Virus record (IMG/VR): IMGVR_UViG_3300030110_001497
Coordinates: 1-31,571 of that record
Source of the DNA: a virus
Direction: 5' to 3' (one strand)
DNA: 31,571 nucleotides
Shown: positions 1 through 31,571 of the stretch, in pieces
How positions within the stretch are numbered: position 1 is the first letter of the stretch
Layout of the letters: the number at the start of each line of letters is the position of its first letter
The notes under the pieces: model-generated
The model's database searches: none
Told to the model about the DNA's origin: nothing
What the model saw: the letters and a program-made list of their open reading frames with translations, nothing else
Translations under genes and position numbers: made by a program

Positions 1-702
1 ACCTACATACTCAAGAACATCAGAATGTTTTGCTTTCTTCTTAGATAACAGCGTAGAAGCTTCTCTAAACTCTGCCATACGCTCTGCAGATAGCCCTAGA
101 GCTTCTTCTGCGGCTTGTATCACGTCATCTCCGAACTCTTTAACGTGTGGCATACGAAATGATGCAGTTCCGCCTTGCTTTAGAGCAAATGTAAGCGTGT
201 TGTTGCAAACAACTCGTATTGGAGTTAGTTTTATCGTCATGGATCTGCCTACGATGTGGGGTTGGTTTATTAATAAGTAACCTTTAATTTGATCATCTCC
301 TGCAAGATCAAAGTCATCAGCTATCTTAGCTAATCCCCATATTTCTCCACCGTCTTTAAGACTACCTGCAGTCTCCATAGACATATGTCCTGCCTCTGTA
401 AAACGCTTAAAGAACTTGAATACATCTTTATTCTGGATAGGAACATAGTCCTTACCACAATGTGATAATACTCTATTGTCTGTGTCGCGTACTATGTGGA
501 ATGTATTAGGTGCTTGTATAATACCAACATCCTCGTTCCACTCTGGTGCGTCTAGCGTATAACTTGGTCTTTTACTAACTGACCAGTCAAGCTGTGCTGC
601 AACCAGCATTTCCTCTGGCGTCAGATTGGGATTAACTTCGACACCTAATCCGTGCCAAGGTTTATCACCTGTCCAAGCCATCGTTTCTACTTGATGTGCC
701 AT
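1..702 (-). CDS. DUF932 phage/plasmid-like protein (partial, 3' end off window)
   Basis: This open frame has 234 codons and runs off the left edge without a stop, so the C-terminus is missing. The N-terminus reads MAHQVETMAWTGDKPWHGLG, the typical opening of the DUF932 family (phage/plasmid-like proteins of the TIGR03299 type). Later parts such as VVCNNTLTFAL also fit that family. The biochemical role of DUF932 is not settled; members are common in phages and plasmids near replication and recombination genes. The ATG at 702 is preceded by AAAGGAGAATAAGT, a strong ribosome binding site. The gene is the first of its own transcript from the promoter at 764-792, with a hairpin at the predicted 5' end. 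Family assignment is confident; function is unknown. Confidence 0.88.
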   Translation of the reverse strand, partial: MAHQVETMAWTGDKPWHGLGVEVNPNLTPEEMLVAAQLDWSVSKRPSYTLDAPEWNEDVGIIQAPNTFHIVRDTDNRVLSHCGKDYVPIQNKDVFKFFKRFTEAGHMSMETAGSLKDGGEIWGLAKIADDFDLAGDDQIKGYLLINQPHIVGRSMTIKLTPIRVVCNNTLTFALKQGGTASFRMPHVKEFGDDVIQAAEEALGLSAERMAEFREASTLLSKKKAKHSDVLEYVG

Positions 703-739
703 ACTTATTCTCCTTTCTTCTTTGTATGTCGTTAATCAC

Positions 740-757
740 GGTAGCCGTTTAGCTACC
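740..757 (-). promoter_or_regulatory. 5'-terminal mRNA stem-loop in DUF932 leader
   Basis: On the minus strand GGTAGC-TAAACG-GCTACC forms a perfect 6-bp stem with a 6-nt loop. It begins about 7 nt downstream of the predicted -10 box at 764-769, so the transcript should start at or just before the stem. No U-tract follows, which argues against a terminator; a 5'-end mRNA-stabilising structure is the simplest reading. This is inference from sequence only. Confidence 0.5.
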
Positions 758-763
758 CTATAA

Positions 764-792
764 ATAGTATATAAGAGTTTTACGAAAGTAAA
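764..792 (-). promoter_or_regulatory. Promoter P1, TTTACT-N17-TACTAT
   Basis: Read on the minus strand, TTTACT (792-787) lies 17 bp from TACTAT (769-764). The -35 part sits inside an 18-bp sequence repeated exactly at 1612-1629, and the same TTTACTTT core occurs upstream of two other left-going units. The -35 element overlaps the last codons of the preceding nuclease gene. It would drive the DUF932 gene. Confidence 0.6.
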
Positions 793-1169
793 GCAGTATT
801 TAGAGCATCCCAGTTATAAGGAATATTAAGAGTAAGCAGAGCTTTAGATTTATACCCACCTTCCATAAGTTCTTGAGCTCCTGTCAAACCGTCTATGTGG
901 TAGAGTTTAATCTCATCATTTTTACGAGCCATTACAAAGACTTGTCCGCCGTGTGACGCTCGTTTAGCTAACCAAGCAACTTGCATTGGTCGTAGAGTAA
1001 GTTTGTTGCCCGAGTGAATCTCTTTTAACTCCACCCAAAACTCTTTACCTTTGGCACAGCCGTTTACATCAGGAACTCCTGCTCCGGTCATACCTGTTTC
1101 AATACGCTGTAGATGAATGTCGGGTAAGTTCTTTCGCATCAACAGCCATAAATTCTTTTCTTTTGCCAT
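780..1169 (-). CDS. VRR-NUC-like PD-(D/E)xK nuclease
   Basis: This 129-aa protein carries a compact PD-(D/E)xK signature: GVPDVNG with Asp34, then EFWVELK with Glu47 and Lys49, followed by a conserved Gln63 in RPMQVAWL. That arrangement and the small size match the VRR-NUC / Holliday-junction-resolvase-like nucleases of phages, which cut DNA with metal ions and are placed in replication, recombination or repair. The exact substrate cannot be read from sequence. The start abuts the stop of the zinc-finger gene (TAA then ATG) and has no strong Shine-Dalgarno sequence, so translation is probably coupled. Its 3' end contains the -35 element of promoter P1. Confidence 0.78.
   Translation of the reverse strand: MAKEKNLWLLMRKNLPDIHLQRIETGMTGAGVPDVNGCAKGKEFWVELKEIHSGNKLTLRPMQVAWLAKRASHGGQVFVMARKNDEIKLYHIDGLTGAQELMEGGYKSKALLTLNIPYNWDALNTALLS
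783..800. repeat. 18-bp direct repeat, copy 1
   Basis: The sequence cgaaagtaaagcagtatt is identical to the copy at 1612-1629. In this copy it lies in the last codons of the nuclease gene; in the other it starts in a stop codon and runs into an intergenic gap. Each supplies the -35 region of a predicted left-going promoter, so the pair is probably a duplicated promoter element. Confidence 0.8.
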
Positions 1170-1586
1170 TTAATCAATAGGTATCGGATACTCTCTAGTT
1201 ATTCCGTGTTTTTCTCTGTAGTTTGTTCTTTTCTTTTGTTCATAAAGAAAATTTTGTATATGTTCTGGAGTATTCCTATTTAAACTCTTAATCGCTATTT
1301 TTACAACGTCTGGATCTTCATAACTTGTATAGTGATAATCTCTCTCAAAAATACCAGTGTCTTCTATCTGTTGTAAAACTCGAGCAGGTATGCTTTTAGT
1401 TTCTAATGATCCTGAGTAGTATCTTTGCTCATAACTGACGGGATCGTTATGACAATTACCAGTGCCGAAATCCATTTTATGTTGATCATGGTTCCATTCT
1501 TTACCACACTCGTCACTACAGAACTTTCTTCTTTGTCCTTCGCAAGGATCGCCACATTGTTTGCATGTATACTCTTTTTTAGCCAT
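1170..1586 (-). CDS. Zinc-finger protein of unknown function
   Basis: This 138-aa protein begins with a treble-clef or zinc-ribbon-like metal site: Cys8-x2-Cys11, then FCSDEC with Cys23-x3-Cys27. Cys15 is an extra cysteine. The FCSDEC/W pattern is common in small phage zinc proteins, often near HNH or other nucleases, and the next gene is indeed a nuclease. The remaining 100 residues are polar and match nothing I recognise. The predicted -10 element of promoter P2 ends only 6 nt before the ATG and there is no Shine-Dalgarno sequence, so the mRNA may be leaderless. Function is unknown. Confidence 0.6.
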   Translation of the reverse strand: MAKKEYTCKQCGDPCEGQRRKFCSDECGKEWNHDQHKMDFGTGNCHNDPVSYEQRYYSGSLETKSIPARVLQQIEDTGIFERDYHYTSYEDPDVVKIAIKSLNRNTPEHIQNFLYEQKKRTNYREKHGITREYPIPID

Positions 1587-1592
1587 ATAATA

Positions 1593-1621
1593 AATATATA
1601 ACTTAAAAAAGCGAAAGTAAA
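1593..1621 (-). promoter_or_regulatory. Promoter P2, TTTACT-N17-TATATT
   Basis: On the minus strand TTTACT (1621-1616) is followed after 17 bp by TATATT (1598-1593). The -35 region lies in the second copy of the 18-bp repeat also found in P1. Expected transcription start is at about 1586, the A of the next gene's ATG. Confidence 0.6.
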
Positions 1622-1629
1622 GCAGTATT
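1612..1629. repeat. 18-bp direct repeat, copy 2
   Basis: Exact copy of 783-800 (cgaaagtaaagcagtatt). It overlaps the stop codon of the HTH gene and carries the -35 part of promoter P2. Confidence 0.8.
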
Positions 1630-1975
1630 AAGAACCTATGCGTTTTACCCCAGTATGCGGAGCAACCGAGTGATTATCTAAAGCAATCTTTATGTTTATA
1701 CCTCTTAACCAATGCTTATATTCTACTTCTGCTTCTTCTACAGTTGTGTGTAACTCTTTGATTTGTAACCATTTATTACGAGCAACGTTCACTCCTGAAT
1801 AATAATCTCCATCTCCTAACTTACATCGAGTTACTATCTGCCACATTCTTTGTTTTGTGACATTATACTGTTCTCCTAACTGTTGTAGAGTAGAGTTACC
1901 TTCTTCCCATTTTTCATAAATCTTTTTATATCTAATTGCATTTTCTAATGCTTTATCTTGGGATATACCTTTCAT
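1628..1975 (-). CDS. Small HTH protein, sigma70-region-4-like
   Basis: The protein has 115 aa. Residues about 29-50 read TLQQLGEQYNVTKQRMWQIV, which closely resembles the helix-turn-helix of sigma70 region 4.2 and related regulators (pattern TLxxLGxxxxVTxxRxxQI). It is therefore likely to bind DNA, but it is too short for a full sigma factor and lacks region 2. It starts with a good RBS (AAAGGAGATTGAAAG) and overlaps the stop of the polymerase gene by 4 nt (ATGA), so it is translated with the replication operon. A role as phage transcription regulator is plausible but unproven. Confidence 0.6.
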   Translation of the reverse strand: MKGISQDKALENAIRYKKIYEKWEEGNSTLQQLGEQYNVTKQRMWQIVTRCKLGDGDYYSGVNVARNKWLQIKELHTTVEEAEVEYKHWLRGINIKIALDNHSVAPHTGVKRIGS

Positions 1976-3837
1976 CTTTCAATCTCCTTTGTCTCTCCCC
2001 ACGATGGTCCAAGTTCTGTATCAACCAGTAAAGGTACAGCAAGCTCTACGCAATGCTCCATTATCTCTACTATCTTCTTAGATTGTGGATCATCTTCTAC
2101 AGATATATCCACTTCATCGTGTACTTGTAAATGAGGAACTATGCCCTCGTCCCATAGTCCGAGCATGGCTAACTTAGTCATGTCGGCGGCAGATCCTTGT
2201 ATCAATCTGTTGAGTGCTTTGTATGTATACGACCTTTTTAAACTGTCTCCATACCTTTCTTTAGCTTCTTCTAGTGGTAGAGGAATCGTTCTTTTATTTC
2301 GATCCTCCCATAAATTAAACCTACAGTGCCTTCCTGCGAATGTTTTTATATACCCTCTGTCTATGGCTACCCTAGCACATTGATCCTGTAGAGCGCGTAT
2401 AAAAGGAACTTTATTGTGGTATCTCTGGAATAGGGCTTCAGCTTCCGTATCGTTTAATCCTAGCTCCTTAATTAGCTTTTCCTTACCCATCCCATAGCTA
2501 AGTCCTAAATTAATTATCTTAGCTTGTTTACGCGGTATATTAGCCATATCCGCTACTATCTGATGGAAGTCTGCGTTCTGTTCTGTATACTCTTTAACTG
2601 CGTCTTTAGCTCCAGATAACTTCATCTGACTAGCATAATGTACAGTAAGTCGTGGTTCTTGTTGAGAGTAATCAAACACTCCCCACTGACAACCTTCTTC
2701 TGGTATAAATAAAGATCGAATTAAATTACCTATCTCTGGATCACGGGCAGGAACTTGTTGTAAGTTTGGATTGCTATAACTGAACCGACCACTGACCGTG
2801 CCGCCACGATCGTTACGCATAGGATGTGCTTCTGCGTGTATTCTACCATTAAAACAATGTTCTTTAATCATCTTATCGATGAACGTAGTCCTAGCTTTGT
2901 TGAGCTTTCTAGCCCTTACGATAAGTTGGGGGAGTTCATGTTCATGTCCTTCTAACCAGTTCTTTTGAAAACTAGCCATACCTGTTTTTTCAGTTGTAGG
3001 ATACCATAAGTTATTCTTGTCAAAAATATTCTGTAGAGAGGCATTCGCCCATAGATTCACGTCACTACCATACTTACGCTTTATTTCTACCTGTATCTTC
3101 TGTTCCTCTACTGATAGTCTTTTACTGACCGAGTCTGCTTTATCTTCATCTACTCTAACTCCTCGCCAACGCATCTCTAAAAGTAAAGGGATTAATCGTT
3201 GTTCTGTCTGTAAAATAGAATTCAGGTTATTTTCTTCTATTTCTATTTTTAGTTTGTTCCAGAGTTTAAGAGTAAGGACTGCATCTTGCTCACCATATGG
3301 TCCAACATACTTCGAGGGAAGTTTATACATCTCTGACTTAGGATTAATACCAAAGGCGAGTGATGCATCTTGTAACAAAGACTCATCTTTCTTCTCGTCA
3401 CAATATGTCTCGCCTAGATTGTCTAAAGAATATGAAAAACGATTCTCATTAAGTAGAGGAGCGGCGATGATTGTGTCAAGAATATTACCTTTTACCTCGA
3501 CTCCTTCCCTTCTCAACCAACCAACATCGTAGAGTGCGTTATGAAATATAACATCTCGTGTAGTAGAGGATAGAGTATTCCTTAACCAACGTAAAACAAC
3601 ATCTTCGTCCAGATTGCCTCCCCCCTCATGACGTATAGGAAAGTAACCACTCCAATCTTTAGTAGCGATACCAATACCCACAACGTGTCCTCTACCTGTC
3701 GCCCATCCGGGACCACAAGTCATTAAGTGAGGATCATAAGTTTCTAAGTCTACTGCAATAGTCTCTCGCTCAGAAAACTGAGGAAAGACATCAGGAATAG
3801 ACCAACTGCTCTCTGGAGCAAAAATTGGCTGTTGCAT
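1972..3837 (-). CDS. polA: Family A DNA polymerase with 3'-5' exonuclease
   Basis: This is the replicative phage DNA polymerase (621 aa). The N-terminal DEDDy exonuclease has Exo I VDLET (Asp30, Glu32), Exo II FHNALYD (Asp104) and Exo III YGEQD (Tyr181, Asp185). The polymerase domain has motif A FDYSQQEPR (catalytic Asp389), motif B RKQAKIINLGLSYGMG (436-451) and motif C QVHDE (Asp574). There is no 5' nuclease domain. The residue equivalent to E. coli Pol I Phe762 is Leu444; Leu at this site is known from many environmental viral PolA proteins and affects nucleotide selection and speed. The start overlaps the upstream stop as TAATG. It is expressed with the nucleotide-modification genes upstream. 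Confidence 0.97.
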   Translation of the reverse strand: MQQPIFAPESSWSIPDVFPQFSERETIAVDLETYDPHLMTCGPGWATGRGHVVGIGIATKDWSGYFPIRHEGGGNLDEDVVLRWLRNTLSSTTRDVIFHNALYDVGWLRREGVEVKGNILDTIIAAPLLNENRFSYSLDNLGETYCDEKKDESLLQDASLAFGINPKSEMYKLPSKYVGPYGEQDAVLTLKLWNKLKIEIEENNLNSILQTEQRLIPLLLEMRWRGVRVDEDKADSVSKRLSVEEQKIQVEIKRKYGSDVNLWANASLQNIFDKNNLWYPTTEKTGMASFQKNWLEGHEHELPQLIVRARKLNKARTTFIDKMIKEHCFNGRIHAEAHPMRNDRGGTVSGRFSYSNPNLQQVPARDPEIGNLIRSLFIPEEGCQWGVFDYSQQEPRLTVHYASQMKLSGAKDAVKEYTEQNADFHQIVADMANIPRKQAKIINLGLSYGMGKEKLIKELGLNDTEAEALFQRYHNKVPFIRALQDQCARVAIDRGYIKTFAGRHCRFNLWEDRNKRTIPLPLEEAKERYGDSLKRSYTYKALNRLIQGSAADMTKLAMLGLWDEGIVPHLQVHDEVDISVEDDPQSKKIVEIMEHCVELAVPLLVDTELGPSWGETKEIER

Positions 3838-4142
3838 TATTTTTTCTTTTTAGGTCTGCCTGCTTTCTTTTTCTTTTTGGTTGTTTTCTTCGGAGCTTTA
3901 CCACCTATCCATGCTTCATTAATGTTAGGAGTAGCTTTGTTATCTTTTACATAACGACCTTTTTTAGTTCTAGCTCTCTTAGGTTTAGTCTTCTCAACGC
4001 TCATTTCAATAGGTTCGAATCCTTTTTTAGGTTCAAACTTATCTAATTCAACTTGAGCTTCTTTCATAGCCTCGTCTAAAACTTTCTCATCTTTAGCTGA
4101 TGAGCTACCAAATATACTTTTTAACGCTGTCCAAAATCCCAT
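3837..4142 (-). CDS. Lys-rich small protein with AT-hook-like tail
   Basis: About 101 aa from the ATG at 4142 (MGFWTALKSIFG). I chose this start because GAAGGAGAATAAG precedes it and the upstream stop is 1 nt away; an in-frame ATG at 4184 would extend 14 residues into the upstream gene. The first 15 residues could form an amphipathic helix, the middle is acidic to neutral, and the last 40 residues are highly basic, ending in AGRPKKKK, which resembles an AT-hook core (GRP flanked by Lys). DNA or membrane binding is possible. Function is unknown. Confidence 0.55.
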   Translation of the reverse strand: MGFWTALKSIFGSSSAKDEKVLDEAMKEAQVELDKFEPKKGFEPIEMSVEKTKPKRARTKKGRYVKDNKATPNINEAWIGGKAPKKTTKKKKKAGRPKKKK

Positions 4143-4143
4143 C

Positions 4144-4458
4144 TTATTCTCCTTCTTCTGTAGTTTGAGGTTTATCCTCGCCATATACTAATTCGTTTTC
4201 TACTAGGATTAAATACCTTCGTAAATCCCGAATATCGTCCAAAAGACCTTCGTCTCCTGTATACACATCTCCCGCCTTGAAAACATCCCAACCATGTTTC
4301 TCTGATTGATTTTCAATACGGTCGAATTTTCTCGCTAACATCATAAACGCACCTACACCTCCGCGCCGTTTCCACGAATCGCCATAAGATTCCTCAGCAC
4401 TTCTTAAAGTGTTTACGTCCTCTTGAGCAATATTTTTCATATTTTCCCACTTAGTCAT
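4144..4458 (-). CDS. Small conserved phage protein, possible nucleotide-modification-associated
   Basis: About 104 aa from the ATG at 4458, chosen because AAAGGAGAAAGTAG precedes it and because ATGACTAA couples it to the end of the thymidylate-synthase-like gene; an upstream in-frame ATG lies at 4482. It is all-helical in appearance, with two conserved-looking blocks: ESYGDSWKRRGGVGAFMMLA with ARKFDRIEN, and DDIRDLRRYLILVENEL. The pattern resembles DUF1599-type proteins ('nucleotide modification associated domain 1'), but I cannot confirm the match. Its position beside a TS homologue and a 5-hmdU-kinase-like gene supports a link to nucleotide metabolism. Function is inferred only. Confidence 0.5.
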   Translation of the reverse strand: MTKWENMKNIAQEDVNTLRSAEESYGDSWKRRGGVGAFMMLARKFDRIENQSEKHGWDVFKAGDVYTGDEGLLDDIRDLRRYLILVENELVYGEDKPQTTEEGE

Positions 4459-5485
4459 CTCTACTTTCTCCTTTATTTTCAAAATTTTCTTTTCGTTTCA
4501 ATAGCCATTCTTTACAAGCAACTCTCCAATCGGTAGCTACAATATACTCAACTTCAGCCAGTGCCTTATCGTAATCTTTTTGTTTATGAGCCCAATACGC
4601 ACACATCATAGGGTGACCAATACTCTTAAATGCAAAGTTATTCCACCCTTCAGAAACAGTTATGTTCCTGTTCTCAAAATCCATAAACTCATTTAACTCA
4701 GAATTAAAAGTATCTATGTCTGTAGTTATTAATGGAAAATATATATCTTCACTATCGTACATAGTTCTTTTAGTCTGCGGATAAAATGGATCTATAGTTA
4801 GATGTTTTAATCTATCCCAAAGTTCGTTCTGATAGACGTGAAAGCTATCACTTATTTGTCTATAATGTCCTATGTCTACTCCTATAGCTGATGCCATATA
4901 TTCCTGTAACATAGACATATGAACTGCGTTAGCCCCATAAGCTCCCCAAACCATGTCGTTAGATCGACAACACACAGTCATGTGTAATAAACCTTCTCTT
5001 ATCTTGAAATATATGTGAGTGTTACAAGGAACATCTTTACCTTTACGATCTAGGTCTCCTATAGCGTCCCACATCTGTAATACTGCTCGTCTATCGTCTG
5101 GGTTTCTTTTTAACATACGGATTATATCTTCTAGTTGGTCAAACAAGAAATAACTTCTCCATCTCCAACCATACGCTCCCCACAATGTTTCACCATCATC
5201 TGAAAAGTTCTCCATTGTCTTAACAAAATACTTAACTGTTTTTAAATCATTAGCTCCATTTAACATCCACAGTCCTTCTATAAAATGAAAAAACGGATTA
5301 CAGTCTCTCTCAGGTATCAAACATACTCTTTCCCAAGGTTTTTCGAATACGGTTGTTACAGGGCACAGGGCTTCGTAAGTTGTTCCGTTACGACTCTCTT
5401 GTGTTCTGTAATTAGTATGTCCTTTAAATAAATCAATGCCTTTAAGTAGAGCATCGTTTACGTTTCTTGCAGGTATTACATTCAT
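4451..5485 (-). CDS. Thymidylate-synthase-fold enzyme, candidate dUMP (hydroxy)methylase
   Basis: This 344-aa protein aligns by eye with thymidylate synthase: Glu70 in FHFIEGLWML (TS Glu58), paired Arg132-Arg133, catalytic Cys154 in VPCNTH, CCRSND (Arg174, Ser175, Asp177), GAYGAN with Asn186 (TS Asn177, which selects uracil over cytosine), and FHVY (His216, Tyr218; TS His207, Tyr209). It differs where TS is usually strict: the His after the catalytic Cys is Asn155, the Gln before RS is Cys173, GLPFN is replaced by a one-residue-longer GAYGAN, and the typical C-terminal closing segment is absent. It could be a plain TS or a dUMP hydroxymethylase; the 5-hmdU-linked gene just upstream favours the latter. 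The start overlaps that gene's stop (TAATG) after GAGGAAATA. Confidence 0.82.
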   Translation of the reverse strand: MNVIPARNVNDALLKGIDLFKGHTNYRTQESRNGTTYEALCPVTTVFEKPWERVCLIPERDCNPFFHFIEGLWMLNGANDLKTVKYFVKTMENFSDDGETLWGAYGWRWRSYFLFDQLEDIIRMLKRNPDDRRAVLQMWDAIGDLDRKGKDVPCNTHIYFKIREGLLHMTVCCRSNDMVWGAYGANAVHMSMLQEYMASAIGVDIGHYRQISDSFHVYQNELWDRLKHLTIDPFYPQTKRTMYDSEDIYFPLITTDIDTFNSELNEFMDFENRNITVSEGWNNFAFKSIGHPMMCAYWAHKQKDYDKALAEVEYIVATDWRVACKEWLLKRKENFENKGESRDD

Positions 5486-6369
5486 TATATTTCCTCTATT
5501 AATGGTAGTTCTGGATCATGTTTATAGATAGATCGAGTCCTTCCCTCTCCCTTAACTATCCTAGAATATTTATCAAACTCACAAAGACCGCCTTCTATTT
5601 CTCTCATTTCATAGACGCGATGTGAATCTTTAAACCATAAATCACGACTATCCACTGCTTGATATAAATCATTCATTTCTTTATTCCAGTCATGGCTTCT
5701 TTTACAAAAACCTAAATCACGACCAGTAAGTCTGTTGAGTCCTCTCATGGCTCCGGGACCAGCATTAGCCCAAGTCAATATATCATCTGCTTTGTCTAAT
5801 AATGAAGTCCATCGTAAATCTGTTACTACTTCATATGCCATGAATGGACCCATGTATGGATACTTTAAAATAATATCCCACGCTTTTTCTAAAGAACATT
5901 CCTTTTTAATTTCTTTTACGATATGTTTTCTATCTCTCCACATATGAGAGACACATTCAGCAACTCCTGTTACCTTGTTCATACGATTAGGAGTTTTAAT
6001 AATATATGCTCCTGTTATCCACTTAGGTTGTTTAAAAACTTCTGCAATAGCTTTTTTCCTATCCCAGTTCTCAAGTAGATCATGTTCTAATAAAGTTCTA
6101 CCTGTCTCTATTAAATTAAACCAACGAAATATTACAGTAGCCATAAATACTTCATCTTGATCTTTTAATGGCTCTCTGATGTGTTTAACAAACCACCGAG
6201 TAGTTCTGTCATCTTCACGAAAAACTTGACAAAACTTAAACTCTTGAAGAATAGGATCATCAGTCCATGGCGGAGACTTTTTCAGAAATTCTTTATTTAT
6301 TCTAATCCTTTCTCGTTCTTCCTGCCAATAAATATAACGATCCAGTTCTTCTGGAAGAAATTGAGTCAC
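5485..6369 (-). CDS. 5-hmdU DNA kinase helical-domain (aGPT-PPlase clade 2) family protein
   Basis: About 294 aa from a GTG at 6369, preferred over the GTG at 6390 because AAGGAAAAAGTA precedes it and it shares a base with the upstream stop (TAGTG). Diagnostic blocks are WTDDPILQEFKF, VFREDDRTTRW, TGAYII, GPFMAYEVVTDLR (helix-hairpin-helix-like), TWANAGPGAMRGL and GLCEFDKYSRIVKGEGRTR. I recognise these as the family Pfam calls 5-hmdU DNA kinase helical domain (earlier alpha-glutamyl/putrescinyl thymine pyrophosphorylase clade 2), tied to thymine hypermodification in phages. I see no P-loop, so this may be a partner or DNA-recognition subunit rather than the kinase itself. It is directly coupled to the TS-like gene. 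Confidence 0.78.
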   Translation of the reverse strand: MTQFLPEELDRYIYWQEERERIRINKEFLKKSPPWTDDPILQEFKFCQVFREDDRTTRWFVKHIREPLKDQDEVFMATVIFRWFNLIETGRTLLEHDLLENWDRKKAIAEVFKQPKWITGAYIIKTPNRMNKVTGVAECVSHMWRDRKHIVKEIKKECSLEKAWDIILKYPYMGPFMAYEVVTDLRWTSLLDKADDILTWANAGPGAMRGLNRLTGRDLGFCKRSHDWNKEMNDLYQAVDSRDLWFKDSHRVYEMREIEGGLCEFDKYSRIVKGEGRTRSIYKHDPELPLIEEI

Positions 6370-7214
6370 TACTTTTTCCTTAGTATCCACGCACAGTTGT
6401 TAGCCACCTCAGGATAAAATACCGCAGAAGCCATTCTTAAAAACTGTCTACCATAACGTTTTTCCATTATCTCAAACTGTTCTAAAGTAAACCCTACTGG
6501 ATTCTTTTGTTCTCTTACCGCTTTTCGTAATTTAGGTATCTGTATAAACGTTCCTGTAACTGCTTCTATGTGGAAGTTTCTTTCTAGTTCTTCTTTAAGT
6601 TCTTGAAAGCCCCACTCATACACATGATCCTCTGGTAGCTTATCGTTAGAACCATCATGGTTAGGAGTTGATACATAACCTAGAGCATTAGGTCTCATTA
6701 CCCTTGCTACATCATCTAGCCATGCAGGGACAAAGTGTCTTCCCATATGTTCAATAACTTCTGTAGACCAAAAGAAATCTACGCTTTCGTCTTCTAGATC
6801 GAACACAGGATTAACAGTTAAATCTTGTATTCTTATCTCACCATTAAAGTTCTTAAACCATGCAGAATCTTTTAGTTCTCCTCCTGCATTAGACCAGAAA
6901 GGGTTTTCCATAAGACAAGCGGGATCGATATCGTAACCAAAATAAGACCTAACTACATCTGATTTTTTGATAACATACGCTTTATATATGTTCCTTAGAG
7001 CCCAACACTCTCCGCAACCAACTTCAAATCCGTCTATTGGTCTGCCTAACTTCTTAGCTTCTTCTATCATTAAAGACGCTATCTTATCGAAACGACTCAT
7101 ATGACCTAATTCATCTGGTCTCCAATTAGCAGTAACCCCTGCTGTAGCAAGATCCATTCTAGTATTCTTGCTGTCGTTTTCATTCACGGTTAATTTCCTT
7201 CTTATTGATGACAT
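6369..7214 (-). CDS. Class I SAM-dependent methyltransferase
   Basis: This 281-aa protein has the Rossmann-type methyltransferase motifs: motif I FEVGCGE (about 63-69) for SAM binding, acidic loop GYDIDPA (93-99), DESVDFFWSTEVIEHM (142-157) and RVMRPNALGYVSTPN (171-185). It resembles the Methyltransf_11/25 group, which act on small molecules, sugars, proteins or nucleotides. There is no DPPY/NPPY or PCQ motif, so it is unlikely to be a standard DNA base methylase. It sits directly upstream of the hypermodification-like gene, and a role in tailoring a modified nucleotide is possible but unproven. The start follows GAGGAGAAATT and overlaps the upstream stop by 13 nt. Confidence 0.82.
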   Translation of the reverse strand: MSSIRRKLTVNENDSKNTRMDLATAGVTANWRPDELGHMSRFDKIASLMIEEAKKLGRPIDGFEVGCGECWALRNIYKAYVIKKSDVVRSYFGYDIDPACLMENPFWSNAGGELKDSAWFKNFNGEIRIQDLTVNPVFDLEDESVDFFWSTEVIEHMGRHFVPAWLDDVARVMRPNALGYVSTPNHDGSNDKLPEDHVYEWGFQELKEELERNFHIEAVTGTFIQIPKLRKAVREQKNPVGFTLEQFEIMEKRYGRQFLRMASAVFYPEVANNCAWILRKK

Positions 7215-7756
7215 AATTTCTCCTCATCTTCTATTGACATATAATAATCATCTATGGCTTGAGCTTCTTCTACCCACCACTCTGGTCTATCTCTACCCTT
7301 TTCCCACTTAGCGTAATGTTTTTCGTTTATAACATAAGCACGATAAGCATAAATTGGATCGTGTTTTCGTTTATATTGATCTGGCATAGCTTGTGCGACT
7401 GGTGTTTTTTCATCAGTGTATTTAATATTGTCTGGTTGTAAGAACAATGGTTCTTTTAACTTTGCTACGCTTGCATGAATTTTATCGTATCTGTGTGTGT
7501 ATTCATCACCTAGAGCGAGGAAGTGTTCGTATAACCATCTGTAATTTGCTGAACACTCTCTAGTCCATATAGTACAAGGGTGGTTTTTATACGCAGTTTT
7601 ATATAAACCTTGTGCGTCTGCCCAATCATCATCGTCTAGTTCTCTGTGTGCTGTGCACAACATCTGAGCTGTTTCTAATGGCATTTTTACTAGCATTTTA
7701 TCTGGTTGTGCTTGTGCACATTTAGTTGGACAATCATCAAAATAAAATATGTTCAT
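7202..7756 (-). CDS. Conserved phage protein, possibly DNA-repair related
   Basis: This 184-aa protein starts MNIFYFDDCPTKCAQAQPDK and contains VKMPLETAQMLCTAHREL, YKNHPCTIWTRE, NYRWLYEHFLALGDEYTHRY and AMPDQYKRKHDPIYAYRAY. I recognise this as a widespread phage family; I recall some members being labelled as pyrimidine-dimer-glycosylase-like, but I cannot verify that and the signature of T4 endonuclease V is not obvious. Trp, Tyr, His and Lys are abundant, which fits a nucleic-acid or nucleotide enzyme. It is the first gene of the polymerase operon, with a strong RBS (GAAAGGAGAATATT) and promoter P3 upstream. Family is likely; function is open. Confidence 0.6.
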   Translation of the reverse strand: MNIFYFDDCPTKCAQAQPDKMLVKMPLETAQMLCTAHRELDDDDWADAQGLYKTAYKNHPCTIWTRECSANYRWLYEHFLALGDEYTHRYDKIHASVAKLKEPLFLQPDNIKYTDEKTPVAQAMPDQYKRKHDPIYAYRAYVINEKHYAKWEKGRDRPEWWVEEAQAIDDYYMSIEDEEKLCHQ

Positions 7757-7790
7757 AATATTCTCCTTTCTGGTTAAACATATACGCTAT

Positions 7791-7820
7791 ATTATCCTTT
7801 ACTTTTACTTGCAAAGTAAA
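7791..7820 (-). promoter_or_regulatory. Promoter P3, TTTACT-N18-GATAAT
   Basis: On the minus strand TTTACT (7820-7815) is followed after 18 bp by GATAAT (7796-7791). It shares the CTTTACTTT -35 context with P1 and P2. It lies in the 71-bp gap between the UvrD-like gene and the 7202-7756 gene and would drive the whole polymerase operon. The same bases take part in the inverted repeat at 7797-7821. Confidence 0.5.
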
Positions 7821-7821
7821 G
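7797..7821. repeat. Perfect 9-bp inverted repeat CTTTACTTT/AAAGTAAAG
   Basis: CTTTACTTT (7797-7805), a 7-nt spacer, then AAAGTAAAG (7813-7821). The arm sequence equals the -35 context of the left-going promoters, so the dyad spans the spacer of P3 and could be an operator. On the minus strand no U-tract follows it, so it is a poor intrinsic terminator for the helicase operon. Confidence 0.6.
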
Positions 7822-7827
7822 AGGTTT

Positions 7828-9324
7828 TTATAATTGATAGTAGCGTGTTGTTTTAGGCTCAATAAGATATAAATTTTCTTTTGCTCTGGTTATTGCTACA
7901 TAGAACACACGATTCTCATCGTCTGGATTCTCTTGGTAATTTTTGTAAACTCTGTTAGTTATGTCTGTTAACAACACAACGTTCTCACACTCTCCTCCTT
8001 TAGCGGCATGGATAGTAGATAAACGTATTCTCGGTTGCTTAGTTATCTTTTCTCCTCTACGAAGCATGGCTCTTATGTAGCTAACTTCTTTTGGGCTCAA
8101 CAGATTAAATACATCATACCAGTTACCTTGAGGTAACTCAGGAAAATAATGCTCTAGTTCTTTTCTTTTTATCCCTGAAGATGGGTTAAGTACATCTAGT
8201 TTCTTTATGTTCTTTATTTTGATGTACTTTAAAATATTTATACAGTCAAGAACAGATACATTTCTACCTCTGTTAAGTCTTTCCCAATTTATTACAGCTC
8301 TTACTTTCTTCTCTGCGATACTAGACCTTCCTTTTACTTCAAAAAACCATCCTTCGTTTCTACAGTATTCATCTACTTCTTCTAATAGATAATTAGTCCT
8401 AGCTAAAACTAGCCACTCTCCTTTTTCCATGTTAATTAACTCTATAGACGGCTCCCATCGAACAACTCCCTCCTCTTTTCTAGGAGTCCATTCTTTATGT
8501 ATTCTGGATCGAACTTGTCTGATACAAGAATTGGCTACGTCATGCACCGATGAAGGAACACGATAAGATTGTTTCAAGATCATTGCTTCCTTAGAATTAG
8601 CTATTAAGTAATCAACATCAGCTCCTGCCCATTTATATATCGCTTGATCATCATCACCTGCAACATAAATACGATCGGCTCTCTCTGCTAGTTTTCTAAC
8701 CACTGACCACTGTAAAGGGGACAAGTCTTGGGCTTCGTCTACAAACATAACATCTAACTTAGGTATATCTCCTTTCTCTACAAACATCTGTAACATATCT
8801 GTGTAGTCAACTAACAATCTATCTTGCTTAAACAGTCGTAATCCTCTAGCGAAACGTTCTAGTTCAAACCAACCTACCGCATCATCAACCTCGTGCCACT
8901 GTTCTTGTAACGACACGTCACGCATACGAGATAGGTTTTCTATAAACGCTAAACGATCATCGTGAGTCATAGCAAATATATGACCATCATCAGAAGTTGT
9001 TTTTCCTGTTAATCGAATATTAAGTTTCTCGTTTAAGTCTATGATATTAGAACGATCTATTACGCTTTCTCGAGTCAATCCTAGTTGTCTAAACGCTAAC
9101 GAATGTAGAGTTCTAAAGTAAGGCAGTTCCTTATCCTTTACGCTAAAACGTTGTATAGCTCTTTCCTTGCCTTCCTTTACCGCTTTCTTAGTAAAGGTAA
9201 AGAATCCTATACGTTCTGGTCTAGTTCCTTTTTCCATCTCATCTTCGATGAGTCCTAACAAGGTACTGGTCTTTCCCGTTCCCGGAGGTCCAAGAATTAC
9301 CTGAGTATGAGCAGGTAAACTCAC
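7828..9324 (-). CDS. UvrD/PcrA-like superfamily 1 DNA helicase
   Basis: This 498-aa ATP-dependent helicase shows the SF1A motif series: Walker A GPPGTGKT (12-19), Ia region TFTKKA, motif II VDEAQD (195-200), motif III GDDDQAIYKWAG (223-234), motif IV region QSYRVP (252-257), motif V STIHAAKGGE (436-445) and motif VI YVAITRAKENL (475-485). It is shorter than cellular UvrD (about 720 aa) with reduced 1B/2B insertions, as in many phage versions. It probably unwinds DNA in replication or recombination. The start is GTG after CAGGAG and overlaps the AlkB-like gene stop by 4 nt (GTGA). It is the last gene of the 13132-7828 unit. Confidence 0.93.
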   Translation of the reverse strand: MSLPAHTQVILGPPGTGKTSTLLGLIEDEMEKGTRPERIGFFTFTKKAVKEGKERAIQRFSVKDKELPYFRTLHSLAFRQLGLTRESVIDRSNIIDLNEKLNIRLTGKTTSDDGHIFAMTHDDRLAFIENLSRMRDVSLQEQWHEVDDAVGWFELERFARGLRLFKQDRLLVDYTDMLQMFVEKGDIPKLDVMFVDEAQDLSPLQWSVVRKLAERADRIYVAGDDDQAIYKWAGADVDYLIANSKEAMILKQSYRVPSSVHDVANSCIRQVRSRIHKEWTPRKEEGVVRWEPSIELINMEKGEWLVLARTNYLLEEVDEYCRNEGWFFEVKGRSSIAEKKVRAVINWERLNRGRNVSVLDCINILKYIKIKNIKKLDVLNPSSGIKRKELEHYFPELPQGNWYDVFNLLSPKEVSYIRAMLRRGEKITKQPRIRLSTIHAAKGGECENVVLLTDITNRVYKNYQENPDDENRVFYVAITRAKENLYLIEPKTTRYYQL

Positions 9325-9902
9325 AAACCACTCCTGAATGTTAAACTAATTCGTCTTTTACTACCAAATAAAGGCGGTATAGAATGAGTAGCTTTCATTT
9401 GAGAATGTCCGTCAAACATATAAACATCACCTTCCTCTACTAAAAACCGTGTAGTTTCAGGATCTCCTTTATTATCTAAATTTATTTGACTTGTATTTGT
9501 GTGTGATTTTATAGGTTTATCGTAATTATTCCACTCAAGAATCCTAGTGCCTCCGAAGGATATACCGAGAACTACGTCTTGTAGAGTAGGAATAGTGTCA
9601 GAGTGATGAGGAATACTGTCATCTCCTGTTTCATATAAACCACATAAACAAAAAGTAAATTCGATAGGTTTATTCATTATTTCTGAAGCCCACTTTTCAG
9701 CTTTAGATTTAATTAGTTCCATGTCCTCCGTCCATGGTTCAGGTTTATATAACTTTCCAGCATAGTTAAACTCAGAAGTTCCATAACCTTTTGTAGGTCT
9801 GCCATAAACTGCTTTCCCATCGAAATGACGAATAGTAGGTCTATCCCAATGCTTTATGTTAGGTTGCATATATTTAAATACATTTTTAGCAAATACTTTC
9901 AT
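9321..9902 (-). CDS. AlkB-like Fe(II)/2-oxoglutarate dioxygenase
   Basis: This 193-aa protein carries the complete AlkB-type active site: HxD (His100, Asp102 in IPHHSD), distal His173 in MKATHSIP, and the 2-oxoglutarate-binding Arg pair Arg184/Arg190 in RRISLTFR. Such enzymes oxidise alkylated bases such as 1-methyladenine and 3-methylcytosine in DNA or RNA; phage copies may repair the viral genome, though a role on modified phage bases cannot be excluded. It is coupled on both sides by ATGA/GTGA overlaps with the prim-pol and helicase genes. It resembles the short ALKBH2-like group in size and core layout. Confidence 0.9.
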   Translation of the reverse strand: MKVFAKNVFKYMQPNIKHWDRPTIRHFDGKAVYGRPTKGYGTSEFNYAGKLYKPEPWTEDMELIKSKAEKWASEIMNKPIEFTFCLCGLYETGDDSIPHHSDTIPTLQDVVLGISFGGTRILEWNNYDKPIKSHTNTSQINLDNKGDPETTRFLVEEGDVYMFDGHSQMKATHSIPPLFGSKRRISLTFRSGL

Positions 9903-11422
9903 AATAAATTATCGTTAAAGTCTGGTAAATCGTGAGGTTGATCTTGAGTTTCGAATTCTTGTATAAACCAAACGTTAACTCCTCTCCCTTTTATGTTGAA
10001 AAAATGAGGTTCTCCGTGCAACTGTTTAAGTTTAGAAGTTAACTTATTTCGTTGATATTCTTTAAAATTATTTCTATGTAAGTAATCCATTAAATCACCT
10101 AACCTGAAATAAGTTCTTCCTTCGTTAGTCCATGGTTTATGTAATAATAATTCATCACGTTCTCTGGCAGGTCTTTCTGTGCAGAAGTTTTCTAACAGTT
10201 CTATAAAGTGACCCTCGGTAGAAGATTCTTTCGGTACTTCTACTATAGTAAGTACATCTAATAACTGTTGAATAATCTGTCTCCAAACGTTTTCCTTAAC
10301 TTTAGGTGGTATCTTATTAAGAGCGTCCATGCACTTACGTTGAAATCTATTTTGATTAAGTAAATCATCTGTTTCTAATTCTAACCTTCCGCCCTCGACA
10401 TCTAAGAACCAGATAGGTGGATCACTGTCTTGTTTAGTTAAGTTACTGAATAAAGGTGTTCCTCCGTTTGCTCCTATACCAAACTTACGAGTTCTGCATA
10501 ACGAACTGTTACAGAAACTTGCTATAGGTTGATCATTACATCTGTAAAAGTAATCTTTTCTCTGCAACTGTTTACCTATAGTTAACACTTCTTGTGCACC
10601 TAAAGGTGGTTGCATATATTTTATATTTATATCCTCTAATCTTTTTTCCCAGTCATCAGGATACTTCTTCCTTAGAAACACCCCGACATTAAATAACCCT
10701 GAGTTTCTTGTACCTTTAGGAAATCCTTGCACAACTAAATGCTGTAAGCAAGGTGGTGATTGATCTAACCACTCTATCTTTTCATGTAATGGACTAACCT
10801 CTAATCTTTCTAGTGCTTCCTTTTTTAAGATTATTTCTGAGGTATGGTCTAAAAATTCTTGTGGAGTTAATGCTTCTCCCTGTTTACCATAAGCGTATCG
10901 AGTAGAGTTCTCCCCTCCAAAGTAAGGCATATTTAAGGTGCTCCCTCGATCGCCACGCTCTAGTAATAACTGTGTTTGTTTAGGAAATATCTCAGAGCCT
11001 CCATAACCAATAGAGGCAGAAATCTGACGAAGTTTTCTTTGTAACATAGAAGCAGAGACGGGCTCATCTATAAATAGATAAAGGTGAGCCCCTCCGCTCT
11101 TACTACGACAAACAACTAGAGGTAACTTTTGTTTAGAAATTGTTTTAGCTAACGCTTTTAAGTCTAGCTGATATTCATCAACATCTATTGCCCCCCAAAC
11201 ACACTTATTATGTTCATCTATAGGCACAATGCCCACGCTTTGTTTACCCGATAGATGACCGTCCCATAAGTTCAGGAGATCTTCATCAGTGAGTTCTTTA
11301 GAGATAGTGATGTTTTTACCACTAGCTTTACCATCTTCACGATAGTCCTCACTCGCTGTGAATGTCCCATATGCTTTCCTTAGACCTGCGAAACGATTAG
11401 CAAAATCCTCTGCTAACGACAT
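9899..11422 (-). CDS. AEP-family primase-polymerase (TOTE-type primase domain)
   Basis: This 507-aa protein has an archaeo-eukaryotic primase core in the first 200 residues: AIDVDEY with metal-binding Asp80/Asp82, CRSKSGGAHLYLF with His113, SEIFPKQ (143-149), and GSTLNMPYFGG (160-170). This is the signature of prim-pol domains of the TOTE group. It should make primers, and perhaps extend them, for phage replication. Residues 200-507 lack helicase motifs; cysteines near SFCNSSLCRTRKF could form a metal site of the kind that follows AEP domains. The unwinding function is probably supplied in trans by the UvrD-like or SNF2-like enzyme. RBS is GGAGAATTTAT. Confidence 0.87.
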   Translation of the reverse strand: MSLAEDFANRFAGLRKAYGTFTASEDYREDGKASGKNITISKELTDEDLLNLWDGHLSGKQSVGIVPIDEHNKCVWGAIDVDEYQLDLKALAKTISKQKLPLVVCRSKSGGAHLYLFIDEPVSASMLQRKLRQISASIGYGGSEIFPKQTQLLLERGDRGSTLNMPYFGGENSTRYAYGKQGEALTPQEFLDHTSEIILKKEALERLEVSPLHEKIEWLDQSPPCLQHLVVQGFPKGTRNSGLFNVGVFLRKKYPDDWEKRLEDINIKYMQPPLGAQEVLTIGKQLQRKDYFYRCNDQPIASFCNSSLCRTRKFGIGANGGTPLFSNLTKQDSDPPIWFLDVEGGRLELETDDLLNQNRFQRKCMDALNKIPPKVKENVWRQIIQQLLDVLTIVEVPKESSTEGHFIELLENFCTERPARERDELLLHKPWTNEGRTYFRLGDLMDYLHRNNFKEYQRNKLTSKLKQLHGEPHFFNIKGRGVNVWFIQEFETQDQPHDLPDFNDNLL

Positions 11423-11437
11423 ATAAATTCTCCAAGT

Positions 11438-12232
11438 CTAAAATGGTATGCCGTTAGTATCTTCTACTGTATCTTTTTGCGAATCGTCTCTTTGCTGTTC
11501 TTCTTTAACTTGAACTTCTCCAGACCTTGCAGCACTCATGAAATCTCTAGCCATTAATGCTATAGACATCTCGGTAGCTCCTTCTTGGTTAATTGAATAA
11601 CCATTCCAACTACCTTTATCGTTAGATTGAGTAGTGGTAGAAAGTCTGTAAGTGTAAGCGAACATTGGTGCTTGCACAGATTCTCCTTTAGAGTTTTGAA
11701 CTCTAGCCATTCTTAGCATACTTAACCATTTCCTAGATACTCCTAGTTGTGTGGATGTAAATGCTAATACCGCTTGCTGAGGTTCTGGATCTAAAACTAA
11801 TACGAAATACTGTGCAGTTTCTACTATCTCATTACCTGATTTAGTAAAGTATCGTCTTGACTCATCTCTAGTGCATTCTGAAAGAATAGACATATCGTGA
11901 TTAGGGTTAACTAAACCACCGCCTTTTTCTCTAGGAATCCATTCAATGAACTTCTTGTTATAAGCACAAGGGATAATAGATATACCTTTTTCACCATCAT
12001 AATAACTTCCTGTGACTGTGTTGTATAAATCTCCTGCACTTGCTCCTTCCACAAAACTACCATGTTGCTTTTGTAGTTGTGGAGATAATGGTTGTAGAAC
12101 TCTAATAAAAGGGATTGCAAAATCCTCAGTAGTAGTTTCCTCTAACCCTGTGCCTCCCGATAATAAAGTATCATCGAAGGTGCTGACAGCTGAATCTTTC
12201 TTTTCAGCTAATTCAGTTTTACTATTTGCCAT
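11438..12232 (-). CDS. Putative single-stranded DNA-binding protein
   Basis: This 264-aa protein is recognisable as a family common in marine phages next to replication genes: EDFAIPFIRVLQPLSPQLQK, DLYNTVTG, GISIIPCAYNKKFIEWIPRE and STQLGVSRKW. The function is not firmly established. It ends in an acidic stretch finishing DTVEDTNGIPF, which resembles the acidic IPF tip that bacterial SSB uses to recruit partner proteins. With prim-pol downstream, ssDNA binding is the best guess. RBS is weak (GAGAGGTTAATT). I see no recognisable OB-fold motif by eye, so confidence in the role is moderate. Confidence 0.6.
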   Translation of the reverse strand: MANSKTELAEKKDSAVSTFDDTLLSGGTGLEETTTEDFAIPFIRVLQPLSPQLQKQHGSFVEGASAGDLYNTVTGSYYDGEKGISIIPCAYNKKFIEWIPREKGGGLVNPNHDMSILSECTRDESRRYFTKSGNEIVETAQYFVLVLDPEPQQAVLAFTSTQLGVSRKWLSMLRMARVQNSKGESVQAPMFAYTYRLSTTTQSNDKGSWNGYSINQEGATEMSIALMARDFMSAARSGEVQVKEEQQRDDSQKDTVEDTNGIPF

Positions 12233-12237
12233 AATAA

Positions 12238-12813
12238 TTAACCTCTCTTTATGGTTGCTTTAGTACCTATATAGATACCAAAGGTTTCAGTTGGAATGTC
12301 GTTACCCGAGGACACTTGTTCTTTTACAAATGCTTTAAGTGTACTTGGATGAACGCTTTGACGTACTTGTGGTGATAAACCTCTAGCTTTAAGAGTTGAT
12401 ACTGTTTGATTAACAACATCACTCTCACCACGACCGAATTTAAGAGATACTTCATTCTTAATTAGACCTTCGTGACCATTGTTTACTAACCATGCATACG
12501 CTTGCTCTTGGTTTGCTTTAGAAATATGAGCACTGTAAAACTCAGAGATACTTATCTTTTCTCCTGTGCTCAGAACTATCTCATTCAGCCCTGCTTGTTG
12601 CATAGCGTCAGGTAGTTCTTGTTCCGTAGTCAAACGCAGTTCTTCTTTTTTAGCTTTTACAGCAGTTTCAAGTTCTTCTAGTTCACTAGCGAGCTTTAGT
12701 TGCTTATTAGCTATTAAAGATACTGTGGATAACTCACCGTCAGAAGCGGTGTTAGACCAAGAGTCTACACTGCTTTCTCCTGTGAGGTCTTCAAACGTTG
12801 GTTTTTCAGACAT
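12238..12813 (-). CDS. Conserved phage protein with N-terminal coiled coil
   Basis: This 191-aa protein has a predicted coiled coil at about 33-65 (ASELEELETAVKAKKEEL region) followed by a globular part with GEKISISEFYSAHI, WLVNNGHEGLIKNEVSLKFG and STLKAFVKEQVSSGNDIP. I recognise the family as widespread in phages of aquatic bacteria near ssDNA-binding and recombination genes, but no biochemical role is known to me. Placement between a small unknown gene and the ssDNA-binding-like gene suggests replication or recombination. The start follows GGAGAAATAG and overlaps the upstream stop by 8 nt. Confidence 0.6.
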   Translation of the reverse strand: MSEKPTFEDLTGESSVDSWSNTASDGELSTVSLIANKQLKLASELEELETAVKAKKEELRLTTEQELPDAMQQAGLNEIVLSTGEKISISEFYSAHISKANQEQAYAWLVNNGHEGLIKNEVSLKFGRGESDVVNQTVSTLKARGLSPQVRQSVHPSTLKAFVKEQVSSGNDIPTETFGIYIGTKATIKRG

Positions 12814-13132
12814 CTATTTCTCCTTTCTGGTGTAAGTCAATATCAACAGGATAATAAAGCCCTTCCTGTCTATCCCATTTAAGGATACTATACCGACCTA
12901 AATTATAAAATGCAGCTATCGAACAGGCTACGCCAATAGCGGCGGGGTCACCAATCAGTAATAAGTAATCTCCATCCTTATAGTCTTTCAGAATACTTTT
13001 CATTCTTCTGACCGAAGGAGAAGCACTTAACATGATTTGGGTGTTCGAGGGTAACAGAACTTTAAACTCTCCGTACTGACGAGCCGAAGCTATATTACGT
13101 CCCTGAACTTCTTGTACAACATAAACTGTCAA
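12806..13132 (-). CDS. Small hypothetical protein, first gene of early operon
   Basis: This 108-aa protein is not one I recognise functionally. It has alternating hydrophobic strands and a segment DGDYLLLIGDPAAIGVACSI (residues about 53-72) that looks like a small alpha/beta domain; this is probably a buried core rather than a membrane span. The start must be TTG at 13132, supported by AGGAG seven bases upstream (GAAAGGAGAACAAGA-TTG); no in-frame ATG lies nearby. It is the promoter-proximal gene of the unit running down to the UvrD-like helicase. Confidence 0.5.
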   Translation of the reverse strand: MTVYVVQEVQGRNIASARQYGEFKVLLPSNTQIMLSASPSVRRMKSILKDYKDGDYLLLIGDPAAIGVACSIAAFYNLGRYSILKWDRQEGLYYPVDIDLHQKGEIDV

Positions 13133-13175
13133 TCTTGTTCTCCTTTCTAATTTCTTATTTCTAAGTAGTTATAAA

Positions 13176-13204
13176 ATAATATATAACATTTAAGGGAAAG
13201 TAAA
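13176..13204 (-). promoter_or_regulatory. Promoter P4, TTTACT-N17-TATTAT
   Basis: On the minus strand TTTACT (13204-13199) and TATTAT (13181-13176) are 17 bp apart. The TTTACTTT core matches P1-P3. It would start the early/replication unit beginning at 13132, giving a leader of roughly 35-40 nt. Confidence 0.55.
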
Positions 13205-13216
13205 ATTTATATTTTT

Positions 13217-13379
13217 CTATTAGTAATTCTGGAAAATAAATTATTTTTTAAAAAAATTTTCCTAAAACCGCTAATAATTCTAATAATCTAATAGCTGTAT
13301 TAAACTAAGTTAGGAAGTAAAAGGGTTTCTACCCTATTAGATTTCAGATTAAAATATTAAAAACAAGTAATTCTATTAG
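13217..13379. repeat. TATTAG/CTAATA repeat cluster in the divergent intergenic region
   Basis: The 331-bp gap 13133-13463 separates left-going and right-going genes. Besides promoters on both sides it holds three tandem CTAATA units (13271, 13280, 13288) and three inverted TATTAG copies (13218, 13335, 13374), four of the six being the longer CTATTAG/CTAATAG. Between them is an A/T-only run (about 13235-13259). There is also a small AGGGT-TTCT-ACCCT hairpin (13322-13335). Operator sites or a replication origin are possible; the extreme AT content means chance copies must be considered. Confidence 0.45.
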
Positions 13380-13408
13380 AGGGCACAGAAAAAAGTTTTA
13401 GATTGGAC

Positions 13409-13437
13409 TTAAAATAAATCCTTTTGTAATATATAAT
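13409..13437 (+). promoter_or_regulatory. Sigma70-like promoter for the SNF2-like gene
   Basis: TTAAAA (13409-13414), a 17-bp spacer and a perfect TATAAT (13432-13437). It lies 26 bp before the ATG at 13464. An alternative -35, TTGGAC at 13403-13408, would pair with TAATAT 18 bp downstream. The same TTAAAA-N17-TATAAT layout precedes the virion operon at 23350. Confidence 0.65.
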
Positions 13438-13463
13438 GTGTTCTAGAAATTAGAAAGGTTAAT

Positions 13464-14906
13464 ATGAAATACAAGTTTAAAACGAAGCCCTATGAGCATC
13501 AGCTTGAGGCATTAAAAAGGTCTTGGAATAAGAAAGAGTTTGCTTATTTCATGGAAATGGGGACTGGTAAGTCTAAAGTTCTTATAGATAATATAGCGAT
13601 TCTATATGATCGAGGAGGTATTGACGCCGCCATCATCGTAGCACCTAAAGGTGTATATAGAAACTGGTCAGAGAAAGAGATACCTGTTCATATGCCAGAC
13701 CATGTTGAAACACAGATAGCTGTGTGGAATCCTGCACCTAATAAGAAACAGAAGAAACAATTAATAGATTTATTTGATCCTAGTCCAGAATTAAAAATAT
13801 TAGTTATAAATATAGATGCGTTTAGCACGAAGAAAGGAGTAACCTTTGTAGAAAAATTTATACTTGGTCATAACGTGGTTATGGCTGTAGATGAATCTAC
13901 AACAATTAAGAATCCAAAAGCACAGAGAACTAAGAGTCTATTAAAACTCTCTATAAACTGTAAATATAAAAGAATACTTACAGGATTTCCTGTTACTCAA
14001 TCACCTTTAGATTTATATAGCCAATGCGCTTTCTTATCTAATGACCTGCTAGGATATACATCTTTCTACTCTTTCCAGAATCGTTACGCTAAGTTGTTCA
14101 ATAGAAAAATGGGACAGCGTTCTTTTAGACAAGTTGTAGGTTATCAAAACTTAGAGGAACTAACTGAAAAGTTAACGAGTTTCTCTTACAGAGTGCTGAA
14201 AAAAGAATGTTTAGACTTACCTGATAAGATATATCAAAGACGGGAAGTTTCTCTAACACCTGAACAAATGAGAATATATAAACAGTTAAAAGACTATGCA
14301 GTAGCGCAGTTAGAATCAAAAGAACTGGTTAGCGTAACTACTGTATTAACTCAGATTTTAAGACTACATCAAGTTGTTTGTGGTTTTGTAAAAGATGATA
14401 ACGGTGAGGAAGTTGAGATAAAGAACAATCGTTTAGATGAACTACTGAACATACTGTCCGAGGTGCAAGGTAAAACAATTATTTGGGCTAATTACAGACA
14501 CGATATAAAACGGATTTTAAACACCTTACATGATACAGTAGGAGTTGATGCAGTAGCTAGTTACTATGGCGATACTCCTGATGAAGAACGTCAGAAAATA
14601 ATAACTAAGTTCCAAGATCCAAACTCAAGTTTACAATATCTAGTCAGTAACGTACAGACAGGCGGATATGGTATTACTTTAACAGAAGCCAGTAATGTTA
14701 TCTACTACTCTAATAACTATGACTTAGAGAAAAGACTACAGTCCGAGGATCGTGCTCATCGAATAGGTCAAACAAATAAAGTTACTTATATAGACTTAGT
14801 AGCGAAGGGCACAGTTGATGAAAAGATTGTAAAAGCGTTGCGTAATAAACTTGATTTAGCTCAAGAAGTATTAGGTGATGAAAAATGGAAAGACTGGATT
14901 AGCTAG
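13464..14906 (+). CDS. SNF2-like superfamily 2 helicase/ATPase
   Basis: This 480-aa protein is the only plus-strand gene. SF2/SNF2 motifs: Q-like start KPYEHQLEALKRSW, Walker A MGTGKS (32-37), motif Ia VAPKGVYRNW, motif II DEST (143-146, instead of DEAH), motif III LTGFPVTQSP, motif IV region IIWANYR, motif V QTGGYGITLTEA and motif VI QSEDRAHRIGQ (426-436). SNF2-type phage proteins are thought to remodel protein-DNA complexes or branched DNA, similar in role to T4 UvsW. Start: ATG after AGAAAGGTTAAT. Its last 8 bases overlap the convergent gene at 14899-15402 (TTAGCTAG serves both stops). It probably serves replication or recombination. Confidence 0.93.
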   Translation: MKYKFKTKPYEHQLEALKRSWNKKEFAYFMEMGTGKSKVLIDNIAILYDRGGIDAAIIVAPKGVYRNWSEKEIPVHMPDHVETQIAVWNPAPNKKQKKQLIDLFDPSPELKILVINIDAFSTKKGVTFVEKFILGHNVVMAVDESTTIKNPKAQRTKSLLKLSINCKYKRILTGFPVTQSPLDLYSQCAFLSNDLLGYTSFYSFQNRYAKLFNRKMGQRSFRQVVGYQNLEELTEKLTSFSYRVLKKECLDLPDKIYQRREVSLTPEQMRIYKQLKDYAVAQLESKELVSVTTVLTQILRLHQVVCGFVKDDNGEEVEIKNNRLDELLNILSEVQGKTIIWANYRHDIKRILNTLHDTVGVDAVASYYGDTPDEERQKIITKFQDPNSSLQYLVSNVQTGGYGITLTEASNVIYYSNNYDLEKRLQSEDRAHRIGQTNKVTYIDLVAKGTVDEKIVKALRNKLDLAQEVLGDEKWKDWIS

Positions 14907-15402
14907 AACGATATCTCATTAATTTTTCTGCAGCATCTTGTTGGCTCATGTATCCTCCATCAGCCATAAAACCTATGTTGTTTCTAACGTTTTCAGATAG
15001 TTTTGCTAATCCTTTATTACCTTCAGGTACAGGTTTTAATGCTCCACCTCCTGCATAATTTTGAGGTTTCATGTATCCACCGCCCATCATCATCTGTGGC
15101 TCTTCTCCCGCTCCCATTATCATAGACTTAGCATTATCTAATATTGCAACTGCGGCTTGAAGATTACCATCAGCTCTACTTACAACAGCTTCAGCTAACA
15201 TTGCAGCATCACCGTCTATAGAAACAGATTCTTCTTGTTGCATTCCTTGCATCGCCATAAGTTCTGCCGCAGGATCAGACATTCCCGGATCCATCATTGG
15301 ACCTTGAGGAGCTGCTTGAGCCGCAAGCATTTCAGGATTAGCCATAGGAACTCCTGTCCCTTCTGTTCTAATATTAGTTAACATATCCATTATACCTGCC
15401 AT
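14899..15402 (-). CDS. Gly/Met-rich small virion-region protein
   Basis: This 167-aa protein has an N-terminal Met/Ala/Pro-rich part with helical SIDGDAAMLAEAVVSRADGN, then short glycine motifs MMMGGGYMKP, YAGGGALKPVP and MADGGYMSQQDAAEKL. No catalytic motif is visible. It is the last gene of the internal-virion-protein unit and the motifs echo those of its neighbours, so a structural or assembly role is likely. The start follows CCGAGGAGATAAAG; the stop overlaps the convergent helicase gene. I do not recognise a named family. Confidence 0.55.
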   Translation of the reverse strand: MAGIMDMLTNIRTEGTGVPMANPEMLAAQAAPQGPMMDPGMSDPAAELMAMQGMQQEESVSIDGDAAMLAEAVVSRADGNLQAAVAILDNAKSMIMGAGEEPQMMMGGGYMKPQNYAGGGALKPVPEGNKGLAKLSENVRNNIGFMADGGYMSQQDAAEKLMRYRSS

Positions 15403-15404
15403 CT

Positions 15405-16190
15405 TTATCTCCTCGGTCTAAAACCTGATTGGAATATTTGAGTTAGTGTATCGTTTTGTGCGTTTAAAGGCAACCTAGATAATCCTTTATTCATCAAATT
15501 ATCTTGACCAACAGTAAGTCTACCCCCTCTGTTAGCGTAAATCATTCCCGGAGCTGATCCAAATTCTTCAGGAGACATAGGTCTAGTGTATTCCCGCATT
15601 TCTTGTGAATTAGATTCAAGAATACTTTTTGGATCGTATTGTTCTCCAAGTGCTTGTCCTGTATAAACGTTTCTTGTCCCATCGTCTACGATCGGTGGAG
15701 TATAAACAGGTTGTTCTGGAACATAACCATAATCAGCAGGATCCACAGGTATTCCGTATCCTTCTGTGTCTCCAAATTGAGCTATTTGACCGTCTGTTCC
15801 TAAACTTAAATCAGGTTCTTCAGAAATAACAGTAGGAGAAGTCATGGTTGTACCTCCTGAATAAGGAGCCGCATCTTCATAAGCTCCATAAAATCCCGGA
15901 CGTTTACCAGTGTTAGAAACAACAGCTTCATTCGAATCGTAGCCGTATTTCTCTATCATTTTATTTGATAATGATCCTAATCCTTTTTCTGCTTCAGTTG
16001 CCTGAGAATTTTTAAAATCAGCTACATCTGCCTCATACTGATCAGTAGCGTTTCTCGCCGCTTCATTAGCATCTGTTCTTAAATTTATCGCTTCTATAAC
16101 AGGAGCTTCTATTTCAGGAATAGCTATACCTCCTCTAATACGATTTCGACCTTTAGGTTCTAAAACATCTTTGTAAAAATTTCTAGCCAT
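15405..16190 (-). CDS. Putative virion protein, Gly/Pro/Tyr-rich
   Basis: This 261-aa protein has a helical N-terminal third (NLRTDANEAARNATDQYEAD), a disordered-looking middle rich in Gly, Pro, Asp and Tyr, and a C-terminal segment MIYANRGGRLTVGQDNLMNK that repeats the GGRL-type motif seen in other proteins of this operon. No enzyme motif is visible. It is coupled to the 1151-aa gene (TGATG overlap), so its product is probably made in proportion to it. I infer a structural or chaperone role from position only. Confidence 0.5.
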   Translation of the reverse strand: MARNFYKDVLEPKGRNRIRGGIAIPEIEAPVIEAINLRTDANEAARNATDQYEADVADFKNSQATEAEKGLGSLSNKMIEKYGYDSNEAVVSNTGKRPGFYGAYEDAAPYSGGTTMTSPTVISEEPDLSLGTDGQIAQFGDTEGYGIPVDPADYGYVPEQPVYTPPIVDDGTRNVYTGQALGEQYDPKSILESNSQEMREYTRPMSPEEFGSAPGMIYANRGGRLTVGQDNLMNKGLSRLPLNAQNDTLTQIFQSGFRPRR

Positions 16191-19100
16191 CAGTTTATAA
16201 TCCCTTGTAATGTATTCATATTATTCTCTAAGATAGTGTATGGAGAAGTTACTGCATCTAATAATACACTTTTTCTTTCTGGAGTTTTTTGAACCTTATC
16301 TTCAGTATCATAATATTGAAGTTCATTAGCTAAATCTTCAGAAGCAACGGTGTCATGTGTTTTTAAAAATCGTAAAAAGTTTTGTAATTTAACCCTACCC
16401 TCAGCATAAGCCATAGTTCTTTCAAATAACTCATGTTTTCCATCAGGAGTGCCTAATAACATTTCTCCAATAAATTTACGAGAATTATCATTAACTCGAC
16501 TACTTAAAGCGGTTAATCTTCTACCTGTTTGTGTTAATGGTGGAACTAATAAACGCATTAACATTCTTGCACCTGAGATAGGGGACTGTATTCCTTCCCC
16601 CGTTAATAAATCTTGTGCTAATCCGGGGGTAGAAGCTGGTCCAACTTCTCGTTGTACCATTTCATTTAAAATTCTAAGATTTTTAACATATTCTTTACCT
16701 TCTTTTCCTAACAAAGGTTCAATAAAGTTTTCGAAAGTTAAAGGAGAACCAATTACGTCATCTCCTGCAGGTCCAAACCCTTCTTTAAGAAAATTATCTA
16801 ACTTAGCACCTGACTGTGCAAATATATTTCCTGTTCCTTGTTTTCCTTCCAGTATTTCATCTCTAATATAGCGTTTAGTTATTTGAGATACTTGTTTTTG
16901 TAACAGTGGATCACGTTTAATAATATTTAACAAATATTTTTGATCTTCTAATATTTCTCCCGATCTTTTTGTGGTACTTCCTTTACTTAATAAACTTTCA
17001 ATAATATTGCTAAATTTAAAATTAGGATCAGTCGCATCGCCAAAACGAGCTTTTAAAGTTGCTATTCTATCGTCTCTTTTTTGTATTTCATCTATAACGT
17101 CTCTTTGAAACTTTCTAGGAGTAAAGTTAAATGTTTGTTTATAGCCGTCTTTTCCAAAAATAGTTTTTAAAGTTCCTTCATGATTTTTCATAAATTCACG
17201 ATAACTTTTAGCTATTTCAAATGGAGTAGTTTTTCCGGGACCCTCAGTAATTACATTTCTTTTTATGTATTCTGCTATGCCTTTTTGTATTTCTAATACT
17301 TCATCAGAACCTTCTTTCTTTAATACTTCCATTAAATTAGACACTCTAGTGTTCACAGTAGTTCCGGGAGTACTTGTTCCTAATATGTAATCAGCTACTT
17401 TTTCAGGAGTTTCTATTTTATCCCTTAATATAGATGTTATTGCTTCTGCATCAGCTAATCGTATCGCTTCTTTTTGCGCTGACCAAGCGTCTCTAATTTC
17501 ATAACCGTATTTAGTTTCTGCCATATATTCTTTACGAGTTTTTGGAGTTACTTTAAGACCTAGAGCTTTCATCTCTACTTCTGCGCCTTCTTCTAATAAC
17601 TTATACATTTGTTGTTCTAACCCGCGCTCTAAATCCCTAGCTAATTTATTTGCTGTTGGATTAGGGGAGCTACTAGCAAAACTATTTAAAGCTGTTCTAG
17701 CGTCATTAAGTTCTTGCATAGTAAAGTTTATTTTATCTTTACCTACGAATCCTTTACCTGTTGTAGGATCTATTCCTCTTAATCTTTTTAAAGTTGCTCC
17801 ACCGTTAACGTTTTCAAAAAGCATTCTAACGGCTTCATCAGTTTGTTCCATTTTAAAAAGTTTATTAGCTTCACCTTTTCTAGCAGTAGCCCACGCTGTT
17901 GCAGGTTTTCTAGTAAATCCTGCCCCTGTCGTGTTAGAATAACGCTCTAATCCGATAGCATCATTAAATGCTTTATTATAAGGAGCTACAAAATCTTGTT
18001 TAATTTGAGTTAAACGTTTCATAGTTCTTTCAAATAAAGGAGTCGATATTTTTTCGTCAGGCACATCTCTTAATAAAGCAAGTCCAGCATCAGCTACGTC
18101 ATCTCCACCTCTTATATTATTTATTACGTTATCTATCATTGAAAAGGCTTCGTCTTCAAACCCTTCAATATCTTTTCTAATTAATGCGTCTATTTCCCTA
18201 GCAACCGTTGCTCCCGTTGCATCAGTAGCGATCGATGGTCCAATTTTATCACTTAACGTTCTAACAAAACGGTTAATAACTTCTTGATTACCTTTTAACA
18301 CTTCATTGTAAAGTGTTTTTAATTTAGCGTCATCAGCATATTTTAAAAACAATAACTCTAGGTCAGCCGCTTCCATCATTCCAGTGGCTGAAGCAAGGGT
18401 TGGATTGTATTTACCAATATCTACTTTAAATCTACTACTTAAATCGTCAATAGCAGCATTTATTGTTCCCAAAGAAGTTTCGGTTCCGTAAAGAACACCA
18501 GTATCTGCTACGGATTCTCCAGCCTCACTAGCTCGTTTAGCTTTTAAAAGCTCTTGTATTTTATTAAAAAATTCAGGAGGCACATCTTTTCCTGTAATTA
18601 ACCGCCATGCTTTAGGAATAATATTAGCAGCAGTAGTTACTCCAGCAGTAGATAAAAGAGCCATTGCTCCTATCATCGCTGATTCATCTAGGGCTTCCAT
18701 TAATCCGATATCGTTATACCCTAGTTTATTCCCTGTTGCTAAACGTAAAAAATCTCCTCCTGCCGCTCCCACTGCAGATAAAGTAGACAATCCTAATATT
18801 TGCGCTCCTCGTTTAACCACACCTGTAGGTGCAAGAGTGTAAAAAGGCTCTAATTTTTTTGCTCCAAAAATTGTAAGTCCAAGATCTGCTGCTAGAGAAG
18901 GAGTTTCTTGAATTAAGGTTGAATAAATATCTTGAGCAGTAAGTTTAGGAGTGTTTAATAATTTAAAATCATCCTCCCCTTCTGGTTTAAATGCTACTCC
19001 TAAATCAGGTTCATTTGGATTTATATAACGATATTCGCCTTTAAGATTATTTCTTTCTCCCCATTTTTTCCACTGTTCTTTAGTCATATTACGTGGATTA

Positions 19101-19645
19101 AAAGCAAGTTCTCGAGAACCTTGTTCACTAAACGGTATGTAATTATCTGGATCGAAACCACGTGCTGCAACTCGCATCTGTTGTTCTAAATTAAAAGGTT
19201 TCATCCCCTCTGCCGCTAGTATCTCCTCTGGTGCTGATCCTTGCATTGCAATTTCATACATGTTTCTTTCTTCAGGAGACATCATTTCTAACTTGGAGGC
19301 TTCTTCTTGTTTATATATTTCAGCCTTCTTTAAAGCATCGGAATAAGCAGGATAACGTTCTTCTAGATCGAACTCAACAGGAGGACGGTTATACGGAGCA
19401 ACTCTTTCTTTAAAATTAACCGTATTGCGTATTACTTCTATTTGTTCCGGAGAGTATATAGAGTTAGCTAAATTTAACACATCTGGTTGAGTATATACAG
19501 AAACTAAACGTAGTTCTTGTGGGGACAACACCTCGCCATAAGTAACATTAGGATTGTCTTTTAATGTTTGTTTGCCAAGTTCTTCTGCTCTTTGGTTTCT
19601 TAACTTTACAAAAGAATCGTATTGTTGTGTGGTTACGTCTGCCAT
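16190..19645 (-). CDS. Very large internal virion / DNA-ejection-type protein
   Basis: This is the longest gene in the window (1151 aa). Most of the chain is charged, helical sequence; a more hydrophobic stretch lies at about 245-350, including GAQILGLSTLSAVGAAGGDF and SAMIGAMALLSTAGVTTAAN, which could cross or insert into a membrane. Large helical proteins with a hydrophobic patch, encoded between smaller virion genes, are typical of podovirus internal core/ejection proteins (compare T7 gp15/gp16 in role, not in sequence). No lysozyme or transglycosylase motif is evident by eye. It lies in an unbroken run of virion genes. Function is inferred from size, composition and position. Confidence 0.55.
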   Translation of the reverse strand: MADVTTQQYDSFVKLRNQRAEELGKQTLKDNPNVTYGEVLSPQELRLVSVYTQPDVLNLANSIYSPEQIEVIRNTVNFKERVAPYNRPPVEFDLEERYPAYSDALKKAEIYKQEEASKLEMMSPEERNMYEIAMQGSAPEEILAAEGMKPFNLEQQMRVAARGFDPDNYIPFSEQGSRELAFNPRNMTKEQWKKWGERNNLKGEYRYINPNEPDLGVAFKPEGEDDFKLLNTPKLTAQDIYSTLIQETPSLAADLGLTIFGAKKLEPFYTLAPTGVVKRGAQILGLSTLSAVGAAGGDFLRLATGNKLGYNDIGLMEALDESAMIGAMALLSTAGVTTAANIIPKAWRLITGKDVPPEFFNKIQELLKAKRASEAGESVADTGVLYGTETSLGTINAAIDDLSSRFKVDIGKYNPTLASATGMMEAADLELLFLKYADDAKLKTLYNEVLKGNQEVINRFVRTLSDKIGPSIATDATGATVAREIDALIRKDIEGFEDEAFSMIDNVINNIRGGDDVADAGLALLRDVPDEKISTPLFERTMKRLTQIKQDFVAPYNKAFNDAIGLERYSNTTGAGFTRKPATAWATARKGEANKLFKMEQTDEAVRMLFENVNGGATLKRLRGIDPTTGKGFVGKDKINFTMQELNDARTALNSFASSSPNPTANKLARDLERGLEQQMYKLLEEGAEVEMKALGLKVTPKTRKEYMAETKYGYEIRDAWSAQKEAIRLADAEAITSILRDKIETPEKVADYILGTSTPGTTVNTRVSNLMEVLKKEGSDEVLEIQKGIAEYIKRNVITEGPGKTTPFEIAKSYREFMKNHEGTLKTIFGKDGYKQTFNFTPRKFQRDVIDEIQKRDDRIATLKARFGDATDPNFKFSNIIESLLSKGSTTKRSGEILEDQKYLLNIIKRDPLLQKQVSQITKRYIRDEILEGKQGTGNIFAQSGAKLDNFLKEGFGPAGDDVIGSPLTFENFIEPLLGKEGKEYVKNLRILNEMVQREVGPASTPGLAQDLLTGEGIQSPISGARMLMRLLVPPLTQTGRRLTALSSRVNDNSRKFIGEMLLGTPDGKHELFERTMAYAEGRVKLQNFLRFLKTHDTVASEDLANELQYYDTEDKVQKTPERKSVLLDAVTSPYTILENNMNTLQGIIN

Positions 19646-19647
19646 AA

Positions 19648-21342
19648 TTAATACAGTTGTTCAACAGAAGACGTGTCTAATCTTAACTGTTCAGCTACAT
19701 CTACTGTATTTCCGGTTGAATAATTAGAATCAAATTCTGTTCCGTCACGTCTCGTGTGTGATTTATATTTAATAACATCAGGCACTCTACTGTAACGTTT
19801 AAAGAAATTTCTAAATGTAACATCGTCCATGTTCGAAAAATTAGGTTTACCATTTTGATCTTTAGGAGCGTCCCAATATCCTGAAAGAATACTGGTAAAT
19901 AGATCATCATTTATCGGGTATTGTCCTGCACGTATTCTGTTTTCAGATATAGTTCCTTGTACCACGTTATCTGTTTGTCTAACTAACGTATCTACAAAAC
20001 CTAATATATTATCTTTAGCTGTTTGTGCGTCTTGTGTAGCACCGAAACCAACCATTTGTAAATGAAAAGCTAAATCTTTATCCGATAATGTTCTACCTGT
20101 TTGACCATTAGCTGCCGCGGCTGCATAAGCTAACTGTAGCATCGTTGCTCTAGTTCTTATATCGTTATATGCCATATCACCTAACGAACCTAAAAAGCTA
20201 ACACCGTATTCTTGACCTGCTTGTGATTGTTCAAAAGCTAACATAGCTGCTTGTATTTGATCTTCATCTCCAGATTGCAAAGCTGCATATAAATTTGCCG
20301 CATTATCCCCTGTGCCTTGTCTACCGTCTGAACCTGCAGTACCGTTTTGAAGATCATTAGCTGTAGCAAAAGCATTCGATGTATCTCCATTACCCATAAA
20401 AGTTAATATCTGTTCTGCGTTACTTTCCGCACTGTTTAAAAAGTTACCTATCGAAGTAACCATTGTTAATGGGTTTTGAGTAGGGTCGTTTATACCTTTA
20501 TCAAGCATTGAAACCATTTCGTTAGTAAGTGTCATAGTACTTAGTAATGCGGTATCTTTTGCGTTTAGTTCTTTGTCTTGTTTATCTAAACCAACTAAAC
20601 GAGGGTCTTTTAATTGGGTCGCTAGTGATTGTGTTGGTTTATATTTTTGTTCTATCCAGTTACCTTCTATTTCTTGTATATTCTCGTAACCTGTCTTATC
20701 GTCATTCATAACATAGACATCTCCTCTAGGGTCAACAAAACCACTACGGTAATCATTAACTCCTAGTCTAGCTTTATCTACATCTTCGAATGTTTTGTAC
20801 TGTAAATTATTTACATCTTTTAATGCTTCTTTTAAAAACGCTGACCTGTTAGTTTGTGTAGCCAAACGAGATGTTTCTTTAAGTTTTTTACTATCTAAAA
20901 CTCCTTTAATATACTCATCTGATCCCGCTCCCATTTGACTTGCGATAACTAGGTTAGCTATTTCATCTAAACCGAAACTATCTTTTTCTGTCGGGGCTCC
21001 AAATTGTTTATAAGTTTGTAATTGAGCTATTTTTTGTTTATTATCTAATACAGATTCTAAATCAGTACCTTCACTTAAACCGCCTAAATTTTCTAAAAAC
21101 TCTTCATCTGTTAATTTTTGATCCTTACCAAAAAGTCCACCTAATCCACTTAGTAAAGAATCTGCACCAAAACCCAATAAACCACCTACTGATTCTATTG
21201 TCTCTGGTTGATATGTTCCGCCTCCAGTTCTGGCTGTAGGAAACCTAACTTGTGCAGGAGCCATTTTTACTTGAGTAATTCCTCCACCACCTTGAGGCGG
21301 TGCGAAAGTCGGGAAAGGAAGTCCGCTTATACCGTTAGCCAT
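19648..21342 (-). CDS. Putative internal virion protein
   Basis: This 564-aa protein begins with a Pro/Gly-rich segment (GLPFPTFAPPQGGGGITQ), then a Gly-rich patch SVGGLLGFGADSLLSGLGGL and a mainly helical body that includes AYNDIRTRATMLQLAYAAAA and GRTLSDKDLAFHLQMVGFG. Similar proteins occur next to large internal virion proteins in marine podovirus-like genomes as far as I recall. There are no enzyme motifs. The upstream stop lies 1 nt before its ATG, giving tight coupling, with only a weak RBS. A core or ejection component is the best inference. Confidence 0.52.
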   Translation of the reverse strand: MANGISGLPFPTFAPPQGGGGITQVKMAPAQVRFPTARTGGGTYQPETIESVGGLLGFGADSLLSGLGGLFGKDQKLTDEEFLENLGGLSEGTDLESVLDNKQKIAQLQTYKQFGAPTEKDSFGLDEIANLVIASQMGAGSDEYIKGVLDSKKLKETSRLATQTNRSAFLKEALKDVNNLQYKTFEDVDKARLGVNDYRSGFVDPRGDVYVMNDDKTGYENIQEIEGNWIEQKYKPTQSLATQLKDPRLVGLDKQDKELNAKDTALLSTMTLTNEMVSMLDKGINDPTQNPLTMVTSIGNFLNSAESNAEQILTFMGNGDTSNAFATANDLQNGTAGSDGRQGTGDNAANLYAALQSGDEDQIQAAMLAFEQSQAGQEYGVSFLGSLGDMAYNDIRTRATMLQLAYAAAAANGQTGRTLSDKDLAFHLQMVGFGATQDAQTAKDNILGFVDTLVRQTDNVVQGTISENRIRAGQYPINDDLFTSILSGYWDAPKDQNGKPNFSNMDDVTFRNFFKRYSRVPDVIKYKSHTRRDGTEFDSNYSTGNTVDVAEQLRLDTSSVEQLY

Positions 21343-21343
21343 A

Positions 21344-22447
21344 TTATTTTCTCAAAGCTCCTATGCCTCTATCTTGGGGTCCCATGTTCACTCTACCTCC
21401 TGCTCTAGGTAGTGTAGGAGTTCCACCACCGTATTGAGGAATGCCTCCGGGATTAGGAATAAACTCAGGAGTTGATGTTGGAGGGTTTTTACCTGCGAAA
21501 CCATAACCACCTGCCAACGGTCCAAGAGACGCGGTTAGTGAACCAACATTCGATAACGTTTGCATCGGTAAGTTATATTGTCCAGTAAAGTTTTGATACG
21601 CTAAATCCATGAGAGATTGTTGTCTACCTCGTCCTAAACCACCTATTCCCATAGTTCTATTAATATCTTGTGTTTGCAAATTCTGTAAAGATGGAGCTAT
21701 ACCACCAAAAGATTGACCGAAACCTGCTAAGTTTGAACCAAGTTGAGTACCCATTTGACCATAGGTTTGTCCTAATCCGGCTTGAAGACTAGCAAGTCCT
21801 GCTTGTCTAGCTTGTTGATCAGCAAAAGATTTAAGTGCTGCATCTTGTGCTCCTGCAAATCCTGCTTGACGAATATTACCTATTGCTTCAGTAGTTCCTC
21901 TGCCAACTTGCCTAGCTAAATCTTCTGAAGTTAGTCTTCCACGAGATCCACCAAAAGCTCCACGTTGCACAGCTTGATCTCTTAGAGCCATATCACTTTT
22001 AGCTAAACCTTCTTGAGCATCTCTTATTGTTTGTTGTACTACGTCTTCTTCAAAAGGATTATAAAACTGTTGTGCCATATTAGGATTAAACATAGCTGTA
22101 GAACCAAAACCAGAAAGTTCAGACCTACCTAGAGCCCCTGTTCCTGCTTGAGTTCCCGCTCTTGAAACATCTCCTGCCTCTCTTAATAAATCAGCTTGTG
22201 CTCCTAGATACGGTCTATAACTACCAATAGCCGCATCAGACAGATCCATAGCGTATTGTTCTCTAGGATCAAAATCAGCTACCCGTTGTCCTGTGTAAGT
22301 AAAAGGACTAGAGTCAGGTTGACCTAAGTTTTGAAACTGTTGGTCTAAAAATGTTCTTGCATAAGGAAATATGCCTCGCTGTAAAAAGTCACCTATGTAT
22401 CCCGCAGGTGCCTGAGTTGCATATTCAAAATCTTGTCTAGTTGCCAT
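21344..22447 (-). CDS. Putative structural/ejection protein, Gln/Ala/Gly-rich
   Basis: This 367-aa protein contains YNPFEEDVVQQTIRDAQEGL, then a helical AVQRGAFGGSRGRLTSEDLA region and many Gln-Ala-Gly helices (AGLASLQAGLGQTYGQMGTQ), ending in a Gly/Pro-rich tail with RAGGRVNMGPQDRGIGAL. I recall this composition and the EDVVQ block in virion proteins of marine short-tailed phages but cannot name a family. It overlaps the upstream gene by 11 nt. It is probably a minor capsid or internal protein made with its neighbours. Confidence 0.52.
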   Translation of the reverse strand: MATRQDFEYATQAPAGYIGDFLQRGIFPYARTFLDQQFQNLGQPDSSPFTYTGQRVADFDPREQYAMDLSDAAIGSYRPYLGAQADLLREAGDVSRAGTQAGTGALGRSELSGFGSTAMFNPNMAQQFYNPFEEDVVQQTIRDAQEGLAKSDMALRDQAVQRGAFGGSRGRLTSEDLARQVGRGTTEAIGNIRQAGFAGAQDAALKSFADQQARQAGLASLQAGLGQTYGQMGTQLGSNLAGFGQSFGGIAPSLQNLQTQDINRTMGIGGLGRGRQQSLMDLAYQNFTGQYNLPMQTLSNVGSLTASLGPLAGGYGFAGKNPPTSTPEFIPNPGGIPQYGGGTPTLPRAGGRVNMGPQDRGIGALRK

Positions 22448-23231
22448 ATCTTCTATTTCCCATATTATTGAACGCAGTTAATCGGGCAATCCCTTTATTG
22501 TGATTACCTCCTCCTGCTTGATCTACTGCGGCTTTCGATAACATAAATTCTCCATCACTTGCCATTACTGGTATTAAATCGTCTTTTGGACCTCCGGGAC
22601 CGTCTAGTTCTCCGCCATGAAACATAGGAGTAAACATTGATCTATCTAATACTCCCCCTGATTTTCTACCTACAGGGTTGAAAACAATAGGTCTTCCCAC
22701 CGTTCCTCCTGCTGTGGGAGCTTTTCCTGTATTAAATTTACCCTCTACACCGAGTGCTTTACTAAATAAACCTGTTGCAATACCTGTTGCGGAACTCGTT
22801 AGGGCTTTTTCTATTGCGTCTTGTGTGTCTTTATCTAAACTACTATACCAATTACTAATTTTATCGAAAAAACCTTCAGTCATGTCTCCGCTTAACTCTT
22901 CATTTTGACTACTTTCTAAATAAGTTCCATCAGCCGCGGCAACAATACCTTCTTTTTGTTGGAGTAAAGCCATGAGCTCTTGTTCTGGGGACATCTTTTC
23001 GTCTATTTGGTATTCGAAAGGAGTAATTTCAGAACCTTTAGTTTCTGGAGATTCTTCTGCCCCTACTTCTGATGTTTTAATTTCTGGTCCAGTTACAGGA
23101 TTAGCACGAGTAGCACTACCTATGGAACCTGTTTCACCAACACCTAGTTCTTCTTTAGCTTTTGCCGTTACAGCATCTGTTGCAGCTTTAGCTAAAATAA
23201 TTTTACCAGCAGCAATTAACGCATTTAGCAC
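22437..23231 (-). CDS. Virion-associated protein with DxIPxMxSxGEF-type motif
   Basis: This 264-aa protein carries near its C-terminus GGELDGPGGPKDDLIPVMAS followed by DGEFMLSKAAVDQAGGG. This resembles the motif GPGTxxSDxIPAxLSxGEFV common in phage tail/tape-measure and internal virion proteins, where its role is not understood. The N-terminal 25 residues form an Ala-rich helix. The start is GTG at 23231 (MLNALIAAGK), with AGGAG nine bases upstream, and it shares one base with the stop of a 14-codon ORF (TAGTG). It is the first full-size gene of the virion unit behind the promoter at 23350-23378. Confidence 0.6.
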   Translation of the reverse strand: MLNALIAAGKIILAKAATDAVTAKAKEELGVGETGSIGSATRANPVTGPEIKTSEVGAEESPETKGSEITPFEYQIDEKMSPEQELMALLQQKEGIVAAADGTYLESSQNEELSGDMTEGFFDKISNWYSSLDKDTQDAIEKALTSSATGIATGLFSKALGVEGKFNTGKAPTAGGTVGRPIVFNPVGRKSGGVLDRSMFTPMFHGGELDGPGGPKDDLIPVMASDGEFMLSKAAVDQAGGGNHNKGIARLTAFNNMGNRRYGN

Positions 23232-23275
23232 TAGAATCTACTCCTAGTTTTAATCTTTTTACCTACTCTAAGCAT
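23231..23275 (-). CDS. 14-codon basic mini-ORF (leader peptide or microprotein)
   Basis: The ATG at 23275 is preceded by TTGGAGAAGTA, a clear RBS, and encodes MLRVGKKIKTRSRF before TAG. The stop shares its G with the GTG start of the next gene (TAGTG), the same coupling used by most real gene pairs in this window. Six of 14 residues are Lys or Arg. It could be a translated leader that delivers ribosomes to the GTG start, or a tiny basic protein. Too short for composition tests; translation is inferred. Confidence 0.4.
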   Translation of the reverse strand: MLRVGKKIKTRSRF

Positions 23276-23349
23276 TACTTCTCCAAGCGTGTATAAACGT
23301 TAACAGATTAAAAGCTATTCCTGTGAGCTGCAGTATCAACTGAAATTTG

Positions 23350-23378
23350 ATTATATATCAAAAAACATTGTTTTTTAA
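23350..23378 (-). promoter_or_regulatory. Sigma70-like promoter of the virion-protein unit
   Basis: On the minus strand TTAAAA (23378-23373), 17 bp, then perfect TATAAT (23355-23350), in the 113-bp gap (23276-23388) after the FecR-domain gene. The predicted start is near 23343, giving a leader of about 70 nt to the mini-ORF. An A/T-only inverted repeat (AAAAAACA/TGTTTTTT, 23360-23387) overlaps the promoter and might also end transcripts of the curli-like island. Confidence 0.6.
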
Positions 23379-23388
23379 ATGTTTTTTA

Positions 23389-24495
23389 CTAACTTCCTTG
23401 CTTTATGTTGATAAAAGACGAGCTTCCACCATTTACTGTTACGTTGTTTACCTTACCTTCTTGCTCTATACGGATGTTATAAGAGCCGTCTTTTGATATT
23501 TTCATCTCTAATTTATCTTCTATCTGTCGTATAAACTTGACTTCAGCATCAGTTACAAAGGTACTTATTTGTGTGTCCTTGTCATAACCAACCGCTGTCC
23601 CTCGAACACCGTCCGCGGACAACGCTCTGTCAGCTTTAGATAACTCGTCAACCTCTTGAATTACATCTAATAAATCTTCAAGGAAGTTACCTGCGAGGTA
23701 ATCTATATCAAGTTCTGTATATTCTAAATCATCTTGTTCTAGCTCATCTTGGTCTAGTTCATCAAACTCTAAGAAATCAACATCTAATAAGTTATCTGCA
23801 ACGGCGGTATCTTCATCAGACTGTTCTTGTATAGTTTGTGGAGGATTAACAATTAGCATATTGTCAATCATATCAAGAGTTAAATCTAAGATAACAGAAG
23901 GAGTAGGAGAAGTTTCGAAGTTATATACTGTAGTAGCCTCGTAAGGTTTATTAAGAATAACCTGACCAAGAGCCGTGTTTACTTCTATCTCGCCACTTGC
24001 TTCACCGTTCTCGTCTGGTAAAAGTATCACAAGTGTTTCTCCTGTCTCTTTTACTGTGAGAGTAAAGTCAGTTCCACGAATCCCAATCGTAGCTGAGTTC
24101 GTACGGATACTGATGTTTTCTTTTGGTATTCGCGGTTTTTTACTAGATATAAACCTTCCCGTTCCTTTTACGAAGTTCAAAGCCATACTAGACTTACTGG
24201 GATTCGGATCAAATACGAACTTATCTATAGTTACATTACTATGTTCTGTAAGACGTATAGTAGTTTCATCACGGAAAGTAACTCCCATACGACCATTAGC
24301 AGTCTCGAGTTTATCCATTGAGTTAAGAGAAAAGTCTATAGCACTTTCGTATACTTTGTCTCTTACTATTCTAGTGTTCCCGTTTAACTCAGTTATGTTT
24401 CCTATATCTTCAGCAAGAAGTGCTTGTGCCCTGATCATTCTGCTGGATACAGAAAGTACCATTATTACCGTCAGAAACAACACGCAACCAATCAT
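23389..24495 (-). CDS. Secreted FecR-domain protein
   Basis: About 368 aa from the ATG at 24495; an in-frame ATG at 24585 adds 30 residues, and 24462 is also possible. I chose 24495 because it begins an ideal signal peptide (MIGCVLFLTVIMVLSV..MIRAQA, cleavage after AQA), although no strong RBS precedes it. The mature part has a FecR-like fold signature: ETANGRMGVTFRDETTIRLT, SMALNFVKGTGRFI and ISIRTNSATIGIRGTDFTL. A very acidic low-complexity linker follows (FDELDQDELEQDDLEYTELD), then a second beta-rich segment. FecR domains occur in periplasmic sensors and in large surface proteins. With no FecI-type sigma factor nearby, a cell-surface or periplasmic partner of the curli-like genes seems likelier. 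Confidence 0.75.
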   Translation of the reverse strand: MIGCVLFLTVIMVLSVSSRMIRAQALLAEDIGNITELNGNTRIVRDKVYESAIDFSLNSMDKLETANGRMGVTFRDETTIRLTEHSNVTIDKFVFDPNPSKSSMALNFVKGTGRFISSKKPRIPKENISIRTNSATIGIRGTDFTLTVKETGETLVILLPDENGEASGEIEVNTALGQVILNKPYEATTVYNFETSPTPSVILDLTLDMIDNMLIVNPPQTIQEQSDEDTAVADNLLDVDFLEFDELDQDELEQDDLEYTELDIDYLAGNFLEDLLDVIQEVDELSKADRALSADGVRGTAVGYDKDTQISTFVTDAEVKFIRQIEDKLEMKISKDGSYNIRIEQEGKVNNVTVNGGSSSFINIKQGS

Positions 24496-25147
24496 TATCT
24501 TGCGTAGATTGTTGGTCAATATCGAAAGTTCTCGAGTCACCATCATGTTCAATTTTGAAATAAGCTCCTGCATAACCGTCTCCATTGTAATCTACTGCGT
24601 TACTATCCCCATCAAGATCGATATAGTTTGTAGCTGAGTCTACATCTAAATCAATGTGAACAGTATTGCTTGAACCTTGAACTATGGTGTCTATATCTGC
24701 ACCACTAGATAAAGAATTAGTAGCTAAGTCTAGTGTCATGGTGTTGGTGCTTCCATCCACGTTTACATTTACATTTGCGTTATCTGCTGAATTAGCGTTT
24801 CCCGGATCAACTTGAATCGTGTATGAGTTAGTATCACCATCAAAGTCAAAAAGACCAGTAAATGAGTCTGCGTTTATATCACCTAACATCTTGTTATTAT
24901 TACCTATTTGATTCACATCTAACGTCATTGTTGCACCGTCAAGATCGAAGTTAGTCATAGAACCATGAGCAGAGTTTAATCCTCCTATAATGTTTCCACT
25001 ACCTAACTGTTCTAAATCTATATTCGCGGTTGCTCCTACCTGATCTACATAAATCTCGTTATCATCAGAATAAGACAAACTATATGCAAACAAAAACCAA
25101 AGCATTACAGTACCATATACGATTATTTTGTTATAATTATTATTCAT
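24410..25147 (-). CDS. Secreted curlin-repeat-like Asp/Asn-rich protein
   Basis: This 245-aa protein has an N-terminal signal peptide (about 1-26, IIVYGTVMLWFLFAYSLSYS). The mature chain is almost free of Lys/Arg and rich in Asp, Asn, Gly, Ser and Thr. It contains curlin-type QxGxxN units (QLGSGN, QIGNNN, and a looser QVGATAN) and repeating Thr/Asp/Leu strands such as GATMTLDVNQIGNNN and TNTMTLDLATN. It also has DLDGDSNAVDYNGDG, which resembles Asp-rich calcium loops, and ends with two cysteines (FCIQ..TSTSC). It starts 8 nt inside the end of the CsgG-like gene after a GGGAAT RBS. It is the probable CsgG substrate. The repeats are degenerate, so assembly into amyloid is inference. Confidence 0.65.
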   Translation of the reverse strand: MNNNYNKIIVYGTVMLWFLFAYSLSYSDDNEIYVDQVGATANIDLEQLGSGNIIGGLNSAHGSMTNFDLDGATMTLDVNQIGNNNKMLGDINADSFTGLFDFDGDTNSYTIQVDPGNANSADNANVNVNVDGSTNTMTLDLATNSLSSGADIDTIVQGSSNTVHIDLDVDSATNYIDLDGDSNAVDYNGDGYAGAYFKIEHDGDSRTFDIDQQSTQDNDWLRVVSDGNNGTFCIQQNDQGTSTSC

Positions 25148-25946
25148 ATTCCCAGTATCCCTTTTGTATACCTTGTTTTATTATTTCAAGCACTCCTTCT
25201 TCTATCGCTTTTTGTAAGGCAATCGATGTACTTTCGTTTTCAGCTACTCCTCCTTCTACTTCGATAAGTTTAGTCCCTTCATCCACAAACCTAAATATAT
25301 CTTGCGATAGTCCTACAGATAAAATGTTTTTAGAAATTAAAACTTCAAGTAACACTTCACCTGTTGATACAGATACTAACCTTAAACTAATCGTTATCAG
25401 ATCTTCTCTGTACTCTTTACTAGAGCCGATGCCAAGGTAACGAGCACCTGCTCCTCCAGATTTGACATTAGTATCATAACTCAAAACTCCGCCCTGCACT
25501 AAAAGACCAGCAAAAAGTAAAGGTTTTACTTTGCTTTCTTCATCAAAAGATTCACGTGTACTTCGTATTATTTGTCTTTCTTTTGTAAGTGACTCAAGCC
25601 CTACCCTTTCTGCAACTTGGAAGAAATGACCGTTAGATGCATGCTTTAACGCGCGTATTAAAAACGCTTCTGGTGCTTGTGTAATAGCTGTACTAAATAA
25701 TGCAAACTGTCCATTACTTTTGCGCTGACCTGTGTAATCTTGAAAACTGTTAGCATATATAGCTATTACTGGTTTTCTTTTTGCAGGAGAGATATTTTTA
25801 AGTTCTTCTGACTGTAAACCAACAATAGAAGAACTTTGTATTACGATATTAGGAATACCGCCACCTTCTAACAAATTCTTAGATGCGCAACTAGAAAGTA
25901 AAGTCGCCAATAGGCACAGTAATATTGGTCGTTCCACCTTTTTCAT
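25140..25946 (-). CDS. csgG: CsgG-like curli secretion channel lipoprotein
   Basis: About 268 aa from the ATG at 25946 (a TTG-started frame extends to 25991). The start gives a classic lipoprotein signal, MKKVERPILLCLLATLLSSC, with lipobox LSSC and Cys20. The body follows E. coli CsgG (277 aa): VIAIYANSFQDYTGQRKS, STAITQAPEAFLIRAL, ERVGLESLTKERQIIRSTRE, GGVLSYDTNVKSGGAGARYL, ISLRLVSVSTGEVL and ILSVGLSQDIFRFVD. CsgG forms a nonameric outer-membrane pore that exports curli subunits. It overlaps the CsgF-like gene by 56 nt and lacks its own RBS, so translation is coupled. Identity as a CsgG-family protein is very secure; its use by the phage is unknown. Confidence 0.93.
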   Translation of the reverse strand: MKKVERPILLCLLATLLSSCASKNLLEGGGIPNIVIQSSSIVGLQSEELKNISPAKRKPVIAIYANSFQDYTGQRKSNGQFALFSTAITQAPEAFLIRALKHASNGHFFQVAERVGLESLTKERQIIRSTRESFDEESKVKPLLFAGLLVQGGVLSYDTNVKSGGAGARYLGIGSSKEYREDLITISLRLVSVSTGEVLLEVLISKNILSVGLSQDIFRFVDEGTKLIEVEGGVAENESTSIALQKAIEEGVLEIIKQGIQKGYWEYE

Positions 25947-26367
25947 CAATAATTGTAAGCGTAATAGTTTCTGCTTCAACAATATACTCAATCGTATTTC
26001 CCTCTAGTTCTAGTTTTCCTGATTCTTGTGGAGTCTCACCAAATAACTGTTCTACCATTTGTCTAGACAGTTGTGCGTAGATACGAGATTCTAAGTTTCT
26101 AATAAATCTTGCAAGTGTTGTGTTATCTGCTTCTCTTGCAAGTTCATCTTGATATGCTTCTATTTCGTCTTTTACTGCCTGTTTTCTCGTGGATTCTTGA
26201 TTTTCAATCGTTAAGTAATGAGAAGAAGTATTAATTCCCGAAAAGCTAGGACTTTTAAATTTGTATAATAATTCGTCTGCATTACTGTTAATACTAAATA
26301 ATATTAGCAAAACAGCTATATGCCAATAAATTATAAGAAAAAATGTTAAACTACTTTTCATTCTCAT
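25891..26367 (-). CDS. csgF: CsgF-like curli assembly protein
   Basis: The protein has 158 aa. A signal peptide (about 1-30, ending SINSNA) is followed directly by DELLYKFKSPSFSG, which matches the start of mature CsgF (the segment of CsgF that plugs into the CsgG pore). The helical NLESRIYAQLSRQMVEQLFG and C-terminal beta part GNTIEYIVEAETITLTIID and GGTTNITVPIGDF also follow CsgF order. In E. coli CsgF lies at the outer surface, binds CsgG and links nucleation to secretion. It precedes csgG as in bacterial curli operons. ATG 26367 or 26361 are both possible; it overlaps the upstream gene by about 17 nt. Confidence 0.88.
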   Translation of the reverse strand: MRMKSSLTFFLIIYWHIAVLLILFSINSNADELLYKFKSPSFSGINTSSHYLTIENQESTRKQAVKDEIEAYQDELAREADNTTLARFIRNLESRIYAQLSRQMVEQLFGETPQESGKLELEGNTIEYIVEAETITLTIIDEKGGTTNITVPIGDFTF

Positions 26368-26608
26368 CTTTTAATTTATTTTCCTCTTTTAATTCTAACA
26401 CTGTATTTACTTTTTGTTGTAATCTTATCATATCTTGATCTAACAAGCGTAACTGATCTGTGAGTCTAATAATAGTAACTTTCATTTCCTGTACAGCCGG
26501 ATCAATTTTACTATTAATTGTTTGCCAGACAAAATAAACAAAATAACCTAATCCAACTACCATTACTACTGGAAAACCAAACTCTGATATAAGAGCAACA
26601 ATATCCAT
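26351..26608 (-). CDS. Small membrane protein with coiled coil (paralogue of 26774-27070)
   Basis: This 85-aa protein has one N-terminal membrane segment (FGFPVVMVVGLGYFVYFVWQ, about 10-29) and a long helix (IIRLTDQLRLLDQDMIRLQQ) ending in a charged tail. It resembles the 26774-27070 product: LISEFGFPV versus LIAELGLPV, a central YF(V/I)-F motif, (M/I)IR(L/I), and a final V-L-L block. Such one-TM proteins near holin and endolysin genes are holin- or spanin-like candidates, but nothing proves that. It directly precedes the CsgF-like gene with overlapping ends. Confidence 0.5.
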   Translation of the reverse strand: MDIVALISEFGFPVVMVVGLGYFVYFVWQTINSKIDPAVQEMKVTIIRLTDQLRLLDQDMIRLQQKVNTVLELKEENKLKDENEK

Positions 26609-26790
26609 TACTTAAACTTCTTTTGTATATATTTTATCCCTGCATATATTGATAAACCATAAATTGCAAAGAGGCTAAGAGAACCAAATACAATAAAATA
26701 ATCTGATGGGTATAGGTATATAAGACCAAATAATCCGTCAACTACTGCTTCTGCGTCACCTATCGGTGCTAAACTAATCTCGTCTTGCAT
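26608..26790 (-). CDS. 60-aa single-TM protein
   Basis: The protein has a short acidic N-terminus (MQDEISLAPIGDAEAVVDGL), a membrane stretch around 31-52 (YFIVFGSLSLFAIYGLSIYA) and a basic C-terminus (KYIQKKFK), which favours an N-out/C-in orientation. It sits between the two paralogous TM genes, overlapping the upstream one by 17 nt, with GGAAAAATAG before the ATG. Membrane role in lysis or in the neighbouring secretion island is possible. No family recognised. Confidence 0.45.
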   Translation of the reverse strand: MQDEISLAPIGDAEAVVDGLFGLIYLYPSDYFIVFGSLSLFAIYGLSIYAGIKYIQKKFK

Positions 26791-27070
26791 CTATTTTTCC
26801 ATCTTCTACAAAGTTTTCTGCTCTAGCTATTCGCTCTAAATCAGGAGATAGTCCTAGAGCACTGCTTACGCTAGTGTCTATTCTAATTATATCATTATTC
26901 ATGGTTGCTGCTCTGGTAATGAGCATTTTAGATATTGATTGAACAGTTTGTATTTCGCTTACCAATCCATCCATCAACTGTTTCATAACGAGGAAAATAA
27001 AGTAAGCCATAACAAGACCACCTGCTACAGGCAAACCAAGTTCAGCTATTAATGTAAAACCCTGTTCCAT
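26774..27070 (-). CDS. Conserved small phage membrane protein
   Basis: This 98-aa protein has one TM segment (about 12-30, LPVAGGLVMAYFIFLVMKQL) and a helical C-terminal part with RAATMNNDIIRIDTSVSSAL, ending FVEDGKIDARRD. I recall near-identical architecture in marine cyanophage and other marine phage proteins of unknown function. It lies two genes downstream of the holin and overlaps the preceding gene by 22 nt. A membrane or lysis-timing role is plausible. Its duplicate lies at 26351-26608. Confidence 0.55.
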   Translation of the reverse strand: MEQGFTLIAELGLPVAGGLVMAYFIFLVMKQLMDGLVSEIQTVQSISKMLITRAATMNNDIIRIDTSVSSALGLSPDLERIARAENFVEDGKIDARRD

Positions 27071-27249
27071 TGCATTTCAGCTACATCAACATTAAAATCT
27101 TTCGCATCGAGAACCATATCTAGCATTCCGACAACAATGCATCCATAAGCCGCTGCTTTAATCTCAGCCTCATCAAAACTAGAAGCAACAATAGTTGGAC
27201 CTTCGTAATGTGTATCCTTATGAGTAAACTCTGTTATATAAACTTTCAT
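27049..27249 (-). CDS. 66-aa hypothetical protein
   Basis: A small soluble-looking protein (MKVYITEFTHKDTHYEGPTI, then SSFDEAEIKAAAYGCIVVGM) with alternating beta strands and one helix; it resembles other tiny phage alpha/beta proteins, but I do not recognise it. The ATG overlaps the holin stop by 4 nt (ATGA) and its end overlaps the next membrane gene. Function unknown; position places it in the lysis region. Confidence 0.45.
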   Translation of the reverse strand: MKVYITEFTHKDTHYEGPTIVASSFDEAEIKAAAYGCIVVGMLDMVLDAKDFNVDVAEMQWNRVLH

Positions 27250-27728
27250 TCGTCTTTATCTTTTGAATTACTGGCTCCGAAATAAAAGCTAATTACAGCA
27301 CTTGCAAGACCGCCAAGGTAGCCAAGGACTAAGTTAATCAATGCTTCACTGTTCTGCTCTGGAGGCTGGAGCGTGACTAAGAAAATATATCCCATAAAGC
27401 CACCAACTACTGTTATCCCCATAATTCTAGAAGTCCAGTCTTTAGAAAACTTTCCTCTTGCATCTTTTATGTCTTGAGTTTGTAAAGCGTACAGATCAAC
27501 TTCTAGTTCTTTCATCTTAACTTCGAAGTCTGCGTCTATCTTTTTAAGTTTTGCTAATTCCTCTGGGGTTGCGGCTTGTACTGCTTGTTCTATCTTTTTA
27601 GGAGTAGGTTCACACCCTAATGCTTCTGCAACCATGTTAGCCGCCATGTTGCCCATTGGACCCCCTAACGCTGTGCCGATTGTAGGAGCTACCGCACCTA
27701 TTATGTTTTTAACAAATTTAAACTTCAT
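27246..27728 (-). CDS. Holin of the GTA 3-TM type
   Basis: About 160 aa from the ATG at 27728 (MKFKFVKNII), chosen for its GGAGAAATAAT RBS. It shows an N-terminal Ala/Gly-rich segment (GAVAPTIGTALGGPMGNMAA), a conserved KKIDADFEVKMKELEVDLYA helix with ARGKFSKDWTSRIMG, then two membrane spans (ITVVGGFMGYIFLVTL and INLVLGYLGGLASAVISFYF) ending FGASNSKDKDE. This order matches the 'holin of 3TMs, for gene-transfer release' family. It should permeabilise the inner membrane at lysis, letting the GH24 endolysin at 29452-29916 reach the cell wall. Confidence 0.82.
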   Translation of the reverse strand: MKFKFVKNIIGAVAPTIGTALGGPMGNMAANMVAEALGCEPTPKKIEQAVQAATPEELAKLKKIDADFEVKMKELEVDLYALQTQDIKDARGKFSKDWTSRIMGITVVGGFMGYIFLVTLQPPEQNSEALINLVLGYLGGLASAVISFYFGASNSKDKDE

Positions 27729-27729
27729 A

Positions 27730-28161
27730 TTATTTCTCCACTGTTGAAGGATCAAACTTACCTAGTTCTATTAACTTCTCTCTATTAATTATGTGTTCTG
27801 CTTCTATATCATCTTTAGACTGACCAAAATAAGCTACAGCTAGATGATTTTCTATCATAGCTTCATTTATATCTACATTATCTACTACTACAGAAGCTAA
27901 CACTCTACCAAATTTTCCTCTGGAATCAGATAGTTTAGTTCTTAAAACTACAGTATCTCCATTATCGACAGCTTCTTTTAAATAAGCAGAAGCCATTTTA
28001 CCCCTAACTTTTTCATCTTTATCTCTTGTTCTAGATTCTGGAGTATCAATACCATATAACCTTACTCTTGAACTGTATTTGATGTCAAAACCTAAATCTA
28101 TTAAAGCATCTATTGTATCACCATCTACAACTCTGGTTACTTTACATTTATATTCATACAT
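27730..28161 (-). CDS. Staphylococcal-nuclease-like (SNase/TNase) protein
   Basis: About 143 aa from the ATG at 28161; a GTG at 28173 also opens the frame, but 28161 has GGTGGAAGTGCTA upstream and shares a base with the preceding stop (TAATG). SNase-fold motifs are present: RVVDGDTIDALIDLGF (10-25), RVRLYGIDTPES with Arg34 and Glu42, and RGKFGRVLA with Arg86, matching S. aureus nuclease Arg35, Glu43 and Arg87. The active site is therefore intact. It likely cleaves DNA or RNA. No signal peptide is visible, so it should act in the cytoplasm or after lysis; host DNA degradation is one option. Confidence 0.88.
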   Translation of the reverse strand: MYEYKCKVTRVVDGDTIDALIDLGFDIKYSSRVRLYGIDTPESRTRDKDEKVRGKMASAYLKEAVDNGDTVVLRTKLSDSRGKFGRVLASVVVDNVDINEAMIENHLAVAYFGQSKDDIEAEHIINREKLIELGKFDPSTVEK

Positions 28162-28454
28162 TAGCACTTCCACCTTTTTCTTGCTTGCCGTAATCTTGAA
28201 TTAGGATTCTTTGCAGCTTTAGGAAACTTTTTCATTTGTCCTGCGCTTCTAGCGCAATAAGACTTTCTTCTCTTTGCTGCTTTACTTCCTTTTTTAACTT
28301 TACCTGTTACAGCAGTTTTAAGTTTTGATCCGGGATTTTTTCTTCTATATGCTTTAACACCTTTCTTCGTCATTCCCGCACCAGATTTTGTTTTACGGTA
28401 ATTACCCCCTTTACCCGTGGTTCTTCGTATAGATTTTTCTTTACGTTTAGCCAC
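28161..28454 (-). CDS. DUF6321-like small basic phage protein
   Basis: About 97 aa from a GTG at 28454 (codes (M)AKRKEKSIRRTTGKGGNYRK); AAGGA lies nine bases upstream and the start overlaps the previous stop by 8 nt. A longer in-frame extension to 28511 overlaps the neighbour and looks non-native. Over a third of residues are Lys/Arg. Conserved blocks are YRRKNPGSKLKTAVTGKV, RRKSYCARSAGQMKKFPKAA and SRLRQARKRWKC. I recognise it as a strongly conserved small protein of marine phages (DUF6321), function unknown. The basic charge suggests nucleic-acid binding. Confidence 0.75.
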   Translation of the reverse strand: MAKRKEKSIRRTTGKGGNYRKTKSGAGMTKKGVKAYRRKNPGSKLKTAVTGKVKKGSKAAKRRKSYCARSAGQMKKFPKAAKNPNSRLRQARKRWKC

Positions 28455-28635
28455 GTTTAGCTGTCCTTGCGGAACGTCTGAAAGCCGCAGTAGTGGGAGC
28501 ACCTTTTGCACCTTTTTTACGCATCTTTTTACCCGCTTTTTTCTTTTTATTTATGTTGTAATAAAGTCCTTTTCTAACTCGTCTTCCGTCTTTAGTGGTA
28601 TGGAACTTACTACTTTTTTTCTTTTTAACAGCCAT
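28447..28635 (-). CDS. 62-aa Lys/Arg-rich protein
   Basis: A very basic protein (MAVKKKKSSKFHTTKDGRRV, then RKGLYYNINKKKKAGKKMRK, ending FRRSARTAKRG). The KDGRRVRKGLYYNINKKKKAG block is one I recall from other marine phages. RBS GAGGACTAATA precedes the ATG, overlapping the stop of the upstream gene. It probably binds DNA or RNA by charge; whether it is packaged or regulatory is unknown. Confidence 0.62.
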   Translation of the reverse strand: MAVKKKKSSKFHTTKDGRRVRKGLYYNINKKKKAGKKMRKKGAKGAPTTAAFRRSARTAKRG

Positions 28636-28637
28636 TA

Positions 28638-29312
28638 TTAGTCCTCATATAAATTATTAAATGTCACGTTTGGATCAAGATAACTTTGATGACCTTCTGC
28701 TGAATGAGTCCATTGTGATGGTCTAAAATCAGGAGCACCTTCACCCGTTACCCAAAGAGCAGGACTTGTCGCTCTTACTCTATTATTAGGTAACGCTACA
28801 AAATTACCTTTCCATTTACAATCCTCTGTTATATATAATACATGAGATTGTTTATGTTGTGCTGAATCATCAGCAATGTCACTATCTGTATAGTCTACTG
28901 TAAACATATAACGACCAGTATAAAACTTTCCTTCTATTTTGCAAAGCCAAGGGCTAGAACTTACTCTATCCATCACTATTACTGAATGATGTCTAGATTC
29001 ACAATCCCAAGGTTGTGCTATATGGTTTTCCATAGGTTCAGGATATTCATCACTGGGGATATCTGCAACTAATGCTTGTATTGGCATTCTAGCCCACATT
29101 GCTCCTCCGTGTATATTACCTTCATCATTGTCTTCACAATTAGCTTCCTCTCCTGTAAAGACAACTTGAAAACTTAATGATCTATCTGGTATCGTATTTA
29201 CTGCTATTGCCAAAGCGTGAATATATTCATCGTGATACTTTTCGTGATTGTGAGTAAATTCGCGCCGCACCCAACATTTAAAATGTGGAATGTTACTTAT
29301 TAAATAAGGCAC
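28638..29312 (-). CDS. Conserved marine-phage hypothetical protein
   Basis: This 224-aa protein starts from GTG at 29312 (MPYLISNIPHFKCWVRREF), right after the stop of the basic 52-aa gene and behind AGGAGAGGATAA. Conserved-looking parts are GGAMWARMPIQALVADIP, AQPWDCESRHHSVIVMDR, YMFTVDYTDSDIADD, QHKQSHVLYI, LPNNRVRATSPALW and GAPDFRPSQWTHSAEGH. I recall the family in marine phages, without known function. It looks like a beta-rich globular protein; His, Cys and Asp residues could bind metal, but no known active-site motif is present. Flanked by endolysin and basic-protein genes. Confidence 0.6.
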   Translation of the reverse strand: MPYLISNIPHFKCWVRREFTHNHEKYHDEYIHALAIAVNTIPDRSLSFQVVFTGEEANCEDNDEGNIHGGAMWARMPIQALVADIPSDEYPEPMENHIAQPWDCESRHHSVIVMDRVSSSPWLCKIEGKFYTGRYMFTVDYTDSDIADDSAQHKQSHVLYITEDCKWKGNFVALPNNRVRATSPALWVTGEGAPDFRPSQWTHSAEGHQSYLDPNVTFNNLYED

Positions 29313-29471
29313 TTATCCTCTCCTGCGTGCACCATTTCTTCTACTTGTACGTCTTACAGCTCCGCCCTTAGACATCTTACGAGGTCTCATTTTTTTCCTC
29401 ATAGCTCCGCCCTTAGACATTTTTCTTACGCTTCTTCCTTTACTTTTTTTCTTAACTTTCTTTTTCGCCAT
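29313..29471 (-). CDS. 52-aa basic protein with duplicated RKMSKGGA unit
   Basis: This small ORF encodes MAKKKVKKKSKGRSVR, then two copies of a 15-residue unit beginning RKMSKGGA, and ends NGARRRG. About half the residues are Lys or Arg. The start at 29471 follows AGAGGAAATAACG and lies 20 nt inside the end of the endolysin gene; the stop TAA abuts the GTG of the next gene. DNA copies of AGCTCCGCCCTTAGACAT (plus strand) at 29358-29375 and 29403-29420 are identical, showing a recent 45-bp tandem duplication. A nucleic-acid-binding or DNA-condensing role is possible. Confidence 0.65.
   Translation of the reverse strand: MAKKKVKKKSKGRSVRKMSKGGAMRKKMRPRKMSKGGAVRRTSRRNGARRRG
29358..29420. repeat. 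45-bp-period tandem repeat inside the basic 52-aa gene
   Basis: Two identical 18-bp segments (29358-29375 and 29403-29420), 45 bp apart, encode the MSKGGA part of the duplicated unit. The period keeps the reading frame. Confidence 0.75.
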
Positions 29472-29916
29472 CGTTATTTCCTCTTAGTATTCTATCTCTT
29501 AACCTAGTTGCTCTTGGACCAACTTGAGTTGCCCATTTACTGTCCATCATCTCAACTGCTGCAGTTTCAAAGTTATGTTCCTCTAAAGCAGTTAAAAACT
29601 TTTTAAATTTTAATAACCTAGTTATACCTAAATTAAACGCCATATTTGCTACGACTCTTTGGTGATCTTCACATAAATCCGTCCACCAAGGTATATTTCT
29701 ATCTAAGTCAGTTAAAATACCTTCAATATCATTCCCAAAACATTCTTCTATTCTTTCTTTAGATATAGAATAATTTACAGGTAATCCGTTTTCTGGATCG
29801 TCTTCTGTTATTAAATGTCCTATTCCAAATGTAGGATAACCAAGATGATCAAGATATATTTTGTCTATACATCCTTCATCTAAAGTCAACTCTTTTCTTA
29901 ATAAATCTATATTCAT
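29452..29916 (-). CDS. GH24 endolysin (T4-lysozyme-like muramidase)
   Basis: This 154-aa protein has the GH24 catalytic triad with T4 lysozyme spacing: Glu14, Asp23 and Thr29 in LDEGCIDKIYLDHLGYPTFG (T4: Glu11, Asp20, Thr26), followed by IGH. The second half contains VANMAFNLGITRLLKFKKFL and SKWATQVGPRATRLRDRIL, typical of the family's C-terminal lobe. It hydrolyses the bond between N-acetylmuramic acid and N-acetylglucosamine. No signal peptide or SAR domain is visible, so it depends on the holin at 27246-27728. It overlaps the upstream stop (ATGA) with GGAGGT nine bases before the start. Confidence 0.93.
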   Translation of the reverse strand: MNIDLLRKELTLDEGCIDKIYLDHLGYPTFGIGHLITEDDPENGLPVNYSISKERIEECFGNDIEGILTDLDRNIPWWTDLCEDHQRVVANMAFNLGITRLLKFKKFLTALEEHNFETAAVEMMDSKWATQVGPRATRLRDRILRGNNDGEKES

Positions 29917-30239
29917 AAAATCGGAACCTCCATAGCTCCATTAGTAGAAACTGTTAATTTACCTAACCCTGAAGTACCTTGTACTCCTTTTTCTGTTCCT
30001 GTGTATATATCAACCCACTGTTTTCCATTCCAAAGTTGTATTTGACTTGTAGATAAATTCCAAATAATATCTCCATCTTGAAATTTGTTTTCGTTTCTTT
30101 GAGTTTCATTTACAGAGTTAGTTGAGTCAATATCAACTTTACCTAAACTAAGTTCTAATACTCTAACTAAACGATTAAAAGTTTCAGAAGAAAGTTCTCC
30201 AGAAGCGAAAGGAAGCTTGGTTTCTAGGATTTTAGCCAT
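29913..30239 (-). CDS. Small tail/fibre-associated hypothetical protein
   Basis: A 108-aa protein. The N-terminal half is helical (LSSETFNRLVRVLELSLGKV); the C-terminal half has GDIIWNLSTSQIQLWNGKQW followed by VDIYTG, a beta-hairpin-like WNGxxW motif seen in phage tail and fibre proteins. It sits between the tail-associated protein and the endolysin, and its ATG shares a base with the preceding stop (TAATG). Structural role inferred. Confidence 0.5.
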   Translation of the reverse strand: MAKILETKLPFASGELSSETFNRLVRVLELSLGKVDIDSTNSVNETQRNENKFQDGDIIWNLSTSQIQLWNGKQWVDIYTGTEKGVQGTSGLGKLTVSTNGAMEVPIL

Positions 30240-31571
30240 TAACGTCTACCGCTTGGAATTAAATCCATACGAGTAGCTCCTAACCTAAATCCAACTCCAG
30301 TTCTACTTGAAGTTGATCCATCGTCATCAGACTCTACTCTCAGCACCGCTTGTCTAGCTCTAACTCTTGTATCTATACGAGTAGTAGTAGAGGTACAGGT
30401 ATTTGTTGTTGATGTAGTTAAACTTTCTCCGGGATAATTCCTTGTTTTTACAATAAAGTTGATAGTTTGTCCTGTTCCACCATCTCCTGTAAATTTAACA
30501 TCAGGAATTATTCTTCTAATGAGTTGATACTCTTCTCCTTCGTTTAAATCAAAATCACTTGATTCGATAAAAACATTGTCCATAGGAGAGCCATCATCAT
30601 CGTTACCTGTTTCTTGGTTATATAAATATCCAACATAAGAAGTTGTGTTAGTTGCTAAAGGGTTATCAAAAACACCTTCGTCTTCCCAAGCTGTTCTAGT
30701 TAATTCACCTATGGACCAAAACCCTTCCTCATAGTTATATACTACATATCTATTAGGAACAGAAGAATCACTAGAACAATAAAACCAACCTACTTCGTCA
30801 AATTGTTTATTTAAAAATCCGAAAACTTGATAGGCTTGCTCTTCATTAAAATCATTTAAAACATAATTTAGAACAGTACAAGGTAAAACATTTACGTTTC
30901 CAGTGTAAGTATAAAAACCTTTTTTATCCATCCAAAAAACACCTTTTGGTGAATTTACTGCAGCATTAGGACTTACTAACCCTACACCTTCATTAACTAG
31001 GTTTACTCCAAATGTAAAAGGTTGTCCTACAAAAGACATAGAATACATAGAGGTATCTGTCCAAACTAATGTTTCTTGTCTTGCTCTTAAAGCTCCAATA
31101 ATACTTGTTCCTGCGGATAATCTAAAAGATCCTGCTGTATTAGTTGATTTCGGTTCCCATTCTGCTGCATTTTCTTGATCAGACCAAGCGATAAACATAG
31201 GGTCTACTGCTCCTGTTCTAGAACTTCCTGAAATAGGATCTGCTCCAAAACAAATAACATGTCTATCTATATCACTTACAAGAACAAACAATGCTTTTGT
31301 AGGAGTAAGGTTAGCTCCACTTAAAGAACTTAACGCTACGGCTCTTGAGGATAATCCAGAAGATTCGTCCCAATAAAACACTCCACCTGCTCTAACATTA
31401 ATAATTAAATCTTCACCAAAATTATCATGTGACCATAACCTTAATTGATTAGCATCTGTTAATGCAGAAACACTTCCCCATGTATTAGCTCCCCATGTGC
31501 CCGCTCCCCAACCAGAAGAAGCTACATAGGAGTCTAACCCTACGTTAATTTGATAAGAGCCATCAACACCA
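30239..31571 (-). CDS. Tail-associated virion protein (partial, 5' end off window)
   Basis: The frame is open to the right edge, so the N-terminus is missing; the GTG at 31381 is internal, because the upstream codons (SGWGAGTWGANTWGS, NQLRLWSHDNFGEDL) continue the same protein. At least 443 aa are present. Features: DRHVICFGADP, DPMFIAWSDQENAAEWEP, TNTAGSFRLSAGTSIIGALR, RQETLVWTDTSMYSM, GLVSPNAAVNSPKGVFWMDK, GFYTYTGNV, YVVYNYEEGFWSIG and LTRTAWEDEG. This repeated beta pattern is one I know from a large family of podovirus-like tail/stabilisation proteins, probably a beta-propeller near the tail tube. No enzyme motif is visible. It anchors the late module. Confidence 0.72.
   Translation of the reverse strand, partial: GVDGSYQINVGLDSYVASSGWGAGTWGANTWGSVSALTDANQLRLWSHDNFGEDLIINVRAGGVFYWDESSGLSSRAVALSSLSGANLTPTKALFVLVSDIDRHVICFGADPISGSSRTGAVDPMFIAWSDQENAAEWEPKSTNTAGSFRLSAGTSIIGALRARQETLVWTDTSMYSMSFVGQPFTFGVNLVNEGVGLVSPNAAVNSPKGVFWMDKKGFYTYTGNVNVLPCTVLNYVLNDFNEEQAYQVFGFLNKQFDEVGWFYCSSDSSVPNRYVVYNYEEGFWSIGELTRTAWEDEGVFDNPLATNTTSYVGYLYNQETGNDDDGSPMDNVFIESSDFDLNEGEEYQLIRRIIPDVKFTGDGGTGQTINFIVKTRNYPGESLTTSTTNTCTSTTTRIDTRVRARQAVLRVESDDDGSTSSRTGVGFRLGATRMDLIPSGRR

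Follow-up and report, generated by a model that had tools for sequence, protein, structure and literature searches.

A curli-type gene cassette without a recognised csgE near the lysis genes of a phage related to HTVC023P

The stretch of DNA analysed here (31,571 nucleotides; hereafter 'the window') comes from the IMG/VR virus record IMGVR_UViG_3300030110_001497, which is 32,656 bases in length. On its minus strand, 176 nt downstream of a gene for a holin-like protein with C-terminal transmembrane (TM) segments (27246..27755; phrog_1544), lies a cassette that begins with genes for small TM proteins. These are TM98 (26774..27070; 98 amino acids, with one N-terminal TM helix and a polar C-terminal region; phrog_18771, E = 1.5e-22), TM60 (26608..26790; a variable open reading frame (ORF) for a 60-amino-acid TM protein between the two other TM genes) and TM85 (26351..26608; a second member of the TM98 family by alignment and by its match to phrog_18771, E = 7.7e-25). 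They are followed by genes for a CsgF homologue (25891..26367; 158 amino acids; PF10614, E = 1.4e-18), a CsgG homologue, the predicted outer-membrane pore lipoprotein (25140..25946; PF03783, E = 1.3e-47), a curlin-like protein (CUR) that is the candidate exported subunit (24410..25147; 245 amino acids, with QxGxxN motifs) and a FecR-domain protein (23389..24495, in an ORF that opens at 24585; PF04773, E = 5.6e-11). An earlier note on this DNA had described the last four as overlapping ORFs; all were found on the minus strand at the coordinates it gave, and the CsgF (PF10614), CsgG (PF03783) and FecR (PF04773) assignments were far above the Pfam cut-offs. The note had overlooked the small TM genes of the cassette just upstream (26351–27070).

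The CsgF homologue has a hydrophobic N terminus (signal peptide), matches PF10614 over residues 19–152 and aligns weakly with the solved CsgF (E = 0.11). Residues 64–282 of the CsgG homologue match structures of Escherichia coli CsgG (E = 1.5e-41). Its ORF opens at a TTG at 25991; the start is probably the ATG at 25946, giving a lipoprotein signal that ends in the lipobox LSSC, and a lipobox is present in 51 of 53 family members. HfaB, the CsgG-type pore protein of Caulobacter holdfast anchoring, gave a weak match (E = 2.2e-6) far under the HfaB cut-off, and no holdfast genes were recognised in the window. Both the CsgG-family lipoprotein pore and the CsgF partner of type VIII secretion (curli) are thus present. 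The lack of CsgE that the earlier note reported was borne out by PF10627, which had no match in the window record and found none in six larger csg contigs and two isolate phage genomes; CsgE is also reported absent in the published descriptions of phage modules to which we compare the cassette below. One 130-amino-acid gene, on contig L062, was considered as a possible CsgE and rejected because PF10627 gives no support.

The earlier note had called the 245-amino-acid protein a curlin-repeat-like substrate. A direct match did not materialise, as the protein has no PF07012 match of its own in Pfam; homology, repeats and predicted fold do point that way. The Melnitz homologue, named 'curlin associated repeat protein', matches PF07012 above the cut-off (E = 8.6e-6), and a further homologue is annotated as CsgB in HTVC008M (31% identity over 96%). 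A matrix built only from the repeats of bacterial curlins in csg operons scored 20.5 bits on DDNEIYVDQVGATANIDLEQLGSGN of this protein, compared with 14.3 bits at the 99th percentile of 112 control ORFs, a score that about 0.1% of shuffles (about 1 in 1,000) reached. Conversely, a profile of the phage family finds QxGxxN-repeat ORFs beside csgFG in 4 of the 5 bacterial operons searched (E-values between 6.7e-6 and 0.009, the search space being small), one of which (L144, 6142–7425) overlaps other frames and may be no gene. Alignment of the family with one bacterial curlin using hhalign gave 4.5e-5 and a probability of 69%. An AlphaFold2 model (pLDDT 80, pTM 0.75) resembles BFVD models of 'Curlin associated' phage proteins (E = 2.5e-5, TM scores of 0.65–0.71) and had no significant match in the PDB, solved CsgA included. 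Only a few canonical repeats are present, and no CsgA-type N-terminal targeting segment was recognised by eye. Taking sequence and modelled fold together, we classify the protein as curlin-like. The end of its gene, which encodes a conserved pair of C-terminal Cys residues, shares nucleotides 24410–24495 in a different reading frame with the sequence for the predicted FecR signal peptide; in HTVC008M the curlin and FecR genes do not overlap. HTVC008M also has a second curlin (L054:8471–9796), of a kind not seen in the window, in which a PA14 domain and curlin repeats occur together, a combination that hints at an adhesive fibre able to bind sugars.

Translation of the FecR gene most likely starts at Met31 (24495), because this position aligns with the starts of shorter homologues and yields a hydrophobic signal-like segment ending in AQA; a signal peptide is therefore most likely, by eye and not by signal-peptide prediction. 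PF04773 is the sole significant match to a real family in all 12 homologues scanned, none of which has a recognisable anti-sigma region, and no sigma factor partner was recognised. The hallmarks of a FecR anti-sigma regulator, a cytoplasmic anti-sigma region before the TM helix and an ECF sigma partner, were thus not recognised. Bacterial matches to the family profile share the FecR domain only, often within very long open frames. A model of the protein (pLDDT 68) matches the fold of the periplasmic signalling domain of PupR, and NCBIfam gives a match under the cut-off to the Leptospira surface adhesin Lsa33 (E = 4.4e-6). Among 41 homologues, 34 have their best curlin-matrix match in the last 60 residues, compared with 4.5 in shuffles; the C-terminal match of the window protein by itself has P = 0.0065, and hhalign of the curlin and FecR profiles at the FecR C terminus gives a probability of 8%. 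The resemblance is absent in myophage versions. We treat this weakly curlin-like tail as a lead. With the likely signal peptide, the lack of an anti-sigma region, the weak curlin-like C terminus and the adhesin match, the sequence of this protein probably fits a secreted partner better than an iron regulator.

PMC9599517 describes one or two histidine kinases as invariably standing in front of the curli module of phages. The genes that we find in this position and number encode proteins of 85–116 amino acids with one N-terminal hydrophobic helix (phrog_18771), which have no kinase match in Pfam and lack the HisKA and HATPase domains of a histidine kinase; TM98 itself has no kinase or other Pfam match. 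Judged by position and number, the published 'histidine kinase' is almost certainly this one-TM-helix protein without a kinase domain. Nearly all csg loci have a TM98-family gene immediately before csgF, and TM60 homologues occur at 19 loci, that of the window among them. Relatives of TM98 were found in no phage record without csg genes out of the 50,697 searched, and on this basis we rejected the idea that the TM proteins are ordinary, widespread holins. They are not strictly csg parts either: of 133 IMG/VR TM loci with room downstream, 128 have CsgF/G and 5 lack csg. A search of 289 alphaproteobacterial genomes with the TM profile gave marginal partial matches only.

The order of one or two small TM proteins, CsgF, CsgG, curlin and FecR is fixed in about 100 viral contigs. 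We compared 132 sequences (viral loci, a few loci from metagenome-assembled genomes (MAGs), three phage stretches without csg, and the window); TM-CsgF-CsgG-curlin-FecR is found in 62 and TM-TM-CsgF-CsgG-curlin-FecR in 37, counts that refer to loci and not to independent phages, as related contigs are not independent of each other and some give two overlapping loci. Contig ends account for most of the shorter patterns; the others are bacterial operons. A scan of IMG/VR yielded at least 583 confirmed relatives among the matches listed. E-values from our local searches are relative to small databases. Of the 77 loci long enough to hold it, 30 also have a CHASE2-adenylate cyclase gene, which the window cassette lacks. 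Where computable, dN/dS is about 0.03–0.19 for TM98, TM85, CsgF, CsgG and curlin, the upper value coming from CsgG in the least diverged pair (with L003); compared with L071, dN is 0.05–0.12 and dS is near or above 1. These sequence comparisons indicate purifying selection on all five genes. In the FecR gene, dN is low and dS is saturated. Among the loci from MAGs, L059, in a Flavobacteriaceae MAG, bears the same phage-type cassette, and L061, which encodes TerL, spanins, an endolysin and the csg cassette, is a phage-like contig filed under the 'Candidatus Pelagibacter sp.' MAG MED605. Owing to misfiling of this type, searches of MAGs could wrongly credit SAR11 with curli.

The cassette was described in the earlier note as lying right after holin and endolysin genes. 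It is indeed close to lysis genes, and the holin-like gene adjoins the cassette in many loci; the endolysin gene (phage lysozyme; 29452..29916, minus strand; PF00959, E = 6.1e-9) is about 2.4 kb away. No spanin pair was recognised in the window. In L071, the CsgG of which is 82% identical to that of the window, the order is holin-like, TM98, TM60, TM85, CsgF, CsgG, curlin, FecR, Rz, Rz1 and endolysin; Rz and Rz1 match the spanin families phrog_739 and phrog_812, and the last gene matches an endolysin family. L061 has the same layout with the cyclase added. The five TM loci without csg are of two types, one represented by L228 and one by L214 and three contigs resembling it, and CsgG was not found anywhere on these five contigs, which may be fragments. 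L228 encodes a holin-like protein and two TM proteins followed, after 239 nt, by Rz, Rz1, endolysin and TerL; its TM pair shares 81–86% identity with that of L071, and its TerL 89% with the L061 TerL. As L228 is without the cassette at the place where L071 and L061 have it, these sequences indicate gain or loss of the entire cassette at once between the TM genes and the spanins. More broadly, 36 of 54 loci with enough flanking sequence have lysis-type genes no more than 6 kb away on that strand, and in 16 the core cassette stands alone, with no lysis gene recognised nearby.

Replication and tail genes, which with a similar gene order were our criterion for an HTVC023P type, were compared for the window phage. 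Its DNA polymerase (PolA) is 54% identical to that of 023Pt_psg01 and 47% identical to that of HTVC023P, a helicase is shared with 023Pt_psg01, and the tail protein is 35–38% identical to its best relatives. The 1,151-amino-acid virion protein (16190–19645) has no match in Pfam, among the 50,697 phage records or in nine related csg contigs. On these sequence relationships, the record is probably a fragment of a marine podophage that is a more distant relative of the HTVC023P-type phages; its host is presumably SAR11 or another marine bacterium. The earlier note had raised bacterial origin of the neighbouring genes through misassembly. We rejected a chimera, which is unlikely on sequence grounds because separate contigs cover both sides of the cassette: L002 (CsgG 95% identical) runs from a tail gene through curlin, and L051 runs from CsgG through FecR into the same downstream genes as in the window.

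Phage curli cassettes are of a kind already published from ocean phages, and the window is a new instance, contrary to the novelty that the earlier note implied. PMC7029224 (2020) described csgF and csgG with unknown neighbours in pelagimyophages. PMC9599517 (2022) reported CsgF, CsgG, CsgA/B and FecR in HTVC023P-type pelagipodophages and in pelagimyophages, sometimes with a second curlin and an adenylate cyclase, and detected curli proteins of phages at each of the 65 ocean virome stations that it examined. In GenBank, curlin-type proteins next to csgG are already annotated for the pelagimyophage HTVC008M and the methylophage Melnitz. The HTVC023P-type modules share with the window the CsgF, CsgG, CsgA/B-like and FecR order, one or two small genes at the front and, as described there, the lack of CsgE, CsgC and CsgD, whereas the window has no second curlin or cyclase and its preceding small genes have no kinase domain. 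HTVC008M and Melnitz have the TM-TM-CsgF-CsgG-curlin-FecR order, but have in addition another curlin gene (in HTVC008M for a protein with a PA14 domain) and one for an adenylate cyclase, and no lysis genes were recognised around their curli clusters; their CsgG proteins are 46% (HTVC008M) and 41% (Melnitz) identical to that of the window. Bacterial curli operons (E. coli type and alphaproteobacterial) also have CsgG, CsgF and curlin repeats, but their curlins contain more QxGxxN repeats, E. coli has CsgE, and the stretches around five csgFG pairs that we inspected contain no FecR or small TM gene. What we add, and did not find in the passages of PMC7029224, PMC9004378 and PMC9599517 on these genes, is that the 'kinase' is almost certainly a small membrane protein, that a role as secreted partner is more probable for the 'iron regulator', and that the cassette, with its empty sites, is optional cargo of the lysis region in related phages.

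We think it probable that the cassette specifies a CsgE-less phage form of type VIII (curli) export, a mobile block in or beside the lysis region that would place an amyloid-type protein on the surface late in infection. The central proposal of the earlier note, that the phage has a curli-type export island close to its lysis genes, lacking CsgE and including both a curlin-like substrate and a FecR partner, is supported by our analysis. All four proteins would be exported by the host Sec system at a late stage of infection; CsgG would form a pore in the outer membrane with CsgF as its outward partner, and the curlin-like protein would pass through it to form a beta-solenoid, amyloid-type surface layer. 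PMC7029224 notes that CsgE stimulates secretion and is not essential. The FecR-domain protein would also be exported, acting as an anchor, nucleator or adhesive partner and not as an anti-sigma regulator, and the small TM proteins would be lysis-region genes that travelled with the cassette. Such a layer might alter the infected cell or its debris through aggregation, by shielding from other phages or by keeping progeny near new hosts; sibling capture was proposed in PMC7029224. Against this reading stands the report in PMC9004378 that Melnitz, with csgGF and curlin-type genes, showed no clumping in cytograms or TEM. The missing CsgE, the few canonical repeats of the curlin, its lack of a recognised targeting segment and of a significant fold match to CsgA, the weak FecR–curlin resemblance and the 16 loci without a recognised lysis gene also count against it.

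A more elaborate version, which we consider unlikely, is a lysis-timed, self-contained amyloid device in which a CsgE-less secretion system is joined by FecR as an exported, curlin-tailed nucleator or anchor (CsgB-like), and the small TM proteins are a dedicated inner-membrane component coupling fibre export to the holin and spanin programme.

It is quite unlikely that CsgG and CsgF instead open the outer membrane at lysis without any fibre function, in the manner of a pinholin or secretin, as PMC9004378 (2022) proposed for Melnitz csgGF. The position in or beside the lysis region and the adjoining small TM proteins speak for such a pore, but every contig of sufficient length retains the curlin and FecR genes, which are under constraint; relatives that carry the cassette have spanins and an endolysin as well, and related phages have the lysis cassette without csg. 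Two suggestions of the earlier note fare poorly for the same reasons: piercing of the outer membrane in place of spanins, given that close relatives bear both the cassette and an Rz/Rz1 pair, and a bare pore for egress or uptake, given the invariable retention of the constrained curlin and FecR genes. We saw no phage cassette of csgFG alone on any contig with room for more.

A regulatory circuit, in which FecR, the small TM 'histidine kinase' and the adenylate cyclase control curli expression (from PMC9599517), seems improbable: FecR domains are signalling domains in PupR-type proteins and 30 of the 77 loci with room have the CHASE2-cyclase, yet the TM protein has 85–116 amino acids and no kinase match, the FecR protein has no recognisable anti-sigma region or sigma factor partner, and the window has no cyclase. 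Most improbable is a reading put forward in PMC7029224 and PMC9599517, in which an ungated CsgG admits larger nutrients, cofactors or iron chelates to the periplasm and FecR senses iron. It accords with the missing CsgE gate but leaves the constrained curlin unexplained; no transport gene was recognised among the proteins scanned, and the FecR protein is without an anti-sigma part and most likely carries a signal peptide. Under the curli-type export that we favour, infection may give abundant marine bacteria a new surface, as the SAR11 hosts of the published curli phages are described as being without curli.

Elsewhere in the window, a thymidylate-synthase-like gene (PF00303) adjoins genes for a 5-hmdU DNA kinase helical-domain protein (PF18723, E = 1.2e-45) and a methyltransferase (4451–7214). 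By analogy with the published TS + aG/PT-PPlase1 pair, which it resembles, this is a probable thymine hypermodification cluster. The replication region also encodes a pyrimidine-dimer glycosylase-like protein (7202–7756; PF03013) and a 2OG-Fe(II) oxygenase (9321–9902; PF13532).
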